Part shown: positions 1 through 64,000 of the stretch, piece by piece
Numbering within the stretch: the first letter of the stretch is position 1
How the letters are laid out: each line of letters opens with the position of its first letter
Assembly (NCBI RefSeq): GCF_000517625.1
Contig: NZ_CP007055.1
Coordinates: 558,001 to 622,000 of the forward strand
Origin: Halostagnicola larsenii XH-48
GTDB taxonomy: Archaea; Halobacteriota; Halobacteria; Halobacteriales; Natrialbaceae
DNA length: 64,000 nt
Reading direction: 5' to 3'
Translations under genes and position numbers: made by a program
Notes under the pieces: generated by a model
The model's database searches: none
Seen by the model: the letters and a program-made list of their open reading frames with translations, nothing else
Told to the model about the DNA's origin: nothing

Positions 1-187
1 GCGAATCGACGAACCCCGGGATGACGATGCGGTCCGTCGCGTCGATCACGTCCGCGTTCGACGCGCTCAACCCGTGCCCGATATCGACGATTTCTCCCTC
101 CTCGATCAGTACGTCCGCGTCCTCGAGCGTCCCGATCTCCGGGTCGAGCGATACCACCGTCCCGTTCTGGATTATTGTTCGTGACAT
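1..187 (-). CDS. Amidohydrolase family protein, N-terminal part (cut by window edge)
   Basis: Only the first 62 codons lie in the window; the gene runs off the left edge. The start is ATG at 187-185. The N-terminus (TIIQNGTVVSLD, then IDATDRIVIPGFVDS) is the small beta-sandwich lead-in that precedes the TIM barrel in cytosine-deaminase and TrzA/AtzA-type amidohydrolases, where the next residue is normally the first metal-binding His. These are metal-dependent deaminases or hydrolases of ring compounds; the substrate cannot be told from this fragment. It is divergent from the TetR-type regulator at 302, which makes it a plausible target of that regulator. Family call is firm, specificity unknown. 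Confidence 0.8.
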   Translation of the reverse strand, partial: MSRTIIQNGTVVSLDPEIGTLEDADVLIEEGEIVDIGHGLSASNADVIDATDRIVIPGFVDS

Positions 188-196
188 GTGCACATG
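185..196. promoter_or_regulatory. Perfect 12-bp palindrome over the amidohydrolase start codon
   Basis: CATGTGCACATG is its own reverse complement and contains the amidohydrolase start codon (minus strand 187-185). It lies in the divergent intergenic region shared with the TetR-type gene and could be an operator half of the system or a chance palindrome. Confidence 0.35.
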
Positions 197-221
197 GCTA
201 GTCTTACCACGAGGATAAAAA

Positions 222-237
222 TTTACTGTACGGTAAA
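222..237. promoter_or_regulatory. Near-perfect 16-bp inverted repeat, candidate TetR operator
   Basis: TTTACTGTACGGTAAA pairs at 7 of 8 positions around a central GTAC. It lies midway between the divergent amidohydrolase and tetR start codons, where autoregulating TetR-family repressors usually bind. Operator function is inferred. Confidence 0.5.
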
Positions 238-270
238 CCTCGCCAGTACCGTGTGCTCCTCGAGCAATCG

Positions 271-278
271 AATTATAT
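271..278 (+). promoter_or_regulatory. TATA box of the tetR gene
   Basis: AATTATAT is centred about 27 nt upstream of the ATG at 302, the distance expected if transcription begins at or near the start codon (leaderless mRNA). It supports 302 as the start rather than codons further upstream. Confidence 0.55.
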
Positions 279-301
279 GGCGTTCTCACCAGAGTACGCG
301 T

Positions 302-916
302 ATGAGCGAGTCCGACGGGAAGGTTTCCGCCAAGGACACCGAAGCGGTGATCATGGAGGCGACCTTCCGTGCGCTGAGCAAGCACGGGTACTCGGATCTG
401 CGAATGCGCGATATCGGCGAGGAGATGGAGCTGACCCGGCAGGTCATCCACTACCACTACGACGGGAAATACGACCTGCTCTCGTCGTTTTTAGAGTACG
501 TCATCGACCAGTACGAAGGCAGCGTCGAGGTGGAGGCGGACGCGGACCTCCGGACGGAACTCGACGCTCGCATCGACCAGTGTCTGTTCGGCCCGGAGTT
601 CGGCGAGTTCACCCACTGGGACCGCATGAAAGTGTACCACGAACTCTACGCCCAGGCCCAGAACGACGACCAACACCGGGAGATTTTCAACGAACACTAC
701 GAGCGACTCCGCGGAAGCGTCGTCGAGGTCATCGAGGAGGGGATCGAACAGGGCGTCTTTCGCGATGTCGACGCTCGGCAGATGGGCCAACTCATCACCG
801 ACGTCATCCACGCCGCGCGCGGGCGACGAATCTCGCTGGGTCACGAGGACGCCCCCGAACAGGCCCGCCGAGCCATCGACGAGTTCGTTCTCGACTCGCT
901 CGAGATCGAGGACTGA
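302..916 (+). CDS. TetR/AcrR family transcriptional regulator
   Basis: The protein has 204 residues, the usual size for the family. Residues about 15-60 form the TetR DNA-binding domain, with the helix-turn-helix near residues 33-54 (LRMRDIGEEMELTRQVIHYHY) and the typical 'HYHYDGKYDLLSSFLEYV' continuation. The rest is a helical ligand-binding domain with no recognisable ligand signature. The frame is open upstream to 188, but a TATA-like box at 271-278 and the absence of family-like sequence upstream favour ATG 302. It probably represses itself and/or the divergent amidohydrolase through the palindromes at 185-237. The effector is unknown. Confidence 0.88.
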   Translation: MSESDGKVSAKDTEAVIMEATFRALSKHGYSDLRMRDIGEEMELTRQVIHYHYDGKYDLLSSFLEYVIDQYEGSVEVEADADLRTELDARIDQCLFGPEFGEFTHWDRMKVYHELYAQAQNDDQHREIFNEHYERLRGSVVEVIEEGIEQGVFRDVDARQMGQLITDVIHAARGRRISLGHEDAPEQARRAIDEFVLDSLEIED

Positions 917-950
917 GCGGGAACTCGAGGGCCTGGTATCGGGGAAAACG

Positions 951-1004
951 ACGATTCTTCGAGGGAGATCGTTATTCTTCGAGGGAGATCGTTATTCTTC
1001 GAGG
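951..1004. repeat. 20-bp tandem repeat, about 2.7 copies
   Basis: The unit GTTATTCTTCGAGGGAGATC starts at 951 (two mismatches at its left end), 971 and 991, the last copy being partial. On the minus strand each full copy carries the codons for Leu-Glu-Glu-stop, so the repeat has duplicated the end of the alpha/beta hydrolase gene together with its stop codon. Confidence 0.85.
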
Positions 1005-1930
1005 TGGGGAAGCTCCGCGGCGAGGTACTCGACGAACTTCTCGGGATGCTCGGCGTGGGGCAACAGCGTCGAGTAGTCGATGACGACCAGGTCCAGATCG
1101 GCCGCTTCGGCGAGATCGCGCCCGTCGCGCAGGGGCACGAGTTCCGCGTCTCGGCCCCAAACGAGCGTCGTCGGCGTCTCGAGGGCGGCGAGTTCCGTCT
1201 GGAGGTCGAACGACGGATCCGGATCGAGCGTCCCCGCCGCGAAGGAGCCGGGCGCGTACCGCGCGCCGGGCTGATGGGCGCTCTGCCAGCCGTAGGACAC
1301 CTGCTGTTCGTCGATGTTCGCCGAATCGTAGTAGCCGTCGCGGTCGTAGAAGTACCGGATCGACGGCTTGCTCGAGAGGAGGGTAAAAAGCGTCGTGCCG
1401 ACGACCGGCGTTCGAAACAGCGTCCGGAGCCACGGCCGCTCGGTTCCAGTTTCTGCCGTCGGACAGATGAGCACCAATCGCTCGAAATCGGCGTCGTCGG
1501 CCGCGTCGGCCGCGAACGAGCCGGTCAGTGACGACGCGACGACGATAGGTGACTCGGTCACGTCGGCTGCGAACTCGCGGATGAAATCGGCGTACAGCCG
1601 GGCCGAATACTCCAGCGGCGGCCGATCGGATCGGCCGAACCCGGGGAGGTCCACGGCGATCACGTGGTAGTTCTCCGCGAGTCGCTCGAAAATCGGCTCG
1701 AACTCGTTGGTGCTCCCGGCCGCGTGAATGCCGTGACAGAGGAGCATATCCGGCGCGTTCGGATCGCCCGCGACCGTATAGGAGATATCCATCCCCCGCC
1801 ACCGGTAGGTGCGTTCGACGCCCGGAAGCGGATTCTCGAGCTCGCCCGCCCGTCGCCTGAGCAGGCGGTTTCCGAGGACGGCTGCGCCAGCGGTTCCCAG
1901 CGCTCCGGCGAGTGCTGTTCGAAGCTTCAT
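992..1930 (-). CDS. Alpha/beta fold hydrolase
   Basis: A 312-residue alpha/beta hydrolase. The oxyanion-loop segment (LLCHGIHAAGS), the nucleophile elbow (ASSLTGS, where the second Ser aligns with the usual G-x-S-x-G serine), the acid after strand 6 (VWGRDAELVP) and the terminal His (LPHAEHPEKF) are all visible, so the triad looks intact. The N-terminus is a short hydrophobic stretch followed by LLRRR and may be a membrane tether. The reading frame extends ten codons upstream to a TTG, but ATG at 1930 is the more likely start. The stop codon lies in a 20-bp tandem repeat. It is convergent with tetR; the substrate is not predictable. Confidence 0.85.
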   Translation of the reverse strand: MKLRTALAGALGTAGAAVLGNRLLRRRAGELENPLPGVERTYRWRGMDISYTVAGDPNAPDMLLCHGIHAAGSTNEFEPIFERLAENYHVIAVDLPGFGRSDRPPLEYSARLYADFIREFAADVTESPIVVASSLTGSFAADAADDADFERLVLICPTAETGTERPWLRTLFRTPVVGTTLFTLLSSKPSIRYFYDRDGYYDSANIDEQQVSYGWQSAHQPGARYAPGSFAAGTLDPDPSFDLQTELAALETPTTLVWGRDAELVPLRDGRDLAEAADLDLVVIDYSTLLPHAEHPEKFVEYLAAELPHLEE

Positions 1931-2041
1931 AGCCAGCAATTCGTCGTCGATGCCCTTCAACTTGCGGCCGTCGATGGGGCCGTCTCTGGCGCAGCGCTCG
2001 GCTCGCCATCGTTGAGACAGTTACGACGGCCGCGGAACCGC

Positions 2042-3145
2042 CTATCGCGACTGGTTCCCCGGCACCCGCTCGGTCTCGAGGCGCTCGAGACAGTCTTCGA
2101 CCGGCTCGAGGAGTTCGTCGGCGATCACGTACGGATCCGTCTCGCCGGTTCGGACCGCTTCGGCCACCGCCTCGATCCCGCCGGCGCGTCGAAGCTCGTC
2201 CTCGAGCAGCGAGTTTACGTCCTCTCTGAGCAGCGTCCTGATCTCTTCGGCGTAGCGCTGGCGCTCGTTTTCCGCCCGCTCGCCGGATTCCTCGAGGTAC
2301 GTCTGGTGACTCTGAAATTCCGCGAGGAGGTCGTCGATGCCCTCGCCTTTCGTCGCGACGGTTTCGACGATCGGCGGTCGCCAGTTCGTCCCCCCGTCCG
2401 ACTCGTCGGCGTCCGCCGATTTGTCAGCACCGTGCCCGGCCGCGTCCGTATCGGCTGGCCCGTGGTGGCCGCCGCCCCCGCCGCCGAACCCGCTCCCCTC
2501 GCCGAGGTCGATCATCTCTCTGAGTTCTTTGACGGTTCGGTCGGCCCCCGGTCGATCGGCTTTGTTGACGACGAACACGTCCGCGATCTCGAGGATGCCG
2601 GCTTTGAGCGTCTGGATCTCGTCGCCGGAGCCGGGCGGGACGAGCACGCCGACGGTGTCCGCCGTGCGGACGATGTCGATCTCGTTTTGGCCCGCGCCGA
2701 CGGTCTCGATGATGATCTTGTCCTTGCCGAAGGCGTCCATGGCCTTGACCGCGTCCGCGGTCGCCGTCGAGAGACCGCCGAGCGTGCCGCGGGCGCTCAT
2801 CGAGCGCACGAAGACGTCCATGTCACCGACCGTCGACGCCATCCGGATGCGATCGCCGAGCACCGCGCCGCCGGTAAAGGGTGAGGAGGGATCGATGGCG
2901 ATGATGCCGACGGTTTCGCCGCGCTCGCGGTAGGTTTCGGCGAGTTTGTCGACCAGCGTCGATTTGCCGGCACCCGGACTCCCCGTGATGCCGATCACGT
3001 CCGCTTCGCCGGTATGTGCGTACAGTTTCGAGACGAGATCCCGGTAGCCCGGCGCCCGGTTCTCGATCTTCGAAATCGTCCGCGCGAGCGCGCGATGTTT
3101 TCCCGATAGCAGTTCCTCGAGCAGCTGCTCGTCCGGGGTGCTCAT
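2042..3145 (-). CDS. meaB: Methylmalonyl-CoA mutase-associated GTPase MeaB
   Basis: A 367-residue G3E-family P-loop GTPase that loads and protects B12-dependent methylmalonyl-CoA mutase. Walker A is GSPGAGKS (55-62), the Asp-rich switch is IAIDPSSPF, ETVGAGQNE follows, and the base-specificity motif NKAD is at 194-197. The C-terminal dimerisation helix region is present. Its ATG overlaps the stop of the B12-binding subunit gene by four bases, so the two are translationally coupled and act together. Unusually, residues about 214-254 form a Gly/His/Asp-rich low-complexity insert after the G-domain base motif, not present in typical MeaB. The functional call is strong. Confidence 0.95.
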   Translation of the reverse strand: MSTPDEQLLEELLSGKHRALARTISKIENRAPGYRDLVSKLYAHTGEADVIGITGSPGAGKSTLVDKLAETYRERGETVGIIAIDPSSPFTGGAVLGDRIRMASTVGDMDVFVRSMSARGTLGGLSTATADAVKAMDAFGKDKIIIETVGAGQNEIDIVRTADTVGVLVPPGSGDEIQTLKAGILEIADVFVVNKADRPGADRTVKELREMIDLGEGSGFGGGGGGHHGPADTDAAGHGADKSADADESDGGTNWRPPIVETVATKGEGIDDLLAEFQSHQTYLEESGERAENERQRYAEEIRTLLREDVNSLLEDELRRAGGIEAVAEAVRTGETDPYVIADELLEPVEDCLERLETERVPGNQSR

Positions 3146-3558
3146 CGTTGCGGGGCGTTCTCGCGGACGAAGTCGATCGTCTCCTCGATCGAGGTGCCGG
3201 GGCCGAAAATGGCGGCGACGCCCTCCTCCTCGAGTTCCGGGCGATCCTCGTCAGGGATCACGCCGCCGACCAGGACGAGCGTGTCGTCCTTGGCGTCGTA
3301 CTCCTCGAGACCGTCCATGATCTTCGGGACGAGCGTGTTGTGGGCCCCCGAGAGAATAGAGATACCGAGCACGTCGACGTCCTCTTGCACCGCGGCCTGG
3401 ACGATTTCGTCCGGAGCCTTGTGCAGTCCGGAGTAGATGACCTCGAATCCGGCGTCGCGGAACGCTCGAGCGATGACGTGTGCCCCGCGGTCGTGTCCGT
3501 CGAGCCCGACTTTCGAGACGAGACACCGAATCGACTCCGCTTCCTGTTCGCTGCTCAT
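3142..3558 (-). CDS. Methylmalonyl-CoA mutase, B12-binding (small) subunit
   Basis: A 138-residue stand-alone cobalamin-binding domain. The signature is complete: DGHDRG (the DxHxxG base-off His loop), SILSG, and GGVIP/FGPGT at the end. Haloarchaeal mutase is split, with a large catalytic chain encoded elsewhere; this chain supplies adenosylcobalamin for interconverting methylmalonyl-CoA and succinyl-CoA, used in propionate breakdown and the methylaspartate cycle. The open frame extends upstream to 3714, but the conserved sequence begins at MSSEQEAESIRCLVSKVG, so ATG 3558 is chosen. The gene is followed by meaB with an ATGA overlap. Confidence 0.93.
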   Translation of the reverse strand: MSSEQEAESIRCLVSKVGLDGHDRGAHVIARAFRDAGFEVIYSGLHKAPDEIVQAAVQEDVDVLGISILSGAHNTLVPKIMDGLEEYDAKDDTLVLVGGVIPDEDRPELEEEGVAAIFGPGTSIEETIDFVRENAPQR

Positions 3559-3762
3559 GACAGTACGTTTTCCGGCCGTCTGTTTGACTTTAACGGTCTT
3601 TCCTGAGAATGTGTCAATCTCTAGCGCGCGGGCGACTCCGAGCAGACGAACCCCCTCGTGTCCCGTCGTTGTCCGGCCGCGGTAATCGCTCTCCATAAAA
3701 CTGGACCGAACCAAAGGCTAAAGAGCGAAACGACCGTATATCCCGCTAATGACTATCATTCG

Positions 3763-3775
3763 TTTATTGCGGAGG
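3763..3775 (+). promoter_or_regulatory. AT-rich promoter element and Shine-Dalgarno before the HD-domain gene
   Basis: TTTATT at 3763-3768 is followed by GGAGG at 3771-3775, eight bases before the GTG at 3784. The ribosome-binding site decides the start: the frame is open upstream to 3658, but that stretch is not protein-like. Confidence 0.5.
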
Positions 3776-3783
3776 GATCTCTC

Positions 3784-4458
3784 GTGGGCGTCGAAATAAA
3801 AGAAACCAGGGTCACCGACGCCGAGTTCGAGGCGATGAAGCGTTTTGTCTTCGAGTACCTGGCGGCCAGCGTCGAGAAGGAAGACGAGGGCGGCCGAATG
3901 CGATGGTACCCCTGGCACTCGGCGGAGTACCGACACAACCACATCCTCAACGTGGTCGCACTCGCTGAAGAGATCGCGGAGAAAGAAGGTGCGGACGTCG
4001 ACGTCACGCGCGTCGCCGGCCTGTTCCACGACGTGGCCAAACTCGAGACCGATCAGGAACTCCACGCCGAAGCCGGGGCTCGCGTCGCCCGCGAGTACCT
4101 CGAGTCCCGCGGGGAGTACCCCGAATCGTTCGTCTCGCAGGTCTGTCGGGCCGTCGAGTACCACTCCTATCAGGGCGACTTAGACGACCTCGCCCTCGAG
4201 ACCCAGTGTCTCATCGAGGCGGACTTGCTCGATAAGGTCGGCGCGAACGGAATCGCGCTGATGCTCCTGCGCATGGGCTACGAAGCGCGAACCCACATGG
4301 ATTCGGAGGAGATGGTCGACCGCGTCTTAGAGCGCGGTCTCGAGGCCGCAAGTCGCGTCGAAAGCGACGCGGCCGAGAGCATCGCCCATCAGCGGCTCAA
4401 ACGCGTCCGCTGGTTCAGCGACTGGCTCGAGGACGAAATCGCGGCGATCGGCGGTTAG
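3784..4458 (+). CDS. HD domain protein (metal-dependent phosphohydrolase)
   Basis: A 224-residue HD-superfamily protein. The metal ligands are seen as H in HNHILNV, the HD pair in LFHDVAKLE, and the later Asp in IEADLLDKVG; the helical spacing matches small stand-alone HD hydrolases such as YfbR/YedJ-type nucleotidases and phosphohydrolases. The GTG start at 3784 has a strong GGAGG eight bases upstream. It sits alone between the divergent mutase operon and the TFB gene. The substrate, probably a nucleotide or phosphoester, is not determined by the sequence. Confidence 0.88.
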   Translation: MGVEIKETRVTDAEFEAMKRFVFEYLAASVEKEDEGGRMRWYPWHSAEYRHNHILNVVALAEEIAEKEGADVDVTRVAGLFHDVAKLETDQELHAEAGARVAREYLESRGEYPESFVSQVCRAVEYHSYQGDLDDLALETQCLIEADLLDKVGANGIALMLLRMGYEARTHMDSEEMVDRVLERGLEAASRVESDAAESIAHQRLKRVRWFSDWLEDEIAAIGG

Positions 4459-4759
4459 CACGGACGACCGGTCCTCGAGCCGCGTTTCTCGATCTGTCCC
4501 TGCGAGAGACGAGCATCAGCGTCGGTTCGATCCAACTTCGCGTCGCCGCTCATTTTGCCGATTTTCGATCGTGTTGCCGGCCTCGTCGTACCGTCCGTCG
4601 CCGACGGTTTTGAGCCGTAGTATGGCGTTTTCGACGTGATCTGGGCCTCGAGGGCGTCGGATTCCCAGCGAATAGGAATCCGCCGCTCCCTCTTAATCCT
4701 CGCTCCGAATGTGCTAGACGAACACAAGCTCCGGCGCGACGGCCGGTGCCTGCCATATC
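4459..4759. other. Intergenic region with a coding-like minus-strand relic
   Basis: No standard gene was found in these 301 bases. On the minus strand an open frame from 4692 to a stop at 4516-4518 reads like protein in its middle (DHVENAILRLKTVGDGRY, then DEAGNTIENRQ) but has no ATG, GTG or TTG start. It may be the 3' remnant of a decayed small gene. The region must also hold the promoter of the downstream TFB gene. Confidence 0.35.
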
Positions 4760-5740
4760 ATGAACGAGATACGCACCAGGACGCCCCCGCAGGTCGAGAC
4801 GACCGAATCCGCGGACCGAACGAAACCCGCGGATTCGAGGACCGAATGCCCGGAGTGCAGTGGCGATCTCGCCCGCGACGCCGATCACGGCGAAACGGCC
4901 TGTCGCGAGTGCGGACTCGTCGTCGACGAGGAAACGCTCGACCGCGGCCCGGAGTGGCGCGCGTTCAGCAGCGAGGAGCGCGAATCCCGCAGCCGCGTCG
5001 GCGCGCCGATGAGCGAACTCAGACACGACAACGGACTCAGCACGCGGATCGACTGGCGAAACCGGGACGGCTACGGGAAGGAACTCTCCGCGAGAAAGCG
5101 AAAGTTGTTCCAGCGACTGCGAACCTGGGACGAACGATTCGTCACCAAGGACGCTCAGGAGCGAAATCTCAAGCAAGCCTTCGGCGAAATCGACCGGATG
5201 GCCTCGGCGCTCGGCCTCCCGAAACCGTGTCGGGAAACGGCGGGCGTCATCTACCGACAGGCCGTCGAGCACGAACTGCTCCCCGGCCGATCGATCGAGG
5301 GCATGGCGACGGCCAGTTTGTACGCCGGTGCGCGCCAACAGGGAACCCCGCGGACGTTAGTCGAGTTCGAGACGGTGAGCCGCGTCGAAAAGCTTCGGAT
5401 CCAGCGGGCCTACCGGTATCTCTCCCAGGAGCTCGATCTTCGACTCGAGCCCGCGGATCCGCTCCAGTACGTCCCGCAGTTTTCCTCGGCACTCGAGTTG
5501 AGCGACGAGGCCGAACAGCGCTCGCGGGAACTCCTCGAGGCGGCGAAAGCTGACGCCCTCCACAGCGGCCGAAGCCCGGCGAGCATCGCCGCTGCGGCGC
5601 TGTACGCGGCCGGTCGGCTGACGAACGAGGATATCACCCAGGAGGCCGTCAGCGACGCCGCTCACGTGAGTTGCGTGACTATTCGGAAACGCTACACGGA
5701 GATACTCGATGTCTACGAAAAACACCAGAACGGCCGATGA
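4760..5740 (+). CDS. tfb: Transcription initiation factor TFB (TFIIB), paralogue 1
   Basis: A 326-residue TFIIB homologue that bridges TBP-bound promoter DNA and RNA polymerase. The N-terminal zinc ribbon uses Cys30, Cys33, Cys48 and Cys51. The B-reader/linker follows (DRGPEWRAFSSEE, SRVGAPMSE, NGLSTRIDW), then two cyclin-like repeats from about 125 to 315; the second ends in the BRE-recognition helix around TQEAVSDAAHVSCVTIRKRY. Haloarchaea carry many TFB paralogues that tune promoter choice; a second is at 41030. Relative to that copy this protein has a more divergent core. A small winged-helix gene follows at the 3' end. Confidence 0.95.
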   Translation: MNEIRTRTPPQVETTESADRTKPADSRTECPECSGDLARDADHGETACRECGLVVDEETLDRGPEWRAFSSEERESRSRVGAPMSELRHDNGLSTRIDWRNRDGYGKELSARKRKLFQRLRTWDERFVTKDAQERNLKQAFGEIDRMASALGLPKPCRETAGVIYRQAVEHELLPGRSIEGMATASLYAGARQQGTPRTLVEFETVSRVEKLRIQRAYRYLSQELDLRLEPADPLQYVPQFSSALELSDEAEQRSRELLEAAKADALHSGRSPASIAAAALYAAGRLTNEDITQEAVSDAAHVSCVTIRKRYTEILDVYEKHQNGR

Positions 5741-5762
5741 GACCGATCTCGGGGAGCACCGA

Positions 5763-6095
5763 ATGACGACTGAACGACGAATCCTCCGACACCTTGCGGA
5801 GCGGGGTCCGCTCGACGTCGTCGACCTCGCGACCGCGCTCGAGGATCACCCGATGACGGTCGAACTCGCCTGCGAGCGCCTCCATGAGAAAGAACGCGTT
5901 CGACTGATCGGTACCGGACGATACCGACTCGTCGAACGCGAAACAGTCGGCGAATACGAAACCGTCGCCGACAACGAGGAGACTGCGGACGCGAGCACTA
6001 CCGACGAAAACGCTGCCGATGAGAGCGCCAGCAATATGGGACGTGCTGTTGATGCGAACGCCGGCGACCGCGAAGAGACTCTCTCGAGCGAGTAA
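5763..6095 (+). CDS. Small winged-helix-like protein with acidic tail
   Basis: A 110-residue protein of unknown function. Residues about 3-55 (RRILRHLAERGPLDVVDLATALE, then VELACERLHEKERVRLIGTGRYRLV) look like a compact winged helix ending in a wing hairpin. The C-terminal half is acidic, Ala/Thr/Glu-rich and probably disordered. The frame also offers an ATG at 5709 inside the tfb 3' end (32-base overlap), but GGGGAG at 5751-5756 is well placed for ATG 5763. Its position directly behind tfb suggests co-transcription and possibly a transcription-related role; this is inference. Confidence 0.65.
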   Translation: MTTERRILRHLAERGPLDVVDLATALEDHPMTVELACERLHEKERVRLIGTGRYRLVERETVGEYETVADNEETADASTTDENAADESASNMGRAVDANAGDREETLSSE

Positions 6096-6140
6096 GCGTC
6101 CGAGCGGTGGCGTTATGGGGCATCGATCCCGACTACGCGT

Positions 6141-7031
6141 ATGCGAGTTGCAATTCTCGGCTGCGGGTACGTCGGCTGCGAGCTGGGCGGACAGCTCGCC
6201 GAGCGCGACCACGAGGTGATCGGCGTTCGCCGCTCGGAAGCGGGTCTCGAGACGATCGAATCCCTCGGCTTCGAAGCCGTTCGAGCGGATATCACCGACG
6301 AAGACGATCTCGAGTCGATCCCGTCGGTCGACGCGATCGTCTTCGCCGCGAGCAGCGGTGGACGGGGTGCGACGGCCGCCAGACGAGTGTACGTCGACGG
6401 ACTCGAGACGGCCATCGAGGCGTTCGGCTCGCGAGAGGATCCGCCGGATCGGCTGGTCTATACCTCCTCGACGGGCGTACACGGCGATCACGACGGCGAC
6501 TGGGTCGACGAGGAGACGCCGATTGACCCGACCACCGAGAAGACGGCGGTCCTCGCCGAGGCGGAACGCGTCGCCCTCGAGGAGCCGCCAGAGTACGGGT
6601 TCGAAGGCACCGTCGCCCGGTACGCGGGCCTGTACGGGCCGGACCGGTACCGACTGGAGCGCTACCTTGAGGGGCCGGTGACGGCGGGCTACCTGAACAT
6701 GGTCCACCGCGACGACGCGGCCGGTGCCGTCCGATACTTGCTCGAGGAGGATCTCTCTCGGGGCGAAGTCGTCCAGGTCGTCGACGACGAACCAGCCGAA
6801 AAGTGGGCGTTCGCGGACTGGCTCGCGGAGGCCGCGGGCGTTGCCGACCCGCCCAAGCGGACGAAAGCCGAACGCCTCGAGGGCGAGGCGCTTTCTCCCG
6901 CCGCCAAGCGTCGTATTCGAACCAGCAAACGCTGTTCGAACGAGAAGCTCCGAAATCTCGGGTACGAGTTCGTGTATCCGACGTTTCGGTCGGGATATCG
7001 AGACGCAATCGATGCGTATACCTCCGAGTAG
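6141..7031 (+). CDS. NAD(P)-dependent epimerase/dehydratase-like SDR protein
   Basis: A 296-residue atypical extended short-chain dehydrogenase. The N-terminal Rossmann motif is LGCGYVGCELG (GxxGxxG), followed by VRADITD for the adenine side and a truncated active-site region (YTSSTGVHGDHDGDWVDE) in which the usual YxxxK is not obvious; instead TVARYAGLYGPDRY matches the YeeZ/YbjS-like branch. Family members include sugar-nucleotide epimerases and uncharacterised NAD-binding proteins. It stands as a single gene downstream of the tfb pair. Fold is sure, activity is not. Confidence 0.82.
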   Translation: MRVAILGCGYVGCELGGQLAERDHEVIGVRRSEAGLETIESLGFEAVRADITDEDDLESIPSVDAIVFAASSGGRGATAARRVYVDGLETAIEAFGSREDPPDRLVYTSSTGVHGDHDGDWVDEETPIDPTTEKTAVLAEAERVALEEPPEYGFEGTVARYAGLYGPDRYRLERYLEGPVTAGYLNMVHRDDAAGAVRYLLEEDLSRGEVVQVVDDEPAEKWAFADWLAEAAGVADPPKRTKAERLEGEALSPAAKRRIRTSKRCSNEKLRNLGYEFVYPTFRSGYRDAIDAYTSE

Positions 7032-7120
7032 TCGGTATCCGAATACTACTTCCGATACAGTTTGGCTACTAACCAGTCAGATGGGGGAAAATTCTTGGTG
7101 GCTCGATTTAACAGTGGGAT

Positions 7121-8323
7121 ATGAGCTATCAAGGAGTCCGTTTGCTGGCAAACGCGCTCGGTGGTGAGAGCGCGTTAGCGGTCGACGACGCTGTGAATTT
7201 CGCTACATCGACGGACCCGCTCGTCCTTTCGCTCGTGGTTCTCGGCGCTGTTGGCGTTGTATTCGGTGGGTGGGGGTTCGTTCGTTGGTTTCGACGGCCG
7301 CCGGGGACCCGTCTCAAACGTGTGCTGACCTCCCACGACGACGTAGCGGTGTTGATGCATCCGAACCCCGACCCCGACGCCATGGCGTGTGCGATGGGTG
7401 TCGCCGAAATCGCAGACGAAGTCGACACCGACGCCACCCTCCAGTACTCCGGCGAAATACGACACCAGGAAAACCGCGCGTTCAGGACCGTCTTGGACCT
7501 CGACCTCGAGACGGTCGAATCGAGTTCCGATCTCGCCTCCGACACCGTGGTGCTTGTCGATCACAACACCCCACGCGGATTTACGGGGGCACAGACGGTC
7601 GAACCGGTCGTCGTCGTCGATCACCATCCCGGAAACGGCGCTGGAACGTCGTTTACTGACGTTCGTACCGACTACGGCGCAGCGTCGACGATCATCGTCG
7701 AGTATCTCGAGGACATGGACGCAACGATGGCCGACGACGATGACGAATCGGAGGGCGGCTTCGAGGTATCGCCCGAACTCGCGACCGGGCTGCTCTACGG
7801 CATCCAGTCCGATACGAACAATCTGACCAAAGGGTGTTCGAAAGCAGAGTTCGACGCGTGTGCGTTTCTCTTTTCGGGAATCGACGAAGACGATCTCGAC
7901 CGGATCGCCAACCCGCAGGTCAGCGACGACGTGTTACAGATCAAGGCCAAAGCGATCACCGAAAAGCGCGTCGAGGGCTCGTTTGCCACCTGCGACGTCG
8001 GAACGATCGAGAACGTCGACGCGATTCCGCAGGCGGCGGACGAACTCATGCACCTCGAGGGAGTCACGGCCGTCGTCGTTTACGGGGAAAACGACGGCAC
8101 GTTGCACCTCTCGGGGCGGTCGCGCGACGACCGCGTTCACATGGGCGAAACCCTACGTCACGTCGTCAGTGACATTCCGATGGCCAACGCCGGCGGTCAC
8201 GCGCGGATGGGTGGCGGCCAGCTGTCGGTCGAGCACATGCGCGGCATCGGCCCATCGGATGGGATCAGCCGCGTCGAACTCGAGGACCGGCTGTTTGCCG
8301 CGATGTCTGGCGATCGATCCTAA
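7121..8323 (+). CDS. Membrane-anchored DHH-family phosphoesterase
   Basis: A 400-residue protein with one N-terminal membrane helix (about residues 31-53, LSLVVLGAVGVVFGGWGF) followed by a DHH/DHHA1 phosphoesterase. Metal-binding motifs are HPNPDPDAMACAMG, VLVDHN, and VDHHPG (the DHH signature); the DHHA1 substrate-binding motif is GGHARMGGGQ near the C-terminus. This architecture resembles NrnA/GdpP-type enzymes that hydrolyse nanoRNA or cyclic dinucleotides; c-di-AMP is a plausible substrate in haloarchaea but is not shown by the sequence. The catalytic part should face the cytoplasm. Confidence 0.9.
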   Translation: MSYQGVRLLANALGGESALAVDDAVNFATSTDPLVLSLVVLGAVGVVFGGWGFVRWFRRPPGTRLKRVLTSHDDVAVLMHPNPDPDAMACAMGVAEIADEVDTDATLQYSGEIRHQENRAFRTVLDLDLETVESSSDLASDTVVLVDHNTPRGFTGAQTVEPVVVVDHHPGNGAGTSFTDVRTDYGAASTIIVEYLEDMDATMADDDDESEGGFEVSPELATGLLYGIQSDTNNLTKGCSKAEFDACAFLFSGIDEDDLDRIANPQVSDDVLQIKAKAITEKRVEGSFATCDVGTIENVDAIPQAADELMHLEGVTAVVVYGENDGTLHLSGRSRDDRVHMGETLRHVVSDIPMANAGGHARMGGGQLSVEHMRGIGPSDGISRVELEDRLFAAMSGDRS

Positions 8324-8409
8324 TGGAAGGCTTGCTCCAGGCGGGCGGTGTAGTTCGAGAAGAAGCGTCGGTGGAGGGCGGACGAAAGGAGATGGTGGAA
8401 GCAGTCTGA
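8323..8409 (+). CDS. Possible 28-residue peptide coupled to the DHH gene (doubtful)
   Basis: The DHH gene ends TAATGG, so its stop overlaps an ATG that opens 28 codons to a TGA at 8407-8409 (MEGLLQAGGVVREE at its start). Stop-start overlap is a usual translational-coupling geometry, but the peptide resembles nothing known and could be chance. Confidence 0.15.
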   Translation: MEGLLQAGGVVREEASVEGGRKEMVEAV

Positions 8410-8420
8410 CGACTCGGTGG

Positions 8421-8591
8421 TTACCGGATCTCTTTCCATCTCGTATCGCAGTCCGGACAAATACGAATCGTCTCGATCGAGTCCGGATCGTTCTCCGTCT
8501 TGAGGGGCTTCTCGCAGTCAGCACAGACCACTCGTTCGTAGGTATCCTTGTCGAGGTCTCCCTTTCGAAGTGCCTTCCGGATTGATTGCAT
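8421..8591 (-). CDS. Small zinc-finger protein of the HVO_0758 type
   Basis: A 56-residue protein with two CxxC pairs (VCADCEKP and RICPDCDTRWKE) forming one zinc ribbon, preceded by a basic helix (MQSIRKALRKGDLDKDTYER). Length and motif order match the haloarchaeal zinc-finger microprotein family typified by HVO_0758; I name the family from memory. The frame is open upstream to 8654, but the conserved sequence begins at the Met chosen here. It is convergent with the DHH gene. Such proteins are proposed regulators or scaffold factors; no specific role can be read from it. Confidence 0.8.
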   Translation of the reverse strand: MQSIRKALRKGDLDKDTYERVVCADCEKPLKTENDPDSIETIRICPDCDTRWKEIR

Positions 8592-8704
8592 AGAAGTCTC
8601 TACGAAGGTCGGGGAGAAAAAGACACGGGCTGTTATTGTCTCTCTCGCTGTCAATTACTATTTCGATTCGAAAGCATGACTTGCCAGCGACCAACAGGTA
8701 CCGT

Positions 8705-9922
8705 ATGAACGAACCGGTGACCCAGCGCGGTCGCGGTCGGACGGCAGTCTTCGGGTCACTGTGCGGGCTCGTCTTTCTGGTCAATCTCGGGCGGATGATC
8801 TACGCACCGCTACTCGAGCCCTTTCAAACCGAATTCGCCGTGAGTACGGGAGCCGTCGGCCTGTTGGCGACGCTCGCCTGGGTGGGCAGCGCAGCCCCCC
8901 GACTGCCGACGGGATACCTTCTGACGAAAGTGCCACGGCGGTGGGTGGTGCTCGGGACCGGACTCGTCCTCGCAGGCGGCTCGGTGTTCGCGTCCACCGC
9001 GAACTCGTTAGGCGTCCTGTACGTCGGTGCGCTGTTGATGGGGATCGCCAGCGGCGTCTACTACGTTTCCGCGATGCCGCTCGTCAGCGAACTTTTTCCC
9101 GACCGCCCGGGCCGGGCGATCGGCATCAACGGCATGGCGAGCCAGCTCGCGGCCGTCGTCGCGCCGCTTCTGGTCGCCGGCATTTACGCGATAGCGACTC
9201 TCCCGATCGATCCCTGGCGGGTGATCTTTCTCCTGCTGGCAGCCGGGGCGATACTCTCTGCGTTCGCGTTTTACCTGACCGCCCGCCGGGTCGATCTCCC
9301 CGGCACCGACCGGACAGATCTGAACCTCTCCGAAGCGCTGTTCGCACAGTGGCGGATCATCCTCACCGGGATCGCCATCGTCGGTCTCGCTGGCCTCGTC
9401 TGGAACGGCGTATTCAACATGTACGTGAGCTATCTCGTCGAGTCGAAGGAATTCTCACAGGGGATATCTCAGATCATGCTCACTGTCGTTTTCGCGACCG
9501 GCGTACCCGCGTTCTGGCTCACCGGGGTCATTGCGGACCGGGTCCCGTTCGTCCCGCTCATGCTCGCCGTGTTGGCCGGCTTCGTCATCTGTCTCATCGG
9601 ATTGATCCTCGCCCAGAGCATCCTCGCCGTCTTCCTCGTGTCGGCGGTGATCGGCTACGTCATGCACAGTCTGTTTCCCGCGACCGACACCTACATTCTG
9701 GCGTCACTGCCCGACACCCACCGCGGAAGCGGGTACGCCGTCTTCAGCAGCGCGATGATGCCGCTACAGGCCGTCGGAAGCGTTCTCGTCGGCGGCCTCG
9801 TCGACGTTGGATTCAGCTTCGATACGGTCTTCGCCGGACTCGCCGCCGGACTCGTCGTTTTGATCGGCGTACTGGTCGCGCTCTGGTCGGGCGGGTTGCT
9901 TCCCGATGGCGCCTCGAGCTGA
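8705..9922 (+). CDS. MFS transporter
   Basis: A 405-residue integral membrane protein with about 12 hydrophobic helices split six and six by a central cytoplasmic loop (about residue 195-215, ARRVDLPGTDRTDLN). The major-facilitator motif A-like loop appears as GYLLTKVPRRWVVLG between helices 2 and 3. Helix-rich segments such as LFPDRPGRAIGINGMASQLA are typical of the nitrate/hexuronate-like and uncharacterised MFS branches. ATG 8705 is chosen because the frame upstream is not membrane-like. No neighbouring gene points to the substrate. Confidence 0.9.
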   Translation: MNEPVTQRGRGRTAVFGSLCGLVFLVNLGRMIYAPLLEPFQTEFAVSTGAVGLLATLAWVGSAAPRLPTGYLLTKVPRRWVVLGTGLVLAGGSVFASTANSLGVLYVGALLMGIASGVYYVSAMPLVSELFPDRPGRAIGINGMASQLAAVVAPLLVAGIYAIATLPIDPWRVIFLLLAAGAILSAFAFYLTARRVDLPGTDRTDLNLSEALFAQWRIILTGIAIVGLAGLVWNGVFNMYVSYLVESKEFSQGISQIMLTVVFATGVPAFWLTGVIADRVPFVPLMLAVLAGFVICLIGLILAQSILAVFLVSAVIGYVMHSLFPATDTYILASLPDTHRGSGYAVFSSAMMPLQAVGSVLVGGLVDVGFSFDTVFAGLAAGLVVLIGVLVALWSGGLLPDGASS

Positions 9923-10031
9923 CTCCCGGTCCGATATACTCGGAAAACTGCGCACCTGACGGGTGTCATCCGGCCCCACGCGGCTCGCCGGAGTCGTGGC
10001 CGTTTTGATGGTTCGCTCGAAGTATCCATCG

Positions 10032-11156
10032 ATGGAATACGTTCAGGAGCGGATCGCCACGCTCCACGAGTTCGGCTCGACGCCGCGGGTCGGCGACGTC
10101 GAGGCCGCGCTCGCGGAAACGGCCGTCGTCGTCCCGATGACCGCTCGGGAACTCGAGAGTCCCGCGGCCGAGCGCGTCCTCTCGGAACTCGAGGTCGTCG
10201 ACCCGGCCGCCGTCTTCGTTCCAGTTCGCGCGTCAGCAGACCGGATCGGCGCGGTTCGCACCTGGCTCGAGTCGTTCGATCTCACGCTGACGGTACTCTG
10301 GTGTAGCGCCCCTGCCGTCGAGGAGCTACTGGCGACCGTCGGTCTCGATAACGGCTTCGGCAAGGGCCGCGACGTCTGGCTCGCGCTCGGCCCGGCGGCC
10401 CAGGCCTGCGAGTACGTCGTCGTCCACGACGCGGACGCGCGGAGCTACAACGGGGATCACGTCGCGCGCCTGCTGGCACCGCTAACCGACGGGTTCGAGT
10501 TCACGAAGGGCTACTACGCCCGCGTCGAGGACGACACCCTCTACGGGCGACTGTTCCGGCTGTTTTACGAACCGCTCGTTCGCGCGATAGCGCGCCGCCA
10601 CGACGAGCCGATCGTCGCATATCTCGACTCGTTCCGATACGCTCTCGCCGGCGAATTCGCCGCGTCCGCAGCGTTGATCAACCGACTCAGAGCGCCTCGA
10701 GCGTGGGGACTCGAGGTCGGGACGCTGGGCGATGCGTTCGAGTACGCCGGCTTCGAGGGAACCGCGCAGGTCGACCTCGGCCGCCACGAGCACGACCACC
10801 GCTCGGTCACGGGCGACGCCGGACTCGAGCGAATGAGCCGGGAAGTGGCCGCCGAACTGTTGCGCGTGTTCGAAGAACGCGGCGTCGATCCGGCGTATCG
10901 AACGCTTCCCCATCGGTACGTCGAAAGCGGCCGCCGGCTGATCGCCCAGTACGAGGCCGACGCGCGGTTCAACGATCTCTCCTACGACGCCGACGCCGAG
11001 CGCGACCAACTCGAGCGCTATGCCGAAGCGATCGAGTCGCCGGGCCCGGATCGCCGGCTTCCGCGCTGGGTGGACGCGTCGATCGATCAGTCAGCCGTTC
11101 TCGAGGCCGCCCAGCCCTGGCCCGAACGACGACTCGAGTCCGGCACGTCCGACTGA
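10032..11156 (+). CDS. Glycosyltransferase, GT81-like (glucosyl-3-phosphoglycerate synthase type)
   Basis: A 374-residue GT-A fold glycosyltransferase. NGFGKGRDVWLAL precedes the metal-binding DxD segment VVVHDADARSY, followed by EFTKGYYAR, the acceptor-side region (YEPLVRAIARR, DSFRYALAGEFAASAALINRL) and GLEVGTLGDAFEY. The order and wording match GpgS/MpgS-like synthases, which transfer a sugar from an NDP-sugar to 3-phosphoglycerate in making glucosyl- or mannosylglycerate; such solutes protect against osmotic stress. No matching phosphatase is adjacent, so the acceptor remains inferred. It is followed by three same-strand genes up to 13267. Confidence 0.78.
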   Translation: MEYVQERIATLHEFGSTPRVGDVEAALAETAVVVPMTARELESPAAERVLSELEVVDPAAVFVPVRASADRIGAVRTWLESFDLTLTVLWCSAPAVEELLATVGLDNGFGKGRDVWLALGPAAQACEYVVVHDADARSYNGDHVARLLAPLTDGFEFTKGYYARVEDDTLYGRLFRLFYEPLVRAIARRHDEPIVAYLDSFRYALAGEFAASAALINRLRAPRAWGLEVGTLGDAFEYAGFEGTAQVDLGRHEHDHRSVTGDAGLERMSREVAAELLRVFEERGVDPAYRTLPHRYVESGRRLIAQYEADARFNDLSYDADAERDQLERYAEAIESPGPDRRLPRWVDASIDQSAVLEAAQPWPERRLESGTSD

Positions 11157-11251
11157 GCGCCGCGGTTTTGATCGACTGCGGCGGTCGCATCTCCCGCGGA
11201 AGAACGGCTCGGCTCGAAAACCCTATCAGACGACCCGCCGTTAGCGGGGGT

Positions 11252-11755
11252 ATGGACGCGACGGCTGACGAACTCGCTGGCGTCGTCGACCTCTTCGGTG
11301 GCCTCTCCCGGGACGAACTCGAGCGGGCGCTCTCCGAGGCCGCCTTTCGCGCTGACGGGAGTTCGATCGACGAGCACGCGCTCTCTGAGGCGATCGACGA
11401 CGGCCTCGAGTCGTTCACGCTGCTCGAGTGTCCCGCCGAGCGCGTGACGACGGATGAGACGGCGCTTGACCCCGAGACCACGTTCCTCGTCTCCGGGCCG
11501 GCAGCGTTCCCGACGGTACCGGAATACGCGGAGGACGTGCCACACATTCTCGACATCGACCGCCGCCGGTTCGATCGGGGGGTCCTCGGTCGGGCCGCTC
11601 GAGAGCGGTTCACCGATGCGGTCGAGGCGGCACTGGACGGGGAGACCGACGACGACCGACTCCGGGACTTGCTCGAGGTGAGCTACGACATCGAGACGTG
11701 GGGACCGGTCGAACTCTCGGACGAACGCGCTCACATCGAGGAGGGGCTCGACTGA
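11252..11755 (+). CDS. Conserved-looking haloarchaeal protein of unknown function
   Basis: A 167-residue acidic protein I do not recognise. The first third (DELAGVVDLFGGLSRDELERALSEAAFR) is predicted helical and could be a small HTH-like or helical-bundle domain; the middle has mixed strands (ETTFLVSGPAAFPTVPEYAEDVPHI), and the end is helical and acidic. No metal ligands, catalytic motif, signal peptide or membrane helix is visible. ATG 11252 lies 95 bases after the glycosyltransferase, and its stop is four bases before the Nudix ATG, so it is probably translated from the same mRNA as the Nudix hydrolase. Confidence 0.7.
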   Translation: MDATADELAGVVDLFGGLSRDELERALSEAAFRADGSSIDEHALSEAIDDGLESFTLLECPAERVTTDETALDPETTFLVSGPAAFPTVPEYAEDVPHILDIDRRRFDRGVLGRAARERFTDAVEAALDGETDDDRLRDLLEVSYDIETWGPVELSDERAHIEEGLD

Positions 11756-11759
11756 GCGC

Positions 11760-12347
11760 ATGGCGCGACTTCGTCTCGAGGCCGTCGCGGATCACGAGCC
11801 GATCCAGATCGACGACCAGCCCTACGACGCCGCCGTCCTCGCGCCGGTTATCGACCGCGACGGGGAGGACCATCTCCTCTTTACGAAACGCGCCGACCAC
11901 CTCGGCGAGCACCCGGGACAGATGAGCTTCCCCGGCGGCGGGGCGGAACCTGTCGACGACACGATCCTCGAGACCGGTCTCAGGGAGGCCGCAGAGGAGA
12001 TCCGTCTCGAGGCCTACGAGACAGACGTGGTCGGGCAACTCGACGACATTCGGACGATCACGGAATACGCCGTCACGCCGTTCGTCGTTCGCGTACCCGA
12101 CCGGGCGTACGACCCCGACGAGAGTGAAGTGGCGGAAATCGCGATCCTCCCGCTGTCGGGACTCCTCGATCCGGACAACTACGAGTGCGAGCGACGGAGC
12201 CATCCGGCCTACGGCGAGGCCGTCGTCCACTACTTCCACGTCGACGGCTACACCGTCTGGGGCGCGACGGGGAACATTCTGGTGCAACTGCTCGAGTTAG
12301 CGACCGATTTCGAGCCCGGCGACCGGATGGAACGGTCGACGTTCTGA
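11760..12347 (+). CDS. Nudix hydrolase, CoA diphosphatase type
   Basis: A 195-residue Nudix protein. The CoA-pyrophosphatase (UPF0035) signature is present just before the Nudix box: LLFTKRADHLGEHPGQMSFPGG (residues 39-60). The box itself keeps REAAEE (75-80), which supplies the metal-binding glutamates, but the upstream Glu is Asp67 and the late Gly is Arg82. The expected reaction is cleavage of CoA or acyl-CoA to adenosine 3',5'-bisphosphate and phosphopantetheine. It starts four bases after the unknown gene 11252-11755 and is followed by a terminator-like hairpin. Confidence 0.85.
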   Translation: MARLRLEAVADHEPIQIDDQPYDAAVLAPVIDRDGEDHLLFTKRADHLGEHPGQMSFPGGGAEPVDDTILETGLREAAEEIRLEAYETDVVGQLDDIRTITEYAVTPFVVRVPDRAYDPDESEVAEIAILPLSGLLDPDNYECERRSHPAYGEAVVHYFHVDGYTVWGATGNILVQLLELATDFEPGDRMERSTF

Positions 12348-12365
12348 CGCCGGACGAGGCCCGCT

Positions 12366-12389
12366 GTGGCGCGGAAGCGCCACGCTTTT
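12366..12389 (+). terminator. Hairpin with GNRA loop and T-run after the Nudix gene
   Basis: GTGGCGC-GGAA-GCGCCAC is a perfect 7-bp stem closed by a GGAA tetraloop, followed at 12386 by TTTT, 18 bases after the Nudix stop codon. An outer CCCGC/GCGGG pair may extend it. This looks like an intrinsic terminator or a 3' end-protecting hairpin. Confidence 0.6.
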
Positions 12390-12484
12390 GCGGGCGCATC
12401 ACCGAGCCTGGGATACTCGCGCAGACGAAGTATCGTGATCGAAGCCGCGGAGTCGACCGCCGTCCCCGCGCGAGGTGACCGTCA

Positions 12485-13267
12485 ATGTTGACAGCTACGA
12501 GCCCAGTAACCCGTGCCGGATTGGATGCGATCGCGCTCAAACCCGCCGAGTGCGACGTCTCGAACGCCGAGTCGCTCGACGTCGAGACGATCGTCATCGA
12601 CTACGAAGGCCGCTCTCACCTGCCGGAGCCCGCTGTGCTCGAGTCCCTCGCCGAGACAGCGGACCTCTTCGTGACGACGCCGGTTCGCGCCGACGGCTTC
12701 GACCCGCTCGGTGACGAGACGCTGCTCGAGACGCTCCCCGACGACGCCGGGCGCGTTCTCGTCGCGGGCCACGCGGCCTACCTCACGGACGACGAACGGG
12801 CGCGCGCCGTCTCCCCGCGACTCGGGGCCGCCCTCGAGACGGACCCCGAGGCCTGGGTCGGTACGGAGGGCCTCGAACGGATCGCGATGGCCACCGGGGC
12901 GACTCAGTTCGAACTGTTCTCGCGGTCGACCGAACGGGAGCTTCGATCCCTGCGTCGTGCGGGGTTCGACGGTCGGATCTCGGTCTACGCGCCCGCGGTG
13001 TTCACCGACGACGCCGACGAAATCCTCGGCGCGATCGGCCCCTACCTCGCTCGCCGCCGTCCGGTCTCGAGTGCCCTCCCGGAGGGTGCGCGAACGGACG
13101 CGAGCGCGCAGGGTCGAGCCCGAGAAATCTTGCTCGAGGCCGCCGACGACTACGCGCTCGCCGGCCCGGAAGCCGACGTTCGCGAGCGAACCGAGCGCTT
13201 GCGGGAGGCCGGTGCCACGACCATCGTCGGCTACCCCGCACGCGGACTCGACACGGTCCTCGAGTAA
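12485..13267 (+). CDS. Uncharacterised protein with luciferase-like C-terminal motif
   Basis: A 260-residue protein common in style to haloarchaeal conserved proteins; I have no firm family name. The body alternates strand and helix segments (VETIVIDYEGRSHLP, GRVLVAGHAAYLTDDERARAV, RISVYAPAVFTDDADEI), suggesting a TIM-barrel-like fold. The C-terminus YALAGPEADVRERTERLREAGATTIVGYP closely follows the closing motif of F420/FMN-dependent bacterial-luciferase-like oxidoreductases, so a degenerate or divergent member is possible. GAGGTGA at 12471-12477 is a fitting ribosome-binding site for ATG 12485. Confidence 0.7.
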   Translation: MLTATSPVTRAGLDAIALKPAECDVSNAESLDVETIVIDYEGRSHLPEPAVLESLAETADLFVTTPVRADGFDPLGDETLLETLPDDAGRVLVAGHAAYLTDDERARAVSPRLGAALETDPEAWVGTEGLERIAMATGATQFELFSRSTERELRSLRRAGFDGRISVYAPAVFTDDADEILGAIGPYLARRRPVSSALPEGARTDASAQGRAREILLEAADDYALAGPEADVRERTERLREAGATTIVGYPARGLDTVLE

Positions 13268-13518
13268 TCGATCGAACCCCGATTATCGGGTCGAGAACCG
13301 TGCTCCTCGAGTAGCCGGAGCCGATCGCAGAACGTGACGAGCACCAGTGGTAATAAGATCCCTCGCTTCCGAGTTTCCGGCATGGTACGATGGGTGCGTT
13401 TTTCTCTTAGCGGCCGTCGAAGTTTCCTCCCCGGAGCGTTCTCTCCCGAACCGTTCGTCACCGCTGTGCGCTCGCCCGAGCCGCGTAGCGACGATGCTCG
13501 AATCCCTGGTGATCGGTC
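13268..13518. other. Intergenic region, no gene seen
   Basis: These 251 bases contain no convincing coding frame. Eleven bases after the upstream stop codon, 13278-13290 is a perfect odd palindrome (CCCGAT-T-ATCGGG) that can fold as a 5-bp stem with a TTA loop and may end the upstream transcript. The promoter of the downstream oxidoreductase was not identified with confidence. Confidence 0.4.
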
Positions 13519-14727
13519 GTGAGCGAGGACGACTCCGATGCGGAACTCGCCGTCGGTGCGGACGCGTTCGCCGGAGCGGGGGCGGGACTCGAGGTCGCGG
13601 TCGTCGGTGCCGGCGCGGTCGGCGCGACGACCGCCTACGACCTCGCCCGCCGCGGCGCGTCGGTAACGCTCTACGACAGCGGCTCCGTCGCCAGCGGCTC
13701 GAGCGGGCGAGCGGCCGGATTGTGTTACGACGCGTTCGCGTCTGCGCTCGACGCCGAAATCGCGAGCGACGCGATCGAGCGGTTCCGCGCCTTTTCGGGC
13801 GACGATACCTTCCCGTTCGTCGAGTGTCCGTACGTCTGGCTCGCGCGGGAGGGCGACGACGCGCGCGAGGACGCCATCCGCGAGCAGGTCGATCGAATGC
13901 AACGAAACGGCGTTGTGGCCCTCGAGATGACCGGTGTGGAACTCGGCGAGCGGTTCCCCGCCCTGCGGAGCGACGACGTGGCGGTGGCGGCCGTTGCGGG
14001 TGCGGCCGGGTACACCGACCCCGCCCAGTACACGGCCTGTCTCGCGGCCGCTGCGACCGGGGCGGGTGCGACCCTCGAGTCGAATACCCCCGTGAACGTG
14101 TCGTTCGACCCGCCGCGAATCGAACCCGTCGACGCTGACGGACGTGCCGTCGGTGAACGCGAGGTCGACGTCGTCGTCGTCACCGCCGGCGCACACACCA
14201 AACGACTGCTCGCCGACGCCGGGATTCCGATCGCGATGAAGCCCTATCGCGTCCAGGCGCTGGTCGCCGACGCCGCGCTCGAGGAACCGATGTGTTACGA
14301 CGCGACCGACGGGTTTTACGTTCGCCCGCATCCGGACGGGATCCTCGTCGGGAACGGAACCGAACCGGTGGAAGCGGATCCGGACGCGTACGACCGGTCG
14401 GCCTCGCCCGCGTTCCTCGAGGGTATCCCGAGTCGCGTCGGATCGCGCCTCGAGGGGGTCGACCTCGAGATCGACCGCTCCTGGGCGGGACTCTGCACCG
14501 CGACGCCGGATCGCGACCCGCTCGTCGGCGAACTCCGATCCGGGCTGTTCGTCGCGACCGGGTTTCAGGGACAGGGATTCATGCGCGCGCCGGCGATCGG
14601 CGAGCGACTCGCCGGGATGGTCCTCGGCGACGGTGACGGCGACCTCGAGCGGTTCGATCCGACCCGCTTCGCGGGAGACGAGTCGTTCGAAATCGTCGAA
14701 GGAATGGGTGTCGAGTCGGAGAACTAG
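13519..14727 (+). CDS. FAD-dependent oxidoreductase (DAO family)
   Basis: A 402-residue D-amino-acid-oxidase-type flavoprotein. The dinucleotide-binding motif VVGAGAVGATTAYDLARRGA is near residues 28-47, followed by the flavin-contact sequence SVASGSSGRAAGL; the C-terminal FAD motif is GLFVATGFQGQGFMRAPAIGERLAG. Family members oxidise glycine, sarcosine, D-amino acids or related amines. The start is GTG 13519, after an acidic, Ala/Gly-rich leader of about 25 residues. It is a single gene convergent with the Hsp20 gene. Substrate undetermined. Confidence 0.9.
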   Translation: MSEDDSDAELAVGADAFAGAGAGLEVAVVGAGAVGATTAYDLARRGASVTLYDSGSVASGSSGRAAGLCYDAFASALDAEIASDAIERFRAFSGDDTFPFVECPYVWLAREGDDAREDAIREQVDRMQRNGVVALEMTGVELGERFPALRSDDVAVAAVAGAAGYTDPAQYTACLAAAATGAGATLESNTPVNVSFDPPRIEPVDADGRAVGEREVDVVVVTAGAHTKRLLADAGIPIAMKPYRVQALVADAALEEPMCYDATDGFYVRPHPDGILVGNGTEPVEADPDAYDRSASPAFLEGIPSRVGSRLEGVDLEIDRSWAGLCTATPDRDPLVGELRSGLFVATGFQGQGFMRAPAIGERLAGMVLGDGDGDLERFDPTRFAGDESFEIVEGMGVESEN

Positions 14728-14823
14728 ACCGCCTCGCCGCCTGTCGCTGTGGCTCGACGGAATGCCCCTCACTGTAACTCGAGGTGATTTCGGGCCAGCT
14801 GCGCTGGAAGGCTGGCTGGCGCT

Positions 14824-14829
14824 AAAAAA
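14824..14829 (-). terminator. U-rich terminator tract of the Hsp20 gene
   Basis: On the minus strand six consecutive T lie 16-21 bases past the Hsp20 stop codon, after a CGATCG dyad. A U-tract is enough for archaeal termination. On the plus strand the preceding GCCAGC/GCTGGC repeat (14794-14799, 14811-14816) could serve the convergent oxidoreductase gene. Confidence 0.4.
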
Positions 14830-14844
14830 TTCGATCGGCGCGGT

Positions 14845-15360
14845 TCAGTCGTCGATCGTAATTTCGTCGGCTTCGGGTCCGCCGGATTTGCCACCATCGG
14901 CGTCGTCGACCGGGAGGTCTTCTGCGTCGCCGTCGGCCTCGCCGACCGTGAGGCCGTCCGGGTGATCGTCCACGTCCGTAGCGGTGCCGTCTTTGGGAAT
15001 TTCGACGTTGAGCGTGCCGACTTCGGTCAGTCGCGCCGTGCCCGCGTCGGGTTCGACGATCGCGTCCTCGGGAAGTTCGGCTTCGCCCTCGAGCGACATC
15101 GAGCGACCGGGAAACCGCATTCTGAACCCGTCGTGAAACCGGCGGAAGCGATTGATATTAACGCCGACGGTCCCCTCGAGGTATCGGACCTGTAGCTCTT
15201 CGGCTTCGGCACCGGGTGCATCGAAGACGACGAGATACGACGTATCGTTCTCGAGGATATCCGCCGAGAGCGATCGAGAGCGTTGCGTGTAACTACTGAC
15301 GCGCCCGAGCTGTCGATACAGCACGTTTCCGACCGAACCGCCGATGTCTTTGAGCGTCAC
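14845..15360 (-). CDS. Hsp20/alpha-crystallin-like protein
   Basis: A 171-residue protein with an alpha-crystallin domain at about residues 20-125: SLSADILENDTSYLVVFDAPG opens the beta-sandwich, and EVGTLNVEIPKD near its end is the family's conserved strand (G-x-L-x-V-x-x-P-K). The C-terminal 45 residues are acidic and probably disordered. Small heat-shock proteins hold unfolding clients for refolding; the thermosome at 24977 is another chaperone here. The start is GTG 15360 with GGTGGT upstream; the frame is open to 15537, but the extra residues (QQNQYQPGPP) are unlike haloarchaeal coding sequence. Confidence 0.82.
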   Translation of the reverse strand: MTLKDIGGSVGNVLYRQLGRVSSYTQRSRSLSADILENDTSYLVVFDAPGAEAEELQVRYLEGTVGVNINRFRRFHDGFRMRFPGRSMSLEGEAELPEDAIVEPDAGTARLTEVGTLNVEIPKDGTATDVDDHPDGLTVGEADGDAEDLPVDDADGGKSGGPEADEITIDD

Positions 15361-15598
15361 GGCACACCACCACGAGCGGGGACCACACACAGGGACTGAC
15401 TGACGTACATACCCACGATAGGGTGTAGGAGGCCCTGGTTGATATTGGTTTTGCTGAATGGAAAATAACGTCTGACGGGACACCCCGACGCAGTCGGGCC
15501 ATGCGGATCGGAAATCGCTAACGGCACGTGGCTCCATCTGGGGGATGCCGGCTACCTAAAACAGCGAGAGAGCCCCGCCGTTCACACTGGGGAGGCTG

Positions 15599-15757
15599 TC
15601 ATAGTTCGACGACCTCGAGACAATCGGTGCCGCCACAGACCGGACACGACAGCTCCGAGACGGAGTGGTCTTCGGGGACGTCGTAGGTATAGTGGTTCTC
15701 GAACAGGTCGAGGAAACAGTCGTCGTCGGTGCACGTGATCTCTTCGGTCGGTGGCAT
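15599..15757 (-). CDS. Small conserved zinc-binding protein
   Basis: A 52-residue protein with two cysteine pairs: TCTDDDCFLD near the N-terminus and SCPVCGGTDCLE near the C-terminus, spaced as a single zinc ribbon. Between them is an aromatic segment (FENHYTYDVPED). Small, nearly invariant proteins of this wording occur in haloarchaea; function unknown. The frame is open upstream to 15856, but the sequence before the chosen Met is hydrophobic and atypical. It is divergent from the radical SAM gene. Confidence 0.78.
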   Translation of the reverse strand: MPPTEEITCTDDDCFLDLFENHYTYDVPEDHSVSELSCPVCGGTDCLEVVEL

Positions 15758-15908
15758 ACGCCCCACTAGCGGGAGTACGATTAAGAACGATTGGGTCCCG
15801 GAGCCGAGAGTCAGTCCGCACACAGCACGGCTGTGGGGATAGCATCCAGGACGCAAGCGCCAGGTCGTGTAGTCACCGTTTTAGGCCTCGAGACGCTACC
15901 ACTGTGCC

Positions 15909-17660
15909 ATGACAGACCCCGAAACGCTCTCGGTGACGATCGTCGACGGCTACGTCGATGAGCCAGCACACTTCGGGGTACCGCCGTACATGTCGACGTA
16001 TCCGCGGTACGCGGCCGGCGCGCTCGTCGACGCGGGCGTCCCGCGCGAGCGGATCACGTACCACACGATCGACGGCCTGCGCGACGAACCCGACCGCTGG
16101 CGGGACGTCGACGAGGCCGACCTCCTCGTCTACCTCGGCGGGATGACCGTCCCGGGGAAGTACGTCGGCGGAACCCCCGCAGAGCCCGACGAGGTCCGAA
16201 AACTCGCCTGGACGGCGAGCGGGACGACCCTGATGGGCGGTCCGGTCAAGTTCGGCGTCGGCGAGGAAAACGCCGGCGCGACCGAGACCGAGCGCCAGGA
16301 TTTAGACTTCGACTTCGTCGCGAAAGGCGACGTCGAAGCGGCGGTCTACGACCTCGTCGAGAGCGGCCTCGAGGGATTTAACAATCGAATGCGAGACGTC
16401 GACGAAGTCTCTCACTGGGCCCAGGAGGGCGCGTTCGTCGTCGAACAGCACCCGAACCACCCCGAGCACCTGATCTGCGAACTCGAGACCTCCCGGGGCT
16501 GTGCCTACCGATGTTCGTTCTGTACGGAACCGCTCTACGGAAACCCGACGTTCCGACCGCCGCCGACCGTCGTCGGCGAGGTCGACGCGCTCTCGAACCA
16601 CGGCGTCACGCACTTTCGAATCGGTCGGCAGGCCGACATCCTCGCCTACGGTGGCGACGGCGAAGCGCCGAATCCCGAGGCGCTGCGCGAACTCTACGGC
16701 GGGATCCGCGAGGTCGCACCCGACCTCGAGACGCTGCACCTCGACAACATGAACCCCATCACGATCGTCAACTGGCCCGAGGAAAGTCGGGAGGGGATCC
16801 GGATCATCGCCGAGCACAACACGCCGGGCGATACGGCCGCGTTCGGTCTCGAGTCGGCGGATCCCCTCGTTCAGGAGGAAAACAACCTGAACGTCAGCGC
16901 CGAGGAGTGTTTCGAGGCGGTAAAAATCGTCAACGAGGAGGCGGGCTGGCGACCCGACGGGAACTCGAAAACGGAGCGACCGGACGACCGCCCGGGGAAG
17001 GGGTCAGCAGGCGGCAATTCGCCGACTCGCCTCCCGAAGCTACTGCCCGGAATCAACCTCCTGCACGGACTCAAAGCCGAGCGCGAGGAGACCTACGAGC
17101 GAAACCTCGAGTTCCTCAGGCGCGTCTACGAGGAGGGGTACATGCTCCGCCGGATCAACATCCGGCAGGTCATGTCCTTCGACGGGACCGAGATGTCGGA
17201 TACCGGGGCGACGATCGCCAACGAGCACAAAGACCTGTTCAAACGCTACAAGAAACAGGTCCGCGAGGAAATCGACAACCCGATGCTCTCTCGGGTCGCG
17301 CCGAACGGAACCGTCCTGCCGGACGTCCACCTCGAGTACCATCAGGACGGCACGACGTTCGGCCGCCAACTCGGCACCTATCCGCTGCTCGTCGGCATCC
17401 CCGGCGAACTCGAGTTGGGGCGGACGATCGACGTGGCGGTGGTCGACCACGGCTACCGGTCGGTTTCCGGCGTCCCGTACCCGCTCGACGTAAACAGCGC
17501 GTCGATGGCCGAACTCGAGTCGATCCCCGGCATCGGCTCGAGTCGCGCGGGCGACATCGTCGTCAATCGCCCCTACGAATCCGTCACCGAGATAGATTCC
17601 GGGGCAGACGCGGATCTGACCCGGTTTGCGACGGTACGCTCGCTAAACCGCGCGGACTGA
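15909..17660 (+). CDS. Radical SAM protein with C-terminal helix-hairpin-helix domain
   Basis: A 583-residue protein. Residues 1-180 form a cobalamin-binding/MTTase-N-like Rossmann region without the extra Cys cluster of true methylthiotransferases. The radical SAM [4Fe-4S] motif is Cys198, Cys202 and Cys205 (CAYRCSFC), followed by barrel segments such as HLDNMNP and FGLESAD. A charged insert (about 352-375) interrupts the domain. The end carries a helix-hairpin-helix (DVNSASMAELESIPGIG, about 526-560), suggesting a nucleic-acid substrate. A TRAM-domain gene follows at 17922, the domain that methylthiotransferases carry in cis. It may therefore modify RNA; this is inference. Confidence 0.85.
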   Translation: MTDPETLSVTIVDGYVDEPAHFGVPPYMSTYPRYAAGALVDAGVPRERITYHTIDGLRDEPDRWRDVDEADLLVYLGGMTVPGKYVGGTPAEPDEVRKLAWTASGTTLMGGPVKFGVGEENAGATETERQDLDFDFVAKGDVEAAVYDLVESGLEGFNNRMRDVDEVSHWAQEGAFVVEQHPNHPEHLICELETSRGCAYRCSFCTEPLYGNPTFRPPPTVVGEVDALSNHGVTHFRIGRQADILAYGGDGEAPNPEALRELYGGIREVAPDLETLHLDNMNPITIVNWPEESREGIRIIAEHNTPGDTAAFGLESADPLVQEENNLNVSAEECFEAVKIVNEEAGWRPDGNSKTERPDDRPGKGSAGGNSPTRLPKLLPGINLLHGLKAEREETYERNLEFLRRVYEEGYMLRRINIRQVMSFDGTEMSDTGATIANEHKDLFKRYKKQVREEIDNPMLSRVAPNGTVLPDVHLEYHQDGTTFGRQLGTYPLLVGIPGELELGRTIDVAVVDHGYRSVSGVPYPLDVNSASMAELESIPGIGSSRAGDIVVNRPYESVTEIDSGADADLTRFATVRSLNRAD

Positions 17661-17879
17661 GAACCGGTCGATCGATTCTTTTGGAGCCGTCGCCAGAGGC
17701 GCGTCTCGAGGTCACTCGAGAATCGGCCAGCCATGTTATCGATGCGATCGAGCCGTGCCATTGATGAACAATAGCGCACAAACCCCGTCACTGCTGGCGG
17801 TTTCGCGACTCGCTCGAATCGCAAGTCGACGGCGTTCGGGGCCGACGCAGCCGAAAACGCGATCCTTCGGTCGGTAGTT

Positions 17880-17887
17880 CTATTATG
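17880..17887 (+). promoter_or_regulatory. TATA-like element of the TRAM gene
   Basis: CTATTATG is about 38 bases upstream of GTG 17922 but would overlap an alternative ATG at 17889, so it supports the later start. Confidence 0.4.
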
Positions 17888-17921
17888 CATGCGATTCAGA
17901 CAGAAACGTGAGGGTCTAACT

Positions 17922-18326
17922 GTGGAAATATCTGAAAAACTCCTGTGTCTGTTCAGTACAGATGTTTCGAAAGAGGAGGATCGATACGTCATCGAAGTAC
18001 CACGACAGGAAGTCGAAACCGGGGGCGTCGAACCGGGGGAAATTTACAAGGTTGCGTTGATCTCACGGGACGAGGCGACCGAGGAGACGCCAGTCACATC
18101 CGAGCGAACGAGTCCACCATCCGAACCACAGCCACCGGTGGATGTCGGTGAAACTCGATACGTCGAGATCGAAGACATCGGCAAACAGGGCGACGGCATC
18201 GCTCGCGTCGAGCGGGGCTACGTCATCATCGTGCCCGGAGCGGACGTGGGCGAACGGGTCAAAATCGAAGTCAGCGAGGTCAAATCGAACTTCGCGGTCG
18301 GCGAAGTGATCGAAGAAACCTTCTAA
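17922..18326 (+). CDS. TRAM domain-containing protein
   Basis: A 134-residue protein. The first 40 residues (VEISEKLLCLFSTDVSKEEDRYVIEVPRQEV) form a conserved haloarchaeal leader with a strand-rich look, followed by a short linker and a TRAM domain at about 75-134: GETRYVEIEDIGKQGDGIARVERGYVIIVPG and GERVKIEVSEVKSNFAVGEVIEE. TRAM is an OB-fold RNA-binding module; stand-alone archaeal TRAM proteins act as cold-shock-like RNA chaperones. GTG 17922 is chosen on similarity of the leader; ATG 17889 in the same frame is possible. The neighbouring radical SAM gene lacks a TRAM domain. Confidence 0.85.
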   Translation: MEISEKLLCLFSTDVSKEEDRYVIEVPRQEVETGGVEPGEIYKVALISRDEATEETPVTSERTSPPSEPQPPVDVGETRYVEIEDIGKQGDGIARVERGYVIIVPGADVGERVKIEVSEVKSNFAVGEVIEETF

Positions 18327-18477
18327 CCGCTCGAGGCCGTCGACTCCGCCCGGACGACGAGTGCTCTCCACGGTGACACCACAACTGTCTTCTGAGCGCA
18401 CCGCTCTCCCGGTATTGACGATCCGGCCCTATCCGAGGGGTTCTGACGGTATCGACTAGCTTCGATCGAGCCACGGA

Positions 18478-19245
18478 CTACCGGTTCGGAATCGTCTCGA
18501 GGTAGGTGTCGGGGTCCTCGTGGAAACAGTCGCCGACGACGACGGCGTCCGCGCCCGCCTCGAGGATCTCGGCCGTTTTCTCGCGGCTGTCGATCCCGCC
18601 GCCGTACAACAGCGTGGTGTCGCTGAGGTACGTCGCCGCCGCTTCGACGTCTTCCGGGCCGCCGTACGTGCCCGAGTACTCGACGTAGAGGATCGGAAAG
18701 CCGTAGAACGCCTCGGTCGCGAGCGCCGCGCCGGCGACCTCCTCGGGCGTGTATACGGTATCGACGCCGGAGACTTCGGCCGCCGCCGAATCGAGGTGCT
18801 GGACGACGTACCCTTCGCCGACGAGTTTCGTCACGAGGTCGGAAATCGCGTCGATCCCCTTCGATTCGATCACGTCTCCGAGCAGTGGCGCGCTCGAGCC
18901 GAACGTTTCGCTCGGTTTCCGTCCGATCTCGGTAAAGAGCTCGACGTGTTTGCCGACGAAGTGGTCCCAGTCGCCGTTGTAGACGGCCGGAACCGAGAGG
19001 TAATCGGCTCGTTCGATCGTCTCCTTCGAGACGTGGCTCGCGTCGTAGGGTTCTTGAAAGACGGGAATATCGGGCGCGGCGTCCGTGATCGACCGAATCG
19101 CCTCGAGCGTGTTGGCTTCGGTGACGCCGTCCGAGCCGCCGACCATCACGAGGTCCGTTTTCCGAAGGATCTCGAGGTCGGACGGAAGGGGTTTGGCCGG
19201 ATCGACCTTCGTGATGTGGCTGCACTCGTCCCAGTCGATATCCAT
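18478..19245 (-). CDS. PcrB/geranylgeranylglyceryl phosphate synthase-like prenyltransferase
   Basis: A 255-residue TIM-barrel protein of the PcrB/GGGPS family. HITKVDPAKPLPSD is the phosphate-proximal first strand; VMVGGSDGVTEAN, FQEPYDASHVS, YLSVPAVYNGDWDHFVGKH, YVEYSGTYG and LLYGGGIDSREKTAEILEAGADAVVVGDCF carry the glycerol-1-phosphate and prenyl-diphosphate contacts. The reaction is ether bond formation between sn-glycerol-1-phosphate and geranylgeranyl diphosphate, the first committed step of archaeal lipid synthesis. The exact chain-length use is not readable. ATG 19245 is chosen over an upstream start at 19287. The C-terminus has the complete barrel end (VVVGDCFHEDP). Confidence 0.87.
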   Translation of the reverse strand: MDIDWDECSHITKVDPAKPLPSDLEILRKTDLVMVGGSDGVTEANTLEAIRSITDAAPDIPVFQEPYDASHVSKETIERADYLSVPAVYNGDWDHFVGKHVELFTEIGRKPSETFGSSAPLLGDVIESKGIDAISDLVTKLVGEGYVVQHLDSAAAEVSGVDTVYTPEEVAGAALATEAFYGFPILYVEYSGTYGGPEDVEAAATYLSDTTLLYGGGIDSREKTAEILEAGADAVVVGDCFHEDPDTYLETIPNR

Positions 19246-19331
19246 GCGTGGCGGTTTGCTCACCCGCCTAATATCTCTGCTGGTCACTCCTGGGTCGTCG
19301 TTTTGTCACCGAACGCGCCGTGCGTTCGAGG

Positions 19332-20090
19332 CTACTCCTCGAGCGGCGTCCCGTCCGCTCGTTTCGGGCCTTCGGAATCGTGAACCACGACTCCGTCGCG
19401 GCCGGGTGATGTGGGCTCGTAGTTGTCTCTGACGGCGATGGCCTCCTCGAGTTCCCGCACGGCCCGTTCTTTCAACGCGCCGGCGAGGTCCTCCGCGTCC
19501 ACGCGGGAGATGTCTCGGCCCAGTCCTTCACACTCGTGGGCCCGAACGAGTCCTTCCTCGTCGACGGCCTCGCCCATCGGCTGGCTCGTTCCCGCGAGCG
19601 CGACGCTGAACGGGTAGGTCCGACAGATCAGGGGCCGATCCTCGTGTGCGACACAGCCGCCGACTCCCCGTTCGTCTTCTTCGTAGAATACGCAATCTCC
19701 ACAGGCGGTCGTCTGCAGCGCCCACTCGAACGTTTCGCCCTCGAGGTCGCCGTCCTCGTCTTCGGTCAATCCGTACGGCATCGGGCGAGCGACGTCTCGC
19801 CACTCGTCGGCGGTCGCGCCGTCGACCGCCAGCTCTCGCGGCTCGCGATCGGAGTCCACCTCATCGCTCGCCCCCTCGAGCAGCGTTCTGACCTCGTCGG
19901 GAAAGACCGTCGCCGTGTGCGCTTCGGTCGCCTCGGCGTCGGTGCTTCCATCTCCGCTGTCGTCGTTTTTTTCGGCGGTACAGCACGCGCCACAGCGCGT
20001 ACATTCGAATCCGATCGATTCGATCGCGTCCGCCAGATCGCTCTCCGAGAGGTCACGGGCCTGCTCGAGTTCCGATTCGAGAGACTGCAC
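19332..20090 (-). CDS. YkgJ-type cysteine-cluster protein (zinc/iron-chelating)
   Basis: A 252-residue protein with the UPF0153/YkgJ cysteine layout: ECTRCGACC at about residues 29-37, then ACGDCVFY, GGCVAHEDRPLICRTYPF, and HECEGLG. These cysteines form a metal or Fe-S cluster site; some members are linked to protein lysine modification or metal handling, but no activity is settled. Acidic low-complexity stretches separate the clusters. The start is GTG 20090, with GAGG close upstream and an AT-rich CATTTTTCC box about 30 bases before it. It follows no clear operon partner. Confidence 0.8.
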   Translation of the reverse strand: MQSLESELEQARDLSESDLADAIESIGFECTRCGACCTAEKNDDSGDGSTDAEATEAHTATVFPDEVRTLLEGASDEVDSDREPRELAVDGATADEWRDVARPMPYGLTEDEDGDLEGETFEWALQTTACGDCVFYEEDERGVGGCVAHEDRPLICRTYPFSVALAGTSQPMGEAVDEEGLVRAHECEGLGRDISRVDAEDLAGALKERAVRELEEAIAVRDNYEPTSPGRDGVVVHDSEGPKRADGTPLEE

Positions 20091-20192
20091 ACCTCACACT
20101 CGTCGCCGAAGCGGAAAAATGAGTTGCTGTCGGCGGCTGCCGGCGACCGTCGGTCGACAACGCGGATCCGGACCGATTACGCCGAGGGCCGA

Positions 20193-21005
20193 TCACGCCG
20201 AATTGGACTCGCGCGCTCGCGCTCGCTCGCCATCCCAGTCGACCCGTCCTTCGACCGCGAGTTTCTCGAGGTGAGCACGCACCGTCGCTCGAGCCATCGC
20301 TCGAACGCCACTCAGATCCTTTTCGTAGGCGGCCTCAAGGATCTCGTCCAGCGTTTCGGCTCCGGAATCGACGGCCGCGAGCACGCGTCGTTCTCGCTGG
20401 ATTCGATGCTCGAGAAGTCGCTCGAGGGTCGCTCGGGGGTGGTCGATGACCGGACCGTGGCCGGGAAGCAGTTCGGGCGGGTCGATGGCCCAGAGGCGTC
20501 TGAGTGTGGTCATGTACGCCCGCATCTCGCCGTCAGGAGCGCCGACGACGACGCTCCCCTCGGCCATCGCGCAGTCTCCGCAGACGATCGGACCTCCGTC
20601 TCCGACGACCAGCCCGATGTGATCGCTCGCGTGGCCGGGCGCGTCGAGGACGGTAACCGTATCGGCGGTTCCCGACCCGTCCCCGATCGAAATCGTCGAA
20701 CCGGGCCACAGCAGCCGATCCGGATCGCGGTTCGTCGCCTCGAGAAATCGATCCACGTGACCGCGGTGGGCCCAGACCGCGGCGTCGGTTCGATCGGCGT
20801 ATGCGGTGACACCGCCGACGTGGTCCGGGTGCGTGTGGGTCACCACGATGTGTTCGACGTTGCGCGCCGCGACCAGGTCGTCGAGTTCGTCGGTTCGATC
20901 CGCGGGATCGACGAGGACCGCGGGATCGGTCCCGAGGAGGTATGCGTTCGTCGCTCCGCCCGGTGCGGCGGTCTCGACGGGAACCGAGCGGCGGACGATG
21001 TTCAT
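20193..21005 (-). CDS. MBL-fold metallohydrolase with C-terminal winged helix (LACTB2-like)
   Basis: A 270-residue metallo-beta-lactamase-fold enzyme. The zinc motif THTHPDHVGG (HxHxDH), the later His in LDAPGHASDHIG, the bridging Asp in VCGDCAM and the final His in LPGHGPV are all present. The last 65 residues (DEILEAAYEKD, ATVRAHLEKLAVEGRV) form a winged helix, as in LACTB2/RNase-related hydrolases. The likely role is thioester, phosphoester or RNA hydrolysis. ATG 21005 is used because upstream codons to 21104 do not match the family. Upstream on the same strand is the small HTH gene. Confidence 0.88.
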   Translation of the reverse strand: MNIVRRSVPVETAAPGGATNAYLLGTDPAVLVDPADRTDELDDLVAARNVEHIVVTHTHPDHVGGVTAYADRTDAAVWAHRGHVDRFLEATNRDPDRLLWPGSTISIGDGSGTADTVTVLDAPGHASDHIGLVVGDGGPIVCGDCAMAEGSVVVGAPDGEMRAYMTTLRRLWAIDPPELLPGHGPVIDHPRATLERLLEHRIQRERRVLAAVDSGAETLDEILEAAYEKDLSGVRAMARATVRAHLEKLAVEGRVDWDGERARARESNSA

Positions 21006-21173
21006 AATAGACGGTTCGCTCGAGGAGAAAAATGCGTATCGGAACGACAGTAGCGTTACCAGAACGGTGCCATACGATCCTGTGCGGCTCGTATCCGAGG
21101 CCAACAGCTGTCTCCCCCATATGTGGCTTCGGCAGGCTCTCGGCCCGGGGCGTCGCTGGCAGTCACGTCCGCT

Positions 21174-21455
21174 TCAGTGGTTGAGGTAGTAGACCTGTTT
21201 GCGCGCGTCGCGGAAGCTGTATCGCGATTCGACGAGTTCGACGTCCTCGAGTCGATTGAGCGCGTAGCGAACGGTTCGATCCGGAAGCAGCGATTCTTCG
21301 GCGAGTTGTCCCTGTGAAAGGGGAGAATCCGTCTCGAGAACTTTTGCGACGAGTTTCGCGCTCGGCGGCAGGTCACGAAGGCGGTCACGGTATTCGGCTT
21401 CGGTCAGCGGTTCTTCGGCGGCGCCAGCTTGCTCGTCAGCCGTACTCATACTCAT
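21174..21455 (-). CDS. Small winged-helix (MarR/TrmB-like) transcriptional regulator
   Basis: A 93-residue protein consisting almost only of a winged helix: LPPSAKLVAKVLETDSPLSQGQLAEESLLPDRTVRYALNRLEDVELVESRYSFRDARKQVYYL. The recognition helix is about DRTVRYALNRLED and the wing is SRYSFRDARKQVYY. The first 20 residues are acidic and flexible. Two in-frame ATGs (21455, 21449) are possible; both fit a TATA-like ACATATAG about 36-44 bases upstream. It is divergent from the PPOX gene, and the shared AT-rich intergenic region makes that gene a candidate target. Confidence 0.85.
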   Translation of the reverse strand: MSMSTADEQAGAAEEPLTEAEYRDRLRDLPPSAKLVAKVLETDSPLSQGQLAEESLLPDRTVRYALNRLEDVELVESRYSFRDARKQVYYLNH

Positions 21456-21490
21456 ACCATCCCCAGCGAATGGACGATGGTAAAGCTTCC

Positions 21491-21549
21491 CTATATGTGG
21501 ATAGGAACAATCCAGTTTGTAATAGGTGTATTAGTAGTATATATATTTG
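21491..21549. promoter_or_regulatory. Back-to-back promoters of the HTH and PPOX genes
   Basis: On the minus strand CCACATATAG (21491-21500) serves the HTH gene. On the plus strand GTATATATATTTG (21537-21549) is a strong TATA box 45 bases before the PPOX ATG. The region is markedly AT-rich for this genome. Confidence 0.6.
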
Positions 21550-21591
21550 ATTTGCGAACCGCTCTTCCCGCTCGCGGTCGTTGGTGGTCGT

Positions 21592-21993
21592 ATGGAATCT
21601 ATCCCAGCGGAGTATCAGGATTTGTTCGATCGAGAAAGCATCGCGCACGTTTCGACGATCATGCCCGACGGAACGCCACAGGTGACTCCGGTCTGGGTCG
21701 ATATCGACGACGAGGGCTACATTCTCATCAACACCGTTCGAAGTCGACAAAAGGCCCGGAACATCTCCGAGAATCCGAAGATCGGGCTCTCGATCACCGA
21801 TCCGGACGACCCGTACCAATACCTCTCGATCCGCGGCGCCGTCGAGGAGATGACGACCGAGGGTGCCGTCGATCACATCGATCAGCTCGCACAGCGGTAC
21901 ATGGACGTCGAGGAGTACCCCTACCACGACGATGAAGAGAGCGACCGGGTAATCGTACGAATTCGGCCCGACCGCGTAATCGCGGGACAGTGA
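21592..21993 (+). CDS. PPOX-class (pyridoxamine-phosphate-oxidase-like) F420/flavin-binding protein
   Basis: A 133-residue split-barrel protein. IAHVSTIMPDGTPQVTPVWVDIDDEGYILINTVRSRQKARNI contains the strand pair and the TPVW motif typical of F420-dependent Rv1155/Rv2607-type PPOX proteins; KARNISENPKIGLSITD contacts the cofactor phosphate. Haloarchaea make F420, so F420 binding is plausible, though FMN cannot be excluded. ATG 21592 follows a strong TATA box; the frame upstream to 21547 is not conserved-looking. Substrate unknown. Confidence 0.85.
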   Translation: MESIPAEYQDLFDRESIAHVSTIMPDGTPQVTPVWVDIDDEGYILINTVRSRQKARNISENPKIGLSITDPDDPYQYLSIRGAVEEMTTEGAVDHIDQLAQRYMDVEEYPYHDDEESDRVIVRIRPDRVIAGQ

Positions 21994-22233
21994 CGGCGGG
22001 GCGTCTCCGATCGACGACGGTTTCCTGCTGGCTGTTCACGTTCAGATCTGTGTCTCGCTCGCCGAACCCGCTCTGAGAGCTTGTGGCAGCGCTCCGTTGT
22101 TCCTCCGATAGCGGCGCTCCGTGCTAGTCGTTCTCCGGGAAGACGTAACCTGACCGCCCGAGATACTTTCCAAATCGCCCCTCAGCGTCATCCAGTATTG
22201 TTTTATCCTCCGACACCTGTAGTTTCGCCCAGT

Positions 22234-22941
22234 GTGAAAGGACAGGAGTGGTACCAGGCCGACGATGTCGCCGAGGAGTACGACGACAAACGGTTCTCTC
22301 AGGGTGGTGAACTGATCGACCAGCGTGAGAAGGAGGCCGTACTCGAGGCGATCGCTCCCCTCGAGGACAAAGACGTACTCGAAATCGCCTGTGGTACCGG
22401 GCGATTCACCGTGATGCTCGCAGCACGCGGTGCGAACGTCGTGGGACTCGATATTTCGGCTGCGATGTTACAGCGCGGACGCCAGAAAGCACAGCACGTA
22501 GACGTTTCGGGGAATCTCGATTTCCTCCGCGGGGATGCAGGACGACTCCCGTTCCCGGACGATCACTTCGATACGGTCGTCGCGATGCGGTTTTTCCATC
22601 TCGCGGACGATCCGGAGGGATTCCTGCGTGAAATGCGCCGGGTTTCGCGCGATCAGATCGTCTTCGATACGTTCAACAGGTTTTCCTCCCGGAGCATCTA
22701 CAACTGGGCGCTCCCGATGGGGTCGCGACTCTACTCGAAAAGCGAGGTGAGCGTCCTGCTCGCCAAAACCGAACTCAAACTCGAGGCGGTCGAAGACGAC
22801 TTCATCGTCCCGTACGGGTTCTACCGGTCGGTTCCGAACGTCTTCGCGTCGCCAATCCGTCGGCTCGATTCGCTCGTCGGAACGCTCCCGATTACCGACC
22901 ACCTCTCGTCGGTCTCCTACTGGAATACGAGCGTTAGATAA
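22234..22941 (+). CDS. Class I SAM-dependent methyltransferase
   Basis: A 235-residue methyltransferase. Motif I is VLEIACGTGRFTVMLAARG, the acidic end of strand 2 is VVGLDIS, motif post-I/II is FLRGDAGRLPFPDDHFDTVVAMRFFHLADD, and FLREMRRVSRDQIVFDTFN resembles UbiE/COQ5-type enzymes. The substrate may be lipid- or sugar-like. GTG 22234 is chosen because TGTTTTATCC at 22199-22208 is about 30 bases upstream, consistent with a leaderless transcript; the frame extends to 22081 without family-like sequence. A GT2 glycosyltransferase follows 71 bases after the stop. Confidence 0.88.
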   Translation: MKGQEWYQADDVAEEYDDKRFSQGGELIDQREKEAVLEAIAPLEDKDVLEIACGTGRFTVMLAARGANVVGLDISAAMLQRGRQKAQHVDVSGNLDFLRGDAGRLPFPDDHFDTVVAMRFFHLADDPEGFLREMRRVSRDQIVFDTFNRFSSRSIYNWALPMGSRLYSKSEVSVLLAKTELKLEAVEDDFIVPYGFYRSVPNVFASPIRRLDSLVGTLPITDHLSSVSYWNTSVR

Positions 22942-23012
22942 CAACTCGCTAACTATCCGACGTGGGAAAAACCCCATTCTATTTTTACTGTTGGGTGAAT
23001 CTACGTATTCAT

Positions 23013-23924
23013 ATGGAGCTCTCGGTAGTCGTCTCGACGCTCAACGACCGGGAGCAACTGGTCTCTAGTCTCGATGTCCTGACCGATCGAACGCCATCCT
23101 CGACCGAAATCATCGTTGTTAACGGCCCGTCGTCGGACGGAACGACCGGTGTCGTTCGCGAGCGCGAGGACGTCGACGTCCTCGTCGAAATCTCGGAACG
23201 AAACACGAACGTCTCTCGAAACGCCGGCCTCGAGGTCGCCTCGAGCGATGTCATCGCGTTTCTGGACGGCAGGTACGCGATCGAACGAGGGTGGTACGAG
23301 GCCGTCGAGAACGCGATTACAGCCGGCGCCGACATCGTTACGGGGCCGATATCGGGCGTCCGGGACGCGATCTCTCGACGACCGCGAGAGATAGACGGGC
23401 AAACGGTGACTCTGTTTGACTGTGACAACGTCGCGTTCGACTCGTCGGTGTTAGAGGCGCTCGACGGCTTCGACGAGTACCTCTCCGTTGATGGCTCTCG
23501 AGACTGCGCACACCGCGTTAGTGCACTCGGGTTCGACGTGACCTGCGAGGACGAGATGGCGATACAGTGTGACGTCGAAACCGACGGCGGTCGGCGCGAA
23601 CCCGATTGGGGAACGACGTATCGATCGCTCTCCTATCGACTGGCAAAGAACGACGGACCGCGACCGACGGTCGTCGGCCGGATCGGTGCCAGTGCGCTTC
23701 GAGATGGCGTCAGTGCCATTCGGACCATCCTGTCCGGCGAATCGACGCCAACCGGCTGGTTCGACGACGGGATATCGGTGACGAAAAATCTGGGAAGCGG
23801 TTTCATAGACGGCGTTCGGGCTCGGTATGCCGACCGATCGTTGCGCCGGAACCCGAACGGGCTTTCGGTGAGACACGATCGCGCGGTGCAGGTGTACGAT
23901 CGACGCGACACGACGGCGGAGTAG
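23013..23924 (+). CDS. Family 2 glycosyltransferase
   Basis: A 303-residue GT-A glycosyltransferase. The start SVVVSTLNDREQL and TEIIVVNGPSSDGT give the nucleotide-binding half; RNTNVSRNAGLEVASSDVIAFLDG leads to the metal site, which reads LDGRY instead of the common DxD. No transmembrane helix is apparent, so the protein is probably cytoplasmic or peripheral. ATG 23013 lies about 30 bases after CTATTTTTA. Together with the methyltransferase before it and the amidohydrolase after it (opposite strand) it forms a small surface-glycan-like locus, but substrate and product are unknown. Confidence 0.85.
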   Translation: MELSVVVSTLNDREQLVSSLDVLTDRTPSSTEIIVVNGPSSDGTTGVVREREDVDVLVEISERNTNVSRNAGLEVASSDVIAFLDGRYAIERGWYEAVENAITAGADIVTGPISGVRDAISRRPREIDGQTVTLFDCDNVAFDSSVLEALDGFDEYLSVDGSRDCAHRVSALGFDVTCEDEMAIQCDVETDGGRREPDWGTTYRSLSYRLAKNDGPRPTVVGRIGASALRDGVSAIRTILSGESTPTGWFDDGISVTKNLGSGFIDGVRARYADRSLRRNPNGLSVRHDRAVQVYDRRDTTAE

Positions 23925-23998
23925 GTTTCGACCGGAAACGCGAGTAGTCGCGGTATCAGGTACGAACGGTCTCGATTTCTGTCACGAGGGTCGTGTTC

Positions 23999-24820
23999 TC
24001 AGCCGTGATCCGGCGCGAGCGCGTCGATCACGCGACACGTATTTTTTGAAAAGGCACGCCAGAGCTTGTCCTCGGAGACGTCGAGCGTGAGGATCTCCAT
24101 GACGGCCACGTCGGGGTGACAATCCGGTGCGCCGCTGCCGAACAGGACCCGGTCGGGGTGTTCGAGCAGCGCGCGTTCGAGTACGTCCCGGTATCTGACG
24201 AAACTCGTCTCGAGATAACACTCGTCGTACGTTTCGAGAAGGTCGATCATCCCGTTCATCAGGTCGCGGTCGAGCGGATAGCCGCCGAAGTGAGAGACGA
24301 TGACGGGAATCGAACGCTCGAGGAACGTCGCTGCGATCTGCGTCGGGGGAGCGTTCCGTCCGCCAGAGACGATAATCGGGTGTCCGACGTCCTCGAGCAC
24401 GTCGAGGACGGTCACATCGGGATATCCGTCGGTAGCCGGATCGAGGACGAACCCGTGAAATCGGTCGTCGTACGCGTACTGTTCGACGTCTTCCGGCGTC
24501 GTGTGAAACGATTTCCGGCCGGAAACGGCGTTCCGGAGCCGGCTCGTGGCCGTCGATCCGCCCTTTTCGGAGCCGTTGATGCGGGCGAACGCGACGAAGG
24601 GTCTATCGACGCTCCGGCGTGCAACCCCATTGTTCGCGGCGACATAGCTCGTTTCCGGCGTTGCGCGCGGAAAGACGACCGACCTCGTGATACCAGCCTG
24701 GTGCATCTCTCGCTCGAGACGATCCGGTGAGATCACCTGCGGCCCCCCACTCGTTTCGGTACCGGGTGTCAGTCGCGTGTAGACATCGACGATGCGAAAC
24801 CCGTGTTCCAACTCCAGCAT
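23999..24820 (-). CDS. Amidohydrolase-2 family (TIM-barrel) protein
   Basis: A 273-residue metal-dependent hydrolase of the amidohydro_2 type (decarboxylase/hydrolase branch). The expected first HxH is degenerate here (RIVDVYTRLTPG), while later metal-site segments are recognisable: VIVSHFGGYPLDRD for the barrel His, YLETSFVRYRD, and RVLFGSGAPDCHPDVAV for the terminal Asp. Loss of the first HxH suggests altered metal use or a non-catalytic role. It is convergent with the GT2 gene and divergent from the thermosome gene. The start is ATG 24820. Confidence 0.75.
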   Translation of the reverse strand: MLELEHGFRIVDVYTRLTPGTETSGGPQVISPDRLEREMHQAGITRSVVFPRATPETSYVAANNGVARRSVDRPFVAFARINGSEKGGSTATSRLRNAVSGRKSFHTTPEDVEQYAYDDRFHGFVLDPATDGYPDVTVLDVLEDVGHPIIVSGGRNAPPTQIAATFLERSIPVIVSHFGGYPLDRDLMNGMIDLLETYDECYLETSFVRYRDVLERALLEHPDRVLFGSGAPDCHPDVAVMEILTLDVSEDKLWRAFSKNTCRVIDALAPDHG

Positions 24821-24933
24821 CCCAACCAGTAGTTGTTGGCCAGCCCATATTTCCCTATCGAAAGAACGTTTTCGATGCGTGTCTCACCGTCCCACGACCA
24901 ATCGCCAGAGGGGACCGACGTTGTAGGGAAAAG

Positions 24934-24942
24934 GTTATATAG
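24934..24942 (+). promoter_or_regulatory. TATA box of the thermosome gene
   Basis: GTTATATAG is about 39 bases upstream of ATG 24977 and follows a purine-rich BRE-like GGGAAAAG, the arrangement seen at haloarchaeal chaperonin heat-shock promoters. Confidence 0.6.
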
Positions 24943-24976
24943 AAGTGCTGATGACATACTTAGTGAGGATTCAACT

Positions 24977-26554
24977 ATGGCACAACAGCGACGCATGGGC
25001 GGACAGCCGATGTTTGTTTTGAGCGAGGATAGTCAGCGAACGCAGGGCCGCGATGCCCAGTCGTCGAACATCATGGCCGGCAAAGCGGTCGCCGAGTCGG
25101 TACGGACGACACTCGGCCCCCGCGGCATGGACAAGATGCTCGTCGGCTCGAGCGGCGACGTCGTCATCACGAACGACGGTGCGACCATCTTGAACGAGAT
25201 GGACATCGAGCACCCGGCCGCACAGATGATCGTCGAAGTCGCCGAGTCCCAGGAGGACGAAGTCGGGGACGGGACGACGACCGCGTCAGTACTCGCCGGC
25301 AACCTGCTGGGCGAAGCCGAGGACCTCATCGAGCAGGACGTCCACGCGACGACCATCGTCGAAGGGTATCACGAAGCCGCCCGCATCGCCCTCGAGGCGA
25401 TCGACGAACAGGTAAGCGAAGTCGCCGTTGACGACGACATTCTCGGTCAGGTCGCTGAATCGAGCATGACCGGCAAAGGAACTGGCGGGCTGACGGCCGA
25501 GGAACTCGGCGAAACCGTCGTCGAAACCATTCGCCACGTCGAGACGGACGACGGCGTCGCTCGCGAGAACGTCTCCGTCCACACGCAGGTCGGTGCCTCC
25601 TCGAACGCGACGGAACTCGTTCCCGGAATCGTCATCGACGAAGAGCCCGCTCACGACGGGATGCCAACCGACGTCGAAGACGCGTCGATCGCTCTCTTGG
25701 ACGTCGAACTCGAGCTACAGACCGGCGAGGTCGACGCCGAGTACGCGATCGACTCGATCGATCAGCTCAACGCCGCCATCGACGCAGAGGAAGGTGAACT
25801 CGAGGGCTACGCCGAAACGATCGTCGACAGCGGTGTAGATGTCGTGTTCACGACCGACGGAGTCGACGACCGCGTCGCCGCCAAGCTCGCAAACGAAGGC
25901 GTTCTCGTCTTCGAGAATATCGGCAGTTCGGACGCTAAAAACGTTGCATCAGCAACGGGCGTCAGCCGCGTCGGCTCGCTCGATGACCTCGAGGAAGCCG
26001 ACTTCGGCCACGCCGAGCACGTCCGAACCGAGAGCTACAACGACGACGAACTCGCGTTCATCGAAGGCGGTTCGGCCGCCGAATCGGTCACCGTCTTCGT
26101 CCGCGGCGGAACCAAACACGTCGTCGACGAACTCGAGCGAACCATCGGTGACGCACTCGACGTCGTCGCGACCGCGCTCGAATCCGGCGAGGTCGTCCCC
26201 GGCGCTGGTGCGACCGAAATCGCCATCGCGGACAAAGTCCGCTCGGAAGCCGCCGGCATCGAAGGTCGCAAACAGCTCGCTATTACGGCGTTCGCCGACG
26301 CGGTCGATATCATCCCGCGGACGCTCGCCGCCAACACCGGACGGGACCCGATCGATTCGCTCGTCGACCTCCGGGCCGCCCACGAATCCGAGGGCCGTGC
26401 GGGTCTGATCACCGACAGCGAGGACGTCACGATCGGTGACCCGCTCGAGCACGGCGTCGTCGACCCGGCCGACGTCAAACGCGAGGCCGTCGAAAGCGCG
26501 ACGGAAGCAGCAACGATGATCGCGCGAATCGACGACGTCATCTCCGCCGAGTAA
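24977..26554 (+). CDS. Thermosome (group II chaperonin) subunit
   Basis: A 525-residue CCT/thermosome subunit that assembles into double-ring ATP-driven folding chambers in the cytoplasm. Equatorial ATP-site motifs are [20 protein letters not shown] and [15 protein letters not shown] near residues 45-100, and [10 protein letters not shown] with a conserved Asp-rich neighbour in the C-terminal half. The apical domain lies about residues 200-360. The C-terminus ends [10 protein letters not shown] without the Gly/Met-rich tail of some paralogues. The promoter at 24934-24942 is strong. A stem-loop with a T-run follows the stop codon. Confidence 0.96.
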
Positions 26555-26564
26555 CGACGTCGAA

Positions 26565-26595
26565 CTCTCGCGCTCGAGAGCGAAATACAAATTTT
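26565..26595 (+). terminator. Hairpin and T-run after the thermosome gene
   Basis: CTCTCG-CGCT-CGAGAG (26565-26580) is a perfect 6-bp stem with a 4-base loop starting ten bases after the stop codon; TTTT follows at 26592-26595. A typical place for the end of this highly expressed transcript. Confidence 0.55.
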
Positions 26596-26663
26596 GCGTT
26601 TCGAGTCGACGGTGGCCGTTACCGGCGGTTCTGCCGACGGATAGATATTCGAACCGGCCAACA

Positions 26664-26680
26664 TTGTTAAGTGTTAACAA
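26664..26680. promoter_or_regulatory. Perfect inverted repeat before the HalOD1 gene, candidate operator
   Basis: TTGTTAA-GTG-TTAACAA is a perfect 7-bp inverted repeat with a 3-base spacer, ending 17 bases before ATG 26698. Its AT-rich core covers the place where the TATA box or transcription start would lie, so a bound protein would block transcription. Confidence 0.55.
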
Positions 26681-26697
26681 GCAAAACCGTTTCGGTC

Positions 26698-27069
26698 ATG
26701 CCGGGGAACTCGCCGTCGGACCGATTGCGAAAGGTCGGTGAGGCGACTGGACAGGTTGTTTACTACGACGACGGTCAGGGAACCTATCACACGTGGTGTG
26801 ACAACGACGAGTCCGAACCGGTGAGCACGGCGCTTCTCGTAACAGTGTCGTCGGTTTTCGGCGTCGAACCTGAAGACCTCGATGCGCTCGGTGAGTGTAT
26901 CGACCCGGACGCGCTGAACGCGATTTTCGTTCACTGGCGCGGCGACGAACCCCGGATCGGCGACGGGTCGGTGTCGTTTTCGTTTTCCCGCTGTGACGTG
27001 ACGGTCCGATCGGACGGCGAGATAATTATCGACCCCCACACCCGGGCTCGAGACGTTCTCGAACAGTGA
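26698..27069 (+). CDS. HalOD1 output-domain protein
   Basis: A 123-residue protein whose C-terminal part (VSTALLVTVSSVFGVEPEDLDALGECIDPDALNAIF, then GSVSFSFSRCDVTVRSDGEIII) matches the HalOD1 domain, a haloarchaeal output module often found after sensory or response-regulator domains. Here it stands alone. The N-terminal 30 residues (VGEATGQVVYYDDGQGTYHTW) form an additional small beta segment often seen in stand-alone copies. ATG 26698 is preferred to GTG 26671 because the latter lies inside the palindrome at 26664-26680. Output function of the domain is not established. Confidence 0.8.
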   Translation: MPGNSPSDRLRKVGEATGQVVYYDDGQGTYHTWCDNDESEPVSTALLVTVSSVFGVEPEDLDALGECIDPDALNAIFVHWRGDEPRIGDGSVSFSFSRCDVTVRSDGEIIIDPHTRARDVLEQ

Positions 27070-27109
27070 ATCGATTCGGTCTCTTCGTCGGTGTACGGTA
27101 GACGGCCGC

Positions 27110-27949
27110 TCAGGGCTCGAGCACCACTTCGTCGCCCGGTTCGAGCGAGAACGCCTCGTCGCCGCGTCCGTCGTTGACGTCGAGTTCCACGTAGCCGTGA
27201 CTCCCGACGGTCGCGAGTCGCTCGCCGACTGGGACGGACGCGAACGTGGCTCCGACGGGGACCCGACTGCCGTTCGCCACGACCGATTCGCGATCCGCCA
27301 GAAACGTGCCGGGAACGTTGGTGATGACGTTCCCGAAGTCGTCGACGACGAGTACCTCTCCGCGCGCTCGGTCGGAATCAGCCTCGAGCGCGGCCGTCGG
27401 CAACGTCTCCTCGACGAGCGAATCGAGCGCGCCGATAGGCGAGAGTCCCTCGAGAGAGCCCAGTTGATCCAGTGGCGTTTCGTGAACCGCCGCGGCGGCC
27501 GGCGCGAACACGTCTCGGCCGTGAAACGTCGTGCTTCGGCCGTTCGGGCGGTTTTCAGCCGCCGTCTCCGGAACGTGAGAAATCTCGAGCAGGTCGGTTT
27601 CGGTCGCCGAGTCGTCGATTTCGAACGCCTCGAGGGATCCGTCGGTACTGGCCGCAAGCGCTCGAGCGGCCGGGAACAAGACGCCGTTGTCCGGGCCGAC
27701 GAGCGCGTGTTCGCCCGCTCGAACGACGACCGCACGGCGGTCGGTTCCGACGCCCGGGTCGACGACCACGAGGTGGGACGCCGGCGGATAGTAGGGAAGG
27801 ATCTCTCGGAGCCAGAACGCGGCCGTTCGGACGTCTCCGCGCGGAAAGTCGTGGGAGACGTCGACGAGTCGAGCATCCGTCTTCTGACTGATGACGCCTT
27901 TCATCGCCGCCGGATACGGCGAGCCGAAATCGGAACTGAGCGTTATCAT
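27110..27949 (-). CDS. S-adenosyl-L-methionine hydrolase (SAM hydroxide adenosyltransferase, DUF62)
   Basis: A 279-residue DUF62/SalL-related enzyme. The N-terminal motif TLSSDFGSPYPAAMKG, the central VVDPGVGTDRRAVVV, GPDNGVL, FHGRDVFAPAAAA and the C-terminal VVDDFGNVITN are the conserved family signature for binding SAM and positioning water. The expected reaction is SAM plus water to adenosine and methionine. ATG 27949 lies nine bases after the nadM stop, so the two genes are co-transcribed. Confidence 0.9.
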   Translation of the reverse strand: MITLSSDFGSPYPAAMKGVISQKTDARLVDVSHDFPRGDVRTAAFWLREILPYYPPASHLVVVDPGVGTDRRAVVVRAGEHALVGPDNGVLFPAARALAASTDGSLEAFEIDDSATETDLLEISHVPETAAENRPNGRSTTFHGRDVFAPAAAAVHETPLDQLGSLEGLSPIGALDSLVEETLPTAALEADSDRARGEVLVVDDFGNVITNVPGTFLADRESVVANGSRVPVGATFASVPVGERLATVGSHGYVELDVNDGRGDEAFSLEPGDEVVLEP

Positions 27950-27958
27950 CCTGATCGG

Positions 27959-28477
27959 TTACGTACCGTTCGAATCGGAGTCGTTTACCATCTGAAGCCG
28001 TTCGATCCCGTTGGCCTCTTCGACGACGTCGACGACGGGGTCCGGAACCAGCCCTTCCCAGTCCTCGTCGTCGATCATCCGCTCGCGGAGTTCTGTTCCC
28101 TCGAGGACCTCTCGGTTGAACATCGGCGACTGGCGAACGTCGACGCCGGCCTCGTGAAAAAGCTGGATGACGAGCGGGTTGTTCGAGTACGCGATATCGA
28201 AATCCGGACTCATACTCTGGACGTGGCTCACCCAGACGGAGTTGCGCTCTAAGTCCTCGATCGGCACCGCGTAGGTCACGAGGTCGAAATCGACGAGCGA
28301 CTTCGTGATCATCATGATGCGTTCGCCCGCGGTAAACGGGTTCCGCGTCGAGTGGGAATCGCCGGCGCTCCCGATCCCGAGAACGAGTTCGTCGACGTCC
28401 TCCGCGATCCGTTCGACCATGCTGTAGTGGCCGTTGTGAAACGGCTGGAACCGCCCGATGTAGAACCCGCGAGTCAT
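27959..28477 (-). CDS. nadM: Nicotinamide-nucleotide adenylyltransferase
   Basis: A 172-residue archaeal NMN adenylyltransferase, which makes NAD from NMN and ATP. The nucleotidyltransferase motifs are FYIGRFQPFHNGHYSMV near the N-terminus (GRFQPxHxGH), the substrate region GSAGDSHSTRNPFTAGERIMM, and the nucleotide-binding VYS-like segment now AYSNNPLVIQLF. The usual ISGTxIR near the end is replaced by LEGTELRERMIDDEDWEGLVP, the archaeal form. It is the first gene of a pair with the SAM hydrolase and is divergent from lonB across a 338-base intergenic region. Confidence 0.94.
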   Translation of the reverse strand: MTRGFYIGRFQPFHNGHYSMVERIAEDVDELVLGIGSAGDSHSTRNPFTAGERIMMITKSLVDFDLVTYAVPIEDLERNSVWVSHVQSMSPDFDIAYSNNPLVIQLFHEAGVDVRQSPMFNREVLEGTELRERMIDDEDWEGLVPDPVVDVVEEANGIERLQMVNDSDSNGT

Positions 28478-28581
28478 ACCAGTAGTGACAGGCCGCCGTG
28501 CTTAAGCGTGGCGAGTTTGTGCGTTTTTCATGGTGAGCTAGTCGCCCCGTTCGATTCGGGTACGCCCTCGAGTTGAGTCGG

Positions 28582-28606
28582 ATGCATGGATTCTAGACAC
28601 ATGCAT
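28582..28606. repeat. 7-bp inverted repeat (ATGCATG/CATGCAT) with 11-base spacer
   Basis: The two arms 28582-28588 and 28600-28606 are perfect inverted copies, and the spacer contains TCTAGA, itself a palindrome and one of the rare CTAG sites. It lies between nadM and lonB and is a candidate operator. Confidence 0.5.
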
Positions 28607-28768
28607 ATTCAACGCTCCCAACAGAAGCAGGTGTTTTCAGTTCGGTCGAAAACCGATCGCGGGCCAAAATAGCGGTGTCGTGAGATCTGTTCGACGGTCT
28701 GTCCTTCTCGATAAATCGACGGAGAGAGCGCTTCTCGCCTGGGGGCGTGCCAGCTACCGTATGGAGAA

Positions 28769-28776
28769 AGTATATC
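28769..28776 (+). promoter_or_regulatory. TATA box of lonB
   Basis: AGTATATC lies about 43 bases before ATG 28816, after GGAGAA, giving an expected leader of roughly 15-20 bases. Confidence 0.5.
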
Positions 28777-28815
28777 AGTCCCAATCCCTTCGAAACAGGT
28801 ACTGAATAGCATTCT

Positions 28816-31041
28816 ATGAGTAACGACACGAATGTTGACGACCCTCCCGAAGACCCCCTGCAGCCGCCGACAGCGGATCGTCAGGGAGCGGACGAGTCGC
28901 TCGAGGAGGGCGGCGACGACGCCGACGGGGAACCCGATGGGATCCGCGGCGACATCGGTTCCGAGGATGAGGGACGCAACGCTGACAACGAAACCCGGGA
29001 CGACCGGGGTGACCAGGTGAGCGGGTCGGACGACGATAGCTTCGATGACGAACAGCAGGCAGACGAGGAAGACGACATCGAAACCGTCGAGGACCTCGGC
29101 AGTTCGGTCGACGTCGATCCGGGCGTCGAAATCGACGAATCGATCGCGGAGGACGACTTGCTGGGCGGCCTCCAGATCGATTCGACCGCCGATATCGAGG
29201 TGCCCGACCGCCTCGTCGATCAGGTGATCGGACAGGACGAAGCGCGAGACATCATCATCAAAGCGGCCAAACAGCGCCGGCACGTGATGATGATCGGCTC
29301 GCCCGGGACGGGTAAGTCGATGCTGGCGAAAGCGATGAGCCAGTTGCTCCCTCGAGAGGATCTTCAGGACGTTCTCGTCTATCACAACCCCGACGACGGC
29401 AACGAGCCGAAGGTTCGAACGGTACCGGCCGGGAAGGGAGAACAGATCATCGACGCCCACAAGGAAGAAGCCCGAAAGCGCAACCAGATGCGCTCGATCC
29501 TGATGTGGATCATCATCGCGATCGTCATCGGGTACACGATTCTCTCCGGCGCGAGTCCGTTGCTCGGAATCATCGCAGCTGTGGTTATCTGGCTGTTCTT
29601 CAGGTACACGTCCCGTGGAACGGACGCGATGGTACCGAACATGATCGTCGACAACAGCGACCAGCGAACGGCTCCGTTCGAGGACGCGACGGGTGCCCAC
29701 GCCGGCGCGCTGCTTGGCGACGTTCGCCACGACCCGTTCCAGTCCGGCGGCATGGAGACCCCGAGCCACGACCGCGTGGAACCCGGCGGGATCCACAAGT
29801 CGAACAAGGGCGTGTTGTTCGTCGACGAGATCAACACCCTCGACGTCCGGACCCAGCAGAAGCTGATGACTGCGATTCAGGAGGGCGAGTTCGCGATCAC
29901 GGGCCAGTCCGAGCGCTCCTCGGGCGCGATGGTCCAGACCGAACCCGTCCCCTGTGACTTCGTCATGGTCGCTGCGGGTAACATGGACGCGATGGAGAAC
30001 ATGCACCCCGCACTCCGATCCCGTATCAAGGGGTACGGATACGAGGTGTACATGGACGACACCATCGAGGAGACGCCCGAAATGCGTCGCAAGTACGTCC
30101 GTTTCATCGCCCAGGAGATCGAACGCGACGGCCGGCTTCCACACTTCGACCGCGAAGCCGCAAAAGAGGTCATCCTCGAGGCCAAACGACGCGCGGGTCG
30201 CAAGGACCACCTCTCCTTGCTCATGCGTGAACTCGGCGGCCTCGTTCGCGTCGCAGGCGACATCGCCCGCGCGGACGACCGCGAGTTCACCAACCGCGAG
30301 GATGTCCTGCAGGCCAAAGATCGCTCGCGATCGATCGAGCAACAGCTCGCCGACGATTACATCGAACGGCGCAAGGACTACGAACTGCAGGTCACCGAAG
30401 ACGGCGTCGAAGGCCGCGTCAACGGACTCGCGGTCATGGGCCAGGACTCGGGTATTATGCTCCCCGTCATGGCCGAAATCGCCCCCGCACAGGGTCCGGG
30501 ACAGGTTATCGCGACCGGCCAGTTAAAGGAGATGGCCGAAGAGTCGGTCCAGAACGTCTCGGCGATCATCAAGAAGTTCTCCGACGTCAACCTCTCGGAG
30601 AAGGACGTTCACATTCAGTTCGTCCAGGCCGGCCAGCAGGGCGTCGACGGCGACTCCGCCTCGATTACGGTGGCAACGGCCGTCATCTCCGCCTTGGAGG
30701 ACATTCCGGTCGATCAGACGGTCGCGATGACCGGCTCGCTCTCGGTGCGCGGCGACGTCCTCCCGGTCGGCGGCGTGACCCACAAGATCGAGGCCGCCGC
30801 GAAAGCGGGCTGCAAGAAGGTAATCATCCCCGAAACGAACGAACAGGACGTGATGATCGAAGACGAGTACGAAGACATGATCGAGATCATCCCGTGCTCG
30901 AACATCAGCGAAGTGCTCGAGGTCGCGTTGATCGGCCAGCCCGAGAAGGACTCGCTGCTCAACCGCCTCAAGCAGATCACCGAATCGGCGTTCGATCCGC
31001 AGGTTTCCCAGACCGGGAGCTCGAACCCGAGTCCGCAATAG
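28816..31041 (+). CDS. lonB: Archaeal Lon protease, membrane-bound LonB type
   Basis: A 741-residue ATP-dependent protease. The first 115 residues are a long acidic, probably disordered extension. Walker A GSPGTGKS is at 161-168; two membrane helices (about 228-244 and 248-264) sit between Walker A and Walker B (LFVDE, 334-338), which is the hallmark of LonB. The Ser-Lys protease dyad is Ser614 (DGDSAS) and Lys657 (THKIEA). LonB degrades unfolded and regulatory proteins at the inner face of the membrane and controls lipid and carotenoid levels in haloarchaea. Its stop is directly followed by the CPBP protease ATG. Confidence 0.96.
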   Translation: MSNDTNVDDPPEDPLQPPTADRQGADESLEEGGDDADGEPDGIRGDIGSEDEGRNADNETRDDRGDQVSGSDDDSFDDEQQADEEDDIETVEDLGSSVDVDPGVEIDESIAEDDLLGGLQIDSTADIEVPDRLVDQVIGQDEARDIIIKAAKQRRHVMMIGSPGTGKSMLAKAMSQLLPREDLQDVLVYHNPDDGNEPKVRTVPAGKGEQIIDAHKEEARKRNQMRSILMWIIIAIVIGYTILSGASPLLGIIAAVVIWLFFRYTSRGTDAMVPNMIVDNSDQRTAPFEDATGAHAGALLGDVRHDPFQSGGMETPSHDRVEPGGIHKSNKGVLFVDEINTLDVRTQQKLMTAIQEGEFAITGQSERSSGAMVQTEPVPCDFVMVAAGNMDAMENMHPALRSRIKGYGYEVYMDDTIEETPEMRRKYVRFIAQEIERDGRLPHFDREAAKEVILEAKRRAGRKDHLSLLMRELGGLVRVAGDIARADDREFTNREDVLQAKDRSRSIEQQLADDYIERRKDYELQVTEDGVEGRVNGLAVMGQDSGIMLPVMAEIAPAQGPGQVIATGQLKEMAEESVQNVSAIIKKFSDVNLSEKDVHIQFVQAGQQGVDGDSASITVATAVISALEDIPVDQTVAMTGSLSVRGDVLPVGGVTHKIEAAAKAGCKKVIIPETNEQDVMIEDEYEDMIEIIPCSNISEVLEVALIGQPEKDSLLNRLKQITESAFDPQVSQTGSSNPSPQ

Positions 31042-32109
31042 ATGCCCAATTGGACGGTGTTCGCCGGCGGAACGATCGCCGTCCTCGTCGTGTTGCTGGT
31101 TCTTTCTCACCTTACGCAGTCGGCGTTCGAGGAGACGCCGGATTCAGCGGATTCGTCCGACAGATCGGGCGCGTTTCGGACCGACTCGAGCGACGGAGAC
31201 GGCGACGAGTCCGTCAGAGAATCGACCGCACGCGGGACAGCCTCGAGTGGCGTCCCCGACGATCGCGCCGCGGACCGACCGACTGGTGGCGACGAAGACC
31301 GCTCGAGTCCGGCTGCAACCGATACTGAGTTGCCGCCGAGCGCGGGCGACCAGCACCGCGGAGACGATCAGAACCACGGAGACGACCAGCACCACGCGGG
31401 CGATCAACACCGCGGTGTGCACGTTGAATCGTCCGCAGCAGACGCTCCTCTCGATGAGTCGCCTTCTGTAGAGTCGACACCGCCCGATCCAGCCGACATG
31501 TCGACGGGGATGGTGCTGGCCAACGTCGCGCTTTCACAGGGCGTCTTCGCGGTCGTGTTGATCGGGGCCGCGATCTACACCGATATCCCGCTCGAGGCGC
31601 TCGGCCTCGAAATTTCTCGCTCGTGGTTGTTCGCCGGGCTCGCCCTCGGCACGGGCTTTGGAATCGCACTCTACCTCGCAAACGAGATCGGTGCCGCGAT
31701 TTCGACCTGGGTCGGCTTCGAGCACGACGAGCAGCTTCGGGATATACTCGGCCCGGATTCGATCTCCGGCTGGATCATATTGCTGGCGTTCGTCCTGCCG
31801 ATCATCGCCGTCTTCGAGGAGTTGCTCTTCCGAGCGGCGCTGATCGGCGTGTTCGAGGCAGGATTCGGGATCTCACCGTGGCTGCTGGCCGTCGTCTCCT
31901 CGATCGCCTTTGGCCTCGGCCACGGTATGCAGGGGTCGGTCGGCATCCTCGTGACCGGCGCGCTGGGGTTCGTACTCGCCGCGGCGTTCGTCCTCACCGG
32001 AAACTTGCTCGTCGTCGTCGTCGCACACTACCTGATCAACGCCCTCGAGTTCGTCGTCCACGAAGGGATCGGCTTCGAGTGGGCCGCGGTGCTCGAACGC
32101 GGCGGATGA
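31042..32109 (+). CDS. CPBP family intramembrane metalloprotease
   Basis: A 355-residue membrane protein of the CAAX protease/bacteriocin-processing (ABI) family. One helix opens the protein (VFAGGTIAVLVVLLVLSH), followed by about 130 hydrophilic residues including four 6-residue His/Asp/Gln repeats (101-124), then five or six helices. The catalytic motifs are EELLFRA (EExxxR), FGLGHG and HYLINALE, supplying the Glu and His ligands. Type II CAAX-like proteases cut prenylated or membrane peptides. ATG 31042 abuts the lonB stop, so translation is coupled and a shared membrane quality-control role is plausible. Confidence 0.9.
   Translation: MPNWTVFAGGTIAVLVVLLVLSHLTQSAFEETPDSADSSDRSGAFRTDSSDGDGDESVRESTARGTASSGVPDDRAADRPTGGDEDRSSPAATDTELPPSAGDQHRGDDQNHGDDQHHAGDQHRGVHVESSAADAPLDESPSVESTPPDPADMSTGMVLANVALSQGVFAVVLIGAAIYTDIPLEALGLEISRSWLFAGLALGTGFGIALYLANEIGAAISTWVGFEHDEQLRDILGPDSISGWIILLAFVLPIIAVFEELLFRAALIGVFEAGFGISPWLLAVVSSIAFGLGHGMQGSVGILVTGALGFVLAAAFVLTGNLLVVVVAHYLINALEFVVHEGIGFEWAAVLERGG
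31342..31413 (+). repeat. 18-bp coding tandem repeat, four copies (His-rich linker)
   Basis: Four 18-base units encode AGDQHR, GDDQNH, GDDQHH, AGDQHR inside the linker of the CPBP protease. Histidines alternate with acidic residues, a composition that could bind metal ions. Confidence 0.8.
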
Positions 32110-32185
32110 TGGCTGCTTGCCTGCACGGACGATTTTCCCGTTGAAACCCTCGAAAGCTAAGGCGACCGACAACCTCGAGTGATCC

Positions 32186-32518
32186 ATGGTGAAACTCGAA
32201 GGGGCGTCGCGGCCGGTTGCGATCGGCGTCGGACTCTACTTTCTATTGTTGGTAATCGGCACGGTAGCGAACGTTCCGCTGGCGATCGTCGCCGCACAGG
32301 TGGTGTTCGGTGCCATCGCGCTCGGGATCGGCGCGCTTCTGGCACGACAGGCGGGGAACTCGAGGCTAATCACGGGCGCTGCAGGGGCGTTGATCGGCGG
32401 CGGACTCGCACAATTTCTGTGGTTGCTCACCAGCATACAACTGTTCAACCTGCTCGCGTCGCTGCTGGTCACGCTCGGAATCGGACTCTACTTGTTTCTG
32501 GTGTGGAACGCAACCTGA
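32186..32518 (+). CDS. Small four-helix membrane protein, unknown function
   Basis: A 110-residue, almost fully hydrophobic protein with four predicted membrane helices (about 10-28, 32-50, 60-80, 84-106). The start MVKLEGASRPVAIGVGL and Gly/Ala-rich packing motifs (GALIGGGLAQFLWLL) do not identify a family. ATG 32186 is 76 bases after the CPBP protease stop, so it may be the last gene of the lonB transcript. No charged residues suggest transport or catalysis. Confidence 0.75.
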   Translation: MVKLEGASRPVAIGVGLYFLLLVIGTVANVPLAIVAAQVVFGAIALGIGALLARQAGNSRLITGAAGALIGGGLAQFLWLLTSIQLFNLLASLLVTLGIGLYLFLVWNAT

Positions 32519-32559
32519 ACCGACCGGAATAGGACAGCGGGGCGTACTCGCGCTCTCGG

Positions 32560-33030
32560 TTACAGTCCCTCGAGCGATCGAAGCTTCTGTTCGACCGCCG
32601 GCGGCGCGGCGCTTGGACCGTCCCGAATTCGGTGGTCGGGGATGAGAATCGGTGCCGGATTTTCCGCCAGTGCGGTTCGAACGAGGGTCACGTCGGCCTG
32701 CTCGTCCGGGTCGAGGCCGGGGGTCATTCGAGCGAGCCCCGCCACGTCGGTTCCCTCTCCGTACGGGATCGTCCGGACCTGTTCTAACACCTCGCGTTGG
32801 TCGGTCGGAACGGTGAGTGCGACGGTCACGTCCGAAAAGTCCGGTTCCTCGAGACCATCGAGATACTCGTCGAGTTCGTCGAGAATCGGATGGTCCGATT
32901 CGGCGTCCTCGTCGGGCGCGTCCGGGAACGTGACCCGCAACACGCGCCCGCTCGCGACCCCGATCTGGACGAACCGCTCGAGGTACGGCGACTCGCGCGC
33001 GTAGATCCCTGCGTCGGTGACGTCCTCCAT
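32560..33030 (-). CDS. MGMT-fold protein with Asp in place of the alkyl-acceptor Cys
   Basis: A 156-residue relative of O6-alkylguanine-DNA alkyltransferase. The C-terminal half follows the family order: [22 protein letters not shown] (the IPYGE motif), [16 protein letters not shown] (Arg finger and NP), then PDHRI where active enzymes have PCHRV. The acceptor Cys is therefore Asp132, so it cannot take up an alkyl group in the usual way. Cys-less alkyltransferase-like proteins flag alkylated guanine for excision repair; Asp is not the usual replacement. It is divergent from trpC; the start is ATG 33030. Confidence 0.8.
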
Positions 33031-33090
33031 ACGGTCCCTTCGGGGTGGCGTGGACTTGAATATTCGCCAGCCACAGCCCAATGGCGCAAG

Positions 33091-33121
33091 CCTTATGTAC
33101 ATATCAGTACGTCGGTGTACA
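33091..33121. promoter_or_regulatory. trp promoter with three GTAC words at 10-bp spacing
   Basis: GTAC occurs at 33097, 33107 and 33117, exactly one helical turn apart, and the set is symmetric: TGTACA-N5-GTAC-N5-TGTACA (33096-33121). It ends three bases before trpC ATG 33125 and overlaps the CTTATGTACAT TATA-like element, so a bound repressor could block initiation. It also faces the divergent MGMT-like gene. Confidence 0.6.
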
Positions 33122-33124
33122 ATA

Positions 33125-33933
33125 ATGAACTCCGAAAGCAACGTCGCACCCGCAGTCCGATCTATCCTCGAGGCTGCCCGGGAGCGAGGCCGAAGCGAGG
33201 GCGACGACGGGCCATCTGGCGGACGAACGCCCGCCAGCGACGGTCGAGTCTCCGTCGAGGCGCGTTCGCTTCCCGACGCGATAGAGCGGGCCGAACGCGA
33301 GGATCGAGTCCCGGTGATCGCAGAAGTCAAGCCGACGAGTCCGACCAGCGATGGAACGCGGGACGAGGATCCCGTCGAACTGGCCCGGGCGATGGTCGAG
33401 GGCGGCGCGAGCGCGATTTCGGTGTTGACCGAACCGACCCACTTCGATGGCTCGCCCGAGGCGTTGCGACGCGTTCGGGCCGCCGTCGACGTTCCCGTGC
33501 TTCGGAAGGATTTCGTCCTTCGAGAGTCACAGATGGACGTGGTCGAAGCAGACCTCATCCTCCTGATCGCGCGGTTCGTCGACGACCTTCCGGCGCTGGT
33601 CGCGGCCGCCCGCGACCGGGGATTCCAGCCGTTGGTCGAGGTCCACGACGCCGCGGAACTCGAGGCGGCCCTCGAGGCCGACGCCTCGATCATCGGCGTC
33701 AACAACCGCGATCTGACGAAACTCGAGGTCGATCTCGGGACGTTCGAGGGGGTCGCGCCCGCGGTCCCCGACGACGTGACGCTGATCGCCGAAAGCGGCG
33801 TGTCGGACCCGGCGGACGTGCGGCGGATGCGGGAGGCGGGTGCCGACGCACTGCTGATCGGTAGTGCGATCATGGATCACGCGAACACGGACGAGGTCGA
33901 CATCGCCGAAAACACCAGGAGATTAACACGAGT

Positions 33934-33937
<4 letters not shown>
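33125..33937 (+). CDS. trpC: Indole-3-glycerol-phosphate synthase
   Basis: A 270-residue TIM-barrel enzyme that closes the indole ring of indole-3-glycerol phosphate in tryptophan synthesis. Conserved pieces are [11 protein letters not shown] (catalytic Lys), [40 protein letters not shown] (catalytic Glu), IGVNNRDL and [13 protein letters not shown]. The N-terminal 40 residues are extended and charged. ATG 33125 directly follows the phased GTAC elements. Its stop overlaps trpB by four bases (ATGA), so the trpCBA genes are translationally coupled. Confidence 0.96.
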
Positions 33938-35231
<1,294 letters not shown>

Positions 35232-35232
<1 letters not shown>

Positions 35233-36140
35233 TGGTCGACGACGCCGGGGAAGCCGCCGACGCGAAAGCCACCGATGCGGAAAGCGGCGAAGGGTCCCCA
35301 ACCGAGACGGACGCCATCGCGACGGCGTTCGACGGCGGCGGGGCGTTCATCCCGTATCTCGCCGTCGGCGACCCGAGCTACGAGGCCTCCCTCGAGTACG
35401 TCGAGGCGCTGGCCCGCGGCGGCGCGGATCTGATCGAACTCGGCCTGCCGTTCTCGGAGCCGATGGCGGAAGGGCCGACGATTCAGGGGGCGGTCACGCG
35501 CGCGCTCGAGGCCGGCATGACGCCCGACCGCTTTTTCGAGTTCGTCTCGGACCTCGACGTCGACGTCCCGCTGGTCTGTATGACCTACTACAACCTGATC
35601 TACCAGTACGGTCCCTCCGACGGCCCGCGTTCGTTCGTCGAACGGGCCGCCCAGGTCGGCCTCGAGGGGTTCGTCGTCCCCGACCTGCCCGCCGAGGAGG
35701 CCGGACCGCTCCGGGAGGCTTGCGACGAGTTCGGACTCGACCTCGTCTTCATCGTCGCGCCGACGACTCGCGGCGACCGTCTCGAGCGGATGATGGAGCG
35801 CGTGTCGGGATACGTCTACGTGCAGGCCCGACTCGGCGCGACCGGCGCGCGCGACGACGTCTCCGATCAGACCGGCGAGAGTCTCGAGCGACTTGCCGAC
35901 TGGGAGATTCCGAAGGCGGTCGGCTTCGGAATAAAAACCGGCGAACACGCAGAGCGCATCGCCGCGGCTGGTGCCGACGGGATCATCGTCGGGAGCGCGC
36001 TCGTCGACATCGTCGCCGAGGGCCACGAAGACGACCGCCCCGTCGAGGAGACCGCGGATCGGCTCGAGGAGAAAGCTCGAGAACTCAAAGCGGGCGCGCG
36101 CCGCGGCGCGGAAAGACTGCCAGAACCAGAACATCCATAA
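35232..36140 (+). CDS. trpA: Tryptophan synthase alpha chain
   Basis: A 302-residue TIM-barrel subunit that splits indole-3-glycerol phosphate and passes indole to TrpB. The catalytic Glu is Glu69 ([12 protein letters not shown]). The residue matching the bacterial catalytic Asp60 is Glu80 (MAEGPTIQ), a conservative Asp-to-Glu change; the neighbouring FSD is FSE as well. The phosphate loop [14 protein letters not shown] and the ending VGSALVDIV are intact. The first 28 residues are an acidic extension. Its ATG overlaps the trpB stop (TGATG). The Glu variant may be usual in haloarchaea. Confidence 0.95.
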
Positions 36141-36164
36141 CTCGAAGCTTGCTACAGAACCACA

Positions 36165-36959
36165 ATGACTACCGGAACTGACGCGCGACTCGACAGGATC
36201 GGGACGGACGGCAACTACGTCATCGTCCCGATGGACCACGGCATCACACTGGGTCCGGTAACGGGCCTCAAAGACATCGAATCGACCATCGACGCGGTGA
36301 CACGCGGCGGCGCAGACGCCGTGTTGACCCAGAGAGGGATCGCTCCCCGCGTCCACGAGAACAAAAACGGGAAGGGATACATCGTCCACCTCAACGCCTC
36401 TACCTCTATCGGCCCCGATTCGAACGACAAACGCCTCACCGGCACCGTCGAAGACGCGATTCGGGTCGGTGCGGACGCGGTCTCCTTTCACATCAACGTC
36501 GGCTCGAACCACGAACCGGACCAGATCACGCAACTCTCCGAAGTAACCTCCGAGGCCGCTCGCTACGGAATTCCCGTCCTCGCGATGGCTTACGCCCGCG
36601 GCCCGGACGTCGACGGCGCGGATCCCGAGGCGCTCGGCCACGCGGTCCGACTCGCCGAGGAGATCGGCGCGGACGTCGTCAAAACCGGCTACAGCGGCGA
36701 CGCGGACAGCTTCGAACACGTCTGTGAATCGACCCGGCTCCCGGTCGTCATTGCTGGCGGATCCAAAGGAACCGACCGTGAGACGATCGAGATGGTTCGA
36801 GGCGCGATGGATGCGGGCGGCGCGGGCATCTCGATGGGGCGCTCGATCTTCCAGCACGAGGATCCGGAAGCGATCGCCACGGCCGTCGCGGGCGTCGTTC
36901 ACGACGATCTCTCCGTCGACGACGCGTTAGCGACCGCCGGGCTCGCGCTCGAGGCCTGA
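36165..36959 (+). CDS. 2-amino-3,7-dideoxy-D-threo-hept-6-ulosonate synthase (archaeal shikimate route)
   Basis: A 264-residue class I aldolase-like protein of the ADH synthase (AroA') group. VIVPMDHGITLGPVTGL at the N-terminus, RVHENKNGKGYIVHLNAST, DAVSFHINVGS and VVKTGYSGD (Schiff-base Lys), with the phosphate-binding VIAGGSKGTDRE and GAGISMGRSIF, are the family pattern. It condenses a sugar-phosphate-derived unit with aspartate semialdehyde in archaea that lack the DAHP route. It follows trpA by 24 bases. The partner dehydroquinate synthase II is at 39249, so the locus supplies aromatic amino acids. Confidence 0.92.
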   Translation: MTTGTDARLDRIGTDGNYVIVPMDHGITLGPVTGLKDIESTIDAVTRGGADAVLTQRGIAPRVHENKNGKGYIVHLNASTSIGPDSNDKRLTGTVEDAIRVGADAVSFHINVGSNHEPDQITQLSEVTSEAARYGIPVLAMAYARGPDVDGADPEALGHAVRLAEEIGADVVKTGYSGDADSFEHVCESTRLPVVIAGGSKGTDRETIEMVRGAMDAGGAGISMGRSIFQHEDPEAIATAVAGVVHDDLSVDDALATAGLALEA

Positions 36960-37077
36960 TTCTCTGAGTCGGTTTCGGCTGCGTACGATACTTGTTCCGT
37001 TCGATTAGCGGTGAGCTCACGTAGCAAGCGGTGAGGGACCGAAATCACTACAGTACTTCCGTTCGTTTGCCCCGGTC

Positions 37078-37638
37078 GTGACAGACGGCGAGACGTTGAC
37101 GATCGACGACGAGTTACTCGCTCGAGCGCGAATCCACGCGAGAGACGTCGATATCGCCGTCGACTTAGCGCGCGTCGAGTGGGAGGTCTCGACGCGAGCG
37201 CGCCGCCGCGCGGGGGCCTGTCGCTGGGACCGCGAGCGCGAGGTCGCGACGATCGTCCTCACTCGACGAGCCTACGAGACCTACGACTGGGAGACGTTCG
37301 CGGCCGTCGTTCGCCACGAACTCGTCCACGCCTGGGAGTTCCAGCAGTTCGGCGAATCGGGCCACGGACAACGGTTTCGAACGCGGGCCGGCGAACTCGA
37401 CGCGCCGCGACACTGCGAAACGTTCGCCGAACCGCGGTACGTGATCCGCTGTCTCGCTTCTGACTGTGACTGGGAGGCCCATCGCCACCGCGCATCAGGC
37501 CCCGTGAAAGCGCCGGACAACTACTGCTGTGGCGAGTGCGGCAGCGACTACGAAGTCGAACACGCAGAGAGCGGCCGAACCTGGCGGTCTGCCAGCGGCT
37601 ACGGCGGTGCGAAGGCCGCGCTCGAGGAAGAGTGGTGA
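37078..37638 (+). CDS. SprT-like zinc metallopeptidase domain protein
   Basis: A 186-residue SprT-like protein. The catalytic motif is HELVHAWE (His80, Glu81, His84), the third zinc ligand is probably His96 (SGHGQRF), and a C-terminal zinc ribbon follows (IRCLASDCDWEAHRHR, NYCCGECGSDYEV). SprT-family proteases include Spartan/Wss1, which degrade DNA-protein crosslinks; the prokaryotic ones are poorly characterised. The start is GTG 37078. It is 118 bases after aroA' and has no evident functional link to it. Confidence 0.87.
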   Translation: MTDGETLTIDDELLARARIHARDVDIAVDLARVEWEVSTRARRRAGACRWDREREVATIVLTRRAYETYDWETFAAVVRHELVHAWEFQQFGESGHGQRFRTRAGELDAPRHCETFAEPRYVIRCLASDCDWEAHRHRASGPVKAPDNYCCGECGSDYEVEHAESGRTWRSASGYGGAKAALEEEW

Positions 37639-37702
37639 CTGCGCAGGCGACCACGGCGGCCGTTCTCACAAGACTTTATTTGCTCGTTCGTCTCCTTCCG
37701 GT

Positions 37703-38386
37703 ATGAGAGTCCTCGATTTGATGCTCGGACGGAACGGTGACGACACCGACGGGGAGCGAGCCCGCTTCACGAGCGATCGATACGACGTGACCTACACCGT
37801 TTCTGCGGACAGTCACGAGATCGCGTACGTCGTTCCGATCCGACGGGCCGAACTCGAGGCCTTCGCCGACCTCGTCGATCTCGAGCGCGAGACGCCCTAC
37901 GCGGACGACGGCGAGGAATCGCCCGCGGCGTCACTCGAGTCCGTCCTCGAGAGCGATTCGATCGACGCGGACGCGTGGACCGAACGGATGCAAGCGCCGC
38001 GACAGACGGTCGAACCGATCCTCGAGCACTGGTTGGAATTCGTCGACGACGAGGAAGCCTCTGGAGGCGAATCAGGGCGTTCGAACGCTGGGAGCGAGAC
38101 GGACGAAGCGAGTGAGACAGGCGGCGCGAACGAGACGGCCGACGCCGACGCATCGGATCGCGACGCCGGATCGTCCGTCGAGATCGTCTACCTCCCCGTC
38201 GAGACCGAATCGGCGTTCGCGGCGTTCTTTCAGACGTGTCGCAAGCGAGCCGATCAGGATCACGATCCGTTCGAACTGCCGGACGACATCGCCACTGCCG
38301 CGGGTGTGCTCACGCAGATCAAACAGGCGACCGACAGACCCGAGAACCGCGTCGTCGTCAACCAGGCGTACGTTCCGCAACTCTAA
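37703..38386 (+). CDS. Unknown haloarchaeal protein
   Basis: A 227-residue acidic protein I do not recognise. The first 50 residues (MRVLDLMLGRNG, then DRYDVTYTVSADSHEIAYVVPIRR) contain a strand-rich segment; a disordered Ser/Glu/Thr/Ala-rich stretch (about 118-155) precedes a second ordered domain (SVEIVYLPVETESAFAAFFQTCRKRAD, PDDIATAAGVLTQIKQAT). There is no signal peptide or membrane helix. ACTTTATTTGC at 37673-37683 is a possible TATA box about 25 bases before ATG 37703. Confidence 0.75.
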   Translation: MRVLDLMLGRNGDDTDGERARFTSDRYDVTYTVSADSHEIAYVVPIRRAELEAFADLVDLERETPYADDGEESPAASLESVLESDSIDADAWTERMQAPRQTVEPILEHWLEFVDDEEASGGESGRSNAGSETDEASETGGANETADADASDRDAGSSVEIVYLPVETESAFAAFFQTCRKRADQDHDPFELPDDIATAAGVLTQIKQATDRPENRVVVNQAYVPQL

Positions 38387-38470
38387 CCGGCTGCGTTTTT
38401 CCCTGCGGCCGGCTGGAACCGTTTCCCGATCGGCGAACTGTTTGGGGTCGTTGTGGAACGCGAACTGCGT

Positions 38471-39139
38471 TCAGACGATCGATTCGAACTCCTCGAGCGA
38501 CGTGAGTCGATAGGTCGGCTCGTGTTCGAGTTCGGTTCCGTGGCCGAGGTCGATCCACGCCGAATCCATGCCCATCGCGTTCGCCCCGGCGACATCCGCG
38601 TGGAGGTTGTCGCCGATGTGTAACGTTTCGTTCGGCTCGACCTCGAGCGCCGACAGCGCCAGTTCGAACGGCGTCGAGTCCGGTTTCGGCGGGACGCCGT
38701 TTTTCGGATCGACGAACACCTTCGCGTCGAAGGTGTCCGCGAGTCCGAGCGCCGCGAGCTTTTTCGACTGCGTCTCCTCGCCCCCGTTCGTGATCAGCGC
38801 GACGGGTCCGCGTTCGGCCGCGAGCTCGAGTGCGGCCTCAGCGCCGGAGCGAAAGCGAACCCGTGCGGGGTCGACCGTCTCGAGGTAGGCGCCCGCGAGA
38901 TCAGGGGCGACCGAGGGGGCCACTCCAGCCTGCTCGGCGGCCGTCGAAAAAAGGTGTTCGAAAAACTGCCGGTCGGTGTCGGCGGTCGGGAGGTCCCGCG
39001 AGGCGTACCGTAGCTGGGCCGTGGTACAGAACTGCTCGACACCGGCCCGTTCGAAGGTGGTCTCGAGCAGCGCGTCTCGGTCCTCGATCGGCTCGCAGAG
39101 GGTGCTGTCGAGGTCGAAACAGATCGCGTCGTACGACAT
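38471..39139 (-). CDS. HAD superfamily hydrolase
   Basis: A 222-residue HAD phosphatase. Motif I is CFDLDSTLCEP (nucleophile Asp and acid Asp, DxDST), motif II is ALITNGGEETQ, motif III Lys is in SKKLAALGL or PPKPDSTPF, and motif IV is HIGDNLHADVAGANAMG. A helical cap of C1 type lies between motif I and II (about 18-90). Such enzymes act on small phosphorylated metabolites; pyrimidine or sugar phosphates are typical. It is convergent with the upstream unknown gene and divergent from aroB'. Confidence 0.9.
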   Translation of the reverse strand: MSYDAICFDLDSTLCEPIEDRDALLETTFERAGVEQFCTTAQLRYASRDLPTADTDRQFFEHLFSTAAEQAGVAPSVAPDLAGAYLETVDPARVRFRSGAEAALELAAERGPVALITNGGEETQSKKLAALGLADTFDAKVFVDPKNGVPPKPDSTPFELALSALEVEPNETLHIGDNLHADVAGANAMGMDSAWIDLGHGTELEHEPTYRLTSLEEFESIV

Positions 39140-39248
39140 CTACCCCGTCTAGCGGCGTCGACACCCTGAACCTTTCGCCGGGACCGATACTCCGGCGACG
39201 ACTGTCGAATTCGCCACGTTCAAGCCACTCCCCTTCGAGGGTCGAGTT

Positions 39249-40427
39249 ATGACGAGAGCTGTCTGGATAAAAGCCGACGATACCGTCGGCGACTGGGACG
39301 ACCGCCGCGAGCGGATCACGACCGCACTCGAGGCGGGCGCAGACTGGGTACTGGTCGACGAAGACGACGTCGAACGCGTCCGCGAACTCGGCGACATCAA
39401 CGTCGCGGCGTTTCGCACCGACGGCGACGTGTCGCTCATCGACAACGCCGAAGACGAGACGACGACCGCACAACCCGATACGGTCGTCGTCGGCAAGGAA
39501 GGCGAGGGTGACGGCACCGTCGACCTCCCCAACGACTTTTCGGGATCGGCGGATCTCTCGACGCTCCGGCGGAACGGCAGCGTCGACTGGGGATCCTACG
39601 TGCGCATTCTCGGCAAAGAGTACGAGGAGTTCGCGGAAACGGCCGCGACCGAAGCCGAGTATACCATCGTCGCCGGCGAAGACTGGACGATCATCCCGCT
39701 CGAGAACCTGATCGCCAGAATCGGCGAGGAGACCACCCTCGTCGCGGGCGTCACGAGCGCCGACGGAGCGAAAACCGCGTTCGAAACGCTCGAGATCGGT
39801 GCAGACGCCGTCTTGCTCGACTCGGACGACCCCGACGAAATCCGCCGCACCGTCGAAGTTCGCGACGAAGCGGAACGAGAGAATCTGGATCTGGAGTACG
39901 CCGAAGTCGTCGATATCGAACAGATCGGCAGCGCGGACCGGGTCTGCGTCGATACCGGCAGCTTGCTCGATCACGACGAGGGAATGCTCGTCGGCTCGAT
40001 GAGTCGCGGACTCGTGTTCGTCCACGCCGAAACCGCCAAATCGCCGTACGTCGCCTCGCGTCCGTTCCGGGTCAACGCCGGCGCGGTCCACGCCTACGTC
40101 CGGACTCCAGACGGCGGGACGAAGTACCTCTCCGAACTCCAGAGCGGCGACGAGGTCCAACTGGTCGACCTCGAGGGAAACACCCGCGAAGCGATCGTCG
40201 GCCGCGTCAAAATCGAGAAACGGCCGATGTTCCGGGTCGCTCTCGAGACCGACGACGGCGACCACATCGAAACGCTGCTCCAGAACGCAGAGACGATCAA
40301 GGTCCCGACCGCGGAGGGACGAACGGCGGTGACGGATCTCGAAGCTGGCGATCAACTCCTGTTGTACTACGAGGATACGGCGCGACACTTCGGCGAAGCC
40401 GTCGAAGAGAGCATCATCGAGAAGTAG
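39249..40427 (+). CDS. aroB': 3-dehydroquinate synthase II (archaeal)
   Basis: A 392-residue enzyme of the archaeal AroB' family, unrelated to bacterial AroB. VWIKADDTVGDWDDRRERITTALEAGADWVLVDEDD, the NAD-linked EWTIIPLENLIA region (here EDWTIIPLENLIARIG), VCVDTGSLLDHDEGMLVGSMSRGLVFVHAET and YVASRPFRVNAGAVHAYV are diagnostic. It oxidatively deaminates and cyclises the ADH-synthase product to 3-dehydroquinate. Its partner synthase is at 36165, 2.3 kb upstream on the same strand. Confidence 0.95.
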   Translation: MTRAVWIKADDTVGDWDDRRERITTALEAGADWVLVDEDDVERVRELGDINVAAFRTDGDVSLIDNAEDETTTAQPDTVVVGKEGEGDGTVDLPNDFSGSADLSTLRRNGSVDWGSYVRILGKEYEEFAETAATEAEYTIVAGEDWTIIPLENLIARIGEETTLVAGVTSADGAKTAFETLEIGADAVLLDSDDPDEIRRTVEVRDEAERENLDLEYAEVVDIEQIGSADRVCVDTGSLLDHDEGMLVGSMSRGLVFVHAETAKSPYVASRPFRVNAGAVHAYVRTPDGGTKYLSELQSGDEVQLVDLEGNTREAIVGRVKIEKRPMFRVALETDDGDHIETLLQNAETIKVPTAEGRTAVTDLEAGDQLLLYYEDTARHFGEAVEESIIEK

Positions 40428-40466
40428 CGGATCGACGCAGTGTGTATCCGTTGACGAACAAGACTC

Positions 40467-40880
40467 TTAGAGCAGGTCCGAGTCTTCTTCGGGTGCCTCG
40501 AGCCGAGTCGTACACCAGTGGCAAAACGAGAGGTCCTCGTCGAGTTCCTTCCCGCAGGCCGGGCAGGTCGGCCCGTCGGTGTTCCCCGAGCTAGTCGGCG
40601 GGAGCCCGAGCGCCCGAAACGTCGAGTCGACCGTCGCGAACAATACGATGAACATCAGGAAGAACTGGTTCACCATGCTCGTTTCCGTTTCCATCGTCTC
40701 CATCATGGCGCCCATTGATTCGGCCTCCATGAGCAGTTCCATCGGCACGAAGAAGTAGACACCAAGCGTGAATAACCCGCCGAACAGAAGGGCACGAGCC
40801 CAATCGCGAAGCAAAACGTGTCCCGCGCCGGGCATAATAATCGAGAGGATCGCAGCGGATATCGCACGGATCCAGGTCAT
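40467..40880 (-). CDS. Membrane protein with C-terminal zinc ribbon
   Basis: A 137-residue protein. Two or three hydrophobic helices (AISAAILSIIMPGAGHVLL, ALLFGGLFTLGVYFFVP, FFLMFIVLFATVDSTF) enclose a Met-rich loop (SMGAMMETMETETSM). The C-terminus is a zinc ribbon: TCPACGKELDEDLSFCHWCTTRLE. The MPGAGHVLL and GLFTLG motifs recall TM2-like small membrane proteins. Function unknown. It is convergent with aroB', and the Met-rich loop could bind metal. Confidence 0.78.
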   Translation of the reverse strand: MTWIRAISAAILSIIMPGAGHVLLRDWARALLFGGLFTLGVYFFVPMELLMEAESMGAMMETMETETSMVNQFFLMFIVLFATVDSTFRALGLPPTSSGNTDGPTCPACGKELDEDLSFCHWCTTRLEAPEEDSDLL

Positions 40881-41029
40881 GTCTCTGGATTGATTTCGGG
40901 GTGACGGCCACTTAACCTTCCGGTTTCCCTACAACCGGACAGTCACTCGTTGTGTGGGCTCGTTCGAAGAAAAACCGACTGCTGACGGTATTCGCGGCGA
41001 GTTTTCGACACCCAGGGTTCGACAGAACG

Positions 41030-42010
41030 TTAGGCCGCTCCGAGCGTTTCCTCGGCCTCGAGCAGTTCGTGATACCGGTTTCGGATCGTCACTTCGGAGA
41101 TGTCGGCGACGTCGCTGACGGCCGCCTGCGTCGTCTTCTCGTTGGTCAGCAAGGCGGCGGCGTAGACGGCGGCGGCGGCGAGGCCGACCGGCGACTTGCC
41201 CGAGTGGACGCCCTTTTCCTTTGCGTTCTGGAGCAGACTTCGCGCGCGGTGTTCGGCTTCGTCCGAGAGCTCGAGTCCCGACGCGAACCGCGGCACGTAG
41301 CTCTCCGGATCGGCCGGCTGGACCTCGAGGCCGAGTTCGCGAACGACGTAACGGTAGGTGCGTGCGATCTCGTTTTTCTCGACGCGGCTGACGTCTGCGA
41401 TCTCGTCGAGACTTCGGGGGACGCCCGCCTGACGCGCGGCGGCGTAGACACACGCTGTCGAGACGCCCTCGATGGAGCGACCGGGAAGCAGGTCTTCGTT
41501 AAGTGCGCGCCGATAGATGACCGACGCCGTCTCGCGGACGTTCGTCGGTAGACCGAGCGCCGAGGCCATCCGGTCGATTTCGCCAAGCGCCTGTTTCAGG
41601 TTACGCTCCTTGGAGTCGCGGGTCCGGAAGCGCTCGTTCCACTTGCGCAGGCGCTGCATCTTCTCTCGCTGTCGGGAGCCAAGCGAGTTACCGTAGGCGT
41701 CTTTGTTGCGCCAGTCGATATTCGTCGACAGCCCCTTGTCGTGCATGGTGTTCGTCGTCGGTGCGCCGACGCGGGACTTCTTGTTCTTCTCGGCGGCGTC
41801 GAACGCGCGCCACTCCGGACCGCGGTCGACAGAATCCTCCTCGACGACGAGCCCGCAGTCTTCACAGACGGTCTCGCCGTGTTCGTCGTCGACGACGAGA
41901 TTGCCCGTACACTCGGGACAGTCGAGGCTGCTCTGTTCGGCTTCGTCTGCCTCCTCGGTTGTTTCTTGTTCGCTACGACGTACTCTGGTGTTTGAGGTTG
42001 CGTTGGTCAT
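41030..42010 (-). CDS. tfb: Transcription initiation factor TFB (TFIIB), paralogue 2
   Basis: A 326-residue TFIIB homologue. The zinc ribbon uses Cys31, Cys34, Cys49 and Cys52; the B-reader and linker (DRGPEWRAFDAAEKNKKSRVGAP, KGLSTNIDWRNKDAYG) and both cyclin repeats are complete, with SIEGVSTACVYAAARQAG and KTTQAAVSDVADISEVTIRNRY at the repeat ends. It is closer to the consensus than paralogue 1 at 4760 and so may be a general, housekeeping TFB. ATG 42010 is chosen over a longer frame to 42220. The upstream region is AT-rich and could be autoregulated. Confidence 0.96.
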   Translation of the reverse strand: MTNATSNTRVRRSEQETTEEADEAEQSSLDCPECTGNLVVDDEHGETVCEDCGLVVEEDSVDRGPEWRAFDAAEKNKKSRVGAPTTNTMHDKGLSTNIDWRNKDAYGNSLGSRQREKMQRLRKWNERFRTRDSKERNLKQALGEIDRMASALGLPTNVRETASVIYRRALNEDLLPGRSIEGVSTACVYAAARQAGVPRSLDEIADVSRVEKNEIARTYRYVVRELGLEVQPADPESYVPRFASGLELSDEAEHRARSLLQNAKEKGVHSGKSPVGLAAAAVYAAALLTNEKTTQAAVSDVADISEVTIRNRYHELLEAEETLGAA

Positions 42011-42244
42011 ACGATGGCGGATACGGCCCGGCGAGACGACACGGAAAAGCCGGACGGATTCGTTACCTTTCCCGTTCTGAGACTCGGGAGATAAGGGTTT
42101 CGGAATCCATAGCTCACAACGCTCGAAAACAGGTAATTCGTCGGAAGTGGTATGAATTATCAAAACATTCAAATCAGGTTCGAAATCAGGGTCACGCCCT
42201 ACGGAGAGTAAACTACACAACGATCACGCGTCCTCTTCTCGCAC

Positions 42245-42766
42245 ATGCACGTCGCCGTCGGGAGCACGAACCCGGTCAAGCAACGCGCCGTCGAACGAGT
42301 ACTCGAGGAGTTCGAGGGATCGGTCGTCTCCGTCTCCGTCGACTCCGGCGTGAGCGAACAGCCATCGTCCGTCGAGGAGACGGTCACGGGGGCCAGAAAC
42401 CGGGCGCAGAGAGCGCTCGAGGCGACCGACGCGGGCTACGGCGTTGGACTCGAGGGAGGCGTTACGCGCTTCGAGTGCGCTCCTGGCGTTCGGCTCATCA
42501 TGTGGGCCTGCGTCACCGACGGGGAGCGCCTCGAGGTCGCGAGCGGCCCGTCGCTTCGGTTACCTGACTCGATCGGAGCCCGCCTCGACGCGGGCGAGGA
42601 ACTCGGCCCCGTTATGGACGACCGGCTCGGGACGGACAACATCGCGGAGGCAGCGGGCGCTGCCGGCGCGCTCACGGGCGGACTGACCTCCCGAACGCAG
42701 GCGCTGGCCGAAGCCGTCGCGTGCGCGTTCGGCCCGTTCGTCACGACACACTACGAATCCGACTGA
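42245..42766 (+). CDS. DUF84/inosine-xanthosine triphosphatase-like NTPase
   Basis: A 173-residue protein of the YjjX/DUF84 family, housecleaning NTPases that hydrolyse ITP and XTP. HVAVGSTNPVKQRAVERVLEEF gives the phosphate-binding N-terminus, SVSVDSGVSEQPSSVEETVTGARNRA is the conserved Q-P and E-E region, and GVGLEGGV with DDRLGTDNIAEAAGAAGALTGGL closes the active site. GAGAGTAAAC at 42201-42210 is a possible promoter about 35 bases upstream. It is divergent from TFB paralogue 2. Confidence 0.9.
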   Translation: MHVAVGSTNPVKQRAVERVLEEFEGSVVSVSVDSGVSEQPSSVEETVTGARNRAQRALEATDAGYGVGLEGGVTRFECAPGVRLIMWACVTDGERLEVASGPSLRLPDSIGARLDAGEELGPVMDDRLGTDNIAEAAGAAGALTGGLTSRTQALAEAVACAFGPFVTTHYESD

Positions 42767-42891
42767 CGAGTCACAGAGCCGGGGCTGGGGCTCGAGCAGA
42801 TCCTTCCTGGGACCGTAGACGATTTTGAACCTCGGCCACACATTCCATCGCCGGACCGTTCTCGCTTTCTGAGAGTCGCCAACTCGGATGT

Positions 42892-42989
42892 ATTAACCGG
42901 CCGTACCAACGAGGCCTTTCCATCAGATTATTCGTCCATTACCGCCCCCGAAAATCGCCCGACTGCGGTTCATTAACTGGACGTACCAA
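42892..42989. repeat. 18-nt direct repeats exactly 80 bp apart, candidate regulatory sites
   Basis: ATTAACCGGCCGTACCAA (42892-42909) recurs as ATTAACTGGACGTACCAA (42972-42989), 16 of 18 identical, with starts exactly 80 bp apart. The second copy is 35 bases before ATG 43024. They may be a duplicated promoter element or paired binding sites for one regulator on the same face of the helix. Confidence 0.6.
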
Positions 42990-43023
42990 ACCCCCTAAGG
43001 TCGAAGCTGGCGTCCTCGTGAGT

Positions 43024-43257
43024 ATGAGCACTGCAATGGCCTCCGACCTCACGAGTAAACAACGCCAGATCCTGCAGTATCTCCGGGAGAACGCCGCAAC
43101 GAAGACCTACTTCAAATCGCGGCTGATCGGCAAAGAACTCGGTATGACTGCCAAAGAGGTCGGGTCGAACATCACTGCCCTCCAGAACAGCGAGTACGAC
43201 GTCGACATCGAGAAGTGGGGCTACTCCTCGAGTACGACCTGGAAAGTAAACGTCTGA
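43024..43257 (+). CDS. Small winged-helix protein (DUF7123-like)
   Basis: A 77-residue protein with one compact winged helix: LTSKQRQILQYLRENAATKTYFKSRLIGKELGMTAKEVGSNITAL, and a wing around DVDIEKWGYSSSTTWKV. The wording recalls a conserved haloarchaeal family; the DUF7123 name is from memory. GTG 43018 in the same frame would add two residues. It is probably DNA-binding. The region before it carries 18-nt direct repeats, so it may regulate itself. Confidence 0.8.
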   Translation: MSTAMASDLTSKQRQILQYLRENAATKTYFKSRLIGKELGMTAKEVGSNITALQNSEYDVDIEKWGYSSSTTWKVNV

Positions 43258-43461
43258 GAAGCGAGCGCGGAACGCCCGATCTCGTCGGCACTGAAATTTT
43301 CATCGCGGTAGCCGTTGTCTTTCGATCAGAATGTCCCTGTATCGACGCGTTTCTCTCTCTCTCGAGCGACCGTTTTTCTCAACATACGTGAGTATTACCG
43401 CGTGAAATGACGGGTTTCTGCTTCGAATATGACTTCACTCGTCGGGACGACTCTACAAATC

Positions 43462-44127
43462 ATGCAGGCGATCCTCTTCGACATGGACGGCGTCATCCTC
43501 GAGGGACCGCGGACCGACCCGCAGGTCTACGCGGATGCGACATCGTATGCCCTCTCCGAACTCGGTATCGATCCGGCTTCCGAACAGCGCGAGGCGTTCC
43601 GCGGGTTCGATACCGACATCATCACCGATCACGCAGCTACGCACGGAATCGATCCCGACGAGTTCTGGCAACTGAAAGACTATCGTGCGTCCGAACTCAC
43701 TCACGAACGGGTTCGCTCCGGCGAGCGCGGCGTCTACGACGATGTCGAGGTATTGCCCGAACTCGCCGAGCGAACGACGACTGCGCTGGTGACGAACAAC
43801 CGCCACCGCACGGCCGAGTTCGTCGGTGACCACTTCGAGTTCGGCTTCGAGTCCGTCCGTGGCCGCGACCCGTCGATGGACGGCTACCAGCGACGGAAAC
43901 CGGATCCCTACTATCTCGATGAGACCCTCGACGAACTCGGCGTCGACGGTGGACTCTACGTCGGCGACTCCGGCGTCGACATTACTGCCGGACAGAACGC
44001 CGATCTCGAAACCGCGTTCGTTAGACGGTCACACAACCGTTCGACCGAACTCCCAGCCGAACCCGACTACGAACTCGAGTCGCTCACCGAACTCCTCGAC
44101 CTGCTCGAGACTGCGGGCTCGCGGTGA
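43462..44127 (+). CDS. HAD superfamily hydrolase (phosphoglycolate phosphatase-like)
   Basis: A 221-residue HAD phosphatase. Motif I LFDMDGVILEG, motif II TALVTNNRHR, motif III Lys in RKPDPYYLDE and motif IV LYVGDSGVDITAG are all present; the cap domain spans about 20-90. It is distinct from the HAD at 38471 and closer to the Gph/beta-phosphoglucomutase branch. ATG 43462 is chosen because the family sequence begins there; an upstream frame to 43429 adds 11 residues. Substrate unknown. Confidence 0.88.
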   Translation: MQAILFDMDGVILEGPRTDPQVYADATSYALSELGIDPASEQREAFRGFDTDIITDHAATHGIDPDEFWQLKDYRASELTHERVRSGERGVYDDVEVLPELAERTTTALVTNNRHRTAEFVGDHFEFGFESVRGRDPSMDGYQRRKPDPYYLDETLDELGVDGGLYVGDSGVDITAGQNADLETAFVRRSHNRSTELPAEPDYELESLTELLDLLETAGSR

Positions 44128-44208
44128 TTTCCCGGCGCTTCGATTCGATCCCGGTCATTCGATCGAGCGACCGGCGTGAGAACAGATTGCAAGTCGATTT
44201 ACTGGCGT

Positions 44209-44826
44209 TTAGCCATCGTACGTGAGCAGTGCGTCGGACTCTCGCGCGAGGGCCGTCGCCCGTTTGCCGAACGAATCTGCGTGACGGATTAGCAACAACA
44301 GGACGGTCGTGGGGCGTTCGACGCTGTAGCCGTCTTCGCGGGATAACAGACCAACCTCCTCGAGTTTGCCAGCGTACTTGCTCACCGTCGGCGGGGACAC
44401 CTCGAGTGACTCGGCGAGGTCGCCCGCGCTCGAGTCAGGGTCGCGAAGTAATTCGATCAACATGCCACGCGCCGTCGTGCGGCGCAGGTAGCCGAGGGCG
44501 TTCTTCTCGAACTCGTCGAACCGGCCCGTGAGCACGAACCGCTTGTAATCGCCGTCGCTGTACTGTTCGACGGCGTCGAGTTCTTCGAGTCGCCTGAGGT
44601 GATGTTGGGTTTCGCCCGTCCCGAGCTGGAGGTCGTCGCGAATCTTCGAGAAGTGTGCACCCGGCGTCGTCGAGAGGTAGCCGGTGATCGCGTCGCGAAC
44701 ATCGCTTTCACCGGTATCGGCTTCGGCCGACTCAGAAAACCCGGCAAGCGGGGAGGCAGCGCCGACGGCCGCGAATCGGCGCAGGGTCGATCGCTTCTCT
44801 TCGTCGACCCCCCTGGGCGATGTCAT
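44209..44826 (-). CDS. Two-winged-helix transcriptional regulator with Tat-like N-terminus
   Basis: A 205-residue protein with two consecutive winged helices: about 45-95 (AITGYLSTTPGAHFSKIRDDLQLGTGETQHHLRRLEEL) and about 110-170 (RTTARGMLIELLRDPDSSAGDLAESLEVSPPTVSKYAGKLEEVGLL). The N-terminus TLRRFAAVGAASPLAGFSESAEA resembles a degenerate Tat signal (twin Arg, short hydrophobic run), odd for a DNA-binding protein. It is downstream of the SPFH gene on the same strand. The target is unknown. Confidence 0.83.
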   Translation of the reverse strand: MTSPRGVDEEKRSTLRRFAAVGAASPLAGFSESAEADTGESDVRDAITGYLSTTPGAHFSKIRDDLQLGTGETQHHLRRLEELDAVEQYSDGDYKRFVLTGRFDEFEKNALGYLRRTTARGMLIELLRDPDSSAGDLAESLEVSPPTVSKYAGKLEEVGLLSREDGYSVERPTTVLLLLIRHADSFGKRATALARESDALLTYDG

Positions 44827-44892
44827 AACTATCTACTGATCGTAACGCGACCAACGGTAAAACGAGTTTCGCTCCGCGTCGTTCACTGCAGC

Positions 44893-46047
44893 CTATGAGT
44901 CCGTCTCCGTCTCGGCCTGCACGTCCTCACCCTCGAACGACTGGTCCATCTCTTCGATGACGTCGTCCGGGTCGCTGATCGTTCCGGCGTCTTTCCCTTC
45001 CTTGATGGCCTGTGCCTGTTTTTCCATCGCCTCGAGATCCATCTCGGCTTCTTCGTCGATTTCGCCGATGATCTCGGCGATGTCGTCGAGGCCGATCAGT
45101 TCGCGGGTTTCCTCGTCGAACTCGAGGCTGTCGAGTTCGGTGCCGTCGGATTCGACGTCGCTGCCGGTGAGGTGCTTGCCGTAGCGGCCCACCATCGAGG
45201 TGAGTTCCTGTGGTAGGACGAACGTCGTAGAGTCGCTCTGACCGATCTCTGTGAGCGTGTCCATCCCCTTGTCGATGACGGCGCGTTCGCCCATCGACTC
45301 GGCCGAGCGAGCACGTAGCACGGTCGAGATCGAGTCACCCTGTGCCTCGAGGATCTGGCTCTGTTTTTCACCCTGTGCGCGGATGATTTCGGATTGCTTG
45401 TCACCTTCTGCCTTCTCGACGGCGCTGCGGCGTTCACCCTGGGCCTCGAGGATCATGGCGCGGCGTTTTCGCTCGGCGGACGTCTGTTGTTCCATCGCGC
45501 GCTGGACGTCTTTGGACGGGTTGACCTCGCGGACCTCGACGCTCTCGACGCGGATTCCCCACTCGTCGGTCGGTTCGTCGAGTTCTTTGCGGATCTTCGC
45601 GTTGATCTCCTGGCGTTTGTTGAGCGTGTCGTCGAGTTCCATATCACCCAGGACGGCCCGAAGGGTCGTCTGGGCCAGGTTCGAGACTGCCTTCTTGTAG
45701 TCGTCGACCTCGAGGAAGGCCTTCTTCGCGTCCATCACTTTGATGTAGACGACTGCGTCGGCGGTCACCGGCGAGTTGTCACGGGTGATCGCTTCCTGAC
45801 GCGGCACGTCGAGCGTCTGGGTTCGCATATCGAACCGGTACGTTCGCGAGACGAACGGCGGGATGATGTTGATACCGGGCTCTAAGAGTTTGCGGTACTC
45901 GCCGAAGACGGTCAACGCGCGTTTTTCGTACGCGTCGACGATTTCGACTGCACTCAAGAGTGCAGCGATCACCACGACGAGAACGAGGGCACCGATTACC
46001 AGTCCGACGGTGGCTGCTCCTTGCAGCGGGATAAGTTCCGGAAGCAT
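44893..46047 (-). CDS. SPFH/band 7 (stomatin-like) membrane protein
   Basis: A 384-residue stomatin/flotillin-type protein. One N-terminal membrane helix (VGLVIGALVLVVVIAALLSAVEIV) is followed by the SPFH domain (VDAYEKRALTVFGEYRKLLEPGINIIPPFVSR, TRDNSPVTADAVVYIKVMD), a coiled coil rich in Ala/Glu/Gln (residues 185-235, SAERKRRAMILEAQGERRSAVEKAEG), and an acidic C-terminal tail. Such proteins form membrane scaffolds, often with an NfeD partner; nfeD is the next gene upstream (68 bases), as in many archaea. The pair may modulate membrane proteases such as LonB; that is inference. Confidence 0.93.
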   Translation of the reverse strand: MLPELIPLQGAATVGLVIGALVLVVVIAALLSAVEIVDAYEKRALTVFGEYRKLLEPGINIIPPFVSRTYRFDMRTQTLDVPRQEAITRDNSPVTADAVVYIKVMDAKKAFLEVDDYKKAVSNLAQTTLRAVLGDMELDDTLNKRQEINAKIRKELDEPTDEWGIRVESVEVREVNPSKDVQRAMEQQTSAERKRRAMILEAQGERRSAVEKAEGDKQSEIIRAQGEKQSQILEAQGDSISTVLRARSAESMGERAVIDKGMDTLTEIGQSDSTTFVLPQELTSMVGRYGKHLTGSDVESDGTELDSLEFDEETRELIGLDDIAEIIGEIDEEAEMDLEAMEKQAQAIKEGKDAGTISDPDDVIEEMDQSFEGEDVQAETETDS

Positions 46048-46115
46048 AGAACGAGGTTATGTCGGCGAGCTAAAAAGCGTTCCCTTGTTCGAGAGACATT
46101 TCGCCAGTCGTGACA

Positions 46116-46772
46116 TTAGTTCGACTCGGTTTCGGTCATCGAATCGTCGGTATCGCCGGCGGTCGTCGTTTTGTCAGTCGTCTCGTCATCGTCTGTTTCA
46201 ATGTCGTCTGCCTCAATATCCGCCGAATCGGCGTCGTCGTCAGTGTCGCCCGACGCGTCAGCGTCTGACTCGCGAGCGAGCGCGCGGTCGATTTCGTCCG
46301 CTTCGATCGAGCCCATCGCTTCGACCGTCAGTACGTTACCGCCGCCGGGGTCGAGTACGATGATCTCTTCACCCTCCTCGATGGTGCCGCTGGTCGTTCG
46401 AGCGCTGTAAAACGGGGTAAATCCACCGGCCTCGAGTTTGACTTCGCCCCCGCGGCTCGTGATCTCTTCGGTCGCGTATCCGGTCGATCCTGCGAGCGAC
46501 GAGGAGTCTTTCGTCCGGGCAGTGCCTTTGCCGCCGTAGAAGTCGAACTCGCGGTAGACGTAGGCGGCGACGGCGCCGATAGCCAGCGTCAGTCCCGCGA
46601 GGATGATCGTATCGAGACCGCCGGGGACGAGCAACCCGATGAGCCCGGCACCCGCCAGGGCGACACCGATTACGATGAGGTGTGCACCCGGCGAGAGGGC
46701 CTCGAGGACCATCATGACGAGCCCCGCCGTGAACAACAACAGCGGGATATTCGTGAGGAGAGGTTCCACCAT
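46116..46772 (-). CDS. NfeD-like membrane protein
   Basis: A 218-residue NfeD-type protein (short class without the ClpP-like protease domain). Two or three membrane helices cover about residues 5-72 (IPLLLFTAGLVMMVLEALSPGAHLIVIGVALAGAGLIGLL), then an OB-fold (STGYATEEITSRGGEVKLEAGGFTPFYSARTTSGTIEEGEEIIVLDPGGGNVLTVE), and an acidic Asp/Thr-rich tail. Short NfeD proteins pair with SPFH partners through the OB-fold, matching the next gene. It is between the unknown membrane protein and the SPFH gene on the same strand. Confidence 0.9.
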   Translation of the reverse strand: MVEPLLTNIPLLLFTAGLVMMVLEALSPGAHLIVIGVALAGAGLIGLLVPGGLDTIILAGLTLAIGAVAAYVYREFDFYGGKGTARTKDSSSLAGSTGYATEEITSRGGEVKLEAGGFTPFYSARTTSGTIEEGEEIIVLDPGGGNVLTVEAMGSIEADEIDRALARESDADASGDTDDDADSADIEADDIETDDDETTDKTTTAGDTDDSMTETESN

Positions 46773-46817
46773 GCGTGGAGCTAAGGTCTCGCCCCGATTA
46801 AATGTTTACCGCCGCTG

Positions 46818-47330
46818 TCATCCCAACATCACCGAACCGAGACGGAACAACACCAGTACCATCGCAACGGCACCTAACACGACGAACACTGCTCCCTCGA
46901 GCGTTGGCTCTCCGGAGACGATCGGCGTCGAACTCGGCTCCGGGACCATCTCATCGTCCGCCGGCGCTTGGCCATCATCGTCGCTATCGGAGACAGCGTC
47001 TTCGTCTTCACCGTCGAGATCGATCGGGATGCGCCCCCATTCGTCGTCTTGCTGGTCGGTGTCCTGTTGACGGGATTCGTCGAGCCACGATCGATCGGCC
47101 GGCGAAGCGTCGTCGGCGTCCCGCGAGGAATCGGCGTCCTGTGGGGAATCCGTCTCCCGCGAGGAACCCGTATCCTGTGAGGAGTGCGTTTCTCTCGTTT
47201 CCTTGACGATGAACGTCTCGTCGAAGGGATCGCGTTCGGTGTCCGATTCGTCCCTGTGTGACGTCTCGCCGTCACCGGTCTTGTCCGTGCGCTCGTCGTC
47301 CGGATCGGGGCCGGACGGCTCCTCTGTCAT
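46818..47330 (-). CDS. Acidic tail-anchored membrane protein with 6-residue repeats
   Basis: A 170-residue protein. Residues 1-135 are acidic and low-complexity, including four 6-residue repeats (50-73: SSQDTG, SSRETD, SPQDAD, SSRDAD), then WGRIPIDLDGEDEDAV; one C-terminal helix (EGAVFVVLGAVAMVLVLFRLGSVML) anchors it. It sits between pyk and nfeD (gaps of about 46 bases) on the same strand and may belong to the SPFH/NfeD membrane complex. The sequence offers no catalytic motif. ATG 47330 is chosen over a frame to 47429. Confidence 0.8.
   Translation of the reverse strand: MTEEPSGPDPDDERTDKTGDGETSHRDESDTERDPFDETFIVKETRETHSSQDTGSSRETDSPQDADSSRDADDASPADRSWLDESRQQDTDQQDDEWGRIPIDLDGEDEDAVSDSDDDGQAPADDEMVPEPSSTPIVSGEPTLEGAVFVVLGAVAMVLVLFRLGSVMLG
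47112..47183 (-). repeat. 18-bp coding tandem repeat, four copies
   Basis: Seventy-two bases make four 18-base units encoding residues 50-73 of the tail-anchored protein; alternate units are most alike (SSQD / SSR), suggesting duplication of a 36-bp pair. Confidence 0.75.
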
Positions 47331-47376
47331 ACCACGTGATACTACCCGCGTCGTCAAAAACCCGCGGTCGAACGGC

Positions 47377-49137
47377 TCAGTTCGGTCGGTCGGTACGGCC
47401 CCTGACCGCGCCCTGGAAGACGACTCCACGCTCTGCGTCGATCGTTACCGTCGTTCCCGGCTCGACGTCCGTGAGATCCGCACCGCTGACCATCGGGATG
47501 TCCAGTTCTCGAGCGACGAGCGATGGGTAGCCGGTCATCCCCGGACTCGCGTCGATGATACCGCCGATTTTCTCGAGGTCGCCGGATAGTTCGTCGTCGA
47601 AATCCGGATCGATCGCGAGGATCGCTCCGCCGGGTATCGCCGAGAGATCGCCGTCCGAAATCGGCGCGAGCGGACCGGAAACGCGCCCGTCGACGACGAC
47701 CCGTCCGGTCGCCAGCGCGTCGGCGGCCACGTGGACTTTCAGCATGTTGGTCGTGTTGGCTCCCTCGAGTTCGGTCATCATGCCACAGAGCACGACGACG
47801 GTATCGCCGCTGTCGGCGACCCCGGCGTCGAGTGCCGCCTGCACCGCCCGCTCGACGACCGCGTCGGCACCCTGATCGGAGACGCTGGCGTACAGCGGGA
47901 TGACGCCCCACGAGAGCGTGAGTTTCCGGCGAACGTCGTGGCTCGGCGTCGACGCGACCACCGGCACGCCGGGACGGTACTTCGCCGTTTTGAGCGCGGT
48001 GTAGCCCGATTCGGTCGCCGCGACGATGGCGTCCGCGCCGATATCCCGCGCGAGAAATCTGGCCGATCGAGCCAGCGCGTCGGTACGGGCCTCCCCGGCG
48101 GCCGGGACGCGCTGTTCTAGGACCTCCGCGTACTCCGCTGAGTTCTCGACTTCCCTGATGATGCTCCCCATCGTCTCGACGACTTCGACCGGGTAGTCGC
48201 CGACCGCGGTTTCGGCCGAGAGCATGACCGCGTCGGTGCCGTCGAGCACGGCGTTCGCGACGTCCGATGCCTCCGCTCGAGTCGGGCGGCGCGCGTGGAC
48301 CATCGAATCGAGCATCTCCGTGGCCGTGATGACCGGACAGCCGGCTTCCCGACACCTCCGGATGATCCGTTTTTGAATCATCGGGACGTCCTCCATCGGG
48401 CACTCGACTCCCAGGTCGCCGCGAGCCACCATCACGCCGTAGGACGCCTCGATGATCTCGTCTAAGTTTTCGACGGCACCGACGCGCTCTATTTTGGCGA
48501 TGATCGGAATGTCGGCACCCGCCTCCTCGAGCACTTCGTTGACCTCGTAGACGTCGCCAGCGTCGCGAACGAAACTCGCCGCGACGAAGTCGACGTCCTT
48601 CTCCGCGGCGAGTTCGAGGTCGGCGCGGTCGCTACCGGTGACCATATCGAGGCCGAGGTCGACGCCGGGGACGTTGACGCCCTTTCGACCGCCGAGTTCG
48701 CCACCCGTTTCGACCCGCGCTCGTATCCCGTCGGCGTCGCGCTCTATGACGGTCGTCTCGATCAGGCCGTCGTCGAGCAGGATCCGGTCGCCCGCTTCGA
48801 CGCTATCGATCGAAAGCGACAGCCCGATTTCCTCGCCCGTCGCGGTGTCGCCCTCGACGAACCGGATCTCCGACCCCGTCTCGAGCGTGACGGTCTCGGC
48901 TTCGGGCAGCGGGGCGGTTCGGATCTCCGGCCCCTTCATGTCGAGCATGACGCTCACCGGTCGGTCTTTCTCCTCGTCGACGGCTCGCACGCGATCGATT
49001 AGCTCGGCTCGATCCTCGGGCGTTCCGTGGCTGGCGTTGAGCCGCGCCACCGACATACCCGCGTCCGCGAGCGTGGCGATCGTCGCCCGGTCGCTGGTCG
49101 CGGGACCGAGCGTGCAGACGATCTTTGCGTTTCTCAT
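47377..49137 (-). CDS. pyk: Pyruvate kinase with extra C-terminal PEP-utilizer-like domain
   Basis: A 586-residue enzyme converting PEP and ADP to pyruvate and ATP, the last glycolytic step. The barrel motifs are KIVCTLGPATSD, RLNASHG, MLDMKGPEIRT, FVAASFVRDAGDV, IAKIERVGAVENLDEII, MVARGDLGVE (catalytic loop) and TATEMLDSM. The C-terminal 100 residues add a domain resembling the phosphohistidine domain of PEP synthase, but the expected TSH is TGY (Tyr537), so it cannot carry phosphate. ATG 49137 is used; the opposing ppsA at 56848 runs the reaction in reverse. Confidence 0.96.
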   Translation of the reverse strand: MRNAKIVCTLGPATSDRATIATLADAGMSVARLNASHGTPEDRAELIDRVRAVDEEKDRPVSVMLDMKGPEIRTAPLPEAETVTLETGSEIRFVEGDTATGEEIGLSLSIDSVEAGDRILLDDGLIETTVIERDADGIRARVETGGELGGRKGVNVPGVDLGLDMVTGSDRADLELAAEKDVDFVAASFVRDAGDVYEVNEVLEEAGADIPIIAKIERVGAVENLDEIIEASYGVMVARGDLGVECPMEDVPMIQKRIIRRCREAGCPVITATEMLDSMVHARRPTRAEASDVANAVLDGTDAVMLSAETAVGDYPVEVVETMGSIIREVENSAEYAEVLEQRVPAAGEARTDALARSARFLARDIGADAIVAATESGYTALKTAKYRPGVPVVASTPSHDVRRKLTLSWGVIPLYASVSDQGADAVVERAVQAALDAGVADSGDTVVVLCGMMTELEGANTTNMLKVHVAADALATGRVVVDGRVSGPLAPISDGDLSAIPGGAILAIDPDFDDELSGDLEKIGGIIDASPGMTGYPSLVARELDIPMVSGADLTDVEPGTTVTIDAERGVVFQGAVRGRTDRPN

Positions 49138-49256
49138 GCCCGGTGGTAGCGCGAGCACCGCAAAAAACCTGTGGTGACTTACTCGAATTCGAGTCTATCT
49201 TCGTGCCAACGTGTTTCGGCCAAAACGTTTTCCACTGTACGCCAGTAGCGCCGGTG

Positions 49257-49544
49257 ATGCCCAGCTATACCGCGTTCGTCGATGTCGCCGACCGAGACGT
49301 ACAGAACGTCCAGGAACTGGCCTCGATCTGGGGCGAAATACGCGGCGAGTTCACCGAACACGAGGCCGAACTCGTCGACTCCTACGCGATGCTCGGGAGC
49401 CACGACTTTCTGGTAATCTTCGAGGCACCCGACCGCGAGAGCGCGTTCAAGTCCGCGCTGACGCTACGAAGGCACGGCCTCGAGGCCGAGACGATGGAAA
49501 TTATCGACACCGACGAGTTCGCACAGCTCGTCGATGAGGTCTGA
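49257..49544 (+). CDS. GYD-domain small protein
   Basis: A 95-residue protein with the GYD/dimeric-ferredoxin-like wording: SYTAFVDVADRDVQNVQELASIWGEIRGEFTEHEAELVDSYAMLGSHDFLVIFEAPDRESAFKSALTLRRHGLEAETMEII. Strands and helices alternate beta-alpha-beta twice. GYD proteins are small and uncharacterised, sometimes near stress or photosynthesis genes. ATG 49257 is chosen; the upstream frame to 49125 runs into the pyk intergenic region. It is divergent from pyk. Confidence 0.85.
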   Translation: MPSYTAFVDVADRDVQNVQELASIWGEIRGEFTEHEAELVDSYAMLGSHDFLVIFEAPDRESAFKSALTLRRHGLEAETMEIIDTDEFAQLVDEV

Positions 49545-49608
49545 GCGAGAACATCCGTTTTCAGTACGACGATTCCACATCTCTCACTCACATCGGCGAG
49601 TTTGAACG

Positions 49609-50547
49609 TCACACCGGCGAGCTCGAACGCTTCGTGTCGACGACGTGTGCGTCGTCGTCGATTGTGACGGCGAGCTGATCGCCGTCGAGTTCGAGGACGA
49701 TCTGTAACTCGAGTGGCTCTGCGTCGAGAACGGTAACGGCCTCGTCATCGATGAACGAAAACTCCCAGAATCGGCGGTTACGGAGGTCGATATCGTGGTC
49801 CCAATAGAACGAGACGACTGCGGGATGTCTGAGGAGTACAGTTCCGACGTGTGACCCGCCCAGCGGGCCGCATTCGGGGCACTTCGCCGAAAACGAGTAC
49901 TCCCACGGTCCATCCGGTCCGATCGTAAGCTCCCGCTCGACTGTCGTGTGACAGTAGGGACAGATCCCCTCGAGTATCTGCTCGATCGTGTGACGCCACA
50001 GCGTCGAGGCGACGTCGAGTAGGTCGGACATCTCACGATCCGCTGCGCCGACCGGGCGAACGGCGTGTGCGAACAGGGGCGTCTCTCCTCGGTTAATCTT
50101 GACGATGCTATCTTCGTAAACTGCGGTCATCGACGCGTCGAGCGTTTCACCAGGCGTCTCGGTATTGGCAGAAGATGTGCCTGTGTCCGCAGCACCGTCT
50201 CCCTCGCCTACATCGCCGACTGGAACTGGTCCGCGTTCCTCGTGAGACCGCCAGGCGTCGATATCGATCACTTTCGCGATCTCGAACCCGGCGAAGGTCA
50301 GACGATACCCCTCTGAGCCCTCCTCGACGAACTGCTCGCGAAGCTGTCTGAGGTGGTAGTTGAAGTTCCCCTTATCCCCCACGCCGACCCGCTCTCTGAG
50401 CGTCGAATACGGAAGTCGATCACCGGTGACGGCGGCCGTCTGGCGGTGCTCGTAGAGCGCCCGAAGAATCTCGAGACGGGTTTCGTTTCCCAGGGATTTG
50501 AACGGATCGACGGGCCGTTCGTCCCGTTTTTGGTGCTGTCTGGTCAT
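49609..50547 (-). CDS. ArsR-type winged-helix regulator with zinc-ribbon C-terminal domain
   Basis: A 312-residue protein. Residues about 10-85 form an ArsR-like winged helix (DPFKSLGNETRLEILRALYEHRQ, YSTLRERVGVGDKGNFNYHLRQLREQFV), then an acidic linker, then a domain (about 150-300) with a zinc ribbon: GICPYCHTTVE and KCPECGPLGG. Such two-domain regulators are common in haloarchaea. It is divergent from the serine hydrolase gene across 103 bases, its likely regulatory target. ATG 50547 is used; the longer frame to 50616 is not family-like. Confidence 0.88.
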   Translation of the reverse strand: MTRQHQKRDERPVDPFKSLGNETRLEILRALYEHRQTAAVTGDRLPYSTLRERVGVGDKGNFNYHLRQLREQFVEEGSEGYRLTFAGFEIAKVIDIDAWRSHEERGPVPVGDVGEGDGAADTGTSSANTETPGETLDASMTAVYEDSIVKINRGETPLFAHAVRPVGAADREMSDLLDVASTLWRHTIEQILEGICPYCHTTVERELTIGPDGPWEYSFSAKCPECGPLGGSHVGTVLLRHPAVVSFYWDHDIDLRNRRFWEFSFIDDEAVTVLDAEPLELQIVLELDGDQLAVTIDDDAHVVDTKRSSSPV

Positions 50548-50650
50548 GGGTCTCGGTCGACCGAAGTCGTCCACGGATCGACTTTGCTCGGGAGAAAATG
50601 ATTGCTCCAAACACATATGTCATCGGGATCACAACGACTCAACTCACTCA

Positions 50651-52909
50651 ATGTCGAATCCGCGTTCCCGGCGGCGCGTTCTCGCAGGATCCGCCCTTCT
50701 CGGTGCAGCATCGATCACGGGTCGCGTTCCGCAGAACGGCCGCGCCGCATCGGATACGGACGCACCGAATCAATCGGACGAACCAGACTCGGTCTCGCCG
50801 TCGTCCGGCCGGAGTCGTTCGCTCGAGTTACAGGAACTCGATGATCTCGAGTCCTTCGTCGATGAAACCATGCGACGGAACCTCGAGGAACACGATGTCG
50901 TCGGCGCATCCGTCGCCGTCGTTCACGACGACGAAATCGTGTTCGCGGACGGGTACGGAGACGCGTCGATCGACGGCTCGGCCGTCGACGCGGCCGAAAC
51001 GCGGTTCCGGGTCGGATCCGTCTCGAAACCGATCGTCTGGACCGCGGTGATGCAACTGATCGAAGCCGGCAGCATCGATCCGGACGAAGACATCAGAACG
51101 TACCTCGAGTCAGTACCGCTCCCCGAGACGGAGTGGGAGCCGATCACGATGGCCCACCTCGCTACGCATACGGCTGGATTCGAGCAACGATACGGCGGAA
51201 CGTGGGTGCGAGACCCCGACGATGTGCGGTCGCTTCCGACGGTCCTGAGCGAAGAACAGCCCGAACGCGTTCGTCCACCCGGATCGATCGTCTCGTACTC
51301 GAACTACGGCGCCGCGCTCGCGGCCCAGGTCGTCGCCGACGTGACCGGAACCCCGTTCGAACGGTACGTTCGAGAAAACGTCTTCGACCCGCTCGGGATG
51401 GATACGGCAACGTTCGAGCAGCCGGTCCCCGACGAACCCGGTACCGACGTTGCGACCGGATATACCACTCTCACCGGAACGCCGACGGAATCACCGGGAC
51501 TCCACTTCGAGTTCGCCCCCGCGGGGTCGATGTCCACGACGGCAACGGAGATGGGACAGTTCGTGCGCGCCCACCTCAACGGTGGCGTCGTCGACGGCGA
51601 CCGGATTCTCGAGGAAGAAACCGTCGAGGAGATGCACGACCGGTGGTTCACCCACCACGAGCGACTCGACGGCCTCTCGTTCGGGCTTCTCGAGCGGTCT
51701 CGAGGCACCGGCGGAAGCGCTAATGACGAATCCACTAGCGAAACCTCCAGTGACGATGACGAATCCACCGGCGGCGAAAGCCGTCTCCTCGAGCACGACG
51801 GCCAGATACCGGGATCGTTCCACAGCCGACTTCTGCTCGCCCCTGAACACGATTTGGGACTGTTTCTCGCGTACAACACCGACAGCGCCGCCGGCGCGGG
51901 TACCGACTTCATCGACGCCTTTCTGGAGGAATACCTCCCGCTCGAGGAGTCGGCGGAAGACGCAGTTCCCGACTCCGACGGTCGCCCCGAACGCGCCGAC
52001 GAACTCGAAGGCAGCTATCGCGGCGTCTCGATTTCGGAGTCCGAGCCCGCGAAGTTCTGGTCGGTCGCACAGGCCGGTTCGGTCGACGTGTCCGTCGCCG
52101 ACGATGGCGCACTCGTAACCGAAGTCGGGGGCGAGACGCGATGGATCGAACGCGAACCGCTCCTCTTTCAGCGGGAAGACGGCGACGACTTCTTGGCGTT
52201 CGGGGAAGACGGTGGCGAGATCAGATACCTCTTTCTCGGCTTTCAGGCGTTCGAGCGGCGCTCGTGGCACGAGTCGATGTCCGTCCACGCCGGGGTTGCG
52301 GGCGCGACGACGCTCGGGATGCTCTCCGGAGCCGTCGGCTGGCCGCTCGCGCGAGGATGGCGGTGGCTTCGAAGCGACGGAGACTCGGGAGCGGGTAGTC
52401 ACGCGGAATCGGATGCCGCGATAGAAACGGGTTCGGACGACCCCCGACCGTCGAACGCCGACTCGAGTTCGGTCGTCGAGTCCGTCGGACGAACGGACGC
52501 GAGCGGAGCGTCCGGTGGGCAAACGCGTCAGACGAGACAGTCTGGCTCCTCGAGGGAGGCGAAACGGACCACACGGAGTAATTCGCTGTCGGATCCACGT
52601 CGATGGGGACGCTGGACCGCTGGCGGGACGATCGCGTGCCTGTTCGGGTTCGTACTCGGCGTCTTCGGCCTGTTGCTCGTCTACCCGTATACGCTTTTGA
52701 GCGATCCCCCGCTCGCGTTCGAAGTGTTGTTCGTGCTTCCGCTGCTCGGGATCGCCGGAACGGCAGTTTCGGCGTTTTACGCGGTCACCGCCTGGCGCGA
52801 GGGATACTGGAGTCGGCGATCGCGGATCCACTACACGCTCGTCGTCTGTGCGATGGCCGGCTTCTGCTGGCTGTTGTACTACTGGAACTTCGTCCGACTC
52901 CCGGTCTAA
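50651..52909 (+). CDS. Tat-exported, membrane-anchored serine hydrolase (beta-lactamase family)
   Basis: A 752-residue protein. A twin-arginine signal (SRRRVLAGSALLGAASITG, residues 6-24) leads to an acidic linker and the serine hydrolase domain: SxxK is Ser123-Val-Ser-Lys126, YxN is Tyr216-Ser-Asn218, and the third motif is EHDGQIPG. After an all-beta region come a helix at about 540-560 and three near the C-terminus (LFGFVLGVFGLLLVYPY, LFVLPLLGIAGTAVSAF, LVVCAMAGFCWLLYY), separated by a Ser-rich hydrophilic stretch. The active domain should face outside. Class C beta-lactamase-like esterase or peptidase; substrate unknown. Confidence 0.9.
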   Translation: MSNPRSRRRVLAGSALLGAASITGRVPQNGRAASDTDAPNQSDEPDSVSPSSGRSRSLELQELDDLESFVDETMRRNLEEHDVVGASVAVVHDDEIVFADGYGDASIDGSAVDAAETRFRVGSVSKPIVWTAVMQLIEAGSIDPDEDIRTYLESVPLPETEWEPITMAHLATHTAGFEQRYGGTWVRDPDDVRSLPTVLSEEQPERVRPPGSIVSYSNYGAALAAQVVADVTGTPFERYVRENVFDPLGMDTATFEQPVPDEPGTDVATGYTTLTGTPTESPGLHFEFAPAGSMSTTATEMGQFVRAHLNGGVVDGDRILEEETVEEMHDRWFTHHERLDGLSFGLLERSRGTGGSANDESTSETSSDDDESTGGESRLLEHDGQIPGSFHSRLLLAPEHDLGLFLAYNTDSAAGAGTDFIDAFLEEYLPLEESAEDAVPDSDGRPERADELEGSYRGVSISESEPAKFWSVAQAGSVDVSVADDGALVTEVGGETRWIEREPLLFQREDGDDFLAFGEDGGEIRYLFLGFQAFERRSWHESMSVHAGVAGATTLGMLSGAVGWPLARGWRWLRSDGDSGAGSHAESDAAIETGSDDPRPSNADSSSVVESVGRTDASGASGGQTRQTRQSGSSREAKRTTRSNSLSDPRRWGRWTAGGTIACLFGFVLGVFGLLLVYPYTLLSDPPLAFEVLFVLPLLGIAGTAVSAFYAVTAWREGYWSRRSRIHYTLVVCAMAGFCWLLYYWNFVRLPV

Positions 52910-52975
52910 CGCGGTAGGTGGTTTCGGGGACGGGATGTCTCAAACCCGCTCGCAAAAGGAACGCTCGTCGAGCCG

Positions 52976-55051
52976 TTACTGAACCTTCTCGCCGATCTCG
53001 GCGTCGCCGTGGGTCGTCAGCAGGTCCGCCTCGTCGCCCGCGGCGAGGATCATCCCGTTGGACTCGACGCCGAACAGTTCCGCCGGCTCCATGTTCGCCA
53101 GTAGGATGATCTTCTCGCCGGTCAGTTCCTCTAAGTCGTGTAACTGTTTGATCCCCGCGACGACCTGTCTGGTCTCGAAGCCGATATCGACCTCGAGTCG
53201 CGCGAGGTCGTCCGCCCCCTCGATTCCCTCCGCGACCTCGATCCGGCCGACGCGGATGTCCAGATCCTGGAACTCACCGAAGCCGATCCGGTCCTCGAGC
53301 AGAGGCTCGAGGTCGCCCGCGGCGTCGTTCTCATCGTGTTCGTCGTCCTCGTCTCCGTCAGGTTCACCGTCGGACGCCGCATCGACCCGTTCTGCGAGCT
53401 TCTCGTTTAGTTCGTCGACGCGCTCGTCTTCGATCTTCTCGAAGAGTTCGCCGGGTTCCGCGAAGTGACGCGGCGGTGCCTCGAGTGCGTCCTCGATCCT
53501 CGCGTCTTCGACGGCTCCGTCCTCGCCCAGTTGCTCCCAGAGCGCCTGGGCCTTGTCCGGCGTGATCGGCGCGATGAGGACGCCGACGGCTTTCGCGATC
53601 TGGACGCAGTCGCGGATGACCTGTGCGGCCTGTTCGGGCTCTTCGTCGGTAAGCTTCCAGGGCTCGTTGCGCTGGATGTACTCGTTGCCGAACTGGGCTA
53701 GTCGCGTCGCGGCCTGACCGATCCCGCGGATCGAGTAGTCGTTGACCGCCTCGCGAACCTCGCCGATGGCTCCCTCGATGCGGTCCTCGACGTCCGGGGA
53801 GACCTCTGCGTCCGGCGTCCCTTCGTAGTTTCTGTAGGCGAACAGGAGGCTGCGATACCAGAAGTTGCCGACCGTCCCGACGAGTTCGCCGTTTACCTTC
53901 TCCTGGAAGGCGTCCCACGAGAAGTCGACGTCCTGCTGGAGGCCGCCGGTCGTCATCAGGTAGTATCGCAGCAGGTCGGGATGGAACCCTTCCTCGAGGT
54001 ACTCCTTCGCCCAGATCGCACGATTCCGGCTCGTCGAGAGGCCCTTGCCGTTGATCGTGATGAAGCCGGTCGCGGCGACCGCCCGCGGCGCGTTGTAGTC
54101 CGCCGCCTCGAGCATCGCGGGCCAGAAGATGGTGTGGTGCTGGATGATGTCCCGCCCGATGACGTGAACGATCTCGCCGTCTTCCTTCCAGACGCGCTCC
54201 CAGTCGTAGCCCTCGCCTTCGGCGCTCTCGGCGTATTGCTTGGTGCTCGAGATGTACTCGACGGGCGCGTCGACCCAGACGTAGAGGACGATGTCTTCCT
54301 CCGCATCGCCAGGATAATCGATCCCCCAGTCCATGTCGCGGGTGAGACACCAGTCCTGCAGTCCCTCTTCGATCCACTGACGGGGCTGGTTTCGGGCGTT
54401 CGAGGTGCCCTCGAGTCCGTCGAGGAATTCGGTGAGATAGTCCGAGAACTCCGAGACGCGGAAGAACTTGTGGGTTCGCTCGCGGTACTCGGCCGGGTTG
54501 CCCGTGATCGTACTCTTCGGATCCTCGACTTCGCCCGGCTCGAGGTGGCGCTGACAGCCCTCGTCGCACTCGTCGCCGCGGGCTTTCGCCCCGCAGTACG
54601 GGCAGGTCCCTTCGACGTATCGATCCGGAAGGTGGTCGTCGGCGACGGGGTCGTAGGCCACCCGAATCTCCTTCTCGTAGACGTAGCCCTCCTCCTCGAG
54701 CGTGCGGACGATCTCCTGGGTTAGTTCCGTGTTCGTCTCGTCGTGGGTGTGTCCGTAGTTGTCGAACTCGACGTTGAACTTCGGAAAGGTCTCGGCGTAC
54801 TGTTCGTGCCACTCGAGGGCGAAATCCTCGGGGTCGACGCCCTGTTGCTCGGCGTTGACGGCGACCGGCGTTCCGTGCATGTCCGATCCCGAGACGTAGG
54901 CCGTCTCCTGGCCGAGCGTCTCTAAGGCGCGGGCGAACGAATCGCCGCCCACGTACGTTCGCAGGTGGCCGACGTGCAGGTCGCCGTTCGCGTAGGGCAA
55001 CCCACAGGTCACCACCGCCTGCTGCTCCGTCGGAAACTCGTCGTGGCTCAT
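52976..55051 (-). CDS. metG: Methionyl-tRNA synthetase
   Basis: A 691-residue class I aminoacyl-tRNA synthetase charging tRNA-Met. The HIGH motif is HVGH (26-29) in GLPYANGDLHVGHLRTYVGGD; zinc ligands are CPYCGAK and DECDEGCQ; the KMSKS equivalent is GKGLSTSRNR. The anticodon-binding helical domain follows, then an acidic linker (GDEDDEHDEND) and a C-terminal OB-fold tRNA-binding domain (FQDLDIRVGRIEVAEGIEG). ATG 55051 is chosen over a 20-codon longer frame. It is downstream of mfnA and a membrane gene on the same strand. Confidence 0.97.
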   Translation of the reverse strand: MSHDEFPTEQQAVVTCGLPYANGDLHVGHLRTYVGGDSFARALETLGQETAYVSGSDMHGTPVAVNAEQQGVDPEDFALEWHEQYAETFPKFNVEFDNYGHTHDETNTELTQEIVRTLEEEGYVYEKEIRVAYDPVADDHLPDRYVEGTCPYCGAKARGDECDEGCQRHLEPGEVEDPKSTITGNPAEYRERTHKFFRVSEFSDYLTEFLDGLEGTSNARNQPRQWIEEGLQDWCLTRDMDWGIDYPGDAEEDIVLYVWVDAPVEYISSTKQYAESAEGEGYDWERVWKEDGEIVHVIGRDIIQHHTIFWPAMLEAADYNAPRAVAATGFITINGKGLSTSRNRAIWAKEYLEEGFHPDLLRYYLMTTGGLQQDVDFSWDAFQEKVNGELVGTVGNFWYRSLLFAYRNYEGTPDAEVSPDVEDRIEGAIGEVREAVNDYSIRGIGQAATRLAQFGNEYIQRNEPWKLTDEEPEQAAQVIRDCVQIAKAVGVLIAPITPDKAQALWEQLGEDGAVEDARIEDALEAPPRHFAEPGELFEKIEDERVDELNEKLAERVDAASDGEPDGDEDDEHDENDAAGDLEPLLEDRIGFGEFQDLDIRVGRIEVAEGIEGADDLARLEVDIGFETRQVVAGIKQLHDLEELTGEKIILLANMEPAELFGVESNGMILAAGDEADLLTTHGDAEIGEKVQ

Positions 55052-55159
55052 ACGTGTGCTGAGTCGACCGAGGGCGTAAAACCCGCCGGTTTTCGCTCGC
55101 GGGTGTGGCAATCGTTTCCGGTTTCAGTCTGTCCGGGGCGAGTCACATCGAATCGGGTG

Positions 55160-55576
55160 CTAGTTCGATACCGACTCCTCGAGCGTCCACACGTCCGGGA
55201 GCCACTCGAGGCGACTGGCAAAGAGCAAGCCGACGCCGGCGGCCATCGACCCGAAGAAGCCGGCGACGAAGACGGCACCGCCGGGCTCTGTGACGAGCGT
55301 GAGCGCCGATCCGACCAGAAACAGCCAGCCGAGCGCCTCCCACGGTCGGCCGTCGTAGAGCCGCCACGAGGCGAGCGAGAGCAAAAAGCCGCCGAAGGCG
55401 GCCGCGACGACGATGCCGTCGATCGCGAGCGAACTCGCTGTCAACAGCACGAATCCGACGACCGCGATCCAGTCGAAGTGGTCCATTTCCTCTTGGATAT
55501 CCGTCTCGAGCGGATCGAAAAACGTGTGTCGATCCGGTCGTGCAGCGGTGAGTTCGGTACTGCCGGTCAGTCCCAC
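55160..55576 (-). CDS. Four-helix membrane protein, unknown function
   Basis: A 138-residue protein with about four membrane helices (FDWIAVVGFVLLTASSLAI, GIVVAAAFGGFLLSLASW, EALGWLFLVGSALTLV, AVFVAGFFGSMAAGVGLLFAS) after a hydrophilic N-terminus of about 30 residues. No family is recognised. The start is GTG 55576, immediately after the mfnA stop (TGA-GTG), so translation is coupled to mfnA. Its role may relate to that enzyme or to metG downstream, but nothing in the sequence says so. Confidence 0.75.
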   Translation of the reverse strand: MGLTGSTELTAARPDRHTFFDPLETDIQEEMDHFDWIAVVGFVLLTASSLAIDGIVVAAAFGGFLLSLASWRLYDGRPWEALGWLFLVGSALTLVTEPGGAVFVAGFFGSMAAGVGLLFASRLEWLPDVWTLEESVSN

Positions 55577-56710
55577 TCAATCGTCGCTTACGACCGGCAC
55601 GCTCGCACGACACTGGAGGCGATCCAGATCCGCGACGAACGCCTCGAGCATCGACCGCGTGACGTGGGGCATACAGACGATCCGCATCTCGCCGGTCGCC
55701 GTTCGGGAAATTCGCCACCCTTCGCGCCGAAGCGAGTCGAACGTCGAGACCGGCACGTCGGCGGCGACCAGCGGTAGCGTCGGTTCGACGACCTCGAAAC
55801 CGCGCGCGACGAGCGCGTCGGCAAGCCAGTCGGCATTGTGCTGGGACCTGGCGTACTGGCGCTGGTAGCCGCCGGGCCAGAGCGCCTCCATCGCGGCGAC
55901 CGCGCTCGCGACGCCGGCACCCGATCGGGTTCCCGTCAGCGTCGCCTGCGAGGTTGACTCGAGGTACGGCGTGTCGATCGCGAGTTCGTCGAGCAGCGTC
56001 TCCTCGCGGGCGAGAAGCCCGCCGGCGGGGACCGCGGCCTGTCCCATCTTGTGCGGGTCGATCGCCATCGTGTCGACCGGCGCGTGCGAAAAGTTCCACT
56101 CGTAGTCGGTAAACGGAAGGACGAACCCGCCCCAGGCCGCGTCGACGTGAAAGAGCGCATCGACCGACCGCGCGATTTCGCCCAGTTCCGGGATCGGATC
56201 GACGCGACCGTACTCGGTCGTTCCCGCGACGCCGACGACGAGCGCCGTCCGATCGTCGACGCTGTGACGGACCGCCTCGAGGTCGGCCCGGTGGTCGTCG
56301 TCGGTCGGGACGATCCGCAACTCGACGCCGAGGACGTTCGCGGCCTTTTGAAAACTGAAGTGCCCGGACTCGGGCATCACGACGTTCGGCGTCGAACGCT
56401 CGTTTCGGTTCGGTGTGTGGTCTCCGACCCGGTTCGACGTTCGGCTCTCGAACCGATCGCGGGCGATGCGAACCGCCTGAATGTTCGCTTCGGTCCCGCC
56501 GCTGGCGACGTAGCCCGCGGGCGAGTCGAGACCGGCAATCTCGCCGAGCATCGATACCGCCTCCTCCTCGAGTTCGGTGACCGTCGGGTACGTCCCCGGA
56601 TCGCCGGGATTCGTCGCGAGAAAGCGTTCGGCCGCCGTACGCGCGTCCGGGTGCGGCTCAGTGCACATCGACGAGAGCACCCGGTCAAACGTCTGCGGCT
56701 CGACCTGCAT
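55577..56710 (-). CDS. mfnA: PLP-dependent L-tyrosine/L-aspartate decarboxylase
   Basis: A 377-residue group II decarboxylase. TSEANIQAV-type cofactor site reads [28 protein letters not shown] and [13 protein letters not shown] follow, and the PLP Lys is Lys221 in [11 protein letters not shown]. Archaeal MfnA-family enzymes decarboxylate tyrosine for methanofuran or, in non-methanogens, aspartate to beta-alanine for coenzyme A; the latter fits a haloarchaeon. GAATAAATCG at 56735-56744 is a TATA-like box about 30 bases upstream of ATG 56710. The start [15 protein letters not shown] is conserved-looking. Confidence 0.9.
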
Positions 56711-56847
56711 ACGTTAGTTACCGTTTCTCGACGATTTATTCGTTGCGTTTCCACACAAAGACGAGTATTGGCCGCTGTACGAGCGGTCTCGAGTACATCG
56801 CTGATCGAATCCGCGTGTAAAACACCGGTCGAAATCGTCCGCTCGAG

Positions 56848-59214
56848 TTAGCGAACCGAATCCAGCAAGAGCTTCTGTTCGACGCGTTTGACCTCGTGTT
56901 GAACGTCGCGTACGGCGTCGATATTCGCGGAGATCGAACTGACGCCCTCGTTGACGAGGAACTGGACCATATCCGGCTTCGAGCCGGCCTGTCCGCAGAT
57001 GCTCGTCTCGATATCGTGTTCGCGGCAGGTTTCGATGACGTCCTCGAGCAGCCGCAAGATCGCGGGGTGGAGTTCGTCGAAGCGGTCCGCGACGTGCTCG
57101 TTGTTGCGGTCGACCGCGAGCGTGTACTGGGTGAGGTCGTTCGTGCCGAAGGAGGCGAAGTCGATGCCCGCTTCGGCCAACTCCTCGACCGACAGCGCCG
57201 CGGCGGGCGTCTCGATCATCGCCCCCCATTTGCGCTTCTCGGGGTCGATCCCCGCCGCTTTCAGCTGCTCTTTCGCGCGGTAGACATCTTCGGCGTCGTT
57301 GACCAGCGGGAGCATGATCTCGACGTTGTCGTAGCCCATCTCGTAGAGTCGGGCGAACGCCTCGAGTTCGTGAGCGAAAACGTCGGTTCGGTCGAGCGAG
57401 CGGCGGATGCCCCGGTAGCCGAGCATCGGATTGTGTTCCTCGGGTTCGTCCTCCCCGCCCTCGAGTTGGCGGAACTCGTCGCTGGGCGCGTCGAGCGTGC
57501 GGACCCGAACGGGTCGCGGGTAGAACTCGTCTGCGACGCTCCGAATCCCATTGATGAGTTCGTTGGTGTAGGCGTCCGTGCCGTTTTCCTCGATGAATTT
57601 CTCCGGGGTTTGATTCAGCGAGAGGATCATGTGCTCCGTTCGGAGCAGGCCGACGCCGTCGGCACCCGTCGCGGCCGCGCGTTCGGCGGCTTCGGGGATG
57701 GAGACGTTGACCTTGACTTCGGTCGCCGTCATCGGCTTGACCGGCGACTGCGGGCGAACCTCTTCGACCGGCTGGGTCTCCTCTTCCGGATCGACCGTCT
57801 CGCCCTCGAGGACGGCTCCCTTGTCCCCATCGAGGGTGACGAGTTGGCCGTCATCCAGCACCGTCGTGGCGTTGGTCGTCCCGACGATTGCCGGGACGCC
57901 GAGTTCGCGAGAGACGATCGCGGCGTGACTGGTCATCCCACCTTCGTCGGTAACGATCCCCGCGGCGCGTTTCATCGCCGGGACCATATCCGGCATCGTC
58001 ATCTCGGTGACGATGATGTCGCCCTCGCCGACCTTCGCGAGGTCGTCGAGTTTCGTGACCACCTGTGCGGCCCCGCTGACGGTGCCCGGACTCGAGCCGA
58101 GTCCGTCGACAAGGATTTCGCCGGTGGCCTCCGACGAGTCTCCGTCGCTCGACGTACTTCCGTCGTCAGAACCGGTCTCGGCGGACCGGATGCTCCCGCT
58201 GCCGTCGGTGACGCCTTTGGCGGCGTTGACGACTGCTTCGGAGCCGGCTCCCTCGAGGTTGCCGTCGTCGGGTTCCTCGATCGTGGTGATCGGCCTCGAT
58301 TGAAGCATGAAATCCTCGTCGTCGGTCATCGCCCATTCGACGTCTTGTGGGGTATCGTAGTGGGTTTCGACGCGTTCACCGAGGTCGACGAGTCGGGAGA
58401 GTTCGTCGTCGGAGAGTACCCGCTCGGTGCGTTTCTCCTCGGGAACCTCGCGCTCGACGGTTTCCCCGGTTTCCTCGTCTTTGACGTGCATGACTTTCTT
58501 CTCGGCGACGGTCACGTCGATGTCGTCTTCGGTGCGTGAAATGACGTAGTTGTCCGGGGAGACCGCCCCGGAGACGACCGCTTCGCCGAGTCCCCAGGCG
58601 GCCTCGATGATCATCGTCGGATCGCCCGTCGAGGGGTGACTGGTGAACATGACACCCGATTTTTCGGCGTCGACCATCTGCTGGACGACGACCGCGATGT
58701 TGACCGCCGAGTGGTCGAAGCCTTGCTCCTGTCGGTAGTAGATCGCTCGCTGGGTGAAAAGCGAGGCCCAACACTCGCGCACGCGGTTGAGCAGATCCTC
58801 GCCGGTGACGTTCAGGTAGGTATCCTGCTGTCCGGCGAAGGAGGCGTCGGGAAGGTCCTCGGCCGTTGCCGAGGAGCGAACGGCGACGAAGGCCTCGCCG
58901 TTTCCGACCTCGTGGTAGGCCTCGAGGATTTCCTCGCGGAGTTCCTCGGGGAACGGCGTCTCGAGAATGAGTTCCTGTGCGCGGTCGGCCGCGGTCGCGA
59001 GCGCGCTCGAGTCGTCGGTGTCGACGTCGACGACGTCGAAGAGCTCGTCGTCGATGCCGGCGTTTTCGATAAACGATCGGTAGGTACCTGCCGTGACGAC
59101 GAATCCCGGTGGGACCGGCAAGCCCGCCCCCGTGAGTTCACCGAGAGAAGCACCTTTGCCGCCGACCGTCTCGAGGTCGTCGGCGCTGATCTCGTCCAGC
59201 CAGAGTACAGCCAT
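56848..59214 (-). CDS. ppsA: Phosphoenolpyruvate synthase
   Basis: A 788-residue pyruvate-water dikinase making PEP from pyruvate and ATP for gluconeogenesis. The ATP-grasp domain opens with LDEISADDLETVGGKGASLGEL and includes AVRSSATAEDLPDASFAGQQDTYL; the phosphohistidine is in GGMTSHAAIVSRELG; the PEP-binding barrel has GVGLLRTEHMI, NPMLGYRGIRR and SICGQAG. A Ser/Asp-rich linker (about residues 330-375) separates the ATP and His domains. CTTTATCGG about 35 bases upstream of ATG 59214 is the likely TATA box. It opposes pyk at 47377. Confidence 0.97.
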   Translation of the reverse strand: MAVLWLDEISADDLETVGGKGASLGELTGAGLPVPPGFVVTAGTYRSFIENAGIDDELFDVVDVDTDDSSALATAADRAQELILETPFPEELREEILEAYHEVGNGEAFVAVRSSATAEDLPDASFAGQQDTYLNVTGEDLLNRVRECWASLFTQRAIYYRQEQGFDHSAVNIAVVVQQMVDAEKSGVMFTSHPSTGDPTMIIEAAWGLGEAVVSGAVSPDNYVISRTEDDIDVTVAEKKVMHVKDEETGETVEREVPEEKRTERVLSDDELSRLVDLGERVETHYDTPQDVEWAMTDDEDFMLQSRPITTIEEPDDGNLEGAGSEAVVNAAKGVTDGSGSIRSAETGSDDGSTSSDGDSSEATGEILVDGLGSSPGTVSGAAQVVTKLDDLAKVGEGDIIVTEMTMPDMVPAMKRAAGIVTDEGGMTSHAAIVSRELGVPAIVGTTNATTVLDDGQLVTLDGDKGAVLEGETVDPEEETQPVEEVRPQSPVKPMTATEVKVNVSIPEAAERAAATGADGVGLLRTEHMILSLNQTPEKFIEENGTDAYTNELINGIRSVADEFYPRPVRVRTLDAPSDEFRQLEGGEDEPEEHNPMLGYRGIRRSLDRTDVFAHELEAFARLYEMGYDNVEIMLPLVNDAEDVYRAKEQLKAAGIDPEKRKWGAMIETPAAALSVEELAEAGIDFASFGTNDLTQYTLAVDRNNEHVADRFDELHPAILRLLEDVIETCREHDIETSICGQAGSKPDMVQFLVNEGVSSISANIDAVRDVQHEVKRVEQKLLLDSVR

Positions 59215-59417
59215 CTCTATTTGCGTGGACAGCAGGTCCGATAAAGAAGGTTGCGAACACGCCGTCACAGTCACTACTCGGACCCGAATGAGTATCTCCG
59301 CGGGCGAGCTGTTTCCCGCTGGATAGTTGTGGGTGGTCGGTCCACGAAACGGCCGAATAGTTAGATTGTTAAAAAGTATCCCACAGCGATTATAGAACTC
59401 GAGTTACTGGTCAGACT

Positions 59418-60332
59418 ATGGAACTCTCCAACGCTGCGAAGTGGACGATATTCAATCGGGCGCTCACGGCGGGTGCCATGCTGCTCGGAACCGGACTGGC
59501 CCTCCTCGGCTTCGTGCTCGGGTTCTGGGGATCGATCGAAACGCTGGTCGTCGACGGCAACGTCCAGGCGGCGGTCGACAACTCGAATCCGATACTCACG
59601 CTCGTACTCGCGGGATTGGGATTTCTCGTCTGGCAGATGGGAAAGACGTACGCGCTGTTCTGGTCGCTCCCTCGAGCCTCCGGGCGGGCCGCCGCCAGGC
59701 GCTTCGACCACGGTCGTCTCAAGAGCGAGGTCGTCGAAGCGCTCGATGAACGCCTTGCGGAAATGGAAGAGGACGTTGCAGAAACTCGCCGAAGCGTGCA
59801 GGAACTCAAACGAACCGAACACGCGGCGGCCTTCGACGAACAGGACGCCCTCGAGTCGACGCCGGTCCAGCAATCGGGGCCAACAGATCATAGCGGCACG
59901 ACTGGACAACGATCTGACTCGGTTGATCAGTCGGGGACGACAGCCAAGCAGTCCGGTCCGGCGGCCAACTCGGAGTCGACCGGTCAGCAATCGGCGTCGA
60001 CGACGCATTCAGCGACGAGCGCCCAGCAATCCGAATCGACGGATCAGTCCGGAGCTCCCGATCGGTCCCAGCCCCACTCGGCCGAGTCCTCATCACCTGG
60101 ATCCAATGCGTCAACCGAATCCGGGTTCGAATTTACGTCTCCGGGCGATTCGAGCGCCGAGCAGACCACGAGCGAATCGCCACGGCCCCAGTCGACGACC
60201 GAAGACGAGGGTACAGCACCATCGCCGGACCCCGATACTGCACCATCGCCGAACTCCGATACTAATCGACAGGGATCGACCGACGCAGACGATCCGGACC
60301 CGTTGTCGGAGTCGGACGAGTCACGAACCTGA
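59418..60332 (+). CDS. Two-helix membrane protein with coiled coil and Ser/Thr-rich tail
   Basis: A 304-residue protein. Two membrane helices (about 17-38 and 57-76, ALTAGAMLLGTGLALLGFVLGFW and LTLVLAGLGFLVWQMGK) are followed by a coiled coil (about 88-130, GRLKSEVVEALDERLAEMEEDVAETRRSVQELKR) and 170 residues of Ser/Thr/Gln/Pro-rich disorder with short reiterated words (QSG, TAPSP). The fold suggests a membrane-tethered oligomer; no family is recognised. GTTAAAAAGTATCC at 59369-59382 lies about 40 bases before ATG 59418 and serves as promoter. Confidence 0.75.
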   Translation: MELSNAAKWTIFNRALTAGAMLLGTGLALLGFVLGFWGSIETLVVDGNVQAAVDNSNPILTLVLAGLGFLVWQMGKTYALFWSLPRASGRAAARRFDHGRLKSEVVEALDERLAEMEEDVAETRRSVQELKRTEHAAAFDEQDALESTPVQQSGPTDHSGTTGQRSDSVDQSGTTAKQSGPAANSESTGQQSASTTHSATSAQQSESTDQSGAPDRSQPHSAESSSPGSNASTESGFEFTSPGDSSAEQTTSESPRPQSTTEDEGTAPSPDPDTAPSPNSDTNRQGSTDADDPDPLSESDESRT

Positions 60333-60421
60333 TCGCTTTTCTGTCATCTCCCACGACACCGACAGCCGGCGTTTCCGCCACCTGTAAAATCGACACCCGT
60401 TTCTCGCCGTCGTCGCGATAC

Positions 60422-61333
60422 TCAGGCCTCGAGGATGTCGTCCGTTTCGGCGGGCGGAACTGAAATAACGCCCTCGAGGATCGTCACCGCATCGCCGCCG
60501 ACCTGCACGTCCTCGCCCACGCGGACGCGGACAGTTCCTGATCGATCCACGAAGTGTCCCTGTTCGAACGCACACTCCTCCGGGAACGGATCGAGCGCCT
60601 CGTACTCTGCGAGGTACGCGCCGACGGCACCGCTTGCCGTCCCGGTGACAGGATCTTCGGGGACTCCTGCACCCGGCGCGAACATCCGCCCGTGAAGCGT
60701 CGACTCGCTCTCGAGCGTGTCGAAGGTGAACAGGTAGACGCCGGTCGCGTCGACCTCGTCGGTGAGCGACTCGATTTTAGCCAGATCCGGCGACGCACCG
60801 CCGACGTCCGATAAGTAGGTGATCGGCACGGCCAGAAACGGCAATCCGGTCGAGGTGACCGCAAGCGGGAGGTCGGCGCTGGCCCCTTCGAGCGCCGTCT
60901 GCTCGACGCCGAGGGCCTCGGCGACGCGGTCGTATCCGACGTCGACTTCCCGGATCGTCGGCTCGTCCTGGCTCATCCAGACGGAGCCGTCCGTTTCGAT
61001 CTCCATCTCGAGGACACCGACGTTCGTCTCGAGGGTGGTCGTGCCGGGCTCGAGAACGCCGATATCGTAAAGATAGCTCAGCGTCCCGATCGTCGCGTGT
61101 CCGCAGAGATCGACCTCCTGTGCGGGAGTGAAGTATCGAATCCGGTAGTCTGCGTCGGCGCTTTCGGTGAGAAACGCCGTCTCGCTGACGGCCATCTCGG
61201 CGGCGATCGACTGCAACTGGTCGTCGGAGAGGCCGGCCGCGTCGGGGACCACGCCAGCGGGGTTTCCGGTGTGGGGTTCGTCGGTGAAGGCATCGACCTG
61301 ATAGATCTCGACCTGCCGCGCGTCGTCGTTCAT
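60422..61333 (-). CDS. PhzF family isomerase/epimerase-like protein
   Basis: A 303-residue protein of the PhzF/DAP-epimerase fold. VEIYQVDAFTDEPHTGNPAGVVPD opens the first domain, the catalytic Glu is in MAVSETAFLTE, YFTPAQEVDLCGHATIGTL binds the substrate, and APGAGVPEDPVTGTASGAVGAYL closes the second domain. PhzF isomerises a phenazine precursor, but most archaeal members have unknown substrates. ATG 61333 is chosen because the wording before it (to 61417) is not family-like. It is downstream of thiC on the same strand with 102 bases between. Confidence 0.88.
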   Translation of the reverse strand: MNDDARQVEIYQVDAFTDEPHTGNPAGVVPDAAGLSDDQLQSIAAEMAVSETAFLTESADADYRIRYFTPAQEVDLCGHATIGTLSYLYDIGVLEPGTTTLETNVGVLEMEIETDGSVWMSQDEPTIREVDVGYDRVAEALGVEQTALEGASADLPLAVTSTGLPFLAVPITYLSDVGGASPDLAKIESLTDEVDATGVYLFTFDTLESESTLHGRMFAPGAGVPEDPVTGTASGAVGAYLAEYEALDPFPEECAFEQGHFVDRSGTVRVRVGEDVQVGGDAVTILEGVISVPPAETDDILEA

Positions 61334-61435
61334 ATCCGGGCCAACGTAACAGGGGACAATAGTCGTGACGACGGCGTGTGGAGGGGACACACTCGGGCCA
61401 GTGTGGAGGAGACGCACTCGAGTCTGTGCAGGTGG

Positions 61436-62932
61436 TTAGTCCTCTGAGGGTGTCCGATCCCGACTTCCGACCGACGAGTCCGTCCGGTGACTATCGGACT
61501 CGCCCCCGTCAGTCGCCGTTACGCTCTCCGCGTCCGCTTCGAACCGCTCTACCGCGTCGGCGTCGTGAGTCCCGACGGGCGGCAGATTCACCTCGGCCGC
61601 GGGCGAGGACTCGAGATCCGTGTTCCGCTCGAGGTCTTTCATCTCGCCGTCCTCGCGCGCATCTTGATCGATCCGCATCGAACAGAAGTCGACCCCGCAC
61701 ATCGAGCAAAAGCGGGCTTCCTTGTAGTTGTCTTCGGGTAAAGTCTGGTCGTGGGCCGACTGCGCGCGCTCGGGGTCGAGCGCCAGCGAGAACTGTTCGC
61801 GCCAGTCGAAGGCGTACCGGGCTTCCGAAAGGGCGTCGTCCCAGTCTCGAGCGCCCGGCCGGTCGTTCCCGACGTCGCCAGCGTGGGCGGCGATTCGGTA
61901 GGCTGCGAGTCCGTCGCGAACGTCCGCCTCGTCGGGCAGTCCGAGGTGTTCTTTCGGGGTGACGTAACAGAGCATCGCCGCACCTTCCTTGGCGGCCATC
62001 GCCGCGCCGATCGCGCTCGTGATGTGATCGTAGCCCGGCGCGATGTCGGTCACCAGCGGTCCGAGGACGTAGAACGGCGCGCCGTCGCACACTTCCTGCT
62101 GGCGCTCGACGTTCTCCGCGATCTTGTCCATCGGGACGTGGCCCGGCCCTTCGACCATCACCTGCACGCCCCGGTCCCAAGCGCGCCGGGTCAACTCGCC
62201 AAGCGTGTCGAGTTCGGCGTACTGGGCCTCGTCGCAGGCGTCCGCGATGCTTCCCGGCCGAAGGCTGTCGCCGAGGCTGAAGGTCACGTCGTGCTCGAGG
62301 AAGATTGCACAAATCTCGTCGTAGACCTGAAAGAGCGGGTTCTGCTCTCCGTGGGCTTCCATCCACTTTGCCATGATCGACCCGCCGCGGGAGACGATGC
62401 CCGTTTTTCGCCCCTCCGTCAGCGGCAGGTGCTCGGCGAGAACGCCGGCGTGAATCGTCATGTAGTCGACGCCCTGTTCGGCCTGCTTTTCGATCACCTC
62501 GAGTAGCAGTTCCGTCGTCAGGTCCTCGGGACTGCCGGCGCGTTTGACCGCCTCGTACAGCGGCACCGTCCCGATCGGTACCGGCGAGTGTTCGACATTG
62601 GCCTCGCGGATGCGATCGAGGTCGGAACCGGTGCCGAGATCCATCACCGTATCCGCGCCGTGGTGAACCGCCGTGTGAAGCTTCTCGAGTTCCTCTTCTA
62701 TGTCGCTCGTCGTCTCGCTGTTGCCGATGTTCGCGTTCACCTTCGTCGAGAACTCGCGACCGATGATCATCGGATCGAGCGTCTCGTGGCTCGTGTTCGC
62801 CGGGATCACCGCCTGTCCGTCGGCGACCTGCTCGCGAACGAACTCGGGATCGCGATTCTCTCGCTCGGCGATACGTCTCATTTCGGGCGTAACTGTCCCG
62901 TTGCGGGCCATCTGTAACTGGGTCGTCGGCAT
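61436..62932 (-). CDS. thiC: Phosphomethylpyrimidine synthase (HMP-P synthase)
   Basis: A 498-residue radical SAM enzyme that rearranges aminoimidazole ribotide to HMP phosphate for thiamine. [81 protein letters not shown] and [20 protein letters not shown] are diagnostic; the cluster ligands are in CSMCGVDFC near the C-terminus, followed by an acidic tail of about 60 residues. ATG 62932 follows duplicated TAGGTTATA boxes. A second Met at residue 8 is possible. Confidence 0.97.
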
Positions 62933-62939
62933 CGATAAT

Positions 62940-62961
62940 TAGGTTATATTACTAGGTTATA
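62940..62961. promoter_or_regulatory. Duplicated TAGGTTATA element at the thiC promoter
   Basis: TAGGTTATA occurs at 62940-62948 and 62953-62961, 13 bp apart. On the minus strand the distal copy gives CTTATAACC about 30 bases before thiC ATG, the correct TATA distance; the second copy lies closer to the start and may be an operator. No TPP riboswitch-like structure was recognised. Confidence 0.55.
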
Positions 62962-63114
62962 AGCTTGGTGTGGCGCGCTCGAGACGTAGATAGCAAGCGA
63001 GTTCGGATACTTAATACCCGTTCCTGCCGGTTTCGTCGGTTTCTGACCGTTTCGTGGCCGATATCGCTCTGCGTTCTGGGAAAGTTTAATTGCTTATTCC
63101 CTGTTAGTGAGCGT

Positions 63115-63537
63115 ATGGAACGAACGCTACGAGATACCCTCATTTCGCTTTTTGCCGGGGGCGCAATTAGCGGCGCGCTCTACTGGCTCGATGGCTATCT
63201 CAGCCTGGCCATTGTTACCGGGCTTTGCTGGGCTTGTGGCCTCAAACTCACACTACACATCGGCCACCTGTATCCGGCGTACGCGACGGGCGAGACGTGG
63301 GCCGATAAACGATGGACGATGTTGAGTGTCGGACTCATGACTCTTGCTGCCCTCATCGGTGTGAGCCCAGCGCTTCCGCTTTCGGATGAACTACGACTCG
63401 GCTTCGGATTCCTCGTCATCGGAACTGGACTCGTCGCGTATACAGCGGGGACACTCGCCGTATTGGAACAAGTAGACAGCAACGCAACCGAGCGATCTGC
63501 GAGCTCGAACGCGCAGTATCCGATGGATAGCGGTTAA
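63115..63537 (+). CDS. Small membrane protein, unknown function
   Basis: A 140-residue protein with four hydrophobic segments (TLISLFAGGAISGALYWL, LSLAIVTGLCWACGLKLTL, WTMLSVGLMTLAALIGVSPAL, LGFGFLVIGTGLVAYTAGTLAVL). The segment ACGLKLTLHIGHLYPAYATG contains a HxxH that could bind a metal. No family is recognised. AGTTTAATTG at 63083-63092 is a TATA-like box about 28 bases before ATG 63115. It is divergent from thiC across 182 bases. Confidence 0.72.
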   Translation: MERTLRDTLISLFAGGAISGALYWLDGYLSLAIVTGLCWACGLKLTLHIGHLYPAYATGETWADKRWTMLSVGLMTLAALIGVSPALPLSDELRLGFGFLVIGTGLVAYTAGTLAVLEQVDSNATERSASSNAQYPMDSG

Positions 63538-63620
63538 TCTCGACGAAACAGTCCGAACGCGATTTATCGCAACGGTCCGTTTCGGTCTCCAGCAAACCTT
63601 GCGTCCATCCCCCATGCAGG

Positions 63621-64000
63621 TCACGAACGGCGGATGCGACCGCCCTGCAACTGTACGGAAAACCTCTCATCCTCGTCAGCGGGAACCGTCATCGTCGCCC
63701 GCACCTCCTCCTGAACCGCCTCGTTCGTCGTTCCGTCCTGTTCCTCGAGCGAGAACGTCTGGCGGTCGTCGTTCACCTCGAGCCAGTACTCCCCGGCTTC
63801 GGTCACGAGGACGGTGACTGTGACAGGAACGGATTCGCCCGAACGCGGTTTCTCGTCGAACGTGATCGACGTGGGCTCGAGGCCGCCGTCGACGAACTCG
63901 AACTCGAGGGTTCGGTCGAACGTCGTCGTGTAAATGGGAATTTCCTCGTCCACGAGGTCGGTCTCGTCGGCGTCGCGTCCGCTCTCACCACCCGATGCCG
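63621..64000 (-). CDS. Unknown beta-rich protein, C-terminal part (cut by window edge)
   Basis: The last 126 codons of a gene that begins beyond the right edge. The frame is open through the edge, so the internal GTG at 63953 is not taken as the start. The fragment alternates strands (FDRTLEFEFVDGG, PVTVTVLVTEAGEYWLEVNDDRQTFSLEE, VRATMTVPADEDERFSVQLQGG) and looks like an immunoglobulin-like beta-sandwich of a secreted or membrane protein. No catalytic motif is visible, and the family is not recognised. Confidence 0.7.
   Translation of the reverse strand, partial: ASGGESGRDADETDLVDEEIPIYTTTFDRTLEFEFVDGGLEPTSITFDEKPRSGESVPVTVTVLVTEAGEYWLEVNDDRQTFSLEEQDGTTNEAVQEEVRATMTVPADEDERFSVQLQGGRIRRS

Follow-up and report, generated by a model that had tools for sequence, protein, structure and literature searches.

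The region immediately upstream of trpC in Halostagnicola larsenii XH-48 carries a tandem, helix-phased array of TGTACA-like units, and a second array of this kind lies at the trpDFEG promoter of the same genome. On the basis of comparative sequence analysis, we propose that the two arrays are the operator of a TrpY-family repressor responding to tryptophan, a reading to which we assign a probability of roughly 0.72. It builds on the array itself, its conservation, its position, its distribution over two operons and its pattern of co-occurrence with TrpY, all of which are directly observed. The relevant features of the window (the whole 64,000-nucleotide stretch of DNA that was analysed) are as follows.

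32560..33030, minus strand: divergent MGMT-like gene; marginal match to Pfam PF01035 (DNA_binding_1), 29.2 bits for a cut-off of 27
33085..33089, plus strand: BRE-like element CGCAA of the trpC promoter, from column conservation in 64 loci
33093..33096, plus strand: TATA element TTAT; T7, T8 and T10 invariant and A9 either A or T in all 64 loci
33096..33101, no strand: array unit 1, TGTACA, sharing the last base of the TATA element
33106..33111, no strand: array unit 2, AGTACG; core GTCC or GTGC in most other haloarchaea
33116..33121, no strand: array unit 3, TGTACA, in phase at 10 bp
33126..33131, no strand: array unit 4, TGAACT, formed by the first two codons of trpC (ATGAACT), in phase at +10
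33125..33937, plus strand: trpC, indole-3-glycerol phosphate synthase (NF041303, 400.7 bits)
33934..35232, plus strand: trpB, tryptophan synthase beta (TIGR00263, 580.9 bits)
35232..36140, plus strand: trpA, tryptophan synthase alpha (TIGR00262, 244.9 bits)
36165..36959, plus strand: ADH synthase, 2-amino-3,7-dideoxy-D-threo-hept-6-ulosonate synthase (TIGR01949, 358.2 bits)

Positions 33096-33121 read TGTACATATCAGTACGTCGGTGTACA, that is, TGTACA-N5-GTAC-N5-TGTACA with TATCA and GTCGG as the two spacers, and a 3-bp gap separates position 33121 from the trpC ATG (33125-33127); the symmetric element three bases before trpC described in the initial annotation is thus present as stated. The full pattern has a single match in the window and none in 100 dinucleotide shuffles, while the exact arrangement GTAC-N6-GTAC-N6-GTAC occurs once in the whole 4.13-Mb genome, at trpC. 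The element is part of a larger one, composed of four 6-bp units in exact 10-bp steps, the fourth of which is made by the start codon. Arrays were scored as sets of four TGTACA-like 6-mers with a constant period. The period-10 score at 33096 reached 30.0 bits; the runner-up among the sites of the window that do not overlap it scored 2.1, and 60 Markov-1 simulations of 64 kb gave a mean of 5.4 (SD 2.7, maximum 16.8).

The upstream regions of 64 related haloarchaeal trpC loci could be aligned without gaps and yield the consensus CGCAAGYCTTATGTACAnATnnGTnCGTTAnTGTACAnTAATGAAC. Conservation begins abruptly at the BRE-like CGCAA, the columns just upstream carrying about 0.1-0.5 bit. All 64 loci share an unchanged unit spacing and have G+1 and C+4 in each of units 1 to 3, and unit 4 retains both its G and its C in 55 of them. 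The comparison of haloarchaeal trp upstream regions proposed earlier therefore bears out the exact 10-bp spacing, which is conserved in haloarchaea (64/64 trpC loci) and beyond. The three identical GTAC cores emphasised in the same proposal are real in the window, but among the 64 loci three perfect GTAC words characterise the window's own family, the middle unit being mostly GTCC, GTGC or GTAC elsewhere; more generally, a G-N2-C pattern recurs every 10 bp, in four or five units. Codon 2 of trpC shows a strong preference for AAC or GAC (ATGAAC or ATGGAC in 49/64 loci; 33125-33131 in the window), possibly because this codon forms part of the operator.

Both promoter elements resemble the haloarchaeal consensus sequences, CGAAA for BRE and TTWT for TATA (PMC4983044). 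As TTAT ends where unit 1 begins, the array fills the stretch between the TATA box and the likely start site, running from the 3' edge of the former across the latter, the start site itself being a predicted one. The initial annotation had placed the array over the promoter; this holds for the promoter region, but the array lies downstream of TATA (33093-33096), over the likely start site, and not on the BRE/TATA elements themselves. With the start site so predicted, this is the position of a repressor, binding to which would block TBP or the polymerase. The proximity to the start codon of a biosynthetic operon could also evoke an RNA element of the trp transcript, such as a leader, riboswitch or attenuator. 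We regard this as highly improbable: 72% of haloarchaeal transcripts are leaderless (PMC4983044), the start site is expected downstream of most of the array, the array region has no match in Rfam, and the signal consists of short palindromic units at helical spacing.

It had been further suggested that the array may also control the divergent MGMT-like gene, an ORF (32560-33030) for which no NCBIfam match was found. An MGMT-like gene is located upstream of trpC in 50 of the 64 loci, at distances between about 80 bp and more than 1.5 kb, and is absent from the 3 kb examined in the other 14. Since the array is fixed relative to trpC and the MGMT-like gene is not, control of this gene is unsupported. 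The MGMT-like ORF stays near trpC in most haloarchaea, despite having no evident link to tryptophan.

The whole genome was searched with a sequence-only covariance model of the trpC block (R1), which retrieved trpC at 27.8 bits and then solely the trpD promoter (both strands, E about 1). This second array, at the trpDFEG promoter, is the only other good site of the genome. Its consensus over 50 haloarchaeal loci is CTTAAG-n5-TGTAC-n5-TGTACA-n4-AAGACG-n4-nGTACA-n4-TGTTCA, again in 10-bp steps, with fixed unit spacing and C+4 of all four units present in 49/50 loci. Depending on the locus, the array lies 48, 49, 51 or 60 nt from the trpD start, which indicates that selection acts on the spacing within the array and not on how far it is from the gene. 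A model built jointly from the trpC and trpD arrays (R2) scored 27.6 bits at trpC and 23.4 bits at trpD in the same genome, the remaining matches being weak. Across the class, R2 matches were found in 92 of 94 haloarchaeal genomes, mostly exactly two per genome; an extra third match corresponds to the opposite strand of the trpC site in most of the 8 genomes checked, as in Haloferax-like genomes, and degenerate arrays are nonetheless present at trpD in the two genomes that looked weak in this survey (G172 and G192).

These scans, which yield the trpC and trpD sites only, suggest that the regulon comprises the two trp operons, and the link to tryptophan put forward in the initial annotation is strengthened by this confinement, seen both in the genome scan and in the 94-genome survey. 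A weak array-like site, GTGTGCAAATCAGCACATAAGTACACAT, was noticed at L283:1510-1545 (G000:C1:648102-648131; E 0.43); as a third regulon member it was discarded as a chance match, having no counterpart among the listed matches in the genus. The trpC operon appears to extend the regulon towards the aromatic pathway, the first archaeal step of which is ADH synthase; the gene for this enzyme probably forms one operon with trpCBA. The same arrangement is found in Halobacterium salinarum, where the gene order is trpCBA-OE1472F (PMC4162585).

The presence of only two sites also bears on whether the array could be an extended core promoter or initiator ensuring strong basal expression, its 10-bp periodicity reflecting contacts with the basal machinery. 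The array does abut TATA and take in the likely start site, and one report states, citing Large et al. 2007, that the native trpCBA promoter of Haloferax volcanii is not tightly regulated (PMC13147458), a statement that likewise speaks against tight control. A core element should, however, recur at many strong promoters, whereas in this genome just trpC and trpD match, and the array is set at different distances from the start at trpC and at trpD, with further variation among trpD loci. We therefore consider a core-promoter role improbable.

The array is not restricted to haloarchaea. Regions of about 17 kb around trpD or trpE were taken from non-haloarchaeal genomes of the same phylum and scored for periods 7 to 14. 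With families f13, f18 and f22 excluded, 30 loci remain: in all of them the highest-scoring period-10 array is located at the start of a trp gene, and in 27 period 10 outscores the seven other periods (chance 1/8, binomial about 1e-21). This 13-versus-30 split between families was drawn after the scores were seen, which makes the Fisher value for it purely descriptive. Three f21 loci among the 30 are counted as trpE starts; their computed offset is about -330 nt, since the TrpE query does not align there at its N-terminus. Depending on the lineage, the array precedes trpD, trpC, trpE or a trpB-like gene ahead of trpE; for example, TGTACAATTATGTTCGCCGTTGTACA is found before trpE (L224), TGTACAACATATATCGTTAATGTATAACATTGTACA runs into the start of trpC (L216), and TTGTACTATTTTGTATATATATGTACATTAAAGTATA precedes trpD (L210). 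In several methanogen families, the array stands before an extra trpB-like gene upstream of trpE (L221, L222, L223, L225, L241, L247). In none of the 13 loci of families f13, f18 and f22 did period 10 score best, and their trp starts yielded no array. The array is also absent from trpC of Methanothrix, as in such lineages it appears to sit at trpD (family f25). The helix-phased element thus seems to extend to essentially all haloarchaea sampled and to many of their methanogen relatives.

A search for a TrpY-like repressor, recommended at the outset, yielded a candidate. The genome encodes a 167-aa protein with HTH and ACT domains (G000:C1:2779841-2780329, minus strand) that matches the NCBIfam model NF053754 (TrpY_fam) at 241.9 bits for a cut-off of 180, and a TrpY_fam member is single-copy and above cut-off in every haloarchaeal genome sampled (97/97), as well as being present in 190 of the 197 genomes of the phylum. 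The second residue of TrpY is Trp (MW...) in nearly all non-haloarchaeal members sampled and Phe (MFDEIM) in most haloarchaea sampled (L156 / L189). Haloarchaeal trpY is unlinked to trp, and no TGTACA array was found upstream of trpY in 30 haloarchaeal loci. In view of these array-free upstream regions, we rejected autoregulation of TrpY through the array, and the known autoregulation of TrpY appears to be missing in haloarchaea.

Since TrpY_fam is near-universal in the phylum, its co-occurrence with the array rests on few absences and is moderately diagnostic. Both f18 genomes lack a TrpY_fam member above cut-off and lack the array. In f13 and f22, TrpY is present and the array absent: the predicted recognition helix of f13 TrpY reads DRKVVxxA, compared with DRRVVDxT in array-bearing lineages, and f22 TrpY keeps an RRVIDAT helix, yet the phased array was not found at f22 trp genes (L218, L268, L271). 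The f22 genomes may use another operator or carry the array elsewhere.

This limited diagnostic value lends some weight to the view that the array is a tryptophan operator recognised by another protein, for instance an Lrp/AsnC-type factor. LrpA2 (OE2776F) is the strongest rival regulator; in H. salinarum its expression rose 14.9-fold when aromatic amino acids were lacking, and it was proposed there as a regulator of the pathway (PMC4162585). The sites described for archaeal Lrp-like regulators, however, are AT-rich inverted repeats, whereas the array units are TGTACA-like palindromes at 10-bp steps. Moreover, the array occurs in families that differ greatly in gene content, is missing from the two f18 genomes devoid of TrpY, and is also missing from the f13 lineage with its altered TrpY recognition helix. 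A regulator other than TrpY is for these reasons unlikely, although more plausible than the core-promoter or RNA explanations.

Returning to TrpY, we infer a repressor, most likely this protein, with tryptophan as its effector; cooperative binding on the array, as suggested in the initial annotation, is plausible. When tryptophan is plentiful, tryptophan-bound TrpY would settle side by side on consecutive units along one face of the DNA and prevent formation of the pre-initiation complex by blocking TBP/TFB or RNA polymerase at the start site, so that both trp operons would be shut off together; a fall in tryptophan would restore synthesis. The induction of both trp operons without aromatic amino acids in H. 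salinarum (PMC4162585) is consistent with such repression, while the finding that the TrpY homolog of Thermococcus kodakarensis does not regulate trp (PMC6737238) counts against TrpY. More tentatively, and at somewhat less than even odds, TrpY proteins may join through their ACT domains into an array at helical pitch along one face of the DNA, with one protein unit per turn, on an ancient, phylum-wide operator that has taken over the start codon of trpC for its final site, thereby locking coding and regulatory constraints together.

Archaeal control of amino-acid genes is poorly known, the tryptophan literature covered here being confined to a single methanogen (TrpY) and a single thermophile (Tar). 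Haloarchaeal TrpY now gains a specific predicted target, consisting of two operons and an exact operator, and dependence on helical phase is directly testable in organisms with good genetics, such as H. volcanii and H. salinarum. In such organisms, trp markers and promoters induced by tryptophan are standard tools.

The closest known system is TrpY with its TRP boxes in Methanothermobacter thermautotrophicus. The TRP-box consensus given by Xie and Reeve in 2005 is reportedly TGTACA. TrpY of this founding member also controls trpB2, and its gene is divergent from the trp operon and autoregulated through the boxes. M. thermautotrophicus TrpY binds the TRP boxes, repressing trp when tryptophan is present, and the haloarchaeal homologs form branches without assigned function (PMC6737238). 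The two systems share trp promoters with boxes resembling the TGTACA consensus, located over or next to the TATA box or start site, and a TrpY-family HTH and ACT regulator in the genome; the methanogen arrays before a trpB-like gene furthermore recall the control of trpB2. Here, in contrast, there are four or five units in strict 10-bp steps at two separate operons, trpY is unlinked and its own promoter is free of the array, and the start codon lies within the array. Tar (TK0271) of T. kodakarensis also controls trp/aro operons in an archaeon, but it is an activator whose site, a TGGACA-N8-TGTCCA palindrome, lies upstream of BRE/TATA (PMC6737238); a Tar-type site is ruled out by the position of our array downstream of TATA and by its architecture of 10-bp steps. 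The haloarchaeal Lrp/AsnC-type regulators LrpA1 and LrpA2 are likewise responsive to amino acids, LrpA2 of H. salinarum strongly so to aromatic ones, and differ in their sites as described above. Regulation of the TrpY/TRP-box kind has a precedent in one methanogen. Relative to the literature covered, the apparent novelty lies in its reach into haloarchaea and across much of the phylum, in a unit spacing of strictly one turn over four or five units, in the arrangement over two operons, in a trpY gene that is unlinked and apparently not autoregulated, and in a start codon serving as an operator unit.
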